Shown here in pieces: positions 1 to 64,000 of a stretch of 64,000 bases of DNA. Made by a program: the position numbers and the translations under genes. The stretch is from NCBI GenBank assembly GCA_030849465.1, contig JARVLF010000018.1:806001-870000 (forward strand), in the 5' to 3' direction. The notes under the pieces are model-generated. The model was given only the letters and a program-made list of their open reading frames with translations. It did not search any database and had not been told where the DNA came from. Source of the DNA: Moesziomyces globuligerus. Taxonomy: Eukaryota > Basidiomycota > Ustilaginomycetes > Ustilaginales > Ustilaginaceae. Position 1 is the stretch's first letter. Every line of letters begins with the position of its first letter.

Positions 1-815
1 AGTCCAATTTAATCCGCCGAAAAGAGCGGAGAATTGGCACTGTGCATGCGCTCAAGAGTTTCGGCAGGTCGGAACCAAACGTCCAATCATGAATCACAGA
101 ACGCGGGCTTCGTTCGGTCACCTCGAGTCGGCCTGAGCAACGCCACCTCAACCCTCGGATCCTATAGGCTCCACTCTGTCGAGCCGTCCATTCCAAAATT
201 CGACCTTATCAGCGTCCAATGGCCATGTTGATCCACTCGGACGACCGATCATCGATCGCAGGCGCAGCGAGTGCTGCACCACCTGCTCGCCGTCCGGGGC
301 TCGAGGCTGAAACAGATCCACGCAACGCAACCAATTCGCTCGTCCACCTCCGCGAGTATCGTGTGGCAAAAGCGAATCCATGCTTGGCATGCTCCACTCT
401 CCCGCCTCAACTCGAGTCGGCTAGCCATCCCCCACAAACCACTTGAAGTGACTCACATTCGCGATCCACTTCGAATCCTCACGCTCCTTCGTCGGCGGTC
501 GGCACTCTCGCTCGCAGCCTCTGCCCCGGCTCCCGAATCCGGCGTCGCTCCACTGCCTCCAATTCTGCCCTGCTGCCCAGCCGCACGCGCAAAGTTTCTT
601 CTCCTTCCGGCAGATCAATTATCACTCGCACACTCATTGGTCCTCCCTCGCCTCGCCTCGCCTCGCCCCTCGAGCTTCCATATATCCATTGCTCATCCAC
701 TCACTTGTTCCCCTCCAAACCCCATCTTCGCTTTCTCACCCCATCTTCTCGGAGCCTCCGCATCTCCGTCTTGCGCTCCCCATCCACCCTCTAGGCGTGG
801 ACCTACTTCGCCGCC
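1..815. other. 5' flank of the permease gene; no gene seen
   Basis: No open frame here has family-like content. The last 200 bases before the permease ATG are rich in C and T, with many CTC and CCTCGCC runs. That is common in fungal promoters and 5' leaders. I see no RNA gene or repeat. Confidence 0.5.
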
Positions 816-2555
816 ATGGCGTCCAACGATGGCATCGCCTCGGTGCCTCTCTCGCCCGACATGGAGAAGAGCTCCTACCCGTCCTCGGACAACTTCGCCA
901 AGGGCTCCCACATCGCAGATTCCGCCGCTCTCGAGCGCCTCGGCATGGACGAGCACTCTCCGGACGGCCACGTCCAGCGCAACCTCAAGCAGAGACATCT
1001 CTCCATGATTGCTCTCGGCGGCACCATCGGCACCGGCTTGTTCGTCGGTCTCGGTGGCTCCCTCGCCAACGCAGGTCCCGTCAGCACCCTCATCGCCTAC
1101 ATGATCATGGGCGTCGTCGTCTACTCCATGATGGTCGCCCTCGGTGAGGTCAGCACCCTCCTCGCCGTCCCTGGTGGCTTCACCCACCACGCCACCCGCT
1201 TCCTCGACCCCAGCCTCGGTTTCGCCCTCGGCTGGACCTACTGGTACTCTTACGGCATCACCATCCCCACAGAGATCTCGGCTTCCGCCATCGTCATCCA
1301 GTACTGGGACACCACCCAGTCCATCAACCCCGCCGCCTGGATCTCCATCCTCCTCGTCCTCGTCATCGGCGTCAACGCTCTCGGCGTAAAGTACTACGGT
1401 GAAACCGAGTTTTGGTTCTGCCTCATCAAGGTCATCGCCATCATCGTCCTCATCATCACCTCGCTCGTCATCGACCTCGGCGGAGGCCCGCGCGGCGACC
1501 GCATCGGCTTCCGCTTCTGGAAGGACCCCGGTCCCATGGCACAGCTCTTCTGGCAGCCCGACCCCGTCACCGGCAAGCCCACCGGCGGCATCAGCGGCGC
1601 CTTCGGCCGCTTCCTCGCCTTCTGGAACGTCTTTGTCCAGTCCGCCTTCTCCTTTGCCGGCACCGAAATCATCGGTGTCGCCGTCGGTGAGGCCGAAAAC
1701 CCACGAAAGAACGTCCCCAAGGCCATCAAGCGCGTCTTCTGGCGTATCCTCCTCTTCTACGTCCTCGCCATCTTCATGGTCGGTCTCGTCGTCCCCTACA
1801 CCGATCCCCGCCTCTTGAACGGCAGCAGCGACGCCAGCGCCTCGCCTTTCGTCCTCGCCATCAGCAACTCAGGCATTCGCGTCCTTCCGCACATCGTCAA
1901 CGCCGTCCTCCTCGTCACCACTTGGTCCGCTGCCAACTCGGATCTCTACGCCTCCTCCCGAACGCTCTACGCCCTCGCCCTCGAGAACAAGGCGCCTGCT
2001 TTCCTCCGCAAGTGCACAAAGGGCGGGCTTCCCCTCTGGTCGCTCGTCTTCACCTCGCTCTTCGGCCCCCTCGCGTACATGTCGTGCGGCTCGGGCGGAG
2101 CCGAGCAGGCGTTCGAGTACCTCTACGACATTTCCGCCATCTCGATCATCATCGCTTGGATCATCATCCTCTGCACCTACGCCCGATTCTACCAGGGCCT
2201 CAAGTACCACGGCATCTCTCGCAAGACGCTCCCCTACACCGCCCCCTTCCAGCCGTACCTTACCTACTTTGGCATCACCTTCCTCTCGCTCGTCCTCCTC
2301 TTTGCCGGGTTTACCGTCTTCCTCAACGGTCAGTGGAGCACCAGCAGCTTCGTCACCACCTACATCTGCATCCCCATGTTTGTCGTCCTCTGGCTCGGCT
2401 GGAAGTTCTACCACAAGACCTCCTTCGTCAGCCTCTCCCAGATGGACTTCGACACCGGACGAAGGCAGATCGACGAAAACGAGGAGGAGGAGAGGATCAA
2501 GGAGTCCCAGATCACCCGATCCACCCTCGGACGCTTCTGGGACTGGTTGATGTAG
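816..2555 (+). CDS. Amino-acid permease (AAT/APC family)
   Basis: A 579-residue polytopic plasma-membrane transporter that should import amino acids by proton symport. A hydrophilic cytosolic N-terminus of about 60 residues precedes the family motif GGTIGTGLFVG in helix 1 (about residues 67-77). About twelve hydrophobic helices follow, then a charged tail with an acidic DENEEEERIKE stretch. The aromatic-rich GWTYWYSYG segment and the later FAGTEIIGVAVGEAENP signature (helix 6 region) are typical of the yeast amino-acid permease family (Gap1, Dip5 and relatives). Length matches the family, and the whole gene is one exon. The ATG at 816 sits in a good context (CGCCATGG). Substrate specificity cannot be read from the sequence. 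Another in-family specificity is the main alternative. Confidence 0.93.
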   Translation: MASNDGIASVPLSPDMEKSSYPSSDNFAKGSHIADSAALERLGMDEHSPDGHVQRNLKQRHLSMIALGGTIGTGLFVGLGGSLANAGPVSTLIAYMIMGVVVYSMMVALGEVSTLLAVPGGFTHHATRFLDPSLGFALGWTYWYSYGITIPTEISASAIVIQYWDTTQSINPAAWISILLVLVIGVNALGVKYYGETEFWFCLIKVIAIIVLIITSLVIDLGGGPRGDRIGFRFWKDPGPMAQLFWQPDPVTGKPTGGISGAFGRFLAFWNVFVQSAFSFAGTEIIGVAVGEAENPRKNVPKAIKRVFWRILLFYVLAIFMVGLVVPYTDPRLLNGSSDASASPFVLAISNSGIRVLPHIVNAVLLVTTWSAANSDLYASSRTLYALALENKAPAFLRKCTKGGLPLWSLVFTSLFGPLAYMSCGSGGAEQAFEYLYDISAISIIIAWIIILCTYARFYQGLKYHGISRKTLPYTAPFQPYLTYFGITFLSLVLLFAGFTVFLNGQWSTSSFVTTYICIPMFVVLWLGWKFYHKTSFVSLSQMDFDTGRRQIDENEEEERIKESQITRSTLGRFWDWLM

Positions 2556-3075
2556 GGCTGCTCGGCTCCACCGTCATCCTTCATCCACCTCCATGCATCG
2601 CAGGTCATGGTCATACCCCATGCCCGCACCAATCCCTTTCAACTTGCTCGCATTGTATTAGTAGGATCGTTTTTCAATCACACCATCTGGCCACGTCCTT
2701 CTGCCTGTCTTTTTCCGATACGATGACGTTTTCTCTCCTCGGTCTTTGAAGGCGGGCCGAGGTACAACTGCGCCCGCCCAGCACCGAGGAGCAAGCCTTG
2801 ATCTGACGGTACAGAGCGCGAACGCTTTCGAGAAGGCTGCTCTCATGAAAGCTTCAGGCTCTACAATCCATGAGTGCCAAACCAACCCCCATGAGCATCG
2901 CAACACCCAGAAATCAACTTGCAGGTTCCTCTCAAGAAATGGACACGCAAAAGTGGGAGAGGATGCCTCCACTTTTCGACGTGTCTGTCCGTGCGCGAAC
3001 CATTTCTTCTAGGCCAGGTTCATTATTCTACTCTCAACTTCCACCATCCTCCAGGCTCCGGGGGGGTAGCCGATC
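2556..3075. other. Intergenic region between permease and JmjC gene
   Basis: This 520-bp stretch between two plus-strand genes must hold the permease 3' end and the promoter of the next gene. No RNA gene, repeat or convincing small gene is visible. Confidence 0.5.
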
Positions 3076-4002
3076 ATGACGGTCAGGCCTCTGCTTTCCC
3101 TTCGCAACGGATTGTCGACATCTCGCTTCGTGCAGGAATTCTTTCTGCCCAAGCGTCCAGGCAGATTCGAGGGCCTTCTCACCACGCGGCCGTCTCCCGA
3201 CAAGGTGGTCTGGCCAGCGTTGGAACGCTGGTCGTCGCTCGGTCCCGATGGCCGCGAGACGCTCCAAGGTCTCAAGAGAGCTGAAACGATGGACCTGATC
3301 GTCCCAGTCGAGATTTCACAACCCAACGTCGGATACAACGCTGGACCTGGGCACTGGGATCGGATCGAGATGCCATTCTGTAAGTTGCGATCAGAAGCAG
3401 TACATGGTCCCTCGAAGCACGAAACGCTCAACAGGGCTTGCGTCCTCCCTTGCAATGTAGCTTTGTTCATCGATGCTTTTGTGCAAGGCAAGATTCCGTG
3501 GCAGGGTGGACAACAGACAACAAAGCATCAGCGAGTCGGCTACTTGGCGCAATTCGACCTTCTCTCCAAAGCGCCAAGCCTGGCAGCAGAGGCGCCGAGT
3601 CTGCCTCACACAACCGCCGGTCCCAAAGGTCCCAATGAACAGTGGCGCAGCAACACATGGATCGGACCCGCAGGCACCTATACCCCCTTACACCGCGATC
3701 CCTACGAAAACATCTTTGCTCAGGTCGTCGGGCGCAAACGCATCCATCTCTTCGCGCCGCATCTCGCTCCTCACCTCTACATCAACCGGACCGGACCGCA
3801 GCGCAACACGTCTGCCATCGCATCAGAACGAGAACTCCTTCAGCCTGCTCGGGATCGCCCGCTACTCTCTGCCGCGTTGGCCTCGGACAACGCATTTGTT
3901 GCCGAGCTCGGTCCGGGTGATGTGCTCTACATTCCAAAGGGCTGGTATCATTGTGTTCAAAGCTTGAGCACCAGTGCGAGCGTAAATTTCTGGTACTTGT
4001 AA
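3076..4002 (+). CDS. JmjC-domain (cupin-8) 2-oxoglutarate/Fe(II) oxygenase
   Basis: A JMJD5/FIH-like dioxygenase that probably hydroxylates a protein substrate. The double-stranded beta-helix carries the iron triad: His and Asp in LHRDPYENIF (about H179 and D181 after splicing) and the distal His in GWYHCVQS (about H265). The Lys/Arg pair in GRKRIHLF is where 2-oxoglutarate usually binds. The open frame reads 308 residues, but a consensus intron (GTAAGT...TGTAG) lies at 3380-3460. It is 81 nt and has no stop. Its removal joins EMPF to SLFIDAFVQG and gives 281 residues. I favour the spliced form, because the retained 27 residues do not look like JmjC sequence. The substrate is unknown. Confidence 0.85.
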   Translation: MTVRPLLSLRNGLSTSRFVQEFFLPKRPGRFEGLLTTRPSPDKVVWPALERWSSLGPDGRETLQGLKRAETMDLIVPVEISQPNVGYNAGPGHWDRIEMPFCKLRSEAVHGPSKHETLNRACVLPCNVALFIDAFVQGKIPWQGGQQTTKHQRVGYLAQFDLLSKAPSLAAEAPSLPHTTAGPKGPNEQWRSNTWIGPAGTYTPLHRDPYENIFAQVVGRKRIHLFAPHLAPHLYINRTGPQRNTSAIASERELLQPARDRPLLSAALASDNAFVAELGPGDVLYIPKGWYHCVQSLSTSASVNFWYL

Positions 4003-5276
4003 CGCAGCGCTCCAGCACCGAATGCAATGACATCCATTCAGGGAAATTGTCCTTCAGACAATCGCGCGAGCTTCGTGAATAGCTTCTTACAGGCCTCATG
4101 CCTAGCGGGCATGTCTCCTTCATGCTTCGGCAGCCTGCAGGGCTCCTCGAAGTTAGCGGCGCTTACACGCATCGGTATGATCATGAGCTAACCCGCAAGC
4201 GAGCCGCAAGCCAACCGTTTTGACTTGCTGTGTGGCTTTCTGCGACAGAATCACATCCGGGCAACTCGCCAGGTGGCGACGAGAAGACCCCCGGGGTGGC
4301 TGCCCCATGTCCACCTCGCCAACTGTTGGAATACGGATCCCCTCGCACGCCACCGGACGGTGTGTTCGCCTCGCGTGGGCTAACGAGCTTCACTCCAACG
4401 GCGATGCATCGATAGGTCAGTCCCAGGCTTGCAAGCTTGCTGGTTCATTGCTTGAAAGTCCATGAGTCGTATTTGCGTGCGATATCACATCGCGAAAAGG
4501 AGGCATGAGACTCATAGTCTCATCATAAATCGAGACCTGATGAGCGTGTCAGAACCCACCCGTTTTAATCGCCTACTCTCCTGTGCCTGCCTGACTCCCT
4601 CGTCATGCATCATGTATGATTAGGATTGTACAACATAAGCCGCCCCCTTCGAAAAGAAAGGGTTGGGGGAGGAGGGGGGGGAGAGGGGTCCTCTTCGATG
4701 CTTCGAAATTGCTCCTCAGAATCACGATCGACTTACCCTAGTTTGGATATAAAGTGATTTTATGCATGATGCAGTGACGTTCTTCGTAATTCTGAAAAGA
4801 CATGCATCGATGATAGCGGAGACGGTCTCCTTCACAATCATGGATTTCTCGCAAGATCACAACATCGTCCGTACTCAACAAGTGGCCATTGTTGAGAATT
4901 AACAAGAAGAATGTTAGTTTTCACTGCACGGCCACGAGACGAAGTAGTTCGTCTGAGGCGTCCCTTGCCTCATGCACCACATGACCCGACTTTGTATCCG
5001 CACACACACTCAAAGTTGCTCATGTATGTAGAATTTTTTGTTCACCGTCCATAGAACCAAATACCAGTGCAATTTCTCTTATAACAGCCAAATGGCGACG
5101 GAGCAGCCATCACGCGTTGGTCGCCGATGGCTGGCTGCTCCATTGCCCTCTCTTAAGCTGTCATACAGCATGGATATGTAAACTTGGATGTTCGAAATTT
5201 GCATCTTTCTCCGATGTGAGGCCTAATAGAAACTGAGCCATGAATCGGCCGTAAAAAACGAATCAGGAATGACCAA
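4003..5276. other. Gene-poor AT-richer flank of the repeat island
   Basis: No coding frame of family-like content. The stretch has lower GC than the gene blocks, G-rich homopolymer runs near 4660-4690, and GCCACC-type fragments near 4260-4330. A solitary copy of the inverted-repeat end motif lies at 4485-4506 (CACATCGCGAAAAGGAGGCA). A local inverted repeat at about 5092-5145 pairs a GGAGCAGCCATC arm with a GATGGCTGGCTGCTCC arm. I read this as decayed repeat DNA at the edge of the 5.3-8.4 kb element cluster. Confidence 0.45.
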
Positions 5277-5515
5277 AGAACTCATATATGAACAAGTGGC
5301 CAGGTGGCCACCCACCAGCCATCCAGCAGCCACCCGGGGTGGCTGTGACGCGCCAGCCACCCCCCCCCCCCCCTTTCCAAAATACGAAAAATCAGAACTT
5401 GACGCGCCTCCTGGATTCGAACCTGAGGCCTGCAACTCGCCTCCACATCCACAGCCACGCGTGCGCGTACGCGTGTTACCGCTGCTGCCCCACAGCGCCG
5501 GCGATACCAGGTAAG
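5277..5515 (-). repeat. GCCACC-rich repeat with tRNA-like core (copy A)
   Basis: The left part is a palindrome-rich block of GCCACC/GGTGGC units ending in a run of C near 5360. On the minus strand the right part reads like the inside of a tRNA gene. It has a box-A-like TGGGGCAGCAGCGG (complement of 5479-5492) and a near-perfect box B, GGTTCGAATCC (complement of 5413-5423). No full cloverleaf can be folded. Similar cores occur at 6625-6705 and 7255-7330, all on the minus strand, so I infer a tRNA-derived dispersed family. Confidence 0.55.
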
Positions 5516-5603
5516 CAATTTGAAGATATTTGACATCATCCCAGCGCTAATTGGGCATATTCTTGCGCTTTGCATGCGAAGCTCTCCAGGAATTATTATT
5601 ATT

Positions 5604-5746
5604 CATATCGCGAAAAACGGAGTGTAACATGAGCTTAGCCACCCACAAGCCTCTACAGGTAGCTTGGGGGTGGCTTGCGAGTGGCTTCGAGGGTAAGCCA
5701 CCACGGGTGGCTTGAAAAATGTCACAAGCCGTCTTTCGCGATATTA
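5604..5746. mobile_element. 143-bp short inverted-repeat element
   Basis: The left end (5604-5628) reads CATATCGCGAAAAACGGAGT plus GTAAC. The right end (5721-5746) is an imperfect reverse complement of it. Between the ends are AAGCCACC/GGTGGCTT units in both orientations. It has the same ends as the larger elements at 6525 and 7060 but lacks the tRNA-like core, so it may be an internally deleted copy. No clear target-site duplication was found. Confidence 0.5.
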
Positions 5747-5984
5747 CTCGTCGTTTGCTGCGGATGGATGGAGTGTGGAGAAGGTACGGATGGATGGATT
5801 GCGGATGGATGGGATGGCTACGCGACCAGGCAGCCAAAACACGCGTATTTTGCACAATTCAGACGTGCAGTGTCAAACTTAGTAGGGGAGGTGGCGGAGA
5901 GCGGCCACCCAACAGCCAATCAGGGTGGTGGCAAAAAAGCAGCCACTAGAGTGTGCGTAGGTGGCTTGGGGGTGAGACGATGCA

Positions 5985-6012
5985 TGTCACAACCTTTTTT
6001 TTTTCGCAATAT
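5985..6012. repeat. Solitary inverted-repeat end
   Basis: The sequence GTCACAACC, then a run of T, then CGCAATATA matches the right end of the local element family (compare 5721-5746 and 7526-7550). It is preceded by GGTGGCTT-type units near 5880-5970. A matching left end is not evident. Confidence 0.4.
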
Positions 6013-6438
6013 AAATGGCTTGCCTAGTGGCTTGGACGACGACGCACTCATTTTTTGCGATGGGATGTAAGAAAATATGTCGGGACTGGACATCATGAAT
6101 CATGATTGAAGTCGCGTTTTTTTTACGAGTGCAAGTACGAGAAAAGAGACGAACGCTCCTTTGCCAACTTCGACTCTGTGCGCGTCCAAATTCTACGAAT
6201 TCCGGCTCTGCGCGTCCAAATTATGCAAAACACGCGTGTTTTGGCTGCCTGCTGGGTCTTGTCGCGAAGTCACCCCCTCCCTCTCGCACTCCCTCCATCT
6301 GCACTCCATCCATCCGCAGCAGATAATGAACAATCATGGATCTGGCAAAAATTTTGCGTGCGCCTTAAAGGAAATCGCTGAGAATTATGAATAACGCGAT
6401 CATACTTTGCCAACACCCGGCTCAAAGCGCTGAGATGT

Positions 6439-6524
6439 GGCCTAAATTGCGCTGAGATGATGTCAGATGGCTTCAGATTGCATACCTGGTATCGCAGGGA
6501 TTGTGGGGCAGCGGAACCACGCGT
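6439..6524 (+). repeat. Truncated tRNA-like repeat (copy D)
   Basis: This stretch matches the reverse complement of about 5490-5575 closely. Both share a GATGATGTCA...TTCA block, a TACCTGGTATCGC block and the box-A-like TGGGGCAGCGG (here 6504-6514). It stops at the left inverted repeat of the 6525-6906 element, before any box B. It therefore looks like an older copy interrupted or cut off by that element. Confidence 0.5.
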
Positions 6525-6906
6525 CATATCGTGAAAAACCGAGTGTAACGCTTTCCAAGCCACCCCCTAAGTCACCACAGGTGGCGTCGCTCCCTGGCCC
6601 AGCCCAAAATTCCAAATATACGCGTCGCCCGGAATTGAACCTGCCCCCCACATGCGCGCGCGCGCCGGATCCTCTGACCCTTATAACCACTCCTCCGCAC
6701 ACGCCAGCATACCAGTACTGGAGGCTTGAGCACACATACACGGGTCAAGTTGCGGAATTGTCAACACATTCCCATCTGTGTGACGTGTTCCAAGCCACCC
6801 GCCAAGCCACTCATCCCTAGTAGTTGAGTTTGGAAGCCACCACTAAGCCACCCGTGGTGGCTTGCGGGAGGCTAAGCTCACGTCATATTCCGTTTTTCGC
6901 GATATG
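6525..6906. mobile_element. 382-bp inverted-repeat element with tRNA-like core (copy B)
   Basis: The left end at 6525-6549 and the right end at 6882-6906 are imperfect reverse complements built on TATCG(C/T)GAAAAA. Each end is followed inward by AAGCCACC/GGTGGCTT units. The core, on the minus strand, has box-A-like sequence at 6687-6699 and a box-B-like GGTTCAATTCC (complement of 6631-6641). A TTCC...TTGGGCTGGGCCAG block next to it is shared with copy C. It has no coding capacity, so it would be non-autonomous. No target-site duplication is clear. Confidence 0.6.
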
Positions 6907-7059
6907 AATGCTTCAAGCTTGACGAGCGTCGCTTTTGTTAGCGTAAGTCGTAAAAATCTTTGCGAAAGTCATGAGTCCGAAGTGGTCATGAGTTGCGACG
7001 CGTCGGTTTCTCTTATTGGTCATGACTTATGCATGATCAAGCTTGATGTGTGTGAAACA

Positions 7060-7550
7060 CACATCGCGAAAAAAGGAGTGTGACGTTTTCCAAGCCATCC
7101 CCTAAGCCACTATGGGTGGCTTACCCTTCAAGCCACCCGCAAGCCACCCACGCACGCTCTAGTGGCTTGAAATTCCAAGCCACTACCTAAGCCACTACCT
7201 CCAGCTTGGAACACGCGTCGCTGGCCCAGCCCAAAATTCCAACAAAAATACGCATCTCTCCAGAATCGAACCCTAACCCTCCACGTGCGCGCGAGAGCCA
7301 ACCTCACTTATCCAACTGCTCCACACACCTGCATAGCAGATCTCGAGGCTTAAGCACACACATACACGTCAATTTGCTGAATTTCAGTCAAATTCCAAAA
7401 TTCCAACTTTGATACGCGTGCTTGTTACGTGAGGTAAGCCACCCGCCAAGCCACTACCCCCTAGTGGCTTGATTTGGAAGCCACCACTAAGCCACCCTTG
7501 GTGGCTTGCGAAAGGCTTGGCTCACGTTACACTCCTTTTTTCGCGATATG
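7060..7550. mobile_element. 491-bp inverted-repeat element with tRNA-like core (copy C)
   Basis: Left end 7060-7084 and right end 7526-7550 are near-perfect reverse complements of about 25 bp, the best-preserved pair in the window. Inside are repeated AAGCCACC units on both flanks. A minus-strand tRNA-like core holds box-A-like TGGAGCAGTTGG (complement of 7312-7323) and box-B-like GGTTCGATTCT (complement of 7262-7272). The order and flanking blocks match copy B. No protein is encoded. Confidence 0.65.
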
Positions 7551-8008
7551 ACATTTCGCGCGAAGTCAACGCATATCAGTCATGATGAGTGTATCATGTA
7601 TCATGTATGTCATAGAAGTTCTTGTCGCCCCTCTCCCATGCGAGGCGGCCGTCGAGCATGGGTGGCCTGCCTTCTTGCCACCCCTTCTGCAGAGATTTAT
7701 TTCATGACAAGTCACGCCTCAAAAATGACGTGTAGAAATTGTAGTCCATCAGTGCAATAATGGATTGAGCAGAACTGTGCATCGTGGAGAGAGACGACGA
7801 CTCGAACACTCAGAATTCGATATTAATGATCATTAACCTTGACACACGAAAATGTATTGCAAAGAAATGGCGGATGGCATGCATGAAGTAAAGTTGGGAA
7901 ATGCCGAAGCCAAACGCAGATGATATCCTAAAAAGCCATGAGGTGGCGATCAAGCATCGCAGCCACACGAGACACTCATGACTTGAACTGTTCGGATACT
8001 ATACATAA

Positions 8009-8185
8009 TTCATATCCTGAGAAGTGGCGAGGTGGCGAAGGACCAGCCACCCAGCAGCCACCCCGGGTGCTGCGACGCGCCAGCCACCCATCAGCCACCC
8101 ACACACGATGGCTGATGGGTGGCTTCTCCGGAGCAGCCACCCGGGGTGGTGATCGGATGGCTTAGCAAACATATACTTTGCGACT
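8009..8185. repeat. GCCACC-rich palindromic repeat block
   Basis: Runs of CAGCCACCC alternate with GGGTGGCT. This block parallels 5277-5360: both begin CATAT near a GTGGCNAGGTGGC motif and share CGCGCCAGCCACC. It looks like another arm of the same repeat family without a tRNA-like core. Confidence 0.5.
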
Positions 8186-8302
8186 TTCAATGTTTTTTCG
8201 ATGTGCATGATCGGTCTAAGATTCGGATGTTTGTCGCATCCAGGGAAGAAGGTATGCGCACCTCGCGAGGAACACGTTCTGGTACATACGCGGCAGTCAT
8301 AA

Positions 8303-8435
8303 GTGCAAGGTGCAAGGTGCAAGGTGCACGGTGCAAGGTGCAAGGTGCAAGGTGCAAGGTGCAAGGTGCAAGGTGCAAGGTGCAAGGTGCAAGGTGCAAG
8401 GTGCAAGGTGCAAGGTGCAAGGTGCAAGGTGCAAG
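8303..8435. repeat. 7-bp minisatellite, 19 units of GTGCAAG
   Basis: Nineteen head-to-tail copies of GTGCAAG cover exactly 133 bp. They are identical except for one GTGCACG unit. Because the unit is 7 bp and free of stops, every frame stays open through it, which creates spurious reading frames on both strands. It sits between the repeat island and the 3' end of the orphan gene. Confidence 0.95.
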
Positions 8436-8775
8436 ATGACGATAGCCATCTCACGAATCTGAACAGTCCTCGGACAGACATCCCTCTCGCGAAGTTAGGA
8501 GTATGACGTGTCGGTGGACCAGCTGCGAGCCGACCACGCGCGATGCGCTGGCCTAGCGCACGATGAGCTTGCCACAATGTTCCGCTCCAGCGCTCCAGTT
8601 TCAGCGATGTGTGTGGCCAGAGTACGAGCTTTTCCGTCGCCGCCCTAGTGATGGAAGGAGAGCGGCAAGGTGTCAAAGCTCGACTGTGCACATTCGACTC
8701 GACGCTTCCGGTGCGCTCCATAGGGACTATTCAATTCAAGAGAAGCTGGTGGCTTCGTTTACAAAAGATGGGTTT

Positions 8776-11700
8776 CTAGTGCCGAGAGCTGACTGAGGAC
8801 TGACGCCGCATGTGATGGGGATCCAGCGCGACAAACGGATGAGCTGTGTCGGTACGGAAGCTGCTCTCGCCGGCGTAGGAGGAATACGAATCGCTCAATC
8901 TGTGATGCTTCGGAAATGCGGAGCCCGAGGCGATGCGGGAGACGCCCGATCCGGACACTGTTCCGAACGCGTGCTGGGACGCGAGCGCCTCCTCTCTGCG
9001 TTCATGAGTGTGCGTGGCCTCGCTCATGTTGGTCGAGTCTGGTGGCGAGATGGGTCGGTCATTGAGCAAAAACTTTGGCGGCGGAGGCATCGGCGATTGC
9101 TGCGCTGATATGGTACGCTTCTGGTCCGATACTGCCTCACCACTTTGTGCGGTATCTCGAGCCTCTGCTGGAGAGCCGAAAGGTGACAGGAGCGCCACGT
9201 CGCCTCTTGATCCAGAGGTATCGCTGCTGTTGCCGAGGTCAGCGGCCATGATGCTATCCAAAAGCCTCTGTAGCTCCTCTGAATCCTCAAAGCTCGAGTT
9301 GGCCTCGGTCGAGACCATACTGGCTTTGCTCAGGAGCCGCACGCGCGTACCCGTCAGATGTGCTGCCGAGCGGTGCGACAGGCTTGCCTCATCTGCCTCC
9401 AAGATGCCGTACAGTCCGCGTGGACTCGATGGATCCGCCAAGCCGTTCCGCTTGAAGGGCGACGAATTTAGGCTCAGCGAGCCCGAACTGCCGCTGAACG
9501 TCTTGACCAGATATGAGAGAGTGTCAGTAGCCTCGGTCATTTCGATGAACCCAGGCCTGGTACTCGGTCGGGTCGCCTCTAGCCCACCGCGGAGCGCCAC
9601 GAGCTCTGGATATACCGACGTGCGGATCGCGCCTTCGTCGACCCACTCCAGCTCTTCGTCCGTTCGCGAGTCGACCGACAGGCTCGACGACGCCTTGCGG
9701 TGCAAGCGTGGATCCTTGGACTGACCTCGCACTGGAGAGTACCTCGGGACGAGGACGACCTTGGAGGGGCTTCTGATGTACACGGCGCGCGACGGTGATC
9801 TAGCCGCTGAGCGTGGAGAGAGAATCCTGCACAAGCCGGGTGTGCTCGGTGGCGTCTCGGTGAAGAGGATCGAGGTACCCACGGATCGGATGCTCGCTGC
9901 TTTGTCCTTGGAGCTCGGAGAGCGTAGACGCTGGCCGTACGAGCGACGCGAGACAATCACCTTGCCCGATGGCGATGAAATGCTTGAGCTTTGCGAGCTG
10001 ATCGTGCTTGCTCGTCTTCGACCCCCTCGAGGCGGGATTGGCAGCGACTGTCCAAGCAGAGACTCTGGTGGCCTTCTCTCGGCGCTGTAGCCCGCTTCGA
10101 CCAGCTGGCTGGCGCTATGGACTGAGTCGTGCATGGCAACACCATCTACCGCCGTCAAGGACAGCTCCGGGACGTTGACGGATGTAGAGGGCGCATGAGT
10201 GTTCGGCTGTGGCCGACGCTGGGCCCGAACCGTCTCGGCAGAGGTGTCTGCCTGAAGAGCTAGGCTCGTACCGAGCTGCAGCTGCTTCATCCATGGGTGA
10301 CGTTGGTTCGAGATGCGTGGTGTCAAGAGGGGCGCACTTACCGTCGACCGTGTCGAAGGCCGAGCGGGGCAGTCTGAAGCCTGCAGAGGCTTTACAAAGG
10401 CGTCCGGGATGTTGGGACGGCGCTTGTACGCGGTGGCAGCCGAAGGGCGGAGGGAAACCACCTTGGACGGGAGCTCGATTCGATCTGCAAACGTCATCGT
10501 CAGGAGCAAGGTCAACCGGACGCTCCCTTCTGCGAGCTGCCTCTTCCTTTTTTGCGGACTCACCCTGTTCCATACTGCGGCTCTTGTGGGCGGCGGAGGC
10601 AGTCTCGCACACGCGCGGCGAGCCTTTCGAAAGCAAATCTTCGCTTCTCCTCCCTCGAGCCGCTGGCACAGTGCTCCGAGGTGGAGTGCGGTCGGGGTGC
10701 GGCCGAACGTTATCGCTTCCATCTTGGGAGCTACGGGAGGGCCACCACGAGACGTCGATCTCGCGTATCTTCCTGCCGAACGCATTGAAAGGGCGCCGCG
10801 CCAGCAGCTGCAGCGTCTTGAGCTTCGAAGGGCCTTTGGGTGAGGTTCCACCGCAGGTCTCACAGGCCTGCTTCCGATCCGCAGCGGGGTTGGTGGATAC
10901 ATCCGCGGGCTCGGCGAGCTCATAATCGCCTGTCGACTGCATGGCAAGGTAGGACGCAGCATCTTCGCCGGCATTCGCAAGCTTGTCGGTCCTGGCCGGG
11001 TCGTGGGAAGCTCGTTCGTCAGTGTGGGTCTGCGCGGGCTGGCAGGGCCGATGTGGGCTCGAGCGTCTCTCGCATGGCCCATGAGACGTTCGTGTGCGGT
11101 GCGCCCGTACGCCGGAGTAGCTTGCACGAGTCTCGAAGCCCGATTCCGTGGTTTGCATTCTTGGCACGCTTGTGCTGGGCTCCGCATCGCCATCTGCATC
11201 GATCCAACTCATCTCGTCGCTGCCGCTTGCCGGCTGGCAGGGCTCGAACGTGGCGTCATCGACCTGGATGATCTTTGGCCGGGCTGTGGCGAGCCGCGTT
11301 GCTGCAGACACCTTTCTGGTCCTCCTCGACGGCGTCCTGGATCGAGTCCGCAGCACAACAAAGCAAGAGGTGAGCAGGGGTACATCGGTTCGACGCGTCT
11401 CCTCTGTTGGGGAAGTCGTAGACACTTACACGAGCCTGCGTATCGAAGCGAAGCTCGTCGTACCCCTCAGCGCTGTGTTTGCTTTTTCGGGCGTCGTTTC
11501 GACGAGACTGGCTTCGGTGTGGAGCTCGAGCACCGGCTGACGAGGTGGGTTGGGTCGACGGGGCAAAGTCGACTTGTGGAGCTTTCGAGCTGCGACGCCG
11601 AGGCTGTGCGACCAGTTGCCGAGCGTCGAGCGCGCGGCGTCGTGGACGACGCTGGCCTCGACGAGCCTCGCCGTGCCGTGCCGGTCTTCCGAGACGCGAG

Positions 11701-12103
11701 CCTTGCCGCGCTTGGACGGCTGGATCGGCGACATGCTGAACTTGCTGCGCAGCTGGTCTTCCGCATCGGCTCTACGACCGGGCGTCTTGGGCTCGGAGCA
11801 CGTTTCGACACTCGCTTGAGCCATGCTGGAGTCGAGGGGCTCGCGATCGACGTGGCACCGCTGGGGCTCGACGCCGATCGAGCTGTTGAGAAACGTCGGG
11901 CTCGAGATGCGCTGGCCGCGGAGCGTCCAAGACGACTCGAACGAGGCGCGCTCCGGAAGCAAGGTCAGCGTGGGGCTGCGCAGCAAGTCGAGCGACTTGG
12001 AGCGCGGCGTATACGGCGGAGTCTGCTCGAGCGAGACCATGGTCGCATGCAACGACGGGCTCACGATGCCCAGCTCGACGCTACACCCCTGTGGACGCTG
12101 CAT
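8776..12103 (-). CDS. Large Ser/Arg-rich orphan protein, three exons
   Basis: I do not recognise this protein. The frame changes twice on the minus strand. Both shifts are resolved by introns: 11337-11429 (donor GTAAGTG, acceptor ATCCAG) and 10485-10563 (donor GTGAGTC, acceptor TTTGCAG). The exons are 12103-11430, 11336-10564 and 10484-8776, giving 1051 residues with the frame kept at both joins. The product is Ser-, Arg- and Pro-rich and probably largely disordered. It has scattered SPS/SPT sites that could be phosphorylated by proline-directed kinases, and patches such as DEELEWVDEG near the C-terminal third. No membrane segment or signal peptide is visible. An alternative start is the internal ATG (MVSLEQTPPYTP) 21 codons downstream. 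Confidence 0.6.
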
Positions 12104-13165
12104 CGCAATTCGAGCTGCGACGATGGAGAGTAGAAGAAACGGGGCAAGAGAAGACGCCTCTGACGACTGGGGAGAGAGAGGAGGATGAAATGGCAGGGGG
12201 GGAAGAGGCTGGGATGGCGGCGCTCGATAGGCTCCACCGGTGCGGAACGAGGGTTTGCGAGATGAACCGCATCGGGCATCACGCCGAGCGAGGCAGCGAG
12301 CCGAGGCGAGGGAGCACCATTTTTGGTGCGAGTGTCAATATCATCACAGCGGGGCGAGGTGGACGATGCCGTGCTGCGTTCATGTGATTGCAAGCGTACC
12401 GGCGACGGTGTGTGTGTGAGAAAAAAGCAAGAGGCGAGCAAGAAACGTCACGACAACGCGGGTGGTTTCATCTGCACAGACGGAAGGCTAGAGGGAGGGA
12501 GGAGAACGAGAGCTTGACTCGAAGCGTGCGGGGACGACTACTGGCCATTCGAAAGCGTCACATGAGCTCGCGTTCGGCAAGACGTGGACGAGCCGAGGAG
12601 CGCTCAATCTCAGACGAGCGCTTGCTCCCATCTCGACTGGCTGGCGCGAGGTGCCAAGGACGGGTGGGGAGGGTTTGGCATCATGCATGGCGACGAGGTC
12701 CAACGAGGCAAGGCGCCAAGGCGAGGTGGCGAGCGCGGTTGGCGCGGCTTGTCCGCCGAGGCATTTTCGCAGCCGGATAGAGAAGGAGGGTGAGAGAGAA
12801 AGCTCATTGTAAGAGGGGGCGGGTGATAGCCGGGCATGGAGGGGGCGCCGGACGAGTGGATCGGTGACATCTCGGTGCATCCCACCGGGAGGGGACCTCT
12901 GAACTTTCTTGCCCCCACCACAACAGCGCTTGCATCTGTGTCGTGACGACACCTCACCCGCCAAGGTGCACCTCGGCGTGGCGGAAACTCGACGACCCAA
13001 CGCCGGAATTCGGTCTTGCGCACACCGGCATGAGCAACGGGGGCCGCACGGGTGCGGGTGGGTTTTGGCCAAGCGAGGCAGGCGAAGATTTCAAACTACT
13101 TTGCGAGGTGTAAAGTACATGAGAAGAGATGCCATAAATTTTATTGGTCCTGGCGAAGATGGGGT
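12104..13165. other. Intergenic region, orphan promoter and aldo/keto reductase 3' end
   Basis: Just over 1 kb separates two minus-strand genes. Open frames here are short and of low complexity, and I could not tie any to a family. No RNA gene or repeat is evident. Confidence 0.45.
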
Positions 13166-14246
13166 TTAAGCCTGGGCGGCCTGGACCTTGTCGTTGTTGG
13201 TGGGGTGGTTGGCCTCAAAGATGTCGTACGAGGGGACGACGAGGTCGGACTGATCGCAGACCTTCTTGGGCGTCTGGGCGAGCGCGCCCTTTTCGAGCTC
13301 GTCGAGCTCCTCGGACGAGAGGTCGACGAGCTTGAGGTTGTTCTCAATGCGGGCGGGGGTGACCGACTTGGGGAGCGGGTTGCAGCCGCGCGCGACCTGC
13401 CACGAGATGAGCACGTTGGCGCCCTGCACGCCGTGCTTCTTGGCGATCGCATCGACGACGCCGAGCGAAGCCTGGCTGGCGCCCGTCGAGCCGAGCGGCG
13501 AGTAGGCCTGGGGCAGGATGTCGTTCTTCTTGAGCCAGCCGACGAGCTCGGGCTGCGGGAAGGTAAACGACAGCTCGACCTGGTTGACGACGGGCTTGAT
13601 ACGGCACTCCTTGAGCAACTCCTTGGTGCGGCGGATGGAGAAGTTCGAGATACCAATGTTCTTGACCAGGCCTTCGTCGACGAGCTTCTCGAGCTCCTTC
13701 CAGACGCCGACAAAGTTCTCGGTCGTCTCGACGTCGAGCAGATGCTTGCCCGTCTTCTCGTCCTTCTTGGAATCCCTAGGCAGCTGACCCGCGGGCACGT
13801 CTTCGGGCACAAAGGCGATGTTCCAGTGCATCAGGTAGAGGTCGAGGTACTTGACGCCGAGCTTGTCCAGCGTGTCCTGCACCGCCTGGCGCACGTGGCT
13901 GTGGTGGAACTCGAACAGCTTCGAGGTGATCCAGATCTCCTCGCGCGGCACGCCCGAGTTGCGGATGCCCTCGCCCACCTCGTCCTCGTTCTGGTAGCCC
14001 CAGGCGCAGTCGATGTGACGGTAGCCCGACTTGAGCGCGTGGCAGACCGCATCGCGCACCTCGCCCTTGGGCGACTGCCACGTACCCAGGCCGACAGACG
14101 GGATCGAAGCGCCCGAGTTGAGCTTAAAGTGAGAGGCAGGCCTAGCATGGTCGCAAACCGTAGACACTTGGTCAGCAACTGCGGACGGATAACCCAAAGA
14201 CAAGCGACCTCTACCATGACCCGATGGCGAAGAAAGACACTTACAT
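13166..14246 (-). CDS. Aldo/keto reductase
   Basis: A cytosolic NAD(P)H-dependent carbonyl reductase with an (alpha/beta)8 barrel. The catalytic tetrad is visible: Asp and Tyr in DCAWGYQNE, Lys in ITSKLFEFHH, and His in LYLMHWNIAF. The pattern GISNFSIRR and the late PLPKSV cofactor region are also present. Homology begins at PASHFKLNSG, directly after a splice acceptor. The best model splits the start codon: AT at 14246-14245, an intron at 14142-14244 (GTAAGTG...GCTAG), then G CCT GCC. This gives 325 residues and an N-terminus of MPASHFKL. An unspliced start at 14203 would add a non-homologous N-terminus. A TATA-like element lies about 90 bp upstream. The substrate cannot be deduced. Confidence 0.88.
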
Positions 14247-14991
14247 GGTGTTGGTAATAGATACGATTCTAGTGGTAGATGGATCTAGAAAGTGATGGTA
14301 GGACACGAAACCGACGATTCTCCAAGATGCGGAGGTTATATACTTCCTCTTTCGGGAGAGCGGGGGGGGGGGGGGACGTGGACTCGAGTCGGGATCTGCC
14401 AAGTTTGCTGAATGACCTGAAGCGTACACACTGCTGTGACGCTCTGCTGGGCTTTTGCTCGGCGGGGTAAGAAGACCGGTCGGTGGTTAGAACACAAGCC
14501 AAACACAGAGGGGCCTGTGCGCCAAGTCGAAGAATGCCGGGGCGGCGGCGTGAGATTGCCGGGCTCCTACAGCGCCTCGCCTTGGGCTTTTCCCGCCCCC
14601 AAACGCGCGTCCAAACCGGCGACGTGCGACGTTCTCCACAACGCCCAACATTGCCGGCCCCCCAGCCACAACTCCACCGCTCGGCAATCTTGCCCACCGC
14701 TCAATTCTCCAATCCCAACCCCCCGACCACCCTACACATCCATTCCCCTCGCCCCGAAATCTGCCCGGCCTGCCCGGCCAGCCCGGCCAACTATATCACC
14801 GCAACCGCCTCCGCCCCGCACAATCCACAATCCCCCCCCTCCCCCTCCCCGACACCCGACACTTGTACCAGACAATGGCTTGCCAAAGACGATGCATTCA
14901 AAAAACATAAACCGTACAAAACCCAGCGCACCGCTCGAGCTTGCTTGCTCGTTTGCTCGTTTGCTCGTTTGCTTTGCTTGACGGCGCGGGC
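14247..14991. other. Intergenic region between hexokinase 3' end and aldo/keto reductase promoter
   Basis: It contains poly-G and poly-C runs (about 14364 and 14836) and a direct repeat of GCTCGTTTGCTCGTTTGCTC near 14950. No gene is supported. Confidence 0.45.
14335..14343 (-). promoter_or_regulatory. TATA-like element of the aldo/keto reductase gene
   Basis: On the minus strand this reads GTATATAAC, about 90 bp before the inferred split start codon. The spacing is usual for a fungal core promoter. Confidence 0.5.
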
Positions 14992-16728
14992 TCACACATG
15001 CGCAAAGCGGCCCTCCTCCTTGCGCGCCTTGGTCATGGCGGCGATGATGGCCGAACCGACGCCCGAGCCGTCCTCGGCCTGGTAGGTGCGGATGTTGCGG
15101 CCCTTGTCGCCAAAGATGTCTTCGAGCGCGTGGTGGAGCCTCTCTGGGAAGCCGGGATACTTGCTGTAGAGCGAGCCGTCGCAGCCGACGCCGCAGCCGC
15201 TCTCGAGGTAGCCCATCTTGGTCACCAGCGCCGCGATGCCGCACGAGCTCAGCCGCGCCGAGCGCGTGCCGATGAGCTTGGCGAGCTTGCGGAAGAAGCT
15301 GCGCTCCTCGGGCGTGGTGTCGATGCCGAAAAAGTGGGTAAACAGGCCGGTCACGGTGAGCAGCTCGTCGGTGGGGTCCGACTCGATGAGCGAGAGGAAG
15401 GCCGTGTCGAAAGCGTTTGTCTTTTCCAGCTTGTACGTGTTCTGGCCGAGGAAGAGCACGCCCTCGTCGATGAGGTCGCAGATGCACAGCCGGAAGATCT
15501 CGCCGAGGTAGAGGCCGGCGATCATCTTTTCGTACGACTGCTCGTGCGGCTTGTTCGAGTGGAGGTCAATGTGCTCGTCGTACTTTGTGCGGATCTCGGC
15601 CATGTGCTCGTGCTTGAACGAGTCAAAGGCGCCGTACTCGCAGTTGATGGCCATGTCCTCGTCGGCGGGCAGGCCGAGGTGCTGGATCTTGGGCACGTCG
15701 CGCAGATGCTCCATGTAGGCGGCGTTGCAGCCGGTGCCAAAGATGCACGCGATGCGCGTCTGGTGGTTGACGTAGTTGGAGGCGATGAGCGTGCCCGTCG
15801 TGTCGTTGATGATCGAGACCATCTTGATGGGCAGCTTGTGCTTTGCGAGCGACTCGCGGAACATGGCGGCGCAGTCGCGGCCCTCGGTGTTGGGGTTGCC
15901 AAAGCCCTTTGTCCAGCGCACGAGCTTGCCGTGGTCGATGCGGTCCTGCTCCATGGGGTAGCTAAAGGTGAAGCCGAGCGCGAGCTCCTCCTCGAGGATG
16001 ACGTCGCCGTTGGGGTCGCCAAAGTGGTCCTGGATGAAGGTGGCGAGGCAGTCCGCGCAAAAGTCAAAGAGCTGCTGGCCCTCTGTCTGCTTCTGCTCCT
16101 CGGTGAGGCGGAACTTGGACTGGGTGATTTCAAACTTGCCTGCGCCCTTGAGGACGACGTGGCAGACGCGGAGGTTGGTGCCGCCGAGGTCGAGGGCGAG
16201 GTAGGAGCCGACCTCGTCGCCCGAGGGCCAGCCAAAGACGTAGGCGGGAAGCATGGGCACGGTCTGACCGTCCTTCTGGAGGCCCTCCTCGAGGACGCCG
16301 ACGAAGCGGTCGGTGATCATGCGGAGGCGCTGCGGGGTGATGGTGAAGAGCTTCTCGAAGCGCTCGTAGACCTGCTGGAGCTGCTCCTCGTGGGCGTGCG
16401 GGATGTCCTCATGCTTGTGGGTGCTCGTGTGCCAGGATGCGATCTGTTTGGCGACGAGGTAAGGCGAGCGTGCGGGTCGAAAGGTCAGCAGGGCGCGTTG
16501 CATGTACGAGAGGGTGCAGTCGGTGAGGTGCGACATTGTGGTGCCAAGCTGGGCTGCTGGAAGCATAGATGCGAGAGCAGATGGTGGGGATCAAGGCTGC
16601 ATCTAGGCTTGCAGGGGAGGAGAGAGAGGACTTACGTGGGTCTCGAGCTTCTCGGTGCCCGAGCCGCGACGCTTGCCAGTGATGGAGACGGAGCCGCGAC
16701 GGCTGCCGCGTTCGGAGGAGAAGGACAT
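14992..16728 (-). CDS. Hexokinase
   Basis: This enzyme phosphorylates glucose and related hexoses with ATP at the entry to glycolysis. The hexokinase blocks are in order: ALDLGGTNLRV (phosphate loop), FTFSYPMEQ, KGFGNPNTEG, INDTTGTLIASNY (catalytic Asp), FGTGCNAAY, NCEYGAFD, and DGSGVGSAI near the C-terminus. Exon 1 (16728-16636) encodes 31 residues with two RRGS motifs, consensus sites for protein kinase A. The donor is GTAAGTCC at 16635. The preferred acceptor is AACAG at 16444, with a CTGAC branch site 37 nt upstream, giving about 514 residues. An acceptor at 16549 is also in frame and would add 35 residues. Whether it also has the regulatory role of yeast Hxk2 is unknown. Confidence 0.92.
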
Positions 16729-17502
16729 GGTGCGGGGGAGCGGGGGCTAGCCAGGATGCGAGAGAGGCGTCAGAGCTAAGCTACGCTGCGTTGGCTGATT
16801 GAGATTCGAGTCGAATGATGAACGAGCAGGCGCGACTTACACTGGGCGCGGGATGGTGGTGGAGGTGAGAAGGATGAGTGAGAGAGTGAGGGTGGGAGAG
16901 AGGGAGAGAGGGAGAGAGGGAGAGTGGCTGCGCGGCCAAAGTGACACTTTTTGCGAGCTGCGAGCTGCGCATCGGCATGCGCAAGCCAGGTGGCTCAACC
17001 GCGCCGCGCCCAAATCCAGTACGCGCAGAAAGCGCAGAAGGCGCGAGCGAGCCAAGTCGAACTTAACCCAAAATGCCCGAAAGGGTGTACTGTAATGAGA
17101 TCACTCTGGGCTGCTTGGCGGCTTTCTTCCTCTGCGCAGTCACTGTGACAGGCACAGTGGCGGTGATAAGTTGTTCAACAAAAAGGTGAATCATCCGCGC
17201 TTTCCTCCTTTTCTCCCCATGGCCGCCCATCGGTGGAATTTCGGTTGCAGCTTCAGCCACCCGCGCATGGCCACCTGCCTCACTCTCTCTGGTGCCCCAC
17301 TTTGCTGCTGCAACTTGACCCGCAGAGGGAAAAGAAAAAAGTCTTGCCGAGGATCTTCCCCACGCATTTCTTCTAAAAAGTGTGTATTTCCTTGGCCAGG
17401 CAACATTGTACAAACAAGAGAAAGCAGAGAACGCCTCGAAACGAGCGCCATCGCTTGGTGGAGCTTTGGCAAAAGCCCGCCAGAGTCTTTGCGCGTAGGC
17501 GT
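16729..17502. other. Intergenic region with a GGGAGAGA microsatellite
   Basis: This is the hexokinase upstream region and the mutase 3' flank. A purine-rich tract of GGGAGAGA units lies at about 16893-16924. No gene is supported. Confidence 0.5.
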
Positions 17503-19109
<1,607 letters not shown>

Positions 19110-20235
19110 GTTTGGTTTGGGATGGGAGGGAGGGAGGGGAGGTGGATGAGGAGATGGGAATGGGAATGGTCGGGAAGCAAGTGGCGAGCTGATATGGAGA
19201 CGAGAATGAGCCGGGAGGTGTTGGGCAGGGATTGGAGGTGCGTGCGTGTCGACGCCGTGCGCCGCTCGCACAACCGACGGCAGCACGCGCTGGGCTGCTG
19301 GGCAGCTGGGCAGCTGGGCAGCAGGGCAGCAGGGCAGCACGCGCACCACAGCTGGGACGGACAGCTGCCGTTGGCTCGGCTGTGCACCGCAGCCCCGACA
19401 ACAACGCAACGCGTCGTTCGGGCGCTGGCCCAGTGCGATTGCCCACGCTCGGAAGGAAAAAAAAAAAAAGAGCACCAAAAAAAGGGAATCGGGCACGAGG
19501 GCAGAGAGTGTTGGTTGGTTCTGGTTCGGGGTGTGCTGTGCCCGCTGTGCTCAAGAAGAAATTCGTCGCGCGCGTTTGGATTTAGAAATAGAAGAAAGTT
19601 TGCGGGCGGCGAGAAATGGTTCAAGATGGGAGCTTCTTTTTGGGCGCACACGCGCTCGGCGCTGGCAATCAGTGCATCTGCATGTGCATCCGCGGCTGCT
19701 CCGAGGCTGCCACTCTGTGACTCTCCGCTGTGAATGCACCCAGGCTAGCTGCCTCGCCGAGCCATTTCCTGCGTCGGGCGTCGATCCGAGCGAGCGTCGA
19801 ACCAGCGCTCTGCCGCTTGCTGCCGCTTGCTGCTGCTTGCTGCACGGTCGCTGTACCAGCGCTTCCCGGGCCTGCGCCTCTCACCGGCGCTGCACGTCGG
19901 CCATCCCGCCCATTCATCCACGCACCGAACACGTTTTCAAAGATAAAAAAACGAAAAAGAAAAGGTCTCGGCCGGTCCATCTCATTCGCATCGTAACGAT
20001 CTCCCCGCCCCCGATTCTTCCCGATCCCGCTCCCTCGCGAGTCGCGTAAATGAACCCTCGCAACGCGCAGATCCATAAATCGACTCGAAAGACCAACACT
20101 CGAGGCTCAATTCAAGCTGCGCGGGTGGAGGCTGAGTTTGCATCTTGCTCCTCCGGCCCATCCATCACCTTGCTCATCACGCCGACATGCTCCCACGAGC
20201 CTGATGCGCAACTGCGGCGACGCGCATAGCACACG
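19110..20235. promoter_or_regulatory. Divergent promoter region, mutase and RAD57-like gene
   Basis: Just over 1.1 kb separates the two divergent start codons. It includes an 8-bp repeat tract, CTGGGCAG/CAGGGCAG, at about 19297-19338 and several A-rich runs. No gene is supported; the open frames across it are repeat-driven. Confidence 0.45.
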
Positions 20236-22215
20236 ATGGAGAGCCTGTCCATCGCCGACGTGCCCTGGATCTCGAAGCGCATCAAGGCGTGCTGTCGGCG
20301 CGCCAAGCTCTTTAGCACGCACGAGCTCCTCCTCACGAACCCATCGCAGCTCCAGCATGCGCTCCGCATCCCGCAGCACGACGTCGACCGTCTCCTCCTC
20401 CACGTCGCTACCGCCGCTGCTGCTCCGACCATCTCGGTGCTCGATGCGCTCAACGCTGCCCCTGCGCCGCCGCTCGATCCGCACCTGTTTCGAAGCGAGG
20501 CCAGAGAGGTCGAGTCGGACGATTCGAGCCACAGCGACGACGCCGACGAGCTTGGCTACGACGCCCGCCTCCCGCCTCCTTCCGCCGTGCCGCCCACCCA
20601 GGGCTACGAGGGCAATTACCCGGGCGCTCACCAGTTTGTCTACGACTCGGACTCGGATGCGGATTCCGAGCCCCACTCCGACACGCGCTACCGCGATTCC
20701 GACATGCTCGACGACGTAGAGGCGCCAGCTCGTAGCCCGTTGGAGCTCGATCATTCCATGCAGCAGATGGACGCGGCGCAGTGGGAGGCGTCGCCCGGTG
20801 CGGCGCTGGCAAGGGATGCGCTCTCGCTCGGACGCCCACGCCACGTCCTCACCACCGGCTCGGTCGAGCTCGACGCACTCCTCGCAGGCGGCCTGCGCAC
20901 CTCGCTGCTCACCGAACTCGTCGGCGAAAGCGGCTCAGGCAAGACCCAGATCGCCATCCAGTCCTGCGTCTACGCCGCCCTCGGCCTCGTCGCTCTGCCC
21001 ACCGACATGGCACCTCCACCGCCACCACCGCCAATGCACGAGACGTCCTCGACGACACCGACGCTACGCAGCCTGCTGCAGGGCTACGGCATGCAACCTC
21101 CAGGCCGTGGCGGGGGAGAGGGCGTGGACGTGTGCTATATCACCTCGGACGGCGAGCGCGGTGCGCATTCGATCGTAGCGCGCGCACTCGAGCTCGCCGA
21201 AGCCGCGATACGCGATCGCCTGCCACGCCGCTTGCCTGCCGATCCGTCTCACTTGGCCGACGACACAGATGGTGAGCAGGATGCGTTGGCGAGTCAAGAG
21301 AGGGTGGTGGAGGCGGTGGAGGTGGGGCGTGCGCAGATGCTGGGGAAGCTGCATGTGGCGTGCGTGGCGGATATCGAGGCGCTCGAGCATGCGCTCAAGT
21401 ACGCGCTGCCTGCGCTCATCCAGCGTCGCGCGGGCGAGGTGGGGATGGTGGTGGTGGATAATCTGCCGGCGTTGTTTCACGACGATCCGGTAGCGGGCGA
21501 TATTGATTCGCTGACGCTGCGCTCTCGAGCGCTCGCCGACGTTGCCGATGCTCTCAAGCGTATTGCTGCTACGTACACGTCTCGATCGCCTAGAGCGGGG
21601 GTGGGGGTGGTCGTCATGGTGCTTAATCACGTTAGCGATGCGTTTGGAGCCGATCGGGAGTTGGCGAGGAGGTATGTGATGGATTCCGCCCTCCGCGCAC
21701 GAACTTGCCATCCCCATGTCAGTGTGCTACCAGACCATCCAGCCACGATCGAGTACGCCGCACAATCCGCCTACACCTCTGGCTTACTCGCCACCATCCC
21801 TCCAACTCTCGCCGAAGCGATGGCAGCCAACTCGCACACACAGCCTCCCGCAGATGGCCCGCTGTACGTGCTCCATCCCAAAGCCGCACAACTCGGTCAT
21901 ACCTGGTCCAACCTCATCCACACCCGCATCGTCCTCTCCCGCACCACCGGCCGAATCCCCATACCCCATCCTCCAACCCAATCCGAGGCCGAGAGCAAAC
22001 GATATACGACTGTCCGCAAGGCCGCCGTCGTACTCAATCCAAACGGCCCAAGCATGTTCGATCTCCCCGCGCCAAACGCCCATCTCCGCTTCGTCATCAC
22101 CCCCTCCACCGCCATCCACGCTCTCAAACCTTACCACCTCACCACCCTCTCCACCCTCCCATCAACCCAACACCCCACCCCATTCTCCCAACCCCCCGTT
22201 TCCGGCGCTAATTAG
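20236..22215 (+). CDS. RAD51-paralog recombinase, RAD57/XRCC3-like
   Basis: Probably an ATP-binding RAD51 paralog that assists RAD51 filament assembly in homologous recombination. The N-terminal 60 residues resemble the helical region before RecA cores. The core starts near TTGSVELDALLAGGLRTSLL, followed by Walker A GESGSGKT (residues 230-237) and Walker B MVVVDNL with Asp near 408. The C-terminal LGHTWSNLIHTRIVLSR matches the XRCC3/Rad57 pattern (LGLAWSNLVTTRLFL). The 659 residues exceed XRCC3 because of acidic, low-complexity inserts at about 95-160 and around 260. Single exon. RAD55-like or other paralog identity is less likely. Confidence 0.85.
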   Translation: MESLSIADVPWISKRIKACCRRAKLFSTHELLLTNPSQLQHALRIPQHDVDRLLLHVATAAAAPTISVLDALNAAPAPPLDPHLFRSEAREVESDDSSHSDDADELGYDARLPPPSAVPPTQGYEGNYPGAHQFVYDSDSDADSEPHSDTRYRDSDMLDDVEAPARSPLELDHSMQQMDAAQWEASPGAALARDALSLGRPRHVLTTGSVELDALLAGGLRTSLLTELVGESGSGKTQIAIQSCVYAALGLVALPTDMAPPPPPPPMHETSSTTPTLRSLLQGYGMQPPGRGGGEGVDVCYITSDGERGAHSIVARALELAEAAIRDRLPRRLPADPSHLADDTDGEQDALASQERVVEAVEVGRAQMLGKLHVACVADIEALEHALKYALPALIQRRAGEVGMVVVDNLPALFHDDPVAGDIDSLTLRSRALADVADALKRIAATYTSRSPRAGVGVVVMVLNHVSDAFGADRELARRYVMDSALRARTCHPHVSVLPDHPATIEYAAQSAYTSGLLATIPPTLAEAMAANSHTQPPADGPLYVLHPKAAQLGHTWSNLIHTRIVLSRTTGRIPIPHPPTQSEAESKRYTTVRKAAVVLNPNGPSMFDLPAPNAHLRFVITPSTAIHALKPYHLTTLSTLPSTQHPTPFSQPPVSGAN

Positions 22216-22306
22216 GCGAAGGAAGGGGCAAGGGGGGGGGATTGTACTTGTACTGACATGAAGTGCGATGTAGAAACGACGATGCGATTTGAAACGATGC
22301 CGGACA

Positions 22307-25294
22307 TTAGCTCTGCACGGCGTGTTGCCAGGCGGACTTGAGATCGGCATCCACGCCCGACCAGAGCGCGGACCAGGCCTGGTCGCCGAGCGCGGCCTGG
22401 AGGCTCTGGAGCCTGGCGGCGAACCAGAGCCTGACGTCGCCGCGCGGAGCGTCCTTGAGCCTCTCTGCGGCGGGATCGATCTGCTGGGTCTCGGAGGCGA
22501 CGAGGCGCGAGAAGCTCGCCTGGAAGCCGACGGCGGCGGAAGCATCCTCGTCGGCCCAGACCAGCTCGTCGTCTCCGGTCGCCGCCGCCGAGCTCGGCGT
22601 GAGGAGGAGCTTGAGCTCGGCCGCCAGCAGCGCTGCCAGCGCCGGGCGCTGCGCCGCTTCGCGCAGTGCGTCCGATTCGGTCAGCAACGTCCCGAAGCCC
22701 ACGCCGACGAGTCGACGGTTGCGCTCGCCGACGTTGGCCAGATCGGGCGCCACGATGCCCTGCGCAATCTGCCCAAACAGACCCGGCTGCACGGCGTCAA
22801 AGCAGCCGACAATATAGTCGGCGCGCTTGTCCGTCAGCGCCACCCTGGCGATGAGCTGGATGGTGCCCTTGACCAGTCGATCCGTCCGACTCTGCTGCAA
22901 TCTCGTGAGGAGCAGCGTGAGCACGGCGCGGCGGTACTGCTCGAGCGCCTGGGCGGGCACGGCCTCGAGCAGCGTCTGGAGGAGCTCGAGTGCAAAGCCC
23001 TCGTTGACGCGCGTGGCGATGAGCTTCTGGTAGATGCCGAGCATGGGCGCCAGCTGGCCCTGCGCAACGATGCGCTGCGCGTCCTTGGCGAGGAAGGCGC
23101 GTACGAGGCGTACGAGCGCCGGCACGTTGCCTCTGTTCTCCCAGCACGCAGGCGTGAGGATGGGCGGCAGCAGCGACGCATACGTCTCGGGCAGACCTCC
23201 GGCGCTCGGATGCAGCTCGAGCATCTGCGACACGATCTGGAAGACGTACGGCTGGAACTCGGCCACGTCCTGGCTGAGGATCGTGGTGAACGGCGGGAAG
23301 AGCTGCGCCTCGAACGTCGCCAGCGCCTCGGGCTGCGCGGCGACGGTGAAGCGGACGAGCGCGGCGATCGACTCAAAGAGGAACTGCGAGAAGCGCGGGT
23401 TGCTCGGATTCTTGGCGATCTCGCCCAGGATCTTGGCCAGATGCTCGAGCACGACGGCATGCGCCGGCGCGATCGCCTCGCGCACCGTGGCGAGCATGCG
23501 CATCATGCACTTCATCAGGTAGTCGTTCTCGGCGAGCTTCTCGGGCGTCGCGCCGCGCTCAATGTTGCGGAAGAGCGCCATGAGGATGGCCTCGGCAAAC
23601 GGCTCCACGTCCTGCGGGCTGAAGAGCAGCTTGCCGTCGCGACGCAGCGCCAGCACGCGCTCGATGGTGATCGAGGCGTACGAGCACGTGACGTACTGCG
23701 CGCTCTCGAGATGCTGCACCAGCAGCGGCAGCACCGAGACGAGCTGCTCCTTGGTGAGCTGGTTGCGAAACGTGTGTAGATACTTGATCGCGTCGACCTG
23801 GAGGATGGGGCTGGGCGAGGCGTCGGCGGCCGCCTGCAGATCGGCAAAGACGTGGTCCGAGAAGAACTGCACCACGTCGACGAGCTCGTTGGTGGCCGTG
23901 ACGCCGTGCTGCGCCGTGGCCGAGCGCGAGGCGATCGAGGTGAGCAGGTAGATGGCCGTATCCTTCTGCTTCCAGTTCTCGGCCGGGTTGGCGCGGTACT
24001 GCTCGAGGTACTGCGCAATGTAGCGCGAGACGATGGCGGTGACCTCGGCGGCGAAGAACTCCATGAGCGAGCGGCAGAACTCGGAGGCGGCCTTGCGGCG
24101 CGTGTCGGCCTCCATCGAGGTCTCGAGGTCGCGGCGGATGTATTCGATCGGATTGTCCTCAAACAGCTCCTCGTCGGCCTCGCGCAGCGCGATGTTGGGG
24201 AGGATGATGGCGCTGCAGAGCTGCTCGAGTGTCTCGTGCGACTGGAACATCTCGCGCGAGCTGCCCATGCGGACGACGGTCGAGAGGAAGCCGACGGCCT
24301 TGGAGACGAGCGTGTCGTACTTTTGCGCGAGCGTGCACGTGCCGAGCATCTCCCAGATGGCCTGGACGAACGTGGGGAGCTGCGGAAACGCGTCGAGGTA
24401 GCGCTTTGCGTAGAGCTCGGCGATCTCGCAGATGCTGCTGCGGATGTTCTGCAGCGAGCACGCTTCGTCCGGGTCGGCGTCGAGCTCGGGGCGCGCGTGT
24501 GCGATCCAGCGCGCGAGGATGTCGGTGATGGGCTGCATGTTGTCCTCGATCTGCGGCGGCAGGTCCTGGCTGGAGAGGTCGTAAAAGACCTGGAGCGCCA
24601 CGTCGAGGATGTCGCCGAGGACGGGTAGCAGCGCGGGGGGCGTGGCGGGGTCGAGGAGACGCTGGTCGGTGCGCGTGAGCAGCTCGAGATGGGGCAGGGC
24701 GAACTTGGCGAGCACGTAGTTGATCTCGCTGTAGAGCGCGTCGGAGCGGAAGGCGGAACGCCAGCGATAGAAGATGGAGTGGGCGGTGCGGAGGATGCCG
24801 AGGACGAGCTGCGGATCGGGATCGGCGAGCTTGGGGACGAGCTCGTCCATGAGCGATGGCCAGTCGTGTGGGAAGTCCTTTTCGGCGACGAGTGCGATGG
24901 CCTCCTGGAGCTGGGAGCGGATGTTTGTGGGAGCGGGTGGCCTGCCGTCGGTGGTTGTGGAGATGGCGACGAGGAGCGGGAGGATGGACTGCTTGAGCGC
25001 CTGCTTGTCCTCGACGGCGACGGGCTGGTCTACGGCCGAGTCGTCTGCTGCGTCCTGGTCCCAGGCGGTCTTGCAGATGTTCTTGAGCTTGATGGCTGCG
25101 GCGAGGCGCACGGCGTCGTTGGAGTGGAGCTGCGCATTCTGGATGACGGCGACGAGGATCTGGAGGAAGCCCGGCTGTGCCTGGGCGAGGCTGAGCTGCT
25201 GCTCAGCGTTCTTGCGGTGGACGGGATCGAGCGTCTGGGCGAGGAGGGTGCAGACGAGCTGCAGATGCTCGTGTGACGGCGCTGCCGACGCCAT
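22307..25294 (-). CDS. CSE1: Exportin Cse1 (importin-alpha re-exporter)
   Basis: A karyopherin-beta that binds importin-alpha with RanGTP and returns it to the cytoplasm. The start ATG at 25294 gives MASAAPSHEHLQLVCTLLAQ, followed by the importin-beta N-terminal domain pattern (NAEQQLSLAQAQPGFLQILV, RLAAAIKLKNICKTAW). HEAT repeats continue to the C-terminus, including YSEINYVLAKFALPHLELL, typical of CAS/Cse1. The 995 residues compare with about 960-970 in yeast and human. Single exon. An open frame extends 88 codons upstream, but homology starts at 25294. The gene is divergent from the NDUFAF2-like gene. Confidence 0.95.
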   Translation of the reverse strand: MASAAPSHEHLQLVCTLLAQTLDPVHRKNAEQQLSLAQAQPGFLQILVAVIQNAQLHSNDAVRLAAAIKLKNICKTAWDQDAADDSAVDQPVAVEDKQALKQSILPLLVAISTTTDGRPPAPTNIRSQLQEAIALVAEKDFPHDWPSLMDELVPKLADPDPQLVLGILRTAHSIFYRWRSAFRSDALYSEINYVLAKFALPHLELLTRTDQRLLDPATPPALLPVLGDILDVALQVFYDLSSQDLPPQIEDNMQPITDILARWIAHARPELDADPDEACSLQNIRSSICEIAELYAKRYLDAFPQLPTFVQAIWEMLGTCTLAQKYDTLVSKAVGFLSTVVRMGSSREMFQSHETLEQLCSAIILPNIALREADEELFEDNPIEYIRRDLETSMEADTRRKAASEFCRSLMEFFAAEVTAIVSRYIAQYLEQYRANPAENWKQKDTAIYLLTSIASRSATAQHGVTATNELVDVVQFFSDHVFADLQAAADASPSPILQVDAIKYLHTFRNQLTKEQLVSVLPLLVQHLESAQYVTCSYASITIERVLALRRDGKLLFSPQDVEPFAEAILMALFRNIERGATPEKLAENDYLMKCMMRMLATVREAIAPAHAVVLEHLAKILGEIAKNPSNPRFSQFLFESIAALVRFTVAAQPEALATFEAQLFPPFTTILSQDVAEFQPYVFQIVSQMLELHPSAGGLPETYASLLPPILTPACWENRGNVPALVRLVRAFLAKDAQRIVAQGQLAPMLGIYQKLIATRVNEGFALELLQTLLEAVPAQALEQYRRAVLTLLLTRLQQSRTDRLVKGTIQLIARVALTDKRADYIVGCFDAVQPGLFGQIAQGIVAPDLANVGERNRRLVGVGFGTLLTESDALREAAQRPALAALLAAELKLLLTPSSAAATGDDELVWADEDASAAVGFQASFSRLVASETQQIDPAAERLKDAPRGDVRLWFAARLQSLQAALGDQAWSALWSGVDADLKSAWQHAVQS

Positions 25295-25795
25295 GGCTGC
25301 TAGGGGACAAGTGATGGATGGCGAGACGAGAAGAACGATGGCCGGCTGGCGGCAAGCTAGCGGGTCCAAGCGTCCGCCCTCGCCTTGGCTGGGCTGTCTC
25401 TGTTGATTTTCCACGGCGCGAGCTGCGTCAGAGCTGCAGGCCGCGAGAGAGAACAACACTTTTTTTCCCCCCTCTCCCCTCTCCCCCTCGCTCTCGCTCC
25501 TCTCCCGAAGCACACACGCGCTGGGCAGTGGGGCGCAGGCGACTCGATCACGCGGCACAGGAGCGCGGCGAGTTTGACTGTGGGAATTTGGGCTTTCTTT
25601 TTCGAGTCCGCGATTTTTGAGTGGAATATTCGGTGTTTCGGGGGTGCCGCTCTGGCTCTGGCTTGGTCAGCTTTCGGCGTCTCCGAGGCCTCGAGCGTGG
25701 GAGCGGGCGTGGTGGAGGTGTTGGAGTCGCTACCAGCGCTCAACTTGCGCCCTCTCCTCTCTCCACTCGGTCTCGCCGGAGGTTTTGGACGAAGG
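25295..25795. promoter_or_regulatory. Divergent promoter region, CSE1 and NDUFAF2-like gene
   Basis: This 501-bp region separates two oppositely oriented start codons. It carries T-rich and CT-rich stretches (around 25458-25505). No gene is supported. Confidence 0.5.
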
Positions 25796-26497
25796 ATGAG
25801 TTTGTTCCAGCGATTGGCACGGACGCTGCGGCTGGGCAAGGCCAAGTACATTGTCGGGCACGACCTGGCGGGCAATGCGTATCTCGAGCTGCCCTCGCTC
25901 TCGGGCTCGTTGGATCCGCGGCATACGCGGCGCTCGATCGACTGGAAGGAGAAGAAGCAGATGGGCGACTACGACCAGCGCTCGATCCCCGTGCAGTGGG
26001 TCATGTGGCTGCGCCACACGCGCCGCGAACCTCCGAGCCTCGACGAGCTCGCTCGCGACCGCCAACGCATCCTCACCACGCAGGCCAACGCCGCCCGCCT
26101 CGCGCTCGAGGACCAGCAGCGCCGCCAACACCAACAGCAGCTCAGACTCCAGCAGCACCAAGACGCAAAACAGCGTGCCATCGCCTCCACGCCGAGCACG
26201 GCAGCAAGACAAGAACAGTCGGAAGGACCGCCACGCGAGGAGCGCGAGGAGCGCGAGGAGCAGGCGCGAACACCGGATCACGACGTCTGGGCGGCCAGTC
26301 GAGCTCGCTTGGCCGCCAAGGGTCAGGCTGCTTCGGAAGCGGAAGCGCTCGCGCCCGAGCTGCAGCAGGCCATGGATCGACGTGCAGCGAAACGCGCCGA
26401 GCGCTCCAACGACGACCAGGAGCGAGAGCGCGCCCGCCGCGAAATGACCAAATCGCCCCTCGACGCCTTTGTCCCCATGCCCAAGTCTCGCAGATGA
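25796..26497 (+). CDS. NDUFA12/NDUFAF2-family protein (complex I assembly factor type)
   Basis: Probably a mitochondrial matrix protein of the NDUFA12 family, which includes the complex I subunit NDUFA12 and the assembly factor NDUFAF2 (mimitin). The conserved core occupies about residues 14-90: KYIVGHDLAGNAYLELPS, then RRSIDWKEKK, then IPVQWVMWLRHTRREPPS. The last is the family hallmark (PVQWxxWLRHTRxxPP). The C-terminal 140 residues are Gln/Arg/Glu-rich, probably helical and variable. The total is 233 residues from the ATG at 25796. The long tail and overall size favour the NDUFAF2 branch over the shorter NDUFA12 subunit. Confidence 0.85.
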   Translation: MSLFQRLARTLRLGKAKYIVGHDLAGNAYLELPSLSGSLDPRHTRRSIDWKEKKQMGDYDQRSIPVQWVMWLRHTRREPPSLDELARDRQRILTTQANAARLALEDQQRRQHQQQLRLQQHQDAKQRAIASTPSTAARQEQSEGPPREEREEREEQARTPDHDVWAASRARLAAKGQAASEAEALAPELQQAMDRRAAKRAERSNDDQERERARREMTKSPLDAFVPMPKSRR

Positions 26498-26744
26498 ACC
26501 CCATACCATCCACACACTCTGCTTGCCCTGTATCACTCCATCCTCGCATTCGCACCCAGTGCCGTCTTGCCAATCTGTACTCTACTCGACATCGCAGCGT
26601 GCGTTGAGGCGTGGATGCATCCGACTTCGGAAGCCGGAAGTTTGGCGGCTGCATTTTTTTTTTCGGCATTCAGCCGACCTCGCCTCCACAAGAAGGTGTG
26701 AGAAGCTGAGCTTGCAGCATCACTTTCGAACACCACGAATCACA

Positions 26745-28001
26745 ATGGCAGTCATCGAATCACTCGACTCTGGTTCTGGCTCTGGATCGACCCGGACGCC
26801 GCTACCGAAACCTCCGCCTCGGGCGGGGGACTTTAGCTATGCACCGACGGACCGGCCACGCGACCTGGACGAGACGCTGAAGTCGTGGGACTCGGTGCCG
26901 CTGTTCATGAAGGACCTGCCGACCGACGGCACGGACGATGGTACGCAGACGGCGTTGGATGCGTTGCAGTCGCTCGCGTTTGACGGCACGCCGGACGAGG
27001 TGGCGGCCAACTTCAAGCAGCAGGCGGACGACTACTTTCGCGCGCGCCGCTTCCGCGAGGCGCTCGGCTTCTACACGCAGGCGATCGATGCGGCGCCGAC
27101 GGATGCATCGCTGCACGAGACCCTGCTCGCCAACCGCGCCGCATGCAATCTCGAGCTCAGCAACTACGGTCAGACGCTGCGCGACACCTCTGCCGTGCTG
27201 GCTCTCAACGCCAACAACGAAAAGGCGTACTACCGTGCGGCGAGGGCGTTGATCGCGCTCGACCGGTGCAGGGATGCGGTCGACTGCTGCGAGCACGCGC
27301 TCGGCGTCAACCCCAACAACCAGCCCATCCGCGCACTCCAAACCAAGGCCCAGACCCGACTTGCCCAACTCGAGCGATCCGCAGCAGAGGCGGCCGAGAG
27401 GAAGCGACGCACCGAGGCGATGGCCAAGGCGGTGCAGCAGGCGCTCGTCGTGCGTGGGCTCTGGCTGGAAACCACACCTCGTCCACCGGACAACCCTACT
27501 CCTGCGCACTTTGACGCTGCCTGCCTCGCGCCCGAGCCTGCGCTGGTAGGCGAGGAGGCCAAGCGGTGGGCCGTGCCGGACGTGGTCCGGACGCCGTTGG
27601 TGGTGCCCGTGGTGTTTATGTATCCGCAGCATGCGCAGAGCGACTTTGTCAGCGACTACCACGAAGACACGCCGCTCGCAGACTACATGGCCACCATCTT
27701 CCCCGCCGAGTCGCGCGGTAGCCTCGCCTGGGACTCGCGCGCAGAGTACTACGACGCCAACCTCGTCGTCTACGCCACCACCCGCCACCACCGCCTCCTC
27801 AAGCTCGGCCGCAAGCTCTCCCTCCGCCAGGTCATGGACCACGCCTACCGCGAGGCCGCTCCTGGTGCCGACAAGGTTCGCGATCGCGATGGCCTCGTGA
27901 TGCAGGATGGCATCCTCAGCCTCATCGTCGTCCCCAAGGGCCCAGCCGAACAAGAGTGGATCGCAAAGTTCAAGGCGCAGCGCGAAAAGACGTCAGACTA
28001 G
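26745..28001 (+). CDS. CNS1: Hsp90 co-chaperone Cns1/TTC4-like TPR protein
   Basis: A cytosolic TPR co-chaperone that binds the EEVD tails of Hsp90/Hsp70. The 418-residue product has a proline-rich N-terminus and a segment DETLKSWDSVPLFMKDLP that matches the start of the Cns1/TTC4 homology. Three TPR units follow (about 85-200; ANFKQQADDYFRARRFREAL, ANRAACNLELSNYGQTLRD, KAYYRAARALIALDRCRDAV), then a charged linker. The C-terminal wheel-type domain (about 260-418) includes PVVFMYPQHAQSDFV and a late ILSLIVVPKG. The start at 26745 begins the homology; upstream Met codons are in a non-conserved extension. Its 3' end lies 84 bp from a convergent gene. Confidence 0.9.
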   Translation: MAVIESLDSGSGSGSTRTPLPKPPPRAGDFSYAPTDRPRDLDETLKSWDSVPLFMKDLPTDGTDDGTQTALDALQSLAFDGTPDEVAANFKQQADDYFRARRFREALGFYTQAIDAAPTDASLHETLLANRAACNLELSNYGQTLRDTSAVLALNANNEKAYYRAARALIALDRCRDAVDCCEHALGVNPNNQPIRALQTKAQTRLAQLERSAAEAAERKRRTEAMAKAVQQALVVRGLWLETTPRPPDNPTPAHFDAACLAPEPALVGEEAKRWAVPDVVRTPLVVPVVFMYPQHAQSDFVSDYHEDTPLADYMATIFPAESRGSLAWDSRAEYYDANLVVYATTRHHRLLKLGRKLSLRQVMDHAYREAAPGADKVRDRDGLVMQDGILSLIVVPKGPAEQEWIAKFKAQREKTSD

Positions 28002-28085
28002 ACACCAGGCTCGTGTCGATCGGGCGAATGATGAAAATGCCAATGGCCTTGCAGGATTCCAGGACGGGTTGGGGTGTGAGAGAGA

Positions 28086-30644
28086 CTAGGCCTGGGTATG
28101 AGGTTCGAAGAGGCTCTCTTCTAGCGGCGGTGCGTGACTGGAAGGCAGTGATTCGGCCCAGGAGGGCGGTTCTGCCTCGATGGGCACCAATCCGGAGGCG
28201 TCGTTGGCGTCGTGGGAGGGGAAGAGGGCGAATTGGTCCTCGACTTCCTGTGCCGAGGCGTGGCGCGCGCTGGCCGAGGCGAGGTGGGCGGCTTGGACGT
28301 GCTGCGCCACCTCGCTCGCCGACGGTGGCGGACGGTGGCTCGACGACGACGCCAATCCGCGCGCGGCTCCCTGCTGCGATTCGCGGTTTCGTCGTCGGCT
28401 CCTTGGGCCGTCGGATTGATCCAGGACGATATCGCCAGCCTCGGCCGCTTCGCGCGCCAGCGCCGCGAGCTCGTCCATCTCATCCACCGGACTCACCTCC
28501 CTCTCCCCCACCGCGCGAGCAAACGGTCCAAGCCCATGACCCGCACTCGCTTGGCTGGCAAGGCTGGGTAAACCAGGGTCGAGGTGGATGTCGAGTGCGA
28601 GTCTTCGTTTTTCGTCGTGCGCACGGATGCGGTCCTGACGCATCTGTTCGCGCTCCCTCTCGGTGCGCTGATGAGCATCCCAGAGCGCCGCCTTGTTGCG
28701 CAGCTCGGCTGCATCCGTACGTTGCTGCTGGACGCTGCGCATCTGCTGCTCGGCCTCCAACTGCCGCACCCTCGCCTGCCACCGCAGCAGGGCCTTGTCC
28801 AGCGCAGCACGGTGCAGCCTCAACCCCTGCGTCAGCTGGCGCTCCAACAAGCCCGCTCGCTCCTCGGCGATGCTCTGTGCCGCCTGCGCTCGTGCTGCCG
28901 ACTCGGAGGCGCGGTCGTAGAGCGTACGCACGAAATCATGCTGCGCCTTGGCTTCGTCCCTCTCGCTCTCGGCCGCCTTCCTGGCCTCGCCCACCACCTC
29001 GAGCTCCTTGAGCAGCGCTTCGAGCCGCAGCTCGAGCTGCACCGCACGTGCCTCGCCCGCCTCTTCTTCCGCTCCAGCAGACATGGCGGTGTGAGCGGTG
29101 TGGGCGGTGTGGGCGCTGGCGTGGTTCCAGCGCCGGCCTTCGGCATCAAAGTGGACGCTGTAGCGGCGGTCTTTGCGCAGGACGGCGGCGAGCGATTCGT
29201 CGAGCTCGTGCACGTCAAACGTCGCTTCGGCCGTGTCGAGGAGGAGGATGACTGCCACCGCGCCGCGCGCCGACTCGGACGCCTGACTCTGCGTGTGCTG
29301 CGTCAACCTCTGCACCGCCTCTGACCTCGACGCTAGCTCGGCTAGCTCCGCGGAGGGCGAGGGGGGGAGGAGGAGGAGGTCGATGCACCAGACGCGTTTT
29401 GTGCGCAGCAGACCGTCCTCCTGCGTTTCGGAGTCGTCGTGCTGCGATGCGGCCTGCGACTGCGATTGCGACGCCGAGTCGCGGCGACGCGGCGAGCTGC
29501 GTGGGCGCGCTTGCGATGCGGCGTGCGTCGAGGCGCGCGAGGCGCGCGCGACGAAGCGTTCGATCTCGTCGCGCAGCACGTCGGGGATGTGCGCCGCGCG
29601 CTGCACGAGCTCCATCACCTCGCGCCGCGGCAGCGACGACCAGCCAAGTGAGCTGCTCGACGACGCCGACTCGCCCGACGACGCCGCAGCCGCCGCCGCC
29701 GTGGCGGGAGGCAGCGCCGGCGTCGATGTCGGCACCGCGAGCGCCATCGCCTGGCTCAGCAGCGGTACCGACTCCACCTCGGCCTCCGGCTCGACCCGCT
29801 GCGCTCCCTCACCCGCATCCGCGCGTGCTGCAGGCGTAGACTGCACCGGCGGAGACGGCGGCGAAGCCGTAGCCGACTCGCGCCTTGGCCGTGGCGATGA
29901 TGGCTGCGAGACCTGCGAGACCTGCGAGACCTGTGAGACCTGCGAGGGCTGCGAGGGCTGCGGGGGGGTGTGACCGTGGTCGCTTTCGTCTCTGTCGAGG
30001 ATGGGAAACGGGATCTGGCTGAGGACGTGCTGGGACGAGTAGTCGGGTCTGTGCGGGTTGCTGTTCTCGGCGGTCAGGGGTGGGAGCACCCAGACGCCTA
30101 CCCTGGGCACGTCCTCGGGCCTGATGAGCTCTGCGGGAGAAAACGACTCTACGGGCGAGCTGTTGGCCGTCTCTCGACGTCGCTCTAGCGCCTGGGCGAG
30201 CTCGAGGTCCATGCCGGTGGTATCGTCGAGGAACGGCTCGAACGCGCGCACGGGCATCGACGGTAGCGGTCGCATCACCACGTCTGCGCCCGCGGGGGCG
30301 GATGCGGACGTATCGTGCTGCGTCGACGGCACGTATTCGGAATGGCTCGACTCGCCCGCCGCCCGCGCGTCTGCAGGGGCTTGCGGGGCATCGAAGACCG
30401 ACGAGGCGAGCGAGATCTGCGTGCCGAGCTGGCTGGAGGGGAGGTGGGTGGCGCGCAAGGCGTCCAGGGCCGAGGACGACGGGTGCGGGATCTCGACATA
30501 GATGCCTGCCGCCTCGGAGGCGGCGTGCGGCTCGGGGGCGCTGGATGGATGCGCACGCGCATCGTCGTCGGGCTGCGGCGAGCGTTTGCGCTTCCGCTCC
30601 AGCGCCGCAGTGGGGGATGCGTGAGATGCGGGCGAATGCGACAT
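28086..30644 (-). CDS. Ser/Gln-rich coiled-coil protein of unknown function
   Basis: I do not recognise a family. The 852-residue product starts with a basic KRKRSP motif that could be a nuclear signal. The N-terminal half is disordered, with many SQ/TQ sites, including a run of SQV units at about residues 235-250. That run comes from a 9-bp DNA repeat at 29904-29960. Clustered SQ/TQ motifs are typical of substrates of ATM/ATR-type kinases. A folded-looking segment (RTKRVWCIDLLLLPP to FDVHELDESLAAVL) lies near the middle. A long predicted coiled coil follows (about 520-690; LRLEALLKELEVVGEARKAA and onward). A DNA-damage or chromosomal role is a guess only. Confidence 0.7.
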   Translation of the reverse strand: MSHSPASHASPTAALERKRKRSPQPDDDARAHPSSAPEPHAASEAAGIYVEIPHPSSSALDALRATHLPSSQLGTQISLASSVFDAPQAPADARAAGESSHSEYVPSTQHDTSASAPAGADVVMRPLPSMPVRAFEPFLDDTTGMDLELAQALERRRETANSSPVESFSPAELIRPEDVPRVGVWVLPPLTAENSNPHRPDYSSQHVLSQIPFPILDRDESDHGHTPPQPSQPSQVSQVSQVSQVSQPSSPRPRRESATASPPSPPVQSTPAARADAGEGAQRVEPEAEVESVPLLSQAMALAVPTSTPALPPATAAAAAASSGESASSSSSLGWSSLPRREVMELVQRAAHIPDVLRDEIERFVARASRASTHAASQARPRSSPRRRDSASQSQSQAASQHDDSETQEDGLLRTKRVWCIDLLLLPPSPSAELAELASRSEAVQRLTQHTQSQASESARGAVAVILLLDTAEATFDVHELDESLAAVLRKDRRYSVHFDAEGRRWNHASAHTAHTAHTAMSAGAEEEAGEARAVQLELRLEALLKELEVVGEARKAAESERDEAKAQHDFVRTLYDRASESAARAQAAQSIAEERAGLLERQLTQGLRLHRAALDKALLRWQARVRQLEAEQQMRSVQQQRTDAAELRNKAALWDAHQRTEREREQMRQDRIRAHDEKRRLALDIHLDPGLPSLASQASAGHGLGPFARAVGEREVSPVDEMDELAALAREAAEAGDIVLDQSDGPRSRRRNRESQQGAARGLASSSSHRPPPSASEVAQHVQAAHLASASARHASAQEVEDQFALFPSHDANDASGLVPIEAEPPSWAESLPSSHAPPLEESLFEPHTQA

Positions 30645-30877
30645 GGCCGTCCGAGCCGCGCCAAAGTCCGAGGTTGCCTTCTAGAGCCCTTTCTATCGTG
30701 GCCGCACGAGACAAAGCCGCCTTGCAAGGGTCCAAGCTCTTCATCCATCCTTTGGCTCTTGCGAAGCGTTTTGCGCCAAAATTCCCGAGTTCCGGCGTTG
30801 AACCCGATCCCAACCTCCGCTCGCCATTGCTCCCACCTCGACGTCTCAGCTCCTACCGCTCGGAGGGTCGGGACGAG
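30645..30877. promoter_or_regulatory. Short divergent promoter region
   Basis: This 233-bp region separates the coiled-coil gene from the DUF836 gene. No distinct element was identified. Confidence 0.45.
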
Positions 30878-31272
30878 ATGTTTTCCACACTGCGACTGCT
30901 GAACCAGTCGGCGCGGAATGCATTCCACCTGACCATGTACACGGGCACCGACTGCCAGCTCTGCGAGCTCATGCGCCACCAGATCCATCTCGCCGCCCGC
31001 ACGCTCCCCATCCACCTGCACACGTACAACATCCGCGACGACGCGCTGCCGCACGTCCACCACTGGCGCCGCAAGTACCAGTACGACATCCCCGTACTCC
31101 ACCTCGACGGAAAAGGTAAGCCGGCTTCCCGCCCCGCGCGTTCCAGTGCAGAGTGCAAACAGAGCGCGACGCTGAAGCCGAGCCCGGTTCGAGACGCCGC
31201 TCAGAGATCTTTCGACACCGTCTCAAGGCGGCCGACTTGGTGGCAGTGTTGCAGCAATCCGAAGCCGAGTGA
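30878..31272 (+). CDS. DUF836/glutaredoxin-like thioredoxin-fold protein
   Basis: A small thioredoxin-fold protein of the glutaredoxin-like DUF836 family. Exon 1 (30878-31115) encodes the conserved start of the fold, LTMYTGTDCQLCELM, with the redox CxxC. It continues to YQYDIPVLHLDGK, the cis-Pro strand. The donor is GTAAGCC at 31116 and the acceptor is AACAG at 31162, a 47-nt intron. Exon 2 (31163-31272) reads ERDAEAEPGS then EIFRHRLKAADLVAVLQ and ends at TGA. The join is in frame and restores the family C-terminus (a helix with FRHRL). Total 115 residues. Without splicing the frame would end in a non-homologous tail. The substrate is unknown. Confidence 0.85.
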
Positions 31273-31378
31273 ATGAATGCACCAACAAGATCAAATCGAT
31301 GCGCGCGTGTGTGGTGTGGGGTATAACAGACTACTAGAGCGGGGAAGCGGGGGGGGGGGGAGGGGCTAGGGTGCAATG

Positions 31379-32009
31379 TTAGGATCCTGTCGGAACGGTC
31401 AAGGATTCAAGTCGAGCGTGAGTCGGTGCTTTCAAAGGATTCTACATTGTAAAGATGCCGGGGGGTAAGAACGTACCTGGAGGACGACGAGGAGGTACTT
31501 ATCGTTTGGGGTGACCATGATTTCGTACTTTCTCGTCCTGATGCGAAGGAAGCCGAGTTCGTCGCCTGCGTCGAGAGTGGTGATGTCGTTGGCTAGGGAT
31601 TCGACGCTGTTCTTGACGAGGCGGGTTACGTTCTTGAGGGTATCGGCTCTAGCATTGGCGCCTGGGCCCGAGGGGTCGAACATGGCGCCGCCGGTGCGGA
31701 TGACGAGGCCGTCGCGACGCGAGAGGACGAGGCAGCCGAGCACGCCCGGTTGGTGGCTCAACCTGGTGAGCCTCGACTCGATCTCGGCAGGCGGTGCCGA
31801 GGTGGATGCCGAGCACGGCGGCATGGGCGACTTGCGGGGTGCAGACAGCGCCGTCGACGAGAGCGGCTTGACCGGCGCATCGATCGAAACATGCGCGCCC
31901 TCCGACTCGGTCTATCCTCCCGCAATCCACAGCACCAACAAACGGTCAGTCTTTCAGCCGTCAAACATGCTGCCCGCCCCTTGAACAAGCGTGAGCTGCG
32001 ACGTACCAT
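31379..32009 (-). CDS. Roadblock/LC7 dynein light chain
   Basis: A light chain of cytoplasmic dynein that dimerises on the intermediate chain. The domain spans ESRLTRLSHQPGVLGCLVLS to ELGFLRIRTRKYEIMVTPND and KYLLVVLQ, closely matching DYNLRB. The best model starts with ATG at 32009-32007 followed at once by an intron (31912-32006, GTACGT...GATAG). Exon 2 is 31911-31477. A very short intron (31442-31476, GTACGT...TGTAG, 35 nt) then joins VVLQ to NPLKAPTH, restoring the family NP ending. The product is 166 residues, with an N-terminal extension of about 45 residues and a 19-residue C-terminal tail. A TATA-like CATATAAC lies about 88 bp upstream. If the 35-nt intron is not used, the tail becomes VRSYPPASLQCRIL. 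Confidence 0.82.
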
Positions 32010-32310
32010 GGTGGCGGGGTTGCTGGCGAATGTATGCGTGTGCCAACGCGTGGGCAGGAAAGGAGGGGCGAGGGGGCGAGGGTGTTATATGCTTTGAGAA
32101 TGCGCGCTTCCTCTTATCGCAGCTCCACATCGGTGCTGCTCTTTACGACTGCGCATCATCGCAACGCCTCGGCCTCGGATGCAATCTGCATTTCATCTTT
32201 TTGGCCAAAAAGCACGCGCCACGGCCTCAGCTCCTACGCCCCAACCCCAGCCACCAGCCACGCGCGTCATGTGCCCGCGCGCCAGCCTCGTCCCTCCAAG
32301 TCAGCGCGCC

Positions 32311-32318
32311 TTTATAAA
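32311..32318 (+). promoter_or_regulatory. TATA-like element upstream of tRNA-Cys
   Basis: TTTATAAA lies about 29-36 bp before the mature 5' end of the tRNA gene. An upstream TATA element helps RNA polymerase III transcription in some fungi, such as fission yeast; a role here is inferred. Confidence 0.45.
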
Positions 32319-32346
32319 CGCTACCGAGGCGCTTGGTGGGATAAGA

Positions 32347-32442
32347 GTGGGAGAGGCTTAGTGGTTTGGCGTGAGATTGCAACATGGGATTAGAACCCCA
32401 TCAAAGATCTTGAGGTCGTGGGTTCGATTCCCACCTTCCACT
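32347..32442 (+). tRNA. tRNA-Cys (anticodon GCA) with a 24-nt intron
   Basis: The acceptor arms GTGGGAG and CTTCCAC pair over 7 bp with one G-T pair, and the discriminator base is T, as expected for eukaryotic tRNA-Cys. The anticodon loop is TTGCAA followed by an intron at 32383-32406, then A and the 3' stem TCTTG. The T arm is GTGGG TTCGATT CCCAC, containing a perfect box B. A terminator T run follows (32442-32445 and again from 32451). Confidence 0.92.
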
Positions 32443-32620
32443 TTTCCGGATTTTTTTTTTGCAACTCTGGCGCCATGTAGACTCGGGAGACGGGATGGCC
32501 AAAGTGGAGGCGGATTTACTCCTCCGAGTCCAACATGCCATCGCTTGATACCGTCTGCCTGTCATCACCACTGGCACGCTGCACGACCTTGACACGGGGA
32601 GCATTGGAGACTTTGTCACG

Positions 32621-33102
32621 ATGCCTATGATCGAGGTGCTTGCGAATGATCGACTTGGTCGCAAAGGTAACCACCCCCTCCACATCCTCACCTTGCTCGA
32701 ACCATTGACTGACGATACGCTTACCGATTTGGCTCTGGTGGTTCGAGCACAGTGAGGGTCAAGTGTTCGCCCGACGATACGATTGGCGATCTCAAGAAGC
32801 TCATCGCTGCTCAAACCGGTACGCCGCCTCAAAAAGTACGTCCTGCCCGCACTCATCTTCAAGAGCGCTTCCATGTGGCATTGCTGACGACGACCGCTTT
32901 GGCTACAGATCATCCTCAAAAAGTGGTATACCGTCTACAAGGACCACATCACCCTCGCAGACTACGAAATCGCAGACGTAAGCAACCCCCCTCTCCCCCC
33001 CATCCCCGCTTCCCCCTTTCTCAGTCAGCAAGTGACAATAGCAGAAAGACTAACGCTACCATCGATGTTTCGCAACAGGGCTTCTCTTTCGAAATGCACT
33101 AA
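32621..33102 (+). CDS. HUB1: Hub1/UBL5 ubiquitin-like splicing modifier
   Basis: A ubiquitin-like protein that binds the spliceosome protein Snu66 non-covalently and tunes splice-site use. Four exons join in frame: 32621-32666, 32753-32835, 32909-32977 and 33079-33102. All introns are GT-AG (86, 73 and 101 nt). The product reads [18 protein letters not shown], then [18 protein letters not shown], then [19 protein letters not shown], closely matching UBL5. It has 73 residues from the first ATG, or 71 from the Met in MIEV, which is the usual start. The C-terminus is GFSFEMH and lacks the tyrosine pair usual in this family. No Gly-Gly end is expected for Hub1. Confidence 0.94.
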
Positions 33103-33288
33103 TCCCCAACCTCGCCGCACGTCCTCTTCACCGCCTAAAAACACCTAAGCCTGAACATCCAGCCCTGACGCCAGTCGGCCCACTTGTGCATCTCGTGCCT
33201 ACTCAAGCACCGCCAATCGTGCTGCAGCCCAAGCTCGACTCGTGTCAAGTGGTCCTGAAAAATTAAAGAACAAACGCAAAAAAAAGAA

Positions 33289-33390
33289 TGCATTGACGGG
33301 GACTCGAACCCCGGTCGAGTCGAATCGGTAGTCACGCCTCATAGAAGCGATGAGTGGCAACGACTCATGATACCCCTACACTATCAATGC
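33289..33390 (-). tRNA. tRNA-Gly (anticodon GCC) with a 31-nt intron
   Basis: On the minus strand the acceptor stem GCATTGA pairs fully with TCAATGC, with discriminator A. The anticodon stem AGTCG/CGACT flanks the loop TTGCCA, and an intron occupies 33324-33354. The T arm is CGGGG TTCGAGT CCCCG. A run of T on the minus strand (complement of 33277-33285) follows the 3' end and would terminate polymerase III. Confidence 0.93.
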
Positions 33391-33597
33391 GGATTCACGT
33401 TAGCCCGCCCCGTCATTGTTCTAATATGGCGGTTCTCGGATCTTATGACAAGAAACCAGGATTGACTGCATTCGCCTCATTCGAGCCACGCCTCAAACGA
33501 CCCCAGACGCAGCAGCCACAGTATCATCGGACCTGCATCACAACGCGCAACGATGAGCCACTTGAAAACGAAAAGAGAGGCGAGTGTTTGTTGGATT

Positions 33598-36500
33598 TTA
33601 GGCGCGGAGCGACTGGCGGTACTGGATGAAGCCGTGCAGGTTTTCGAGTGCCTCTTCGGCGCTAGCGCGGAGCGAGATCTGCTTGCGGCGGTCGACCGTC
33701 CTCGCCAAGGCCCTGCACCGGAACAGCGTGAGGCGCAGACGAGCCAGCAGGTTGGGCGCACGGAAGCCGGTGGCATCGTAGGGTGCGCTTTCGTCGGCGA
33801 AGATGTCGATGAGTCCGTTGATGGCAGCCACCATACTCTCGGGCGTCGTCCCGCAACTCGTCGCACCCGCCGATTCGGGCACCGCTTCGAGCAGCGACAC
33901 GAGCCAACCACCAATGTAGGCGTTGAGCTCAGCGTGGACGCGAGCAGAGCGCGCGAGCGTCGAGAGAAGCAGAATGCACTTGACGCGCATCGCATCGCTC
34001 GTCGCCGACCCATACCCCGCCACCAACGCTCCCACCACTTCACTCGCCACAGCCCCCCCGTCCGACACGCTGAGGCCAGAATCGGTAAAGCTCACCTCGA
34101 CCGTACCCTCGACGATACGCGCAACGGACCACATGGTGCCAATACACGTCTCGACCATCATCATCCCATCCATGCCCTCCCCCTCGCCCACATCGCGTGC
34201 GGCCGAGCTACCGATCGAACCCACCACACCATCCTCCCCATCCCTCCCACCCGCGCTAGCCACCGCAGGCACGCTCGCACAGCCCTTTGCGATCTCAAAG
34301 AGGCTGCGGAAGAGGCTGCGTAGCGAGTGCGCCGGGCCGGGTTGCTGCGTCCACGCGCGCAGCGCGGCGATGCGTCGTTGCGCCTTGGGCTCCGTCGCTG
34401 GCTGCGAGGCCGGTGGCGGCGAAAACGCCGCGAGCCGCAGGAGGAGGTTGTTGAGCACCGAGAGCGCGCGCAGATGCAGCGCACGCAGCAGACCCGACGC
34501 CACCGTGCTCGTCTGCGACGAGGACAGCGAGGGGAAACTCGCCTCAAACGGCCGCGCCAGCGTGAGCAGCGCCGTCGTCAGCGCCGCCGAGTCGCCAAAT
34601 ACGCTGCAGAGCACGGGCGCATAGCCCTCGAACGGCAGGCTCCCACTCCGCCTGACCGCATCCGCAAACGTGTCCTGGCGACGCTGCGCATCCACGCGCA
34701 TCTCGTCATCCTCCTCGTCGTCGTCTTGGCCCATCATGGCCTCCATGTCATGCTGCTCGTCCTCGTCACCGCCGTGTTCGAGGTCCATCTCATCGTCGTC
34801 GGCAGCCTCGGCATCGGGATCCTCGAGCCATTCGTCGTCGTCGGCGGCAGCGTCGTCGCGCGCGCCCGCACGCGCGTCGAGCGCGACGGCCATCTCGGCG
34901 AGCACCTCGAGCGCGAGCATGAGCGTCTGCGCCTTGTCCTGCGCCTTGGCCTGCAGCCTCGCGCGGAGCACCGCCTCGTCGGCCTCGCTGGCCGCGCCGC
35001 CGTCGAGCGAGACCGCCTCGGCCACATCGCCGCGCCCGTCGAGGTCGTGCGCGAGCCGCACCATCTCGACGCCCGCCAGCAGCCGCGAGAGCGTCGGCAG
35101 GATCGTCGTCTCCTCGTACGCGCGCAGCGTCACGCCCTCCGCGGCGCGCACCTGGAGCTGCCCACCCTTGGCCGCAAGCGCCGTCGCCGCCGAAGCGGGC
35201 ACGAAGACGTTGGACGAGGTGAGCGCAGCGGCGCTCGACTTGCGCGCCTTGCCGCGCGGCGACGCGTGCGCATCGACGGCAGCGGCGATGTTGCGCAGGA
35301 CGCCCGCGCAGAGCACGCCGAGCATCGTTGTCTGCGAGAGGATGTAGCGCTTCAGCTTGTCGATGCTCGCCTGGTCCGTCTGCACGCACGCCTCGAGCAG
35401 CGCGACGGCGGTCTGGATAGCAGCGAGGCGACGCGTCGCGGCCGGCGTCTGCTCCTCGATCGACTGCGCCATGGGAGCCGCGACCGCCACGTCGACCTTT
35501 GCGCCCTTCTTCTTGGATGGCTTGGGAGCGGGTGCGGGCTGCTTGCGGGAGAGGAGGCCATTGACAAAGTCGGCCTCGCCGCCGTCGGTCAACGCACACA
35601 GCGCATTGCCCGAGGCGAGCGCGAGGTCGAGCAGCAGCGAGAGCTCGTCGTTGGCGAGGACGCCGAGCGAGTCGGACGAGTCGTGCGCGAGCGAGGACGA
35701 TGCGCGCGAGCCGTCGGCGCCGGCAGTGGAGAGGACGGCAGCGGCTCGAGAGCCGAGGGCGATGGCAGAGGAGAGCCACGAAGCGAGGCCCTCGCCGCTG
35801 AGCTCCTGGTCGGCAGCAGCAGCACCGCCAATGTCGTGATCGAGCCACCTCCAGCCGACGAGCTTGGCGAACGCCTTGTCGCCCGACTCGCACAGGCTCC
35901 AGACGAGCGTGACGAGGTTCTCGGCCATCTCGATGAGGCCCTTGCGCGTGTTGGAGTCGAGGCTGAGGAACGGCTCTCCGGCACGCGCCGCCGCCGACGT
36001 TGCGGTATCCATGGCGTGGTTGGAGCCACCGTTGGTGGCCGGATGGGACGAGGAGAGCTTGGTCTCGTCTTGGGCCGACAGGCCTTGGCCTGCGATCTGG
36101 TCGAGCGTCTTGCCGAGCGCGGCGGCGAGTTTGGCGGCGTGGCGCTTCTCCTTCTTGTTCATCTTGTCGAGCGGCTTTGCGAGGAGCGCGCGCTTTGCCT
36201 CGAGGTCCTGCTCGTGCGTGGGCGCATCGTCGACAAACGAGATGGACGGGTTGGCGTGGGCGGCGGGCGCGGCGTCGAAGCCGAGCGCGTGGCTGGCCCA
36301 GCGGAGGGCGGCGAGGATGGCGGGGATGGCGCCCTTGTTGACGAGCTCGTTGCGCACGTCGAGGCCCGCATCGACGCACAGGTTGCGGAGCGCACCGCTG
36401 GCCTCGCGGCGGACGTCGACCTCGGTGTGCGACTGGAGCGCGAGGATTAGCCTACCGACGAGGTTGTGCGAGAGGAGGAGCTTGCGGTGGTGCTTGACGT

Positions 36501-36656
36501 CGGCGGCGGACTGGGTGGGGCCGACCGAGAGGAGGAGCGAGACGGATGCGAGCGCCCACACCTTGTCGGCTAGGTTGATGGGCTCAGCGCCGGCTGCGGA
36601 AGGAGCGGACGCATCAGGCGCTGGCAGGTTGGCGAGCAGCGGGATGATGTCGTTGG

Positions 36657-36706
<50 letters not shown>

Positions 36707-36921
36707 GCGGCGGCGCTGGCGGCCTTGGGGCCCTTGGACTTGGTCTTGGGGTTGGGGCTGGTGGTGTTGGCAGCCTTTGCGGCCTGTTGAAGGGCATCGA
36801 GCGTGGGCGATGCGACCGAGGCGGGCGATGCGGCGGCGCTGCTGGCGGCCGACTTGGAGAGCGGATTGTGGCGATGCACTTTGCGCTGATGGCGCTGCGG
36901 ATCGAAGCCGGACTTGGGCAT
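33598..36921 (-). CDS. SYO1: Symportin Syo1/HEATR3-like ARM/HEAT protein
   Basis: A nuclear import adaptor that carries ribosomal proteins Rpl5 and Rpl11 together for 60S assembly. The start at 36921 gives MPKSGFDPQRHQRKVHRHNP, matching the conserved basic N-terminus of Syo1. ARM/HEAT units follow (LILALQSHTEVDVRREASGA, LRNLCVDAGLDVRNELVNKG). The acidic loop around residues 705-765 (DDDEEDDEMRVD and neighbours) matches the Syo1 acidic insertion. The C-terminal RASAEEALENLHGFIQYR matches the end of the family. At 1107 residues it is much longer than yeast Syo1 because of a long polyalanine stretch, encoded by an AGC repeat, and Ser/Ala-rich inserts. Single exon. Confidence 0.85.
36658..36705. 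repeat. (AGC)16 microsatellite inside SYO1
   Basis: Sixteen perfect AGC units. On the coding minus strand they read GCT and encode part of a polyalanine tract in the N-terminal linker of the symportin. Length variation here would keep the frame. Confidence 0.95.
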
Positions 36922-37459
36922 GGCGGCGAGCGTCTGTCGGCTGGCTTCCGAACCCGTCTCGATGGCGTGTGATGGGATGCGATCAAGGTTGGTCCGATGC
37001 GAATCCAACAAAGACGTGCCGTGCCGCTGACTGGCGTCGGATGTCCTCCGAAGGCTTCTGCTCATCACGCACCGCACGCTCAGACCCTTGGCAGAAAAAA
37101 AAAGCAAAAAAAAAGAAGCAGGTCAAGGAGCGTTCAAAATTTCGTCCAGCGACTCCAGCTAAATCTATGTGGAGCGCGCGCCTTGTTCACCGTTGTTACG
37201 CCCCTGTCATGAACACCTTGCTACCGAGCTCAGCGTCGCCATCTCACCGCTCATCTTCATCAGCAGAAGTGGAGCTTCTCACACTGTCGCCGGATCTTGT
37301 ACAGGGGCGCCGTATTCGGTGGGGTCAAAGTTCTATTGGTATTGAGCTAGATTACGACGACACTACAAGAAGATGCGGCAGTGCTACATTGACGTGGCGT
37401 CGAGGTCTGTGCAGCGTCGCACTTCGGTTGCTGTGGCGGTCGGCAGTGATAGGAGGGTT
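36922..37459. other. Intergenic region, SYO1 promoter and RpiB-like gene 3' end
   Basis: This 538-bp stretch includes A-rich runs near 37096-37120, close to the symportin start. No gene is supported. Confidence 0.45.
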
Positions 37460-37942
37460 CTACTGCTTGTCGGCGACGCCCTCGTAGTCGCAGATGGCCT
37501 GGACCTTGGCGGCGGAGGCGCTGGTGGAGTCGAACTTGTATCCGAGCCACTCCTTTGCGAGTTTGCGGGCGAGTTCGAGGCCGACGACGCGCTGGCCCAT
37601 GCAGAGGATCTGGGCGTCGTTGGAGAGGATGGCGCGTTCGACCGAGTACGAGTCGTGCGCGGTGACGGCGCGCACGCCGTTGACCTTGTTGGCGGCGATG
37701 GCGACGCCGAGGCCCGTACCGCAGATGAGCAGCGCACGGTCGACCTCACCGCTGGCGACCTTGCGAGCAGCGGTGACGGCCACGTGAGGATAGGCGGTCT
37801 TGTCTGCGTTCGAAGGCACACCCACATCGACGACCGATTCGACGCGCGGATCCGCCTTGAAATCCTTGATCAGCGCATTCTTGTAGTCGACGCCCGCCTC
37901 GTCACAGCCAAAGGCGATCTTCCACTTCTGAGGAGCAGCCAT
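37460..37942 (-). CDS. RpiB/LacAB-type sugar-phosphate isomerase
   Basis: An aldose-ketose isomerase of the RpiB fold. The 160-residue product begins [19 protein letters not shown] and carries the signature [19 protein letters not shown], with the catalytic Cys and the phosphate/anion hole. It continues [20 protein letters not shown], a block I associate with the EryI/DerI branch acting on tetrulose phosphates, although classical ribose-5-phosphate isomerase B is the other option. The start at 37942 begins the homology. The divergent neighbour is a TIM-fold isomerase, the same pairing as eryH-eryI in bacterial erythritol catabolism. Single exon. Confidence 0.88.
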
Positions 37943-39096
37943 CGTGTCTTGGATCGAGTTTGTGCGTGGGTTGAAAGGGGAGGGGGGGGGGGGAGATGTT
38001 GTCGTCTCGTTTCTGGTTGGAAGGTGGAGGGGAAGATGCGAAGATGGCTCAGCCTTGTTTTGGATCATCTGGATCGACCGGCTCATCCGAGTCTCTTGCC
38101 ACCGAAAGAGATCGGTCATTGTGCGCAGCTCAGTCGGGAGGCGAGGGCAGTTTGGCTCGCCCACCCGCTCGCCACTCGATCGGCGTTTTGCGATTTGCGA
38201 TTTTGGCAGCAACGTGTGGGCGAGTGCGCGGCTGTTGGGCTGTGGGCTGTGGGCTGCGGGGAGTGGGGAGTGGGGCGTGTGCTCAGCGTGTGGGGGGGAC
38301 GTGCAGTGCAGGCCAGGGCAGCGCCCACTGCAGCTCTGGCAAAAGTGGGAGAGGCCCACGGCCACTGGCGAGGTCGCAGTCGAATTGCGAGCATTTTCCA
38401 ACCCGCACCAGCTCCGGCGTCTTGGGGCTCACTGCATCGGCGAGGCCGCAACTGGGCACATCGGGCTCGGCGTTTTTCGAGTGGGCCATGTCAACCCCCG
38501 CGGTCGAGCTGGCGCAAACACATCCTCTGGACTTTCAAGGGCGGAGCTTCAGGTCATCCCTCAGCACACCGCAAAGCTGCGCAAAGCTGCGCAAAGCCTC
38601 GCCAAGCCGACGTCCAGGTCTCGAGGCATACATACGTCTCGCAAACCCGCCCTTGCGTTTGATATCGGCTAGTCCGGAGGTTTGAGTCCGGGGGTTGATC
38701 AGTCCCGCCTGTGATGGCTTGCGTGCTGTCAGCAGAGCCTCGCTCTGATATTATACAGTAGAGCGGTCCTATCGACTCGTTTCGAGCTGGATCGTCTCTG
38801 TCTCGGATGTGCCGCTTGGCCGCTTGCCGGCTGGATAGCATCGACCGCGGTGACGAGACATCTTTCCGGTCCGATACGTCCCTAAAATACGAATGAATTG
38901 GTGATTTTTCGTCCAAGATCGACTGAGCCTGAATCACCGAATTGGCCGCTGCCGTCCCCCGCACGAGCCTCAGACCAGACCCGAACCTCGCTCGACACTC
39001 ACTCGCCACCAAGATCCCAGTCCACCATACCACTCACAGCACACCAGAGTCGACCACTGTCGCTCGTTGTCCTTTCCACTTCTACTTTGCTGCACC
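37943..39096. promoter_or_regulatory. Divergent region between RpiB-like and TIM-like genes
   Basis: A 1.15-kb region between two divergent start codons. It contains short tandem repeats: GGGCTGTGGGCTGTGGGCTG near 38237 and GCTGCGCAAA units near 38573-38602. Open frames cross it but look like GC-rich noise. Its length allows a bidirectional promoter, but shared regulation is inferred only. Confidence 0.45.
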
Positions 39097-39924
39097 ATGT
39101 CTTGTTCAACTGCGGCTCGACGTCCGCTGGTGGGCGTGTCGTTCAAGATGTACTTTGACGTGCCGCAGACACGCGCCTATGTCGACTCGACACTCTCGCT
39201 TCTTTCCACGACGCTGCCTTTGCTCTCGCAGCCGACGGACATCTTTGTCATCCCTGACTTTGTCACGCTCAGCTCCGTGCGGGCTCAGATCGAGGCTGCT
39301 GGATCGTCGTTGTTGTTGGGGGCACAGGATGTGCATTCGGAGGATTCGGGTGCTTTCACGGGCGAGGTGTCGCCCAAAGTGCTCTCGCAGGTCGGCGTCA
39401 AACTCGTCGAGATCGGTCACGCAGAACGCCGTCGCTACTTTGGTGAAACCGACCAGGACGTAGCCAACAAGGCGGCTGCCATCGCCAACAACGCCATGAT
39501 CCCGCTCATCTGCATCGGCGAGCTCTCGCGCCCTGCGAACCTCGCCGACCTCTCGACCCAAGACGTCGACTCGGTCGTCGACGAATGCTGGAACCAGATC
39601 CGTCCTGCTCTCCAAGCCCTACCGTCCGACGCAGAGCTCGTGTTGGCGTATGAGCCCGTATGGGCCATCGGAAAGGCAGAACCCGCTTCCCCCGACTACG
39701 TCGTCAAGATCACAAACGCCCTCCGCAAACGCTACAACAAGGAATACGTCAATCCGCAAAACAACAGGTCCGACGCATCGCTGCGTATCCTCTACGGCGG
39801 TTCGGCCGGCCCTGGCCTCTTCGCAAAGATCAGCGAGGGCGTAGACGGACTCTTCCTCGGCCGCTTCGCTCACAAACCCCAAGCCTTCATCGACACCATC
39901 AAGGAGATCGCAGGCACACACTAA
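39097..39924 (+). CDS. Triosephosphate-isomerase-fold enzyme, EryH-like
   Basis: A (beta/alpha)8 isomerase of 275 residues. The TIM catalytic residues are present: Lys17 in GVSFKMYF, His108 in IGHAERRRYF and Glu186 in AYEPVWAIG. However, the flexible loop after WAIG reads KAEPAS instead of the glycolytic TGK-type loop. The entry segment is SFKMYFD rather than NFKMNG, and the phosphate-binding turn is YGGSAGPGLF. These changes fit paralogs such as EryH/TpiA2, which act on tetrulose phosphates. The start ATG at 39097 has a CACCATG context; another ATG lies in frame at 39067. It is divergent from the RpiB-like gene. Glycolytic TIM is less likely but not excluded. Confidence 0.85.
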   Translation: MSCSTAARRPLVGVSFKMYFDVPQTRAYVDSTLSLLSTTLPLLSQPTDIFVIPDFVTLSSVRAQIEAAGSSLLLGAQDVHSEDSGAFTGEVSPKVLSQVGVKLVEIGHAERRRYFGETDQDVANKAAAIANNAMIPLICIGELSRPANLADLSTQDVDSVVDECWNQIRPALQALPSDAELVLAYEPVWAIGKAEPASPDYVVKITNALRKRYNKEYVNPQNNRSDASLRILYGGSAGPGLFAKISEGVDGLFLGRFAHKPQAFIDTIKEIAGTH

Positions 39925-40184
39925 CACCAGACCCGACACTTTCACACCCAGCTAATCCACTCGCCGCCTGCTTCCCCAACCAAGCGTCCCAGCGTCCAAG
40001 CTTTCTAGCGTCCACCTCTTCCTACCCGCGTCCAACCTAGATGGGTTTCCTCACCCCATGCTGCCGTGCTGTCGTGCTGCTGTCTGTGTGCTGGGACCGT
40101 GCGCAGTTCGAGTGAGTGCATGTGGATTGCTGTGATTGAAGCTGAGATCGACGAGAGGCGCGGGGATGTGGGATCGAAGCTGAT

Positions 40185-40869
40185 CTAAGGCTCCTTGACC
40201 GAAAGCTCGCCCTCCTTGAACTGCCTTGCCCACTGCCGAGAGCGACGATTGGAAACGCCAACTGTCAGCGCAGCCCTTGCGCGTATATTTCATCAACAAT
40301 CTAGAGCGTGTGTGACTTACGTTCATGGACGGGATGGGCTTGGTAGGCGCGTTGTGTCTCCACTGTGAACACGAGCATCATGATCCAAGTCAGACGTCAC
40401 AAGTCGTTCGGAAATCTGCTGCGCAAGTGGCGGGGTGGAAAGGGATGCTTACCTCTCGGTCGGCGCTGTAGGTCCAGACGCCGTACGTGGCGAGTGCGAT
40501 TCCGACGGCGCAGACGGCCGTATTCGAGACCCAGTTGTTGGGGCTATATCGAGGCAATGTACAACTCCAGTGGGTCAGCACACGAGTCGCAGAATCGCAC
40601 GTCGTAGCAGACGCCAAACTTACCGAGTCCACCAGCCACCTGCTGGCGACCACACCTCCTTCGGGTACGGGTATCGAGGTCCAGCTCCCTACCGACACCG
40701 AACGCAGACGAAACGCAACGATGCACATGTCGTGACCAAAGCCACCCCCACAAGATGTCGAGCGACCAGCAAGAAGCACAAGAGACGCGGTGGGTTAGTC
40801 TGCTGTTTCGCCGCCCAGCACCAACGTGCGATATACCGCCAGTGAGCGGTGCAGGATGCTACGTACCAT
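40185..40869 (-). CDS. 82-residue single-pass membrane protein, five exons
   Basis: Five exons were reconstructed on the minus strand: 40869-40867 (ATG only), 40688-40624, 40543-40453, 40362-40321 and 40232-40185. All introns are GT-AG (178, 80, 90 and 88 nt) and the frame is kept at every join. The product begins MGAGPRYPYPKEVWSPAGGW. One membrane helix follows (about VCAVGIALATYGVWTY), then a basic linker (REWRHNAPTKPIPSMN) and WARQFKEGELSVKEP. The size, single helix and basic post-helix segment suggest a small mitochondrial inner-membrane protein, but I cannot name the family. No shorter open frame shows this gene, which is visible only after splicing. Confidence 0.72.
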
Positions 40870-41219
40870 ATTGTTCAGATGCGAGTCGAAGGGCGATGAG
40901 GCTGCGTCGGTCGATGGTCGGGTGTTCGAAAGCGGTGGAGAGGCAAGCGTCGAGATGATGGCCGACTCCAATTCCAGCGCGAGAAGCCGCGAATTGCGAT
41001 TGCCTCGTCGGAGCCGAGTCAGATCGGGCAAATCGGACCCCTTTCGGAAAACAAATGTAGAAGCGTCGAGCGCTAACACGTCGACGAGAAATCGGCTCGC
41101 GGCTCGACCGAGATGCGCGTTCTTCGCAACGCTCGGATCATGCCTTTGGACATCCCCATCCCTTCCCTTTGCCCTCTCTGCAACACTCACCATCGCAGCT
41201 GCGGCATCTCCTCATCACC
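40870..41219. promoter_or_regulatory. Divergent promoter region, 82-aa gene and EMC2
   Basis: This 350-bp region lies between two divergent start codons. An open frame on the minus strand crosses it but has no recognisable homology. No specific element was identified. Confidence 0.4.
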
Positions 41220-42316
41220 ATGGCTACGTCCAACTTTCAAGTATCCGGCAATCCCGACACGGATCCCAAGGCGGCGGCGCAGTGGCTCGCCGAACAGAGA
41301 CGGTAAGTTGGGCCATCCGCGCGATCCACAGCACTCGCATCGGCTGACTGCAACTTTGCGCTCGACGACGTACGAAGGCGACCGATCCGAGCGCCGCACA
41401 AGACGGTGCAGTACGGCGAGCTGATCATTGCCAAGGGAGGGCTGACGTCGCTCGCGGATGACGAGCTCTGGTCGATCCTCGAGCAGGTCGCGATGGCTGC
41501 GATCGAGCTCGCGCGCTTCGATCTCGCCGAGCTGTGCATCTCGCGTCTCTCGTCGCGCTTTGCTGCTTCGCAGCGCGTGCTCTGTCTGCAGGGCATGCTG
41601 CTCGAAGGCCGTGGCAACCCGTCGTCGGCGATCGACTTTTACGACGCCCAGCTCGCCAAACAACCCACCTCGCTCCTGCTCTCCCGACGACGCATCGCAG
41701 CGATCAAGGCGCTGGGCGAGTCGACGCCCAAACGCGTCGTGGATGCGCTCAACGTCCACCTCGATACGTTCTACAACGATCCCGAGGCGTGGCAGGAGCT
41801 CGCAGAGGTGTATGCCGAGCACGGCCTGTATGCCCAGGCGGCGTTTGCGCTCGAAGAACTCCTCCTCCAGGTACCCCAGAACACCTTCTTCCACCTCAAG
41901 TACGCAGAGACGCTCTACACAAACGCAGACCTGCCAAACGCCTACAAGGCCTACCTCCGCGTCCTCGAACTCTGCCAGAGCGACGGCGCCGCCACCGACG
42001 CATCCGCCGCTCAGGGCCCCTGGCTCCGCGCCCTATGGGGCGCAAAAATGGTAGGTCCCCCAACATCCTCCTCCGTACGCTTTTCGACTCGTCACTGACC
42101 CAACTCACGCACTCTGCCGACGGGCGTTAGGCGACGACGGCACTGATCGCCTCGCCGTCACAAGGCAGAGGTGCAGCCGACGCCGCCATCGACTCGGCCA
42201 AGCTCAACCAGATCGACCAGCTCGTCACCAGCCTCCTCCTCAACAAGGTGTATACCCCACACGCCGTCCCCAGCAAGCACCTCCGCGATATGGCTCGCTC
42301 CGTCCTTGCCGCCTAG
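41220..42316 (+). CDS. EMC2: ER membrane complex subunit 2 (EMC2)
   Basis: A cytosolic TPR subunit of the ER membrane complex, which inserts tail-anchored and polytopic proteins. Three exons: 41220-41302, 41378-42050 and 42131-42316. The introns are 75 and 80 nt (GTAAGTT...CGAAG and GTAGGTC...GTTAG). The product is 313 residues, against about 297 in human EMC2. TPR-like helices include ELARFDLAELCISRLSSRF, RVLCLQGMLLEGRGNPSSAI and LALGEST-type linkers. The hallmark YNDPEAWQELAEVYAEHGLY and FHLKYAETLYTNADLPNAYK match EMC2. The end reads KHLRDMARSVLAA. Confidence 0.9.
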
Positions 42317-43124
42317 TCTTGCCCAATGCGATTTCATGTCATCCGTGCCAACGCTGCTTCTCCATTTAAGCCGCTTGGGGGGTTTTTTTCCCCACACGCG
42401 TCCGTGCCAGCCTCACGACCGAAATGAGCTCATCCACCCTCGGCTGATCCCTGCACTGTGCTGCATTGCACTGTGCTGGCCTCGATACGGGCGCAACCGT
42501 ATCATATCGTGTGCATGAGGCGTTGCAAGGGAAGGTCGCCCACTGGGGAGTCCCTTCATCTGCACCATTCTCCTCGGCGCCTTTGTCTCTCTCTTTTTCT
42601 GTCTTGTGCAGAAGCGGGGGGTGGTCACGTAGGCGGGGCAGGAGGCGGTTTTTTGTCGTCGATATGCATCGTCCACCCCCTGCTTTTTTCTTCCCAACCA
42701 CTCCCAGCCCACAATGACGCACCATCATTAGCAATGGGACTTAGGTGGGGGGTGTGCGAGTGTCATGTGGCGTCCGAGTCTCGAGCGCCGGTTCTTGCGA
42801 CGCTTTCATTCCGCCTTTCTCACCCACACAACCCAACCCAACCCAACCCAACCCAACCCCAACGCAACGCAACGCAACCTAGGTACGACCACTGTTCATG
42901 CTTATCACCAGCCTGCTTTATGAAAGAATGGTGGTGACCATTTTGGAGCGACGAGACACCCTGACCTTGTTCTCGTCTCGAGGTGGCGAGTTTCATAGTG
43001 GGCTTTGGCAACGAAAGTACATATACGCTCACCCCCTTTTGCCCCCTTGCTCTCCCGGTTCCTTTCCCCAACACACACTCTCTTTCTCCTTGCTCACGTA
43101 CTGCGTGTTCGCACAGGAGGAACC
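42317..43124. other. Intergenic region upstream of the secreted protein gene
   Basis: It contains a pentanucleotide tract at about 42829-42878: six or seven ACCCA units, then four ACGCA-type units. Near 43014-43022 a TATA-like ACATATAC lies about 105 bp before the next ATG. No gene is supported. Confidence 0.5.
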
Positions 43125-45018
43125 ATGGTCAAGATCCGAGGCTTGGTGGTGCTCGCCGTAGCGCTGGCAACCATCGCTGCGCTCCCCTCCCAGGCGACCC
43201 AACGTAAGTGCCACCCCCTCCGCGAATCTCAGCCTAAGGACTTGGTCGATATGATCAACTGACCATGCATCTGTGCGGTCTCTAGGTACCGAGCTCCATC
43301 GTCGCGCTGATTCGCACAGCTCCAACGGCGCTCATGGCTCCATCCACGATCCCAACAACCCTGGTGGCGCTCCTCACTTTGGCAAGAGGTCCGACGTCTG
43401 GCCTGCCAGAGCGCTTGACCAGGACACGCGCCCCGACGGCTCTGACCACGTCGTTCCTGGCTCAGACCACGGCCTGCCTGGCAAGAAGCTCTCTGGCCAA
43501 GAGCCCGGAGGCACGTTTGGTTCGGGTGGCGAGATGCCCATCGGGTCGCGGGACGAGCTGGAGCGCTTCGTCTTGGACTTTGCGGACAAGGAGGTGTTGC
43601 ACTATGCCAAGACGCACGGTCACTGCGACGGAGGCGACAGCGAGACGTGTCAGTCCCACACGTGCCTGCTCGGCTCACCGTCCTGCTCGGCTTTCAGCAA
43701 AGAGGATCAGAGGGCGCTGGCTCGTGAGCTCGGGCAGCTGATGCTCAAGCTCTCGTCGACGGGCAAGTGTACGCCGACGCGCTTCAACCGCGCCTTCTGC
43801 AACCGCCTGGGCTACTGCAGCATCTACGACGCCAGCGGCAAGCTGACTGCAGACTGCGAACCCATCCAGTCGGACGAATTCGCAAAGCTCGTCCCCCTCC
43901 TCGCCCCGCAGAAGGACGGTAGCTTTGAATTCGTCAAATCCGGACCCTCCGGGTCCTCCTCCGAGGCTGGATCGTCTGGGACCGTGTCGGAGGGTCAGCG
44001 TTACACGATCGACGACTCGCCCGCAAAGGCTACGGCGTCTACCGAGGTGAAGCCCGAACGGCTGGAGCGCGATCTGACCAAACGCTCCCTCGCTAGCCTC
44101 GACGCCGCACTCGCCAAACGCCAAGCTCCCACCAACACGGCCAGCACCGCCAAGGCCGATGAGGATGCTTCGTCCGACGATGCTAAGCTCATGGAGCAGG
44201 CGCGCGAGGCGATCGTGCTCGAAGCAGTCCAGCTCGCCCAGACCGAGCTCGCCGAACTCGCAAAGACGACGGGCGCATGCAAGTCGGCCGACACCTCCAA
44301 CTGCCACGAGGGACAGTGTCAGTTGGGGACTCGGGGTTGCCGTGCGTGGACGCAGGATGAGTTGGCCGAGATCGAGCAGATGTGGAGTCTCATCTTGACC
44401 ACGGTGCTTTCTGCAGGCAAGTGTGATCCTACCGACAAGGCGATTTGCGATTCGACGGGGTACTGCGATCGAACCTCGCACTGGCACAATGGCAAACCCA
44501 ACCCGCGCTGCACCGCACTCACCAACGACCAAGCCGCTACCCTCTTCGAAAGCCTCGTCCAACAACCTCCCACCCCCACCGACAAGTCGGACGCTGACGA
44601 GGAAGCCGTGTCCAAGTCCAGTTCGGGAAGCGAGGCGGAGAAGAAGGTGAAGCGCGATCTCCAGGTCGCCGCTCTACACGCCAGCACCATCCCAGTCAAG
44701 TCCAACCGAGCTTCCACCACGCAGGCCGACGAGGTCGAGACGCGCGACGAGGTGACCGAGGACGAGGTGGATCAGTTCATCAAGGTCTGCGCTAGGCTCG
44801 TCAAGCATCCCGACGAGCTCAAGTACATCACCGACCAGGCCGGCATCACGGATCCCCAGGTGATTCGCCGCGTTCGTCAAGCCTTTGAACAGTACTCGCT
44901 CAACCGTAGCCTCGCCAGACAGGCGCTCGAACACGCCAAACAGCACGCCGCAAACGCAGCCGTCATCCCACCCCTCTCTCACCCCACCACCGCCAAGGCC
45001 TCGGCTGACGACTCCTAA
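43125..45018 (+). CDS. Secreted protein with a duplicated eight-cysteine domain and Kex2-type sites
   Basis: I do not recognise the family. Exon 1 (43125-43203) encodes a signal peptide (MVKIRGLVVLAVALATIAAL, with a likely cut after ALPSQA). An 82-nt intron (43204-43285) joins to exon 2 (43286-45018), giving 603 residues. Two copies of a Cys-rich domain are visible. Cysteines fall at 140, 148, 153, 160, 188, 198, 204 and 217 in copy 1, and at 358, 366, 371, 378, 406, 414, 420 and 435 in copy 2. The first four intervals are identical. Basic pairs that a Kex2-type protease could cut lie at 31-32, 60-61, 292-293 and 304-305, plus a VKRD site after copy 2. Each domain could thus be released separately. 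An effector or wall role is speculative. Confidence 0.8.
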
Positions 45019-45273
45019 ACGCCGCCTTCGCCATCTTTGCTCCGTTTTGCCCCCTCTCCCCCCACCCCTCGTCTCCAATTCCTCCTTTGCTCGTCGCCTC
45101 TGTGCGCCATCGGCTGACCTTTCGTTTCGCAACTCGCATCTGCTCTGTTTTCGGTTGCTCTCTCTCCACACTTTCTTTCTCGCAATGCGATCCTGTTTGC
45201 TCACTCGTCTTGATCCAGTGTACGATTCGGGGGATGAATCGGCAGCAGCGGTCGGGTGGGCGGGTATAGAGGT

Positions 45274-47709
45274 TTACTGGTTTGTGAGGAGGGCAAAGGC
45301 GTTGCGGCGGGTCGAGATGCGCATCTGCTTGCAGTGCGAGAGGTCGAGGAGATCGAGCATCGGATTCGACTCGATCGTCTGCTTGACCACCGCCTCTATC
45401 GCATACCGATACATAGCAACGGGCGACATTAGTCTCGGAAGATCACTTGCACCAGGTCAGATGCAGATGCAGAGCGGGCTTACCTGGCACGGCGGTGTTG
45501 GAGAGGTCGAGGGAGTGGAGTGAGGTGATGAGGGGGAGGAACTGCCAGGCGTAGTCCGAGAGGCGAGCGTCGGGCAACTTGAGATGCTCGACGATGCATC
45601 GCGAAGGATGCATCGACTCGGGTACGCTGGCGAAGAACTGCGTCTGGCTCTGACTCGAACGCAGGTTGTCCACATGCAACCGCTACGCCCACCAAACCAA
45701 CCCACATCAGCCCGCAAACTCGAACATCCTCGGCAGATCGTGTGGGTACTTACGGGAAAGGTAGCGAGGAGGTCGGGAAAGAGGTGTGCGAATTCGTCGG
45801 CCACATCCGAGATCCTCAGATGCAGCCTTTTCCACACCCTCTCGCTCCACGCAGTTGCTTTGCTGGGTCGGACGATACGTTCCAGCATCTCGATCAGTCC
45901 GTCGCTAGTCGAGCGGCTGGGCATCTGCCTCAACAGCAGCGTCTCCAACCCGGGCGCTCGCTGCACCAGCTCCACCACCGAGTCGTAGTCGATATTCGTC
46001 TCGAGCAGGTTGAGCTTTCTCAACGCCAACGCCCCTCCAGCAGGCGGTATGCCGGCAGGGAAGAAGCTCATGAGCAAGATGCGCATGTCGGGAGCGTGTG
46101 GATTAGCACCGCCTACGCCGGTGGCCGAGATATCGAGCACTTGGAGTGTCCGATGCACGTACTTGAGGAAACACGCCACGCCGAGCTCACCCACCTGCGC
46201 ACACTGCCTCAGCCTCAGATTCACCAGCTTGCCCAACGGAATGGCGCCACTCGTGGGTGCTTCGAGCGCGGTCTGCAGCGTACGGTCCGAGAGGTTGTCG
46301 TTGTAGCCGAGCTTGAGCGTATGCACGTGCGGCGCAAGGCGTACGATCGCCCGCACCGAATCCGCCGTCACGTCGGTAAAGTCCAAGTTGACATACCGCA
46401 GGCTCGGGCCCGTCGCGCGACACATTGCGCCTACGCTCCGGTCACCCACACCGATGCATCCGCGAAGCGAGACTGTATCAAGCCGCAGAAGCCCGCTCTC
46501 CACCCCGTTGGGAGGGATGGCAGCTTCAAAGAACCGAGCCAGCGTCGCATCCTGCAGCCGCGTGAGGCCGTGCAGCCGGAGCGACCGGAGCGCAAACGTC
46601 ACGGACTGCGAAAATGACCGACGCGGCGGGAGCATCGCCAACGGTAGCTCCTCCTCGACTGACTGAGACAGCTGCACCGGCGTGCTCGCCTTGACCGATG
46701 CGATGGCACTGGTCAGATGCGTGACGAGGAACGAGGCCGCATGCTTGTCGTGCGAGAGCAGGGGGATCGAGGCCGGAAGCCACACGTCGGTCCTCGCCGC
46801 GGTCGTCGTACCGAGCGTACGCGCCGTCGACGTCGAACCCTGCTCGACGATGGGCGGCAGAAAGTAGTCGGCGACCACGCTCTTGGTGAGGTACTGCGGC
46901 GCATGTTCGACGAGCGCGCGGAAGAGGAGGAACGAGGCGGCGGGCGAGAGCACTTTGAGCTGCTGCGACGTCTTGCGCGTGAGGTAATGCAGCTCCGACG
47001 TGGTCCACCCCGCAAGCAGCCGACTCGAGCCAGAAGCCTGCGCAGATGCAGCCGCATTCTGCCTATTCCGACTTCGAGTCGACCTCGAGCCGACGTGGGT
47101 GGCGGCATCCTCTGGATCGCTGGGCACGTAGTCTCGCTGATCGTCGTCCGAGTCCGGTGCTGCGCCGAACGCCCTTGCGCGTGAGCGTTTGCGTCCCGAG
47201 CTCGCCTTGCCGAGCGTATGCGAGTTGCGGATCGGTGCTGTGCGTCCCGCTGCACGGGCGCCTCCAGCGGCGTCAAAGTGTTCGCGCGAAGGGAGGAGCG
47301 CGTCGAAGCACGTGGCGACAATGGTGCAGCACATGCTGGCGAGGGTGGGCAGCTGGAAGGCCTCGCCATCGCGCTGCGCCTGCGTGGCGAGCGAGAGCGG
47401 ACGGTAGGATACGTTTTGGCGCTGGGTGCGTGCGTCGGGAGCGAATCGATTCTGGACGCGCGTCTCCTGGATGTCGTCGTCGTGGATCTGGAGGATGCGT
47501 GCGCTGAGCTTTGGCTGCGGTTGCCTCTTGGGTCTGGCTGGTTTGTTGCGCCCGCCGCTAGACGCTGCTGTCGAGCCAGAGGCGACGCTGCGGTAGCGCT
47601 GGCTTGGTCTGCTGGACGAGGCAGCACGGCGACGATTGAGCTCCGGGTCGTCGCTGCGGCGCGTGCTCTCGGCACGGATGCGAGCGATGGAAGACTTTTT
47701 CGGCGGCAT
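45274..47709 (-). CDS. Leucine-rich-repeat protein, AMN1-like
   Basis: A 758-residue protein in three exons: 47709-45754, 45682-45484 and 45395-45274. The introns are 71 and 88 nt (acceptors GCGTAG and GCGATAG; a CTAAT branch site lies in the second). The first 250 residues are basic and low in complexity (RKRSRARAF and similar). From about residue 360, cysteine-type leucine-rich repeats are clear: LRLHGLTRLQDATLARFF, LDTVSLRGCIGVGDRSVGAM, HTLKLGYNDNLSDRTLQTAL, LVNLRLRQCAQVGELGV and LDLSNTAVPG. This repeat type occurs in F-box partners and in AMN1/Rad7-like proteins. No F-box was recognised. The basic N-terminus followed by LRRs is also reminiscent of Rad7, but that is not secure. Confidence 0.75.
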
Positions 47710-48624
47710 GTCCGGAGAGTCGTTACGACTTGCGAGCACTGGGCATGGCTGCGGTTGAATGCGCCGTTGGACAGGGATGCAAACGAGGTCGATCGAGGCC
47801 TAACCCAAGGGTCCTGTGCGAGGAGGCACGCCTCCACCTGGAGAAAAGACAAAGCCCGAGATCCGAGATGAATAAAGACGTTGTTAGGCCGCGACTTGCA
47901 GATGGGGCAATGTTTCTTTTTTTTTTTCTGCTACCGCGACTGGCACGGTGTGCTCGCTCCAGCTCGGCGAGCTGCGGGCGAGCTTCGAGCAGATGCGTTG
48001 CTGCTTTTATGGACCCTGACGGTCGTGGGCTGGCGTGATTTCAAACGAGCTGGCGTGCGGTCCCCCGCAGCATCACTCGGAGAACCCGCCTTATCGGCTG
48101 AGCACAGAGCACCATGGCATCTTTGCTCGAATGTACAGTACTGTATGCTGCGGCTGATCCGACTTGCTCAGTCATCACCGCGGGCTGAGCAGTGACGAGG
48201 GCGAGAGGGCAGCGGCGATGTGGGCATTTGTGGGCAATTCGACAACGGGCGCATGCAGCTTGGAATCGCGGGTGCGGGTGCCCCGCCAGAGTGGGAGCGC
48301 GTTCGCACCAATGACGAGCGAGGTTGGCTGTGCGTGTGAATGCCGCTCGGCGCAGTGTTGCACTCGGAGGTTCCGAGGTTGGCCTGCAGGTGCTATCAGA
48401 AATGCATTGCATGCGAAGCTTCGCGAGCTTCGCAAGCTTCGGAAGCTTCGGAAGCTTCGCAGGCTTCGCGCAATCTTCGGATTGCTTCCATCGAGCGCCG
48501 CTTGATCCGACTCGTCACGCTTTTGGACCTCGTCGGCGCCTCGTCCGTCGCCACCTCCATCGTCGCAACGCCTCCGTGATCGATCCTGGCTAGTCTGCAA
48601 CATCCGACTCACCCGGACCTCAAG
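47710..48624. promoter_or_regulatory. Divergent region, LRR gene and A-T-R-R reductase gene
   Basis: A 915-bp region between divergent start codons. It includes six tandem 9-bp AGCTTCGCA-type units at 48417-48470, each with an AAGCTT core, about 150-200 bp upstream of the reductase ATG. No other gene is supported. Confidence 0.5.
48417..48470. repeat. Six 9-bp AGCTTCG(C/G)(A/G) tandem units
   Basis: Six units differ only at the last two positions and the first base of the last unit. Each unit junction forms a short palindrome (GAAGCTTC). The position upstream of the reductase start makes a regulatory array possible, but it may be a neutral minisatellite. Confidence 0.85.
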
Positions 48625-51600
48625 ATGGTCGTGCTCGATACCACGCTCGATCTCGACGCGCTCTTCCGTCGCCAGGTCGAGGCGACGCCCCAAGCACTCG
48701 CCCTCGTCGACCCCTCGGCCACCTACACATATGCTCAGCTCGACGCAAAGGTCGACAGCCTCGCCTTCTTCTTTCGCTCACAACATGCCGTCCGTCGCGA
48801 CTCGCTCGTCGGCATCCTCATGGGCAGGGGCGCGGACTATGTCATCGCCTGCCTCGCCGCTCTTCGCGCAGGAGGCGCCTTCCTCGTCCTCGAACTCGCC
48901 TACCCGCTCGGCCTCCTCCACGACGTCATCAAAGATGCCCAGCCCGCCATCGTCGTCACCCAATCCCAGCACGCCAAGCTCATCCCCAAGTCCGTACCCA
49001 GCATCCACATCGATTCGCCAGACACCGCCGCAGCCATCTTCAACCAAGCCGCCCACCCCGACTCCGACTCGGCGCATCTCGACTCGCTCCCGCCTCTCCC
49101 CGAGACAACCGACCTCGAGCGTCTCGCCTTTGTCTCCTACTCGTCAGGCACCACGGGCAAGCCAAAGGGCATCGCCAACCCGCATCGAGCTCCCGTCTGC
49201 TCCTACCACCTCCGCTTCGCCGTCAACGACCTCCAGCCCGCAGACCGCGTCGCATGCAACGTCTACTTTGTCTGGGAGATGCTCCGTCCCCTCCTCCGCG
49301 GCGCAACCACCTACGCCGTCCCCGATCACGCCAGCTACGACCCCGTCAAGCTCGTAGAGCTCCTCGCAGATGAAAAGATCACCGAAACCCTCATGACGCC
49401 CACCCTCCTCGCCGCCGTCCTCGCCCGCCACCACAACCTCGGCGACAAGCTCCCCGCACTCCGCTCCCTCTGGCTCAACGGCGAGGTCGTCACCACCGAC
49501 CTCGCTCGAAGGGCCATCAAGGCGCTCCCAAACACCCGCCTCCTCAACTGCTACAGCGCAAGCGAAACTCACGAGGTCGCCTGCGGCGATCTCCGCCAGA
49601 TGCTCCCCACCCTCGCCCAAGACGCACCCTACTGCCCAGTCGGTCCCCCCATGGACCCCGAGCACACCTACATCCTCGCAGAGGACGGCAGCCCCGTGCA
49701 GCCAGGCGAGCCCGGCGAACTCTACGTCGGAGGCGGTCTTCTCGCCCGCGGCTACCTCAACCTCGTCGAGACCACCGCAAAGGCTTTCACGCCCGACACC
49801 CTCGCCTCCCAGCCCAACGCCCGCAAGTACAGAACCGGCGATCTCGCCAGGATCATTCCCGACACCGGCCTGCTCGAGATCACCGGCCGCGTGGGTGGCA
49901 TGATCAAGATCCGCGGCTACTCGATCGTCCCTGGCACCGTCGAGAAGGCCATCGTCGACAACTTTGACGTCAGCAACTGTGCCGTCGTCGCACACGGCGA
50001 GGGCCTCGAGCGCCAGCTCGTCGCCTACATTGTCCCGGACGAGGACGATCGCACCGGACGCACCGTGCTCACCATCGACGACAACGGTCACAGCCCCAGC
50101 GCACGCCAGGTCCTCGTCGCCCATCTCGCCCACTACATGATCCCCACCCTCTGGGTCGTCCTCCACTCCTTACCCACCCACGAGGTCTCGGGCAAGGTCG
50201 ACCTCAAGAACCTCCCCAACCCCAGGGCCGCCATCGCCGCCGCCAGCGGCACCAACTCGCGCGCCCGCAGCCCCGCTCCGGACGAGACGGTCAACCTCAA
50301 GTCGATCGCACAGCTCTGGGCGCTCTCGCTCAACACCAACCCCAACACTGTGCTCGAGGCCGGCAAGAACGCCAGCTTCTTTGACCTCGGCGGTCACTCG
50401 CTCCTGCTCGCCGACCTCGCCACGCGCATCTCAAAAACCCTCGGCGGCTTCTCGGTGCCCCTCGCCGAGCTCGCCGGCAACCCGACGCTCGCAGGCCACG
50501 TCCGTGTCACGCTCAACGCAAGAGACGGCTACAACGCCGCCGTTCAGGCCGACCTCCCCACCGTGCTGCGTGCCGACATCGCCCTGGCTCCCGAGTTCAA
50601 GCTCGCCTCGTCCGAGCCTCTCAAGGGCTGTCCTCTGAACGAGGCCAAGACCATCCTCCTCACCGGCGCCACCGGCTTCCTCGGCGGCTTCCTCCTCCAC
50701 GACCTCATCCAGAGCACCTCGGCGCGCATCGTCTGCCTCATCCGCTTCAACGCACCCTACCGCACCGATCGCTCCGCCGCCATGGCACGGCTGCGTCGCA
50801 ACATGCTCGACCTCGGCGTCTGGGACCACGCCATGCTCGACCGCATCGATGTGCTCCCGGCCAACCTCTCGCGCAACCGCCTCGGCCTCGTCCCCGAAGT
50901 CTACGACGACCTCGTCGAGCGCGTCGACGCCATCGTCCACTGCGCCGCCCAGGTCAACCTCGTCTATCCCTACGCCGCGCTGCGCGACCCCAACGTCGAG
51001 GGCACGCGCGAGGTGCTGCGTCTCGCCTTCCTCGCCAACGCCACGGTGCAGTACGTTTCGACCAACGGCGTGCTCCCACCCTCGCAGACCGGCTGGCCCG
51101 AATCAGCCATCATGCCGCTCGAGGACGTGCCCGACAAGCTGCTCGACGGCTACTGCCAGACCAAGTGGGTCGCCGAGCAACTTGTGCTCGAGGCGGCGCG
51201 CCGCGGCCTTCCCGCCAACGTCATCCGCATCGGCACGCTCAGCGGCCACTCGGAGACGGGCTCGACCAACACGTACGACCTCATCACGGCGCTCATCGTC
51301 GAGTCGGTCCACCTCGGCGTCGCGCCCGAGATCCCCGACTGGCACATTGAGATGAGCGCCGTCGACTACGTCAGCCGCGGCATCGTGGCCATCGGCAACC
51401 ACCTTGACCCGCAGCAGCGCATCTACCATCTCGGCGACAGCGAGCCCATCGACTGCCGTGTGCTCTTCCAGCACCTCGAGACGCTCGGCTACCCGACCCG
51501 GCGCACCAGCTGGAAGGCGTGGGTCGCGCTCTGGCACGAGTCGCGCGGCTCGGCCAAGGGCGGCGACCACGGCCTCACGGTCGACATCCTGCGCTCGGGC

Positions 51601-52587
51601 ATGCCGTCGGAGGAGTTTCTGCTCGGCATCATCGCGCTCAAGGACGACGCCACGCGCGCCGCGCTCGGCGACCTCGGCAGGCCCAAGGTGGACGCCAAGC
51701 TCCTCCAGACGTATGCGCGCCACTGGTATGCGCGCGGCTGGATGCAGCGCCAGCCCTCGAGTATTCCCGGCACGCCGACGGGCGCTGCCAACGGCGTCGA
51801 CGGCCTCGCACCCGCCTTCGACCCCAACTGGCCGCTGCGCGGCAAGGTTGCCGTGGTCACGGGCGCCTCGTCCGGCATCGGCGCTGCCGTCGCCCGCGCC
51901 CTCGTTCGCGAAGGAGCGCACGTTGCACTGGCGGCTCGCCGCGTCGAGGCGCTCGAGAAGCTGCGTGCGGAGCTGTCCGAGATCGCACGCGCGCACGGCG
52001 GACGCAGCCGGGTGCACGTGCACGCCACCGACGTGGTGGACCGGGCGCAGGTCGAATCGCTGATGGCGACGACGACCTCTACGCTCGGTGCGATCGACGC
52101 GATCGTCTCGTGCGCCGGCGTGATGTACTTTACCATGATGCACAACCTGCACCTCGACGAGTGGGAGCAGACGGTCGACGTCAACTGCAAGGGCCTGCTC
52201 AACGTGCTCTCGACCTCGCTGCCTCGCCTCCTGCCGCGCGGCACGGGTCACATTGTAGCCATCTCGTCCGATGCCGGCCGCAAGGTGTTTCCCGGGCTCG
52301 GCGTGTATAGCGCCTCCAAGTTCTTTGTCGAAGCGACGCTGCAGTCGCTCCGGCTCGAGACGGCGGGGACGGGTCTGCGCGTCACGTCGGTCCAGCCGGG
52401 CAACACGGCGACCGAGCTGCTCGGCATGAGCAAAGACCAGGAGGCCATCAAGAAGTACGGCGAACCCACGGGCGCCAAGATCCTCGACGCCTCGGACGTC
52501 GCCAATGCCATCGTCTATGCGCTCCGCCAGCCCGCGCACGTCGCCATGAACGAGATCCTCATCGAGCCGCGCGACGAACCCATCTGA
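48625..52587 (+). CDS. NRPS-like A-T-R1-R2 carboxylate reductase (ATRR / glycine-betaine-reductase type)
   Basis: A four-domain, 1320-residue reductase without a condensation domain. Adenylation domain (about 10-530): YSSGTTGKPKG at 172-182, NCYSASETHE, and the later KYRTGDLARI and GGMIKIRGYSI. Carrier domain: FFDLGGHSLLL with the pantetheine Ser592. R1 thioester reductase: LTGATGFLGG from about 678, catalytic YxxxK at 843-847. R2 short-chain dehydrogenase: VTGASSGIGAAVA near 1078 with YSASK at 1228-1232. This exact order matches the fungal ATRR enzyme described from Aspergillus nidulans. That enzyme activates glycine betaine and reduces it through the aldehyde to choline. The architecture supports a four-electron acid-to-alcohol reduction; the substrate is inferred from architecture only. 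Single exon. Confidence 0.9.
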   Translation: MVVLDTTLDLDALFRRQVEATPQALALVDPSATYTYAQLDAKVDSLAFFFRSQHAVRRDSLVGILMGRGADYVIACLAALRAGGAFLVLELAYPLGLLHDVIKDAQPAIVVTQSQHAKLIPKSVPSIHIDSPDTAAAIFNQAAHPDSDSAHLDSLPPLPETTDLERLAFVSYSSGTTGKPKGIANPHRAPVCSYHLRFAVNDLQPADRVACNVYFVWEMLRPLLRGATTYAVPDHASYDPVKLVELLADEKITETLMTPTLLAAVLARHHNLGDKLPALRSLWLNGEVVTTDLARRAIKALPNTRLLNCYSASETHEVACGDLRQMLPTLAQDAPYCPVGPPMDPEHTYILAEDGSPVQPGEPGELYVGGGLLARGYLNLVETTAKAFTPDTLASQPNARKYRTGDLARIIPDTGLLEITGRVGGMIKIRGYSIVPGTVEKAIVDNFDVSNCAVVAHGEGLERQLVAYIVPDEDDRTGRTVLTIDDNGHSPSARQVLVAHLAHYMIPTLWVVLHSLPTHEVSGKVDLKNLPNPRAAIAAASGTNSRARSPAPDETVNLKSIAQLWALSLNTNPNTVLEAGKNASFFDLGGHSLLLADLATRISKTLGGFSVPLAELAGNPTLAGHVRVTLNARDGYNAAVQADLPTVLRADIALAPEFKLASSEPLKGCPLNEAKTILLTGATGFLGGFLLHDLIQSTSARIVCLIRFNAPYRTDRSAAMARLRRNMLDLGVWDHAMLDRIDVLPANLSRNRLGLVPEVYDDLVERVDAIVHCAAQVNLVYPYAALRDPNVEGTREVLRLAFLANATVQYVSTNGVLPPSQTGWPESAIMPLEDVPDKLLDGYCQTKWVAEQLVLEAARRGLPANVIRIGTLSGHSETGSTNTYDLITALIVESVHLGVAPEIPDWHIEMSAVDYVSRGIVAIGNHLDPQQRIYHLGDSEPIDCRVLFQHLETLGYPTRRTSWKAWVALWHESRGSAKGGDHGLTVDILRSGMPSEEFLLGIIALKDDATRAALGDLGRPKVDAKLLQTYARHWYARGWMQRQPSSIPGTPTGAANGVDGLAPAFDPNWPLRGKVAVVTGASSGIGAAVARALVREGAHVALAARRVEALEKLRAELSEIARAHGGRSRVHVHATDVVDRAQVESLMATTTSTLGAIDAIVSCAGVMYFTMMHNLHLDEWEQTVDVNCKGLLNVLSTSLPRLLPRGTGHIVAISSDAGRKVFPGLGVYSASKFFVEATLQSLRLETAGTGLRVTSVQPGNTATELLGMSKDQEAIKKYGEPTGAKILDASDVANAIVYALRQPAHVAMNEILIEPRDEPI

Positions 52588-52779
52588 TCCGCGCTCTCGG
52601 TTCACACAAGGTATAGAAACACTCTAGGATTTCAAATTGGAGGGACACCAAAGCATGTACATACAGACCGGGTCCACCTTAACTTTTGGGGGGAAATGGG
52701 GGCACAGGGAATCATGAAGGCACCAGGTCACCATCGGATTGCGGCAGTCCGCGTTGATGGCGAGCGAGGAAGGATGTGT

Positions 52780-53790
52780 TTAGTGGGTTCCGCAGTGGAC
52801 GGTGCCGTCAGCGTGGGTGTGGCAGTCGCTGGAAGCAGCAGCGGAAGGGGTAGGAGCAGCGGCGGGGGCCTTGCTTGCGGAGCTAGGAGCAGGCTGGGTC
52901 TGAGCGGCAGCGGGGGCAGCGGAGGAGGAAGAGGCGTGGGAGGAGTGGTCGTGGTCGTCGTGCTTGATCTCGCCTACGCAGCCGTTCTTGGTGGTCTTGC
53001 GCGAGTAGACGTCGAGGGCAAAGTACTGGAGGCTGTGCTGGTTCGAGACGGCGGCGGTGGCGTTGGTGGCGGCGAGATCGAGGCAGTCGGCGTACGTGTC
53101 TGCGTAGTGGTGGATCTTGTCGTGGACAAAGTTGGGTACGTGGAAGGCGCGGTGGAGGAGATCGGCACCAAAGTAGAGCGAAGGGTTGTGCACGGCGAGC
53201 TGGAAGCCAAACGCACACAGCTGCTCGAGCGGTCGTCGAGTCTGGTACGACAACTCGCAGATCACCGTCTCCGAGGTAGCATTGTTGCCACGCCAGTGTC
53301 CGTTCCAGTCAGGGAATCGACAGTTACCATCCGGGTTATCACATCGCAACAAAGCATCCCCCTTATCACCCTACAATTCCCCAAAAGAAAGAACCAAAAC
53401 CTTTCATCAGTACACCAAACTACAACCCAATAACCCCAACACAAGTGAAGCATGAGGCGGTTGACTTACCGAGATGAGTTGTTCAAAGTATCCAATCACA
53501 TTGGCAGGATCCGCCTTGTCGCCAAAGTAGGTCACAAACAGAGGGTCCATAGGGTGGTTGACCAGATGGGCGATCGAGGTGGCGGCGAGCTTGCGCATGT
53601 CGTCGACGCCGCGCTGGATCTGGGCGCGCTGCGTGCCGTTGCACGACTCGTGGATGCGCCAGACGGCCGTCTCGCGCTGCTCCGAGACGGCGTTGACCGC
53701 ATCGCGCGCAGAGAGGAACGAGCCCAGCGGCGTTCCTGCCACCGCGCACACCAGCGCAGAGAGCGTCGCGAGAGAAGATCGGAGCTGCAT
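52780..53790 (-). CDS. PRA1: Zincophore of the Pra1/Asp f 2 family
   Basis: A secreted zinc-scavenging protein. Exon 1 (53790-53470) encodes a signal peptide (MQLRSSLATLSALVCAVAG) and the first part of the domain. A 99-nt intron (53371-53469, GTAAGTC...TTGTAG) precedes exon 2 (53370-52780). The family blocks are present: CDNPDGNC, NNATSETVICELSYQTRRPL, ADLLHRAFHVPNFVHDKIHH (metal-binding His) and NATAAVSNQHSLQYFALDVY. The C-terminus is Ala/Ser-rich and ends DCHTHADGTVHCGTH, a Cys/His motif. In all, 303 residues, close to Asp f 2 (310). It is divergent from the ZIP transporter gene, as in Candida PRA1-ZRT1 and Aspergillus aspf2-zrfC. A TATA-like CATAAAAGG lies about 90 bp upstream. Confidence 0.93.
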
Positions 53791-55107
53791 CGTTGAAGGA
53801 TGGTCCAAGGGCAAAGACGAACGGGAAGTCGAAGGTTGATTGGGGGATGAGGTTCGACGAATTGATGCAAGTCGTGTGCGCCTTTTATGGTCGAGCGCAA
53901 CCCGCTATGGTGCGTCCGAAACGAGCAACCGCCCCCCTTTCGCCCACCAGCTCGTTTGGAAGAGACGGGGTTCGGGTGCTGCGATTCGCCACATGCTCAC
54001 ATGCTACCTGTATCGACTTGGTCTTGGCACGCATGCTCGAAGAACAAGCTTTCGCGTGGGAGAGAGTATCACTCGCAAGGTTCTCGAACTTTTCACCACC
54101 GGCGAATCTTTGGCCCAACTTTCCGAGATGGCCGTAGGGCCGCGATGGCCGCAGGCGCCGAGAGATGAGGACCCTTGTAGATGTTTCCTGTCCTGTCAGG
54201 CACACCACGGCGAACTGCACCATGACCAACGGGCGGGACGGCGTCGAAACCTTCCAGACCTGGAAGAAGAACGGTCGAAAGAAAAAAAAAACTCGGGCAG
54301 GAAGTGCGTGCAGAACCGTGCAGGGACTGGGCAGCCCTTGACGGGAGAAAAGGGAGGAGAGGGGGGGGGGGGGTTGAGCGTCGGTCCGATGGCATCCGAA
54401 GCCTCGAGAGTGCGACGGAAGAGGCATCGCGGACTGCATCTGCACCTGCTTCTTTTTCTTGGCATTGTGACAAGCGGTCAAGCGGGCAAGATTCGGTTCA
54501 CACGTTCACACGTGGCGACCGCCACCAGCGACCCGCCCACACAGAGTACAGTAGCGCCCGTAGCGGGGGATGGATGCGAGCGATGTCGTGCAGCGCTCAA
54601 CGCCGGTTCTGGCAGTGTTCGACAGGCACGTCGAAAAACAAAAAAAGGGGAGTTGGGGCGCCCTCTGCACCGGTACTGGGCTGGGAAAAAAAGAAATCCA
54701 AAGATCAAATGTCTTGGCAACGACCCTGCTGGTTATCGCTCTGCATCGCAGCGCAACCGCCTCGTTCCTTGACAGGCCCCGCAGCAGGCGCACACGACAG
54801 CGACCTCGTCGGTCCCGCGCCACTGTCCAGTGCCAAGAACACCCTAAGCGTACGCTGTAGCAAGCGACGCTTCGGACCTCCTTTCGGATCTGGAAGGTGC
54901 TTGGCCGGTGGCGAAATCCTTGCTGCCAAGCAGCCAGGGTCCTTTGCGCCGAAGCCTCGCTGAAAGAGAAGGCAGAGAAAAAAAAAAGAAGGCGTTTGCC
55001 GGTGCCTGGAACAGGGCCGATGAAAGTACATATACCACGGCCATCGACGGCATTGAGAAGAAGATCGTCTCTGTATAGACGTCAGGATACCCTCAAGGCC
55101 TGCAAGA
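53791..55107. promoter_or_regulatory. Shared divergent promoter, zincophore and zinc transporter
   Basis: This 1.3-kb region separates the two start codons. TATA-like elements lie close to each gene: complement of 53881-53889 for the zincophore and ACATATAC near 55028-55035 for the transporter. One CAAGGT, the core of the Aspergillus ZafA site, occurs at 54075-54080. No full ACCTTNAAGGT palindrome was found. A G-run lies near 54360. Co-regulation by zinc is inferred from the arrangement. Confidence 0.5.
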
Positions 55108-56610
55108 ATGGTTCGCTTTGCCAGGATCGGTAGCTACGCTGCGGCGGTTTGCGCTGCTGCGCTCGTCTCGCACGCGGGCGCCCAGTCGGTGACGCTCGAT
55201 GTGACGGTTGCGGGCACGCCCACCACCACCGTCGTAGCTGCCTCGCCGACGGGCCGTGGGCTGTGCGAGTTCTACATCGACCACTGGGACTGCGACCCGA
55301 CCAAGCCAGAAGCCACTCCCGCCGCCTCGGCCGCCTCGAGCGCGGTGAGCGTCGAGCCCTCGCCTCTGGGGCAGAACTGCCATCTGCACGTCGACCACTG
55401 GCACTGCGATGGTCCCACGGCGACGGCGGCCAATGCCGCCGCCGAGCCGAGCCCTACCGGCCGCGGTGACTGCCACCTGCATGGCGATCACTGGCACTGC
55501 GAAGCGGATGGCGCCGAGTCGCACGAAGGCCACGATCACTCGGGCCACGACCACTCGGGTCACAGCCACGCCGGCCACTCGCACGCGGGTCACTCTCACG
55601 GTCCTTCTGCCGAGTACGGCTGTGGACTCGCTCCGCCCGAGCCGTACGACATGGGTCTTCACATCGCCACGGTCTTCATCCTGCTCGCTGCCTCGGCTGC
55701 CGGAACCTACCTGCCCATCCTGCTGCGTTCCAAGAACCCAGAGGGCAAGAAGTGGAGCAAGTGGGCCGACGAGCTCTTCTTCATCTGCCGTCACTTTGGT
55801 ACGGGTGTGATCCTCAGCACTGCCTTTGTCCACCTGCTGAGCCATGCGATCATCTACTGGTCCAACGAATGCATCGGCGAGCTCCTCTACGAAGCGCCCG
55901 CTCCGGCGATCGCCATGGCCGCAGTGTGGCTCGTGTGGATCATCGACTTTTTCCTCCTGCGCTCGCTGCGCAACCGCTCCAACTCGGGCTCGCTCTGCAG
56001 CCACAATCCGGAACCGCTCGAGCGCGAGGTGCAGACCAAGGGCGGCGAACTCACGCCTTCGCTCGAGGAGAACTCGATCGAGGCGGGCGACGATCGCTTT
56101 GGCGGACTCAGCTACGCCCAGGCCAAGGTCGCCGAGTGGGACGTCATGGCCATCGAAGCGGGCATCGTCTTCCACTCGGTGCTCATCGGTGTGACGCTGG
56201 GTGTGGCGACGGGCAGTGGATTCGTCGCGCTGCTCGTGGCCATCGTCTTCCACCAGATCTTCGAAGGCCTCGCGCTCGGTTCGAGGTTGTCGCTCCTCGT
56301 CTGGCGTAGCACGCGGACAAAGGCTCTGCTCGGAACGCTCTACGTCTTCACCACGCCCGTGGGTGTGGCCATCGGCATCGGCGTCCGCAAGTCGTTCAAC
56401 GGCAACAACTCGACCACGCTCGTCGTGCTCGGAACCCTCCACGCCATCAGCGCAGGCATCCTCCTCTACACCGCCCTCGTAGAGCTCCTCAGCGGCGACT
56501 TTATCCACAGCAAAACCATGCAGCGCGCCTCGCTCAAGCGCGCCGCCGCCGCCGTCACCGCCGTCACCATCGGCGCCGCCGCCATGTCCGTCCTCGCAAA
56601 GTGGGCCTAG
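55108..56610 (+). CDS. ZRT1: ZIP-family plasma-membrane zinc transporter with extracellular Cys/His repeats
   Basis: A 500-residue ZIP transporter for zinc uptake. A signal peptide (about 1-25) leads to an extracellular N-terminal region with three repeats of C-x-x-x-x-DHW-x-C: 53-62, 91-100 and 122-131. The last two read CHLHxDHWHC. A Gly/His/Ser run follows at about 138-165 (GHDHSGHDHSGHSHAGHSH). The transport core has the usual eight helices, with HFGTGVILSTAFVHLL in helix 2. The helix 4/5 metal site is FHSVLIGVTLGVA and IVFHQIFEGLALG. The variable loop between helices 3 and 4 is short. A TATA-like sequence lies about 75 bp upstream. The pairing with the zincophore supports high-affinity uptake under zinc limitation. 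Confidence 0.93.
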   Translation: MVRFARIGSYAAAVCAAALVSHAGAQSVTLDVTVAGTPTTTVVAASPTGRGLCEFYIDHWDCDPTKPEATPAASAASSAVSVEPSPLGQNCHLHVDHWHCDGPTATAANAAAEPSPTGRGDCHLHGDHWHCEADGAESHEGHDHSGHDHSGHSHAGHSHAGHSHGPSAEYGCGLAPPEPYDMGLHIATVFILLAASAAGTYLPILLRSKNPEGKKWSKWADELFFICRHFGTGVILSTAFVHLLSHAIIYWSNECIGELLYEAPAPAIAMAAVWLVWIIDFFLLRSLRNRSNSGSLCSHNPEPLEREVQTKGGELTPSLEENSIEAGDDRFGGLSYAQAKVAEWDVMAIEAGIVFHSVLIGVTLGVATGSGFVALLVAIVFHQIFEGLALGSRLSLLVWRSTRTKALLGTLYVFTTPVGVAIGIGVRKSFNGNNSTTLVVLGTLHAISAGILLYTALVELLSGDFIHSKTMQRASLKRAAAAVTAVTIGAAAMSVLAKWA

Positions 56611-57079
56611 CCCCAATCACGTCTCGGTTTGTACATGCCTGAGCTTCGATGCCCAAAACGATCCAAGTGCTCTCACTTGTCATCCCAACCTTGACTCACG
56701 CTTGTAGTCCGTCCAGTCCCTGCCTAGACCCAAGTCAGTTCAGAGTGAGAAAGCAGAAATCCGGCTGATCAACGTGCCTCCTCGACGTCCGCTCGGCTCG
56801 ACGTGGCCGCCATCGGCAAGCCTACCAAAGGCCAGCGAGGTGATTGTGAATTCCCCATCCCCCACAGCCCCAGGCAAACGCAAGCTGACGCTGCGCAGGT
56901 GACGTAGTGCTTCGACTGTAGTCGCAGTCCACCTCTCAGGCACGATGCATGCATCTCATCAGGAGAGCTCACAATCCCCGCGCTCTCCATGCTCACCAGA
57001 CTCAAGCCCACGAGTTGCAACCCAGACAGCGGAGTAGAACGACCTCACGTGCATTGATCGCTACACAGCGATGGCTGCG
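56611..57079. other. Convergent intergenic region, zinc transporter and cupin gene
   Basis: About 470 bp of 3' flanks. No gene, RNA or repeat is evident. Confidence 0.45.
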
Positions 57080-57703
57080 CTAATCCTGGCCGGGAAAGCC
57101 TTGATCGTGGAGCGGTTTTCCTGCGATGACGATCTGCTTTGCCGAGAGGAGGATGAAGGCGATGCGGGCCCACTGGTCTGTGGTGTTGCGCCAGAGGTGG
57201 TTGGTGCCACGCTGGATGCATGTGTCGCTCTGGCGGAGCGTGCGCTTCTCTCCCGAATCCAGCTCGAGCTCGACCTCGCCGAAAATCACAATGCCGTAGT
57301 CGAGGGTCTGGGTGCGATGCATCGGACTGCAGCATCCGGGCGGCACATCGACAAAGCGTACCACCGAACCGTCGTCGTTGTGCGATCGACCCGAGAAGAT
57401 CGGCTTGAGCGCTCCATCGCCCCGCAGCGTGTTGTCGATCGGCCACGAATCGGTACTCCACATCACCTAGTCATACCATCGAGTCAAAGAGACGTAAAAG
57501 TGGTCAGCATCAGCTTCGAGAGACCCGTCTCGCGAGTGGTGGTCGAAGCCATGACCTACAGCAAAATGCGCGTGTTCGGGCGTACAGTCCAGACGCTCGA
57601 TCTCTCCATCCGTATCAATGATCGAGACTCCGTTGGCATCGTGTCCCGTAACGATGCGACGGATCCCGCCCTGAGGCGCTCCTGTGGTGGCTCCGATCGT
57701 CAT
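57080..57703 (-). CDS. Small cupin-domain protein
   Basis: A single-domain cupin of 176 residues in two exons (57703-57560 and 57466-57080). The intron is 93 nt (GTAGGTC...ACTAG) and joins HAHFA to VMWSTDSWPID. The start is MTIGATTGAPQGGIRRIVTG, which leads into the RRIVTGHDANG motif common in fungal cupin proteins. The metal-binding cupin pattern is PPGCCSPMHRTQTLDYGIVI, followed by FGEVELELDSGE, then TCIQRGTNHLWRNTTDQWAR. These proteins occur as stand-alone oxidoreductase-like or biosynthetic-cluster enzymes, and the substrate is unknown. The first cupin His pair appears reduced to one His (PMHRTQ). Confidence 0.82.
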
Positions 57704-58229
57704 GACGCAAAAGCTGGCTCGTACGTGGTAGTTGAGACCGGAAGTGTAGCTCTCCAGAGCAGGAGCGAATGCCTTTATCGGTGCGAGGCTCCCCCCTCCC
57801 CCCCTCACAGCTTGTGCCCCCAGCCGTGCTGCGAGGCGCCAGCTCGTTAGCACCCGAGGCAGCGCTTGTCCAGAGTATCGACTTGCCCGGCTTAGGTGGG
57901 GGGAGCGGGGGGGAAAGGGTCGCCCCCACTTGTCCGCGTCTGCAGCCGAGACAGGCTGGGGTGCAATCTCCCGATCGATGCTGTCCACTTTTTAGGGTGC
58001 AGATTTTGCGATCCGATTTTTCGCAGCCAAGCGATTCGCAGCCAAGCGGTTGAGATGAAGCGTTGGAGGATCGCTCGCCGCTTCACTTTGGCTTCGGCTT
58101 GGGTAGCTCGCGTGCTAGCCAGAGCCAGATTAATAATGAAAATATCGAGCTGGCGGGGCGGGATTTCAAAAAGGCTAGCGGTAATTGGACCATGTCTTGA
58201 TGGCGAGGAACGAGTCCCGGATCATCTGG

Positions 58230-58457
58230 ACCGCAACCACGACATCGAAGCGTACACGTTCTAACAAGCCGAGTCGCGAGATGAACGTCGGTATGCCAAG
58301 CCATCGCGGCTTTCCATTTTAGCAGTGGGTCTGACCGGATCCTTTCCACCGCAACATCGAAGCGTACGCGATGCAATAAGAGGATTCGCAATATGAACGT
58401 CGGTATGGCTGCCATGGCGGCTTCCGATGTTAGCGGCGGGCTGCGATGCATCGGACC
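58230..58457. repeat. Diverged direct repeat of about 115 bp
   Basis: Unit 1 (about 58230-58347) and unit 2 (about 58348-58457) share ACCGCAAC, ACATCGAAGCGTAC, ATGAACGTCGGTATG and a GCGGCTT...TTAGC block in the same order. Bases between the blocks differ, so the duplication is old. The repeat keeps a minus-strand frame open, but that frame has no recognisable family. Confidence 0.6.
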
Positions 58458-58910
58458 CCCACGCTAGCACTGTGCGCAGCAGCGAGCTCGACTAGGCGAG
58501 TGGTTTGAGCCCCCGCTTCGCCACCAGCCTAGCCCGTCGACGTCGGGCCTGGATCTCCAGCGTGGCGAGGTAGCAGATGAGGTGGGATGCATCAACGTGC
58601 TGGCAGATTAGGCAGGGTCGAGCCACCTGGACGATCCGAATGCCACATGGACCGCAGCTGGGCCCTTGGTGCCGATCATGAGGCGCAACAAGCGAGAAGG
58701 GTCTCATGAGCTTGGGCGGGAACCATGGTCTCAAACGAAGCCCGGATCTCTTGATTGCGTGAGCGCTCATGAAGCGAGGAAGCAAGCCGCCAAAGGTGTC
58801 GGGGCGATGCTGAAGGGACGGCATGTTTGGTTCCTTTTAGCAGGAGCTGCAGGCCGAATGATGGAGTCGCTATAGCGAAGATCCGTGTGCGATGTGCCGG
58901 CTCTTGCGAA

Positions 58911-58918
58911 CATATAAG
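58911..58918 (+). promoter_or_regulatory. TATA-like element of the peroxygenase gene
   Basis: CATATAAG lies about 120 bp before the peroxygenase ATG at 59036. The position suits a fungal core promoter with a 5' leader of roughly 90 bases. Confidence 0.45.
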
Positions 58919-59035
58919 ACCCATGCCCAACTCTGCTCGAAGCACTTGCAAATCCATCTCGCCCCTCGGCATCGCAAAGACTATCCCGCCGTCTAGCACC
59001 TCGCTCCTCGACTCCACTACTTTGATCCTTCCAAG

Positions 59036-60265
59036 ATGAGGCTGCCAGTCAATCTCTACCTGCTCGTGTCGGCAGCCTTTGCCGTGTTGCCGGGAATGGC
59101 GTTCCCCAACATGGGCGCGATGCTGAGGTCCGGACCCGACGGATCACCGTCGCACTTTGAGAAGCGACTCCTCTCTGCCGACCCGAACCAGCTGGGCAAC
59201 CTCTTCACCGACCTCAAGAGCAAGGTGGAGGAGCTCACCAAGGGAGCGCAGGTCAACAATGCGGGTGCGCTGCTCACCACCAAGATCACCGACATCACGC
59301 CGGACAAGATCTACTCGACCTTTGGCGTCCGACGCGACGGTGGCCTCCTGCCCCCCGCCGAAGACAAGGATCATCCCTGGCAGCCCCCTCCCAAGGGTGC
59401 CAAACGCGGTCCTTGCCCCGGACTCAACACCATCGCCAATCACGGCTACATCCCTCGCAGCGGTGTTCTCAACCCGATCGAGCTGCTCGTCGGAACGTTC
59501 AACGGCCTCAACCTCAGCCCGGATCTGGCTGCGATCCTTGCTGCCGTTTCGTTTGTCGGTGTAGGCGACCTGCTGCAGATGAAGCTCTCCATCGGCGATA
59601 GGTTCGGTCTCGGAGACGGCCTGAACCACCACGGCATCCTGGAGGGAGATGGCTCGGTGACCCGCAAGGACCACTTCTTTGGCAACAGTTGGGATGCAAA
59701 CCCGCAGCTGGTGGAGCAGTTTATCAACGAAACAGAGACCATCGGCAAGGGCAACGTCGACATCTTTACGCTCGCCAACGCGCGCTACCGTGCCTGGGAC
59801 GACTCGCGTCGAAACAACCCCAAGTTCGACTTTAACCCCTGGCGGATGCTCGTCGCCTACGGCGAGAGCGGCTTTGTCCACGAGGCGCTGCGCGGTTCGT
59901 CGGTCAAGTTCACCCCAGACATGATCCGGAGCTGGTTCCTGCACGAGCGTTTCCCGCAGGGCTGGAGCAAGCGCATCGTGCCCATCTCGACGCCCGAGAT
60001 CCTCGCCTGGGCAGGCATCATCGAGGTCGTCAAGCCCACCATCCCCGGCTGGAGCGTGGGCAAGGGCGCCTTCATCCCCCTGCCCACCACCGACGCCGCC
60101 TATCAGCAGCTCGCCTCGCTCATCGACCCCAAGACGACCGGCGCCACGCTCGGCAACCTCGTCTGCGCTGCTGGCAGGGCTGTCTCCGGCTTCTTCCCCT
60201 CTCAGATCGTCAACCTCCTCGGCGTCGGTGCCATCAACGGCCTCGACTCTGCCTTTACCTGCTAA
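59036..60265 (+). CDS. Secreted heme-thiolate peroxidase (unspecific peroxygenase/chloroperoxidase family)
   Basis: An extracellular heme enzyme that uses hydrogen peroxide to oxygenate or halogenate organic substrates. A signal peptide (about residues 1-22) is followed by a propeptide-like segment ending near EKR, a possible Kex2 site. The proximal heme ligand is Cys127 in GPCPGLNTIANHGYIP. The acid-base motif is EGDGSVTRKDHFFG with Glu203, the EGD form of peroxygenases rather than the EHD form of chloroperoxidase. The protein has 409 residues, which places it with the long type. Single exon. The start sits directly after CCAAG. Confidence 0.9.
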   Translation: MRLPVNLYLLVSAAFAVLPGMAFPNMGAMLRSGPDGSPSHFEKRLLSADPNQLGNLFTDLKSKVEELTKGAQVNNAGALLTTKITDITPDKIYSTFGVRRDGGLLPPAEDKDHPWQPPPKGAKRGPCPGLNTIANHGYIPRSGVLNPIELLVGTFNGLNLSPDLAAILAAVSFVGVGDLLQMKLSIGDRFGLGDGLNHHGILEGDGSVTRKDHFFGNSWDANPQLVEQFINETETIGKGNVDIFTLANARYRAWDDSRRNNPKFDFNPWRMLVAYGESGFVHEALRGSSVKFTPDMIRSWFLHERFPQGWSKRIVPISTPEILAWAGIIEVVKPTIPGWSVGKGAFIPLPTTDAAYQQLASLIDPKTTGATLGNLVCAAGRAVSGFFPSQIVNLLGVGAINGLDSAFTC

Positions 60266-60652
60266 AGCGGCCTCGCATCGGACCTTGCTTGGGTCCGCGT
60301 CGTGACGGCTCTGGTAGATCAATGTGAATGGAATACTGTACATGGTTCTCCTCACTACCGAATTGACCGAACCGCTTTCGTTTCTTATTTCTTGCAGTCG
60401 GTGTGTGAGAGGACGCCTGCACGTGGAATGAAGCCGGCGGTACGTGCTTTCTTGAGAGCGATTGCATGTCACGGGTCCGACTTCGCTGGGTATAATCACA
60501 ATGAAATGCGCGGTGGGGACGACGCATCGAACAAAGGGAGGATAAAGACAAAGGGACGGCGCAGGGATCCCAGTCGAGCACCCTCTGACCTGGGATCGCA
60601 AACGTTGGGTAGATCGCTCGTCGCCGTCCTACTGTCATCCCAGCATGTAGAA
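60266..60652. other. Intergenic region between peroxygenase and Ser-rich orphan
   Basis: A 387-bp stretch with no recognisable gene. An open frame continues upstream of 60653, but its content is not protein-like. Confidence 0.4.
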
Positions 60653-61411
60653 ATGAGCCCATCCAGCGAGACGCGGAAGAATCCGGCGCGGCGAGCCCGC
60701 ACGGCGCTGCAAAGCAAGCGGGGCAAGCGAAGCCAACGAGACAGACGAAAGGGCAAGGCAGACGACGGTCTGGCCGGCAAGGGAGGCTCGACGTCTCGAA
60801 GAGCTATGCGCAAGGATGCTTCGAGTCAAGGCGGCGAAATCGACGGTCGCAGGGGAAAACTCGCCGAGCTAGAGCCAGTCGCTGGCCGATCAGCTCGCTC
60901 ACGGAGCTCGTCGCTGTCTTCGCTGTCATCGCTTTCCTCGATCTCATCCGACGCGTACGAATCGTCGAATTCATCAGAGTCATCGCTCTCGGCGCTCTCA
61001 GCAACCGCATCGTCGTTGCAGCTCGTCTCACCACCAGCATCACCTGGGCGCCTCGCATCCGCCCGTACCTCGCCGCCGCGCGAGCCCATCATCATCTCTT
61101 CCTCGCCAGAGCCCTCAGAGCAACCCGCACCGCGACCCTCGTCCAGGGAGATCCAGCAGAGAGCCGAGACTCGTGCAGCGGCAGAGGAAAGCCCGGGCTC
61201 GGGCTGCAGTGCGGCCTCGGGGAGCGAGTCGGACAGCTCGTGGACCTCGGCCAGGCTCGAGGGACCGCGCAAGCTGTGCTACACGCGCGCCGACGCCTAC
61301 CACCGGCGAGTGGTGCTGGGTCGGTCGCAGCGAAGCTCGACGTTCGAAGACCCGCGCTGGTCCAAGCCATCGCGGTACGATGCTTCTCCTCCTCCTCGCC
61401 AAGAGCCTTGA
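60653..61411 (+). CDS. Basic, Ser-rich disordered protein of unknown function
   Basis: A 252-residue frame from the ATG at 60653 (MSPSSETRKNPARRARTALQ). The first 90 residues are strongly basic (KRGKRSQRDRRKGK), consistent with a nucleic-acid-binding or nuclear protein. The middle is a long Ser-rich run (SLSSLSSLSSISS and similar). The last 60 residues look more ordered (RKLCYTRADAYHRRVVLGRS), ending in a Pro-rich tail. I recognise no family. It could be a real small-genome orphan or a fortuitous GC-rich frame. The structured C-terminal segment with aromatic and Cys residues argues mildly for a gene. Confidence 0.5.
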   Translation: MSPSSETRKNPARRARTALQSKRGKRSQRDRRKGKADDGLAGKGGSTSRRAMRKDASSQGGEIDGRRGKLAELEPVAGRSARSRSSSLSSLSSLSSISSDAYESSNSSESSLSALSATASSLQLVSPPASPGRLASARTSPPREPIIISSSPEPSEQPAPRPSSREIQQRAETRAAAEESPGSGCSAASGSESDSSWTSARLEGPRKLCYTRADAYHRRVVLGRSQRSSTFEDPRWSKPSRYDASPPPRQEP

Positions 61412-62152
61412 TCGACACCATCGGAAAGGCGCTGCCGCCGCCATCCCAACATGCGCCTTGTCGCGAGAATGGAAATATAAAATTGCGCTTCTCAGGGTCC
61501 ACGTTTGCCGCTTCGTTCTTTTCCAAAAATCGGCAAGAAAAGGCACTAGCGCCACAGCTAAGCCCATCTGATCAAAAAAGAAAAAAAAAAAAAGCCGGGA
61601 GCAGCAAGAGGCCCCGAGATGCAGCGAGGCTTGAGACAAAGAAAGGAGCAAGAGCCACCATCCACCCAACCTCGGCTGCAATGCAACGCCACCCAGGTTC
61701 GGTTCCCTCGCTAGGCCTGGGCCACCTCGCCCACCGTCGCGCTGGACCAACCTCACAGCATGTCCACCCATCCACCGTGGACCTCGAGCAACGATGCGCA
61801 TGTCAGCATTAGGACGGACGAGGGGTACAAGTAGCATTCAGCATAGAACGAGATTTCAATGTAGGCGAGCAGGTCATGTTGAGGTGCAAGGCGAGGGTGG
61901 GGTTCGCCGTCGGAAGAACCAAAATGCGGGTGTGGGCGGCACCATATGCGCCTGAAAGCATTCACTTCCACTAGCACCCCCAACCCTGCCCTCGCGGCCC
62001 ATAAGTACCCACCTCCTATCTCGTCCAGCAGCGTTACCCATCACCACCACAATCTCCTGGCTCTGACTCCAACCGCCAGCTCCTCCTCCGTCTCGACTCC
62101 AGCGGCCGCTCTCTGCTCGCTACCGCAGACACCCGGCCAAGCGGCTTTCACC
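61412..62152. other. Intergenic region upstream of the acyltransferase
   Basis: About 740 bp with an A-rich run near 61575-61595 and no supported gene. The last 150 bases are CT-rich, as in a fungal promoter. Confidence 0.45.
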
Positions 62153-63913
62153 ATGTCCGACATGCCGGGCTACGATGCGGTGCCCGTCCCCGTGCTCGAC
62201 AGCACGCTCGGAAAGTAAGTTGACTGGTCCCGCTTGCTGCAGTACGGTCGCACGTTGCTAACTCCCTCAGGTTGCTTCTCCCCCCATCTTTGCATCGTGG
62301 CTCGACTCGTCCCTTAGCACGGACATCATGGTAGGTGTGCCGACCGCCTCCCGGCTTGCTCTGCGCCAGGATTCAGACGGGCTGACCTGCGACCTCGTTC
62401 TCTCCTCTACTGGCAGACGCGCATCTCGCTCAACTTTGCTGTTCCGCTTTCGTTGATGCTGCTCGAGGATTCGTGGTACGCGCTCGTGCGTGCGTGGCCG
62501 CTGCTGGCCGCGCGCGTCCGTCCGACGCCAACCACCCCCTCGGGCCTCTCGTACCTCATCCCACAGCCGGACACGCTCGCAGGCCTTGAGAAGCGCTCAC
62601 GCACCTCGGCCGCTGCGCGCGAAAAGCATCTCGTGCTCGTCGATGCTTCGTCGCGCTCCATCTCGAGCTACCACGCAATCGCCGCTCGCGCAATCGAGTC
62701 GAGCCTCCGCAGGGATACCGTCACGATCGGTGGAGCCCCCGATCCCGCCGAACAGGAGCGCATGACGTGTGCGAACGCATGCTCGTCGTTCAAACAGCTC
62801 CTCTCCGCCGACCAGGCGTACATCACCGCGCAGGCGACGCGCTGGAGCGACGCCACCACCATCACGCTCGCCTTCAGCCACATTGCCGGCGACGCCTTCA
62901 CCGTCAAGGCCGTCCTGCAAGCCTGGCGTCAGGCGCTCGAGAACCAAGCTCCCGCGCCGCTACAGGGCCTCGGCGTGGATCCGTTCATCACCTACCTGCC
63001 CCCCGACGGCAAGCATAGCAAGCGGGACGAGCACGACGAGAAGGACGCCCAGCGCGGCAAGCGCGAGGTCGGCATGCCGCTCGGATGGTACAAGTACGGC
63101 CTTTGGGACAAGGTGCGCCTGGCGTGCAATCTCGTGTGGGACATCAAGGTGAAGCGACCCGAGAAGAGCATGCGCCAGTACTACCTGTACATGCCGCAGG
63201 AGAAGGTGCAGGAGTTGATGGCCGAAGCGCGCGCGCATGTCGAGCGGCTCGTTGCCGCATCCACCGAGGCGGAGAGCGAGAAGGAGGCAAAGGAGACGGC
63301 GATCAGCACCTTCAACGTGCTCCTCGCCTGGCTGCTGCAAAACATCCACGCGGCCAATCCCAAGCGCAAGCGTCTCAGCACCGTCGTCACGATTGTCAAT
63401 GCAAAGACGCGTCCTCCGGCACGCCACGATGCTGCCGACTACCCACCGCACCAGATGTGGGGTGGCGCGTTTGGCGTTCCGCTCGAGCCGCTCGCTTCGG
63501 GCGACTACGCCACGCTGCCACTCGGTCAGCTCGCTCTGGCCATCCGCACCGCGCTGACCAAGCAGATCGAACCCGAAAACATCCAGGCCAACGTCGTCAG
63601 CGCACTCCGCCATACGCTCTGGACCAAGCCCTCGGGCAAGCTCGTCTTCTTCGCCAGACCCAACCACTACCTCTTTGGATGCACAGAGTGGCGCTCGACA
63701 AGGTTCGGCGAGGTGGACTTCGGCGCAGCCGCTTCTCCACCCACCAGCGCCAGGCCAGCGGCCATCAACACCGACATGTGCATCGCCACCACCAAACGCA
63801 ATCGCTGGGTCATCTTTGGCGACATGGGCGGCGGCGTCTGGTTCTCGGGCTTCCTCACCCGCCACGAGGCCACCCACCCACACGGCTTCGGCAGGTACCA
63901 TCACATCCAGTAA
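62153..63913 (+). CDS. BAHD-type acyltransferase with an apparent one-base frameshift
   Basis: A CoA-dependent O- or N-acyltransferase of the BAHD/transferase family. The catalytic His-x-x-x-Asp is FSHIAGDAF, and the FGEVDFGA segment corresponds to the family DFGWG structural motif. Exon 1 (62153-62214) gives MSDMPGYDAVPVPVLDSTLG. Exon 2 (62271-62330) and exon 3 (62417-63913, 499 codons including the stop) follow, with introns GTAAGTT...CCTCAG and GTAGGTG...TGGCAG. The exons sum to one base short of a full frame: exon 2 starts in the LLLPP frame but must end in the IFASWLDSSLSTDIM frame to meet exon 3. The change falls at a run of six C (62280-62285). Either the assembly lacks one C or the allele is frameshifted. 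The acceptor substrate is unknown. Confidence 0.78.
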
Positions 63914-64000
63914 CCCATCGGCACCCTTTCGATGATTCCTTCTTGTGAAGAGTGGCAACCCTGAACTCTTTCAACATTGACGGTCTTGGTTTAGAGTGCA

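What the first reader, a model, noticed from the sequence alone, without database searches (positions are those of the whole stretch)
52780..56610. Zincophore and ZIP transporter in one divergent locus, sharing a Cys/His motif
A Pra1/Asp f 2-family secreted protein and a ZIP transporter are divergently transcribed, as in ascomycete PRA1-ZRT1 and aspf2-zrfC. Beyond synteny, the transporter has three tandem extracellular repeats of the form C-x4-DHW-x-C, two of them CHLHxDHWHC. The zincophore ends in a DCHTHADGTVHC tail. Matching Cys/His motifs on the scavenger and on the outside of its transporter suggest a docking or zinc hand-over module.
Basis: partly seen in the sequence, partly recalled or inferred. 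Interest (0 to 1): 0.75.

Follow-up and report, generated by a model that had tools for sequence, protein, structure and literature searches.

The report
Zincophore–transporter locus sharing a zinc module
A smut-like fungus keeps a secreted zinc-scavenging protein next to the zinc transporter that should receive its cargo, a known gene pair, and comparison with relatives shows that the small Cys/His zinc clip on the transporter has in some fungi turned up on the scavenger too.

Summary
At 52780-56610 a single-intron Pra1/Asp f 2-type zincophore (minus) and a ZIP transporter (plus) diverge from a 1317-bp promoter. The ZIP has three C-x4-DHW-x-C modules; the zincophore ends in CHTHADGTVHC; both are far beyond chance. 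The locus type is published, including in Ustilago maydis, as are zinc-binding Cys/His peptides on both ascomycete partners and a proposed hand-over. New here is the comparison. (1) Transporter-type modules occur on zincophores: three carry one with transporter-like flanks (11-13 of 14 residues), and one ascomycete clade has one in place of the usual tail. (2) Module number and sequence do not visibly co-vary with the tail, and C. parapsilosis, reported to lack PRA1, keeps five modules, so a dedicated docking lock is unlikely. (3) AlphaFold2 draws each transporter module as a beta-hairpin; by that register His falls on one face (529 of 920 positions) and never on the Cys face (0 of 460). That raises a question the Aspf2 peptide paper does not take up: is the Cys pair a disulfide rather than a zinc ligand? 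Best reading: a flexible zinc-collecting antenna fed by, but not dependent on, the zincophore. Ordinary locus, interesting module.

The parts
53470..53790 (-). Zincophore (Pra1/Asp f 2 family) exon 1, ATG at 53790, signal-peptide-like N-terminus
   Evidence: HRXXH Pfam hit E 1.8e-11; signal peptide judged by eye, no predictor run
53371..53469 (-). Intron, 99 bp, GTAAGT...GTAG
   Evidence: joining the exons gives one 303-aa frame that aligns with Pra1 on both sides of the joint
52780..53370 (-). Zincophore exon 2 including the stop; HRXXH core, His-rich HDDHDHSSH, low-complexity linker, tail
   Evidence: HRXXH E 1.6e-54; PDB 9n47 E 7.4e-55
53107..53154 (-). Zinc-binding His triad HRAFH-x10-H, aa 180-195 (counterparts of Pra1 H178, H182, H193)
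   Evidence: alignment to 9n47; coordinates
52792..52824 (-). C-terminal clamp CHTHADGTVHC (C-x9-C), aa 290-300
   Evidence: the 179 C-x9-C spans found in the last 130 aa of 201 relatives all have H2, H4, G7 and H10
53791..55107 (.). Shared divergent promoter, 1317 bp between start codons
54071..54085 (+). ZafA-type zinc-response-like site ACTCGCAAGGTTCTC (2 substitutions outside the core)
   Evidence: consensus from PMC6070888 (passages)
54719..54733 (-). Zinc-response-like site ACCAGCAGGGTCGTT (2 substitutions)
54930..54944 (+). Zinc-response-like site GCAGCCAGGGTCCTT (1 substitution)
55108..56610 (+). ZIP zinc transporter, 500 aa, one open frame as read
   Evidence: BbZIP-like membrane part
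55264..55293 (+). Module 1, CEFYIDHWDC (aa 53-62); predicted hairpin 52-56/59-63; one His only
55378..55407 (+). Module 2, CHLHVDHWHC (aa 91-100); predicted hairpin 91-94/97-100
55471..55500 (+). Module 3, CHLHGDHWHC (aa 122-131); predicted hairpin 121-125/128-132
55522..55599 (+). His-rich tether, aa 139-164, 11 His, between module 3 and the first membrane helix
   Evidence: pLDDT mostly under 50

Best explanation
This is a fungal PRA1-ZRT1 zincophore uptake locus. The zincophore is secreted, takes zinc on its HRXXH His triad and on a C-terminal Cys/His clamp, and returns to the cell. The transporter's N-terminal ectodomain is a flexible antenna: three Cys-closed beta-hairpin modules on loose linkers, then a run of 11 His leading to the ZIP channel. 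Zinc passes by ligand exchange from any donor, the zincophore tail among them, to the transporter's modules, then to the His run and the channel. The two partners use the same kind of clamp because both need a fast-exchanging His site, not because the modules are lock and key. Shown here: gene structure, families, modules, their retention, their occurrence on both partners in other fungi, predicted hairpins. Inferred: zinc binding by these modules, direction of transfer, extracellular topology. Inferred and open: that in the oxidising outside the Cys pair is a disulfide and only the His face binds zinc.
For: Families and locus. The genome search found one HRXXH gene (two exon hits) and three ZIP hits; the ZIP paralogue L001 has no ectodomain modules, and an ectodomain query found only itself at a meaningful score (second hit E 0.099). 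Retention: 18 of 19 matched pairs; 90 of the 120 listed ZIP relatives have at least one clamp. Same kind of module on both partners elsewhere: 22 of 201 zincophores carry a DH[WY] module; in P0204, P0233 and P0248 13, 13 and 11 of 14 flanking residues match a transporter module, reached by 0, 0 and 1 of 1000 shuffles, against a maximum of 6 for 179 ordinary tail flanks. Hairpins. Face rule, spans not chosen for His: 303 of 616 and 0 of 308 (ZIP C-x8-C), 192 of 256 and 0 of 128 (zincophore C-x9-C), 34 of 48 and 0 of 24 (zincophore C-x8-C). Published: the Zrt1 site binds Zn more stably than the Pra1 site (passage); in virulence, ZrfC without its N-terminus only equals ZrfA and ZrfB together (passage); Zrt1 is essential for soluble Pra1 to bind the C. 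albicans surface (abstract).
Against: No call measures zinc binding, expression or interaction for this pair. Module 1 has one His, so it may not be a zinc site. AlphaFold2 knows no metal; module blocks have pLDDT 75-84 in the ZIP and 46-54 in the one zincophore modelled, and I had no coordinates, so the faces are inferred from the strand register. Modules of related proteins are not independent, so 0 of 460 is not a probability. Solution work on the Aspf2 tail reports two thiolates and two imidazoles, and the Zrt1 peptide one thiolate and three imidazoles, against a disulfide. In C. albicans the triad is shown to be essential; I saw no test of the tail (passages). 30 of 120 listed ZIPs have no clamp: 22 have fewer than 50 residues ahead of the first membrane helix and look cut, two could not be placed, but six have 65-142 residues there, among them P0115 and P0118, which have no Cys pair at all.
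Confidence: 0.55

Rival explanations
1. Docking lock: a zinc ion shared between a zincophore tail and a transporter module holds the two proteins together (zinc-bridged hairpin pair), and the modules exist for that.
For: Same kind of module on both partners, and a transporter-like unit with its flanks on three zincophores; Zrt1 is required for Pra1 to bind the C. albicans surface (abstract).
Against: No visible co-variation of number or sequence; C. parapsilosis, reported without PRA1, keeps five modules.
Confidence: 0.2
2. Zincophore-independent antenna: the transporter modules collect free or weakly bound zinc and the zincophore delivers by its triad alone; the likeness of the tail is parallel evolution.
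For: PRA1-less C. parapsilosis; the C. albicans triad is essential (passages); the modules of the 19 DH-only zincophores share no more flank with transporter modules than chance (3-5 of 14).
Against: The tail is frequent in the fetched zincophores (160 of 201 with the CHxHxxGxxHC form) and three carry a transporter-like unit with flanks.
Confidence: 0.18
3. The modules are disulfide-closed structural knobs that bind cell wall or serve as a zinc sensor for turnover of the transporter, not a path for zinc.
For: Module 1 has one His; Cys pair and hydrophobic residues share an inferred face.
Against: The His face (303 of 616 positions) and the adjoining His run would be unexplained; a published Zrt1 module peptide binds zinc (passages).
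Confidence: 0.06
4. Chance likeness of Cys/His-rich stretches.
For: Ten-residue motifs are short.
Against: Shuffles and six-frame control; H2, H4, G7, H10 in 179 of 179 tail spans.
Confidence: 0.01

Closest known systems
PRA1-ZRT1 zincophore locus of Candida albicans, also reported in Ustilago maydis and Sporisorium reilianum (Citiulo 2012, PMC3386192, abstract and passages)
   Same: Divergent pair, HRXXH zincophore with His triad, ZIP transporter, C-terminal CHTHxxGxxHC
   Different: Transporter modules are C-x4-DHW-x-C instead of CHFHAGVEHC
aspf2-zrfC of Aspergillus fumigatus (PMC9780748, PMC4343018, PMC6070888; passages)
   Same: Shared promoter, ZrfC ectodomain with four putative zinc-binding motifs, zinc-binding tail peptide
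   Different: Module sequence; zinc regulation here only suggested by three degenerate sites
PRA1-ZRT1 cluster of Cryptococcus and Kwoniella (PMC11185503, passages)
   Same: Basidiomycete ZIPs with CxLHxDHYHC modules
   Different: One Cryptococcus zincophore (P0204) carries a transporter-type module as well; the window's does not
Beauveria bassiana BBA_01910, secreted 209-aa protein with two CEPHEDHWHCPAGVPQP motifs (PMC12099005, passages)
   Same: DHWHC module; that paper's AlphaFold3 model gives zinc at six His, which would fit three per motif (my inference)
   Different: Described as a stand-alone protein, not a zincophore or ZIP

Membership tests
PRA1/Asp f 2 zincophore | HRXXH-family domain | tested here: met
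   Pfam PF13933 on both exons
PRA1/Asp f 2 zincophore | His triad H178/H182/H193 | tested here: met
   Aligned with 9n47; pattern found
PRA1/Asp f 2 zincophore | C-terminal CHTHxxGxxHC | tested here: met
   CHTHADGTVHC
PRA1/Asp f 2 zincophore | Secreted and binds zinc | not testable with these tools
   Signal-like N-terminus seen only by eye
PRA1-ZRT1 locus | Divergent neighbour of a ZIP gene | tested here: met
   1317 bp between start codons
PRA1-ZRT1 locus | ZIP of the Zrt1 type, not Zrt2 | tested here: inconclusive
   In a tree of 122 ZIPs the window ZIP lies among the ZIPs of 18 of the 19 matched pairs and apart from L001, whose long branch is unsure. Against: no reference Zrt2 was in the tree, and source names for its smut relatives P0007, P0010 and P0014 say ZRT2, for P0011, P0026 and P0027 Zrt1
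PRA1-ZRT1 locus | Zinc-limited co-expression | tested here: inconclusive
   Three ZR-like sites against 0.27 in shuffles, 1 of 500 as many; at the stricter cut-off one site, 32 of 500; ascomycete consensus used
PRA1-ZRT1 locus | Zincophore binds the transporter | not testable with these tools
   No interaction data
ZIP (SLC39) transporter | Zip domain and ZIP-like membrane fold | tested here: met
   Pfam E 2e-47; Foldseek to BbZIP 6pgi, 7z6m, 5tsa, E 2.2e-4 to 2.7e-4; TIGR00820 just under its cut-off, 222.1 against 231.15; no PDB hit by sequence
Zincophore with transporter-type module | DH[WY] C-x8-C module in the zincophore tail | tested here: not met
   The window zincophore has only the C-x9-C tail

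The most novel reading that the evidence does not exclude
A Cys-closed, His-faced beta-hairpin of 10-11 residues is a mobile extracellular zinc-relay module of Dikarya. It sits as an array on the receiving transporter, as a single tip on the zincophore, and as a stand-alone secreted repeat, and has been copied from transporter to zincophore at least once. In the secreted proteins the Cys pair is a disulfide and zinc is held by the His face alone, so the published two-thiolate coordination of the Aspf2 peptide would not be the state in nature.
Probability: 0.3. Interest if true: 0.7.

Novelty: new variant of a known kind. Interest (0 to 1): 0.45.

Why it matters
How Pra1-type zincophores dock on and unload to their transporter is open: the tail is unresolved in the 2025 cryo-EM structures and its relation to the triad is said to remain to be defined (passages). 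A module that occurs on both partners, has a predicted geometry, and is kept in one species reported to lack the zincophore makes the question testable with short peptides and a laboratory yeast. The redox question bears on the zinc constants published for the Aspf2 tail.

Tried and rejected
Chance likeness: rejected by shuffles and the six-frame control. Co-variation of tail and modules: looked for by eye in 19 matched pairs and not seen; no statistic was made. Other carriers of the ectodomain in the same genome: none found by homology; short lone modules could be missed. The Pfam library at hand gave no hit for the ectodomain; PF28209, which the protein database lists on many of these ZIPs and on one zincophore (P0267), is named in no call, so I do not know its description. 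Flank homology between the modules of the 19 DH-only zincophores and transporter modules: 3-5 of 14, no better than shuffles, so that replacement is either in-place change or comes from a stand-alone family such as BBA_01910; not decided. ZIP partners of those zincophores were not among the 120 listed, so that pairing is untested. PDB sequence search with the ZIP: no hit. The yeast ZRE consensus gave two sites with two mismatches in the promoter, 17 in the window. Print searches; the letters DHWHC, DHYHC, CHTHADG, HGDHW gave 4 papers, of which two hold the motifs. Any statement of novelty rests on these open-licence papers only; of the papers read I saw passages, and of PMC3386192 and PMC12663325 parts of the abstract too. 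Loboda and Rowinska-Zyrek and Amich 2014 were seen only as cited by others.
Full report
What is there. The window lies in an 18.5-Mb, 24-contig genome. On the minus strand a two-exon gene (53790-53470, 53370-52780) encodes a 303-aa protein of the HRXXH family. It aligns over residues 45-300 with C. albicans Pra1 of PDB 9n47 at E 7.4e-55, with the zinc triad in register. On the plus strand 55108-56610 encodes a 500-aa ZIP transporter whose membrane part models like BbZIP. The start codons are 1317 bp apart. The genome search found one HRXXH gene (two exon hits) and three ZIP hits; one of the others, L001, has no ectodomain modules.

The motifs. The ZIP ectodomain has CEFYIDHWDC, CHLHVDHWHC and CHLHGDHWHC at residues 53, 91 and 122, then 11 His in 26 residues before the first membrane helix. 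The zincophore ends in CHTHADGTVHC. In the six-frame translation of the window (127,996 codons) these are the only matches to the two patterns, and 200,000 shuffles of the ectodomain gave one or more modules in 9 and two or more in none.

Relatives. Of 325 ZIP hits the best 120 are listed. With the window ZIP and L001 added, 56 of 122 have a DH-type module, 35 only the CHxH type and 31 neither. The 35 form one clade, whose named members are ascomycetes, and the DH type sits in the other, whose named members are basidiomycetes (taxonomy of the names recalled). Of the 30 listed ZIPs with neither, 22 have fewer than 50 residues ahead of the first membrane helix and look cut, two could not be placed, and six have 65-142: P0115 and P0118 have no Cys pair there, P0065 has CVVHGGHTHGDC, P0101 CTWDHGHMDC. 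For the zincophore 120 of 585 hits and 120 of 298 were listed, 201 different proteins in all. Of these 160 have CHxHxxGxxHC: 138 once, 19 twice, 3 together with a DH-type module; 19 have only a DH-type module, 22 neither. Three of the 22 end just at C-x-PHxDHW and are probably cut models. No listed ZIP carries the 11-residue tail form (0 of 120).

The module on zincophores. P0204 (Cryptococcus depauperatus), P0248 (Kockovaella imperatae) and P0233 (unnamed) have a DHYHC module before the ordinary tail. Ten residues before and four after it match a transporter module at 13, 11 and 13 of 14 positions; shuffled flanks reach this in 0, 1 and 0 of 1000; the flanks of 179 ordinary tails reach 6 at most. 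Example: VPPPPAESTG-CTLHGDHYHC-TGPA in P0204 and VPPPPAESTG-CKLHEDHYHC-EGPA in the ZIP P0039 of the same species, other record. The genes are divergent in the published cluster, so a fused gene model is an unlikely source; the genomes themselves were not open to me. That the copy went from transporter to zincophore is inferred: the unit is repeated in the ZIPs and found in three of the zincophores. The second group is one clade of 22 zincophores (19 DH only, 3 cut; support 92, the inner 21 rows 100), nested among ordinary tails. Nine of the 19 bear names (Bipolaris, Didymella, Ascochyta, Boeremia and others; that these are Pleosporales is recalled). Their flanks do not match transporter modules (3-5 of 14), but the downstream PPGVPxP recalls BBA_01910 of Beauveria (passages).

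No visible co-variation. Equal contig lengths in the listings, in several cases with consecutive locus tags, let me match 19 ZIP-zincophore pairs by hand: ten on the smut side, nine others. In 18 both have clamps; the exception, P0074, is a cut model. In the smut relatives ZIP module number runs from 1 to 3 (the single one in P0017, a 403-aa model that may be incomplete), while 14 zincophores of that clade show four close tail variants. C. parapsilosis is reported to keep ZRT101 and to lack PRA1 (PMC9277298, passages); the ZIP P0106, named C. parapsilosis, has five modules, as has the unnamed near-copy P0110 (I did not match P0106 to the gene of that paper). This weakens a lock-and-key reading and favours an antenna.

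Geometry. AlphaFold2 on 60 aligned ZIPs gives each module as a hairpin with its two-residue turn at module positions 5-6; module blocks have pLDDT 75-84, the linkers dip under 50 (72-81, 103-112), as does most of the His run; a further strand pair, 29-34/37-42, holds no module. A second model, of P0204 on 19 zincophores, draws strands 274-277/280-283 and 308-310/316-318, at pLDDT 46-54. I had no coordinates, so the faces follow from the strand register: both Cys with positions 3 and 8 on one side, positions 2, 4, 7 and 9 on the other; for the 11-residue tail 3 and 9 against 2, 4, 8 and 10. Over distinct spans taken without regard to His, turns left out, His fills 303 of 616 positions on the second face and 0 of 308 on the first in ZIPs, 192 of 256 and 0 of 128 in zincophore C-x9-C, 34 of 48 and 0 of 24 in zincophore C-x8-C. 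Related proteins are not independent samples. The published Pra1 ligands, His288, 290, 292 and 298, are tail positions 2, 4 and 10 plus one upstream by the numbering, which suits the His face. Against it, the Aspf2 tail peptide, with two titratable thiols, uses two thiolates and two imidazoles, and the Zrt1 peptide one thiolate and three imidazoles. The words disulfide, TCEP, reducing and oxid do not occur in the main text of the Aspf2 paper.

Regulation. With the A. fumigatus ZafA consensus (PMC6070888, passages), three sites with the exact core and at most two other substitutions lie in the shared promoter, against a shuffle mean of 0.27 (1 of 500 as many); at one substitution, one site, 32 of 500. 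Suggestive only.

Standing. The locus is a member of a published kind; Citiulo 2012 already names U. maydis and S. reilianum, and tail retention in basidiomycetes is in print. The DHW form of the transporter modules, transporter-type modules on zincophores and the face rule were not found in the searches listed under Tried and rejected. I therefore file it as a new variant of a known kind.

Noticed in passing
48580-52587 (+): 1335-aa open frame with AMP-binding, PP-binding, NAD_binding_4 and a C-terminal short-chain dehydrogenase; the order recalls fungal ATRR glycine betaine reductases (recalled, not tested).
   Followed up: no
58997-60265 (+): Peroxidase_2 protein with a signal-like start (by eye), E 1.4e-49.
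   Followed up: no
P0260, P0278, P0298; P0275, P0284, P0289: Zincophore models that stop inside the module (after DHW) or just before where relatives have the tail: the clamp may lie on or across a small last exon in these fungi.
   Followed up: no
P0036, P0065, P0066, P0081: Another shared ectodomain motif, C-[IV]-[IV]-H-x-G-H-T-H-G-D-C, in these four basidiomycete ZIPs, also in P0065, which lacks the DH type.
   Followed up: no
P0162: A zincophore labelled Adiantum nelumboides (a fern, recalled) groups with P0168 and P0234 of Meira miltonrushii; probably fungal contamination of a plant assembly.
   Followed up: no
P0208, P0219, P0241-P0244, P0252: Kwoniella zincophores with two ordinary tail motifs; in P0208 and P0219 the inner one aligns with the transporter-type module of P0204.
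   Followed up: partly
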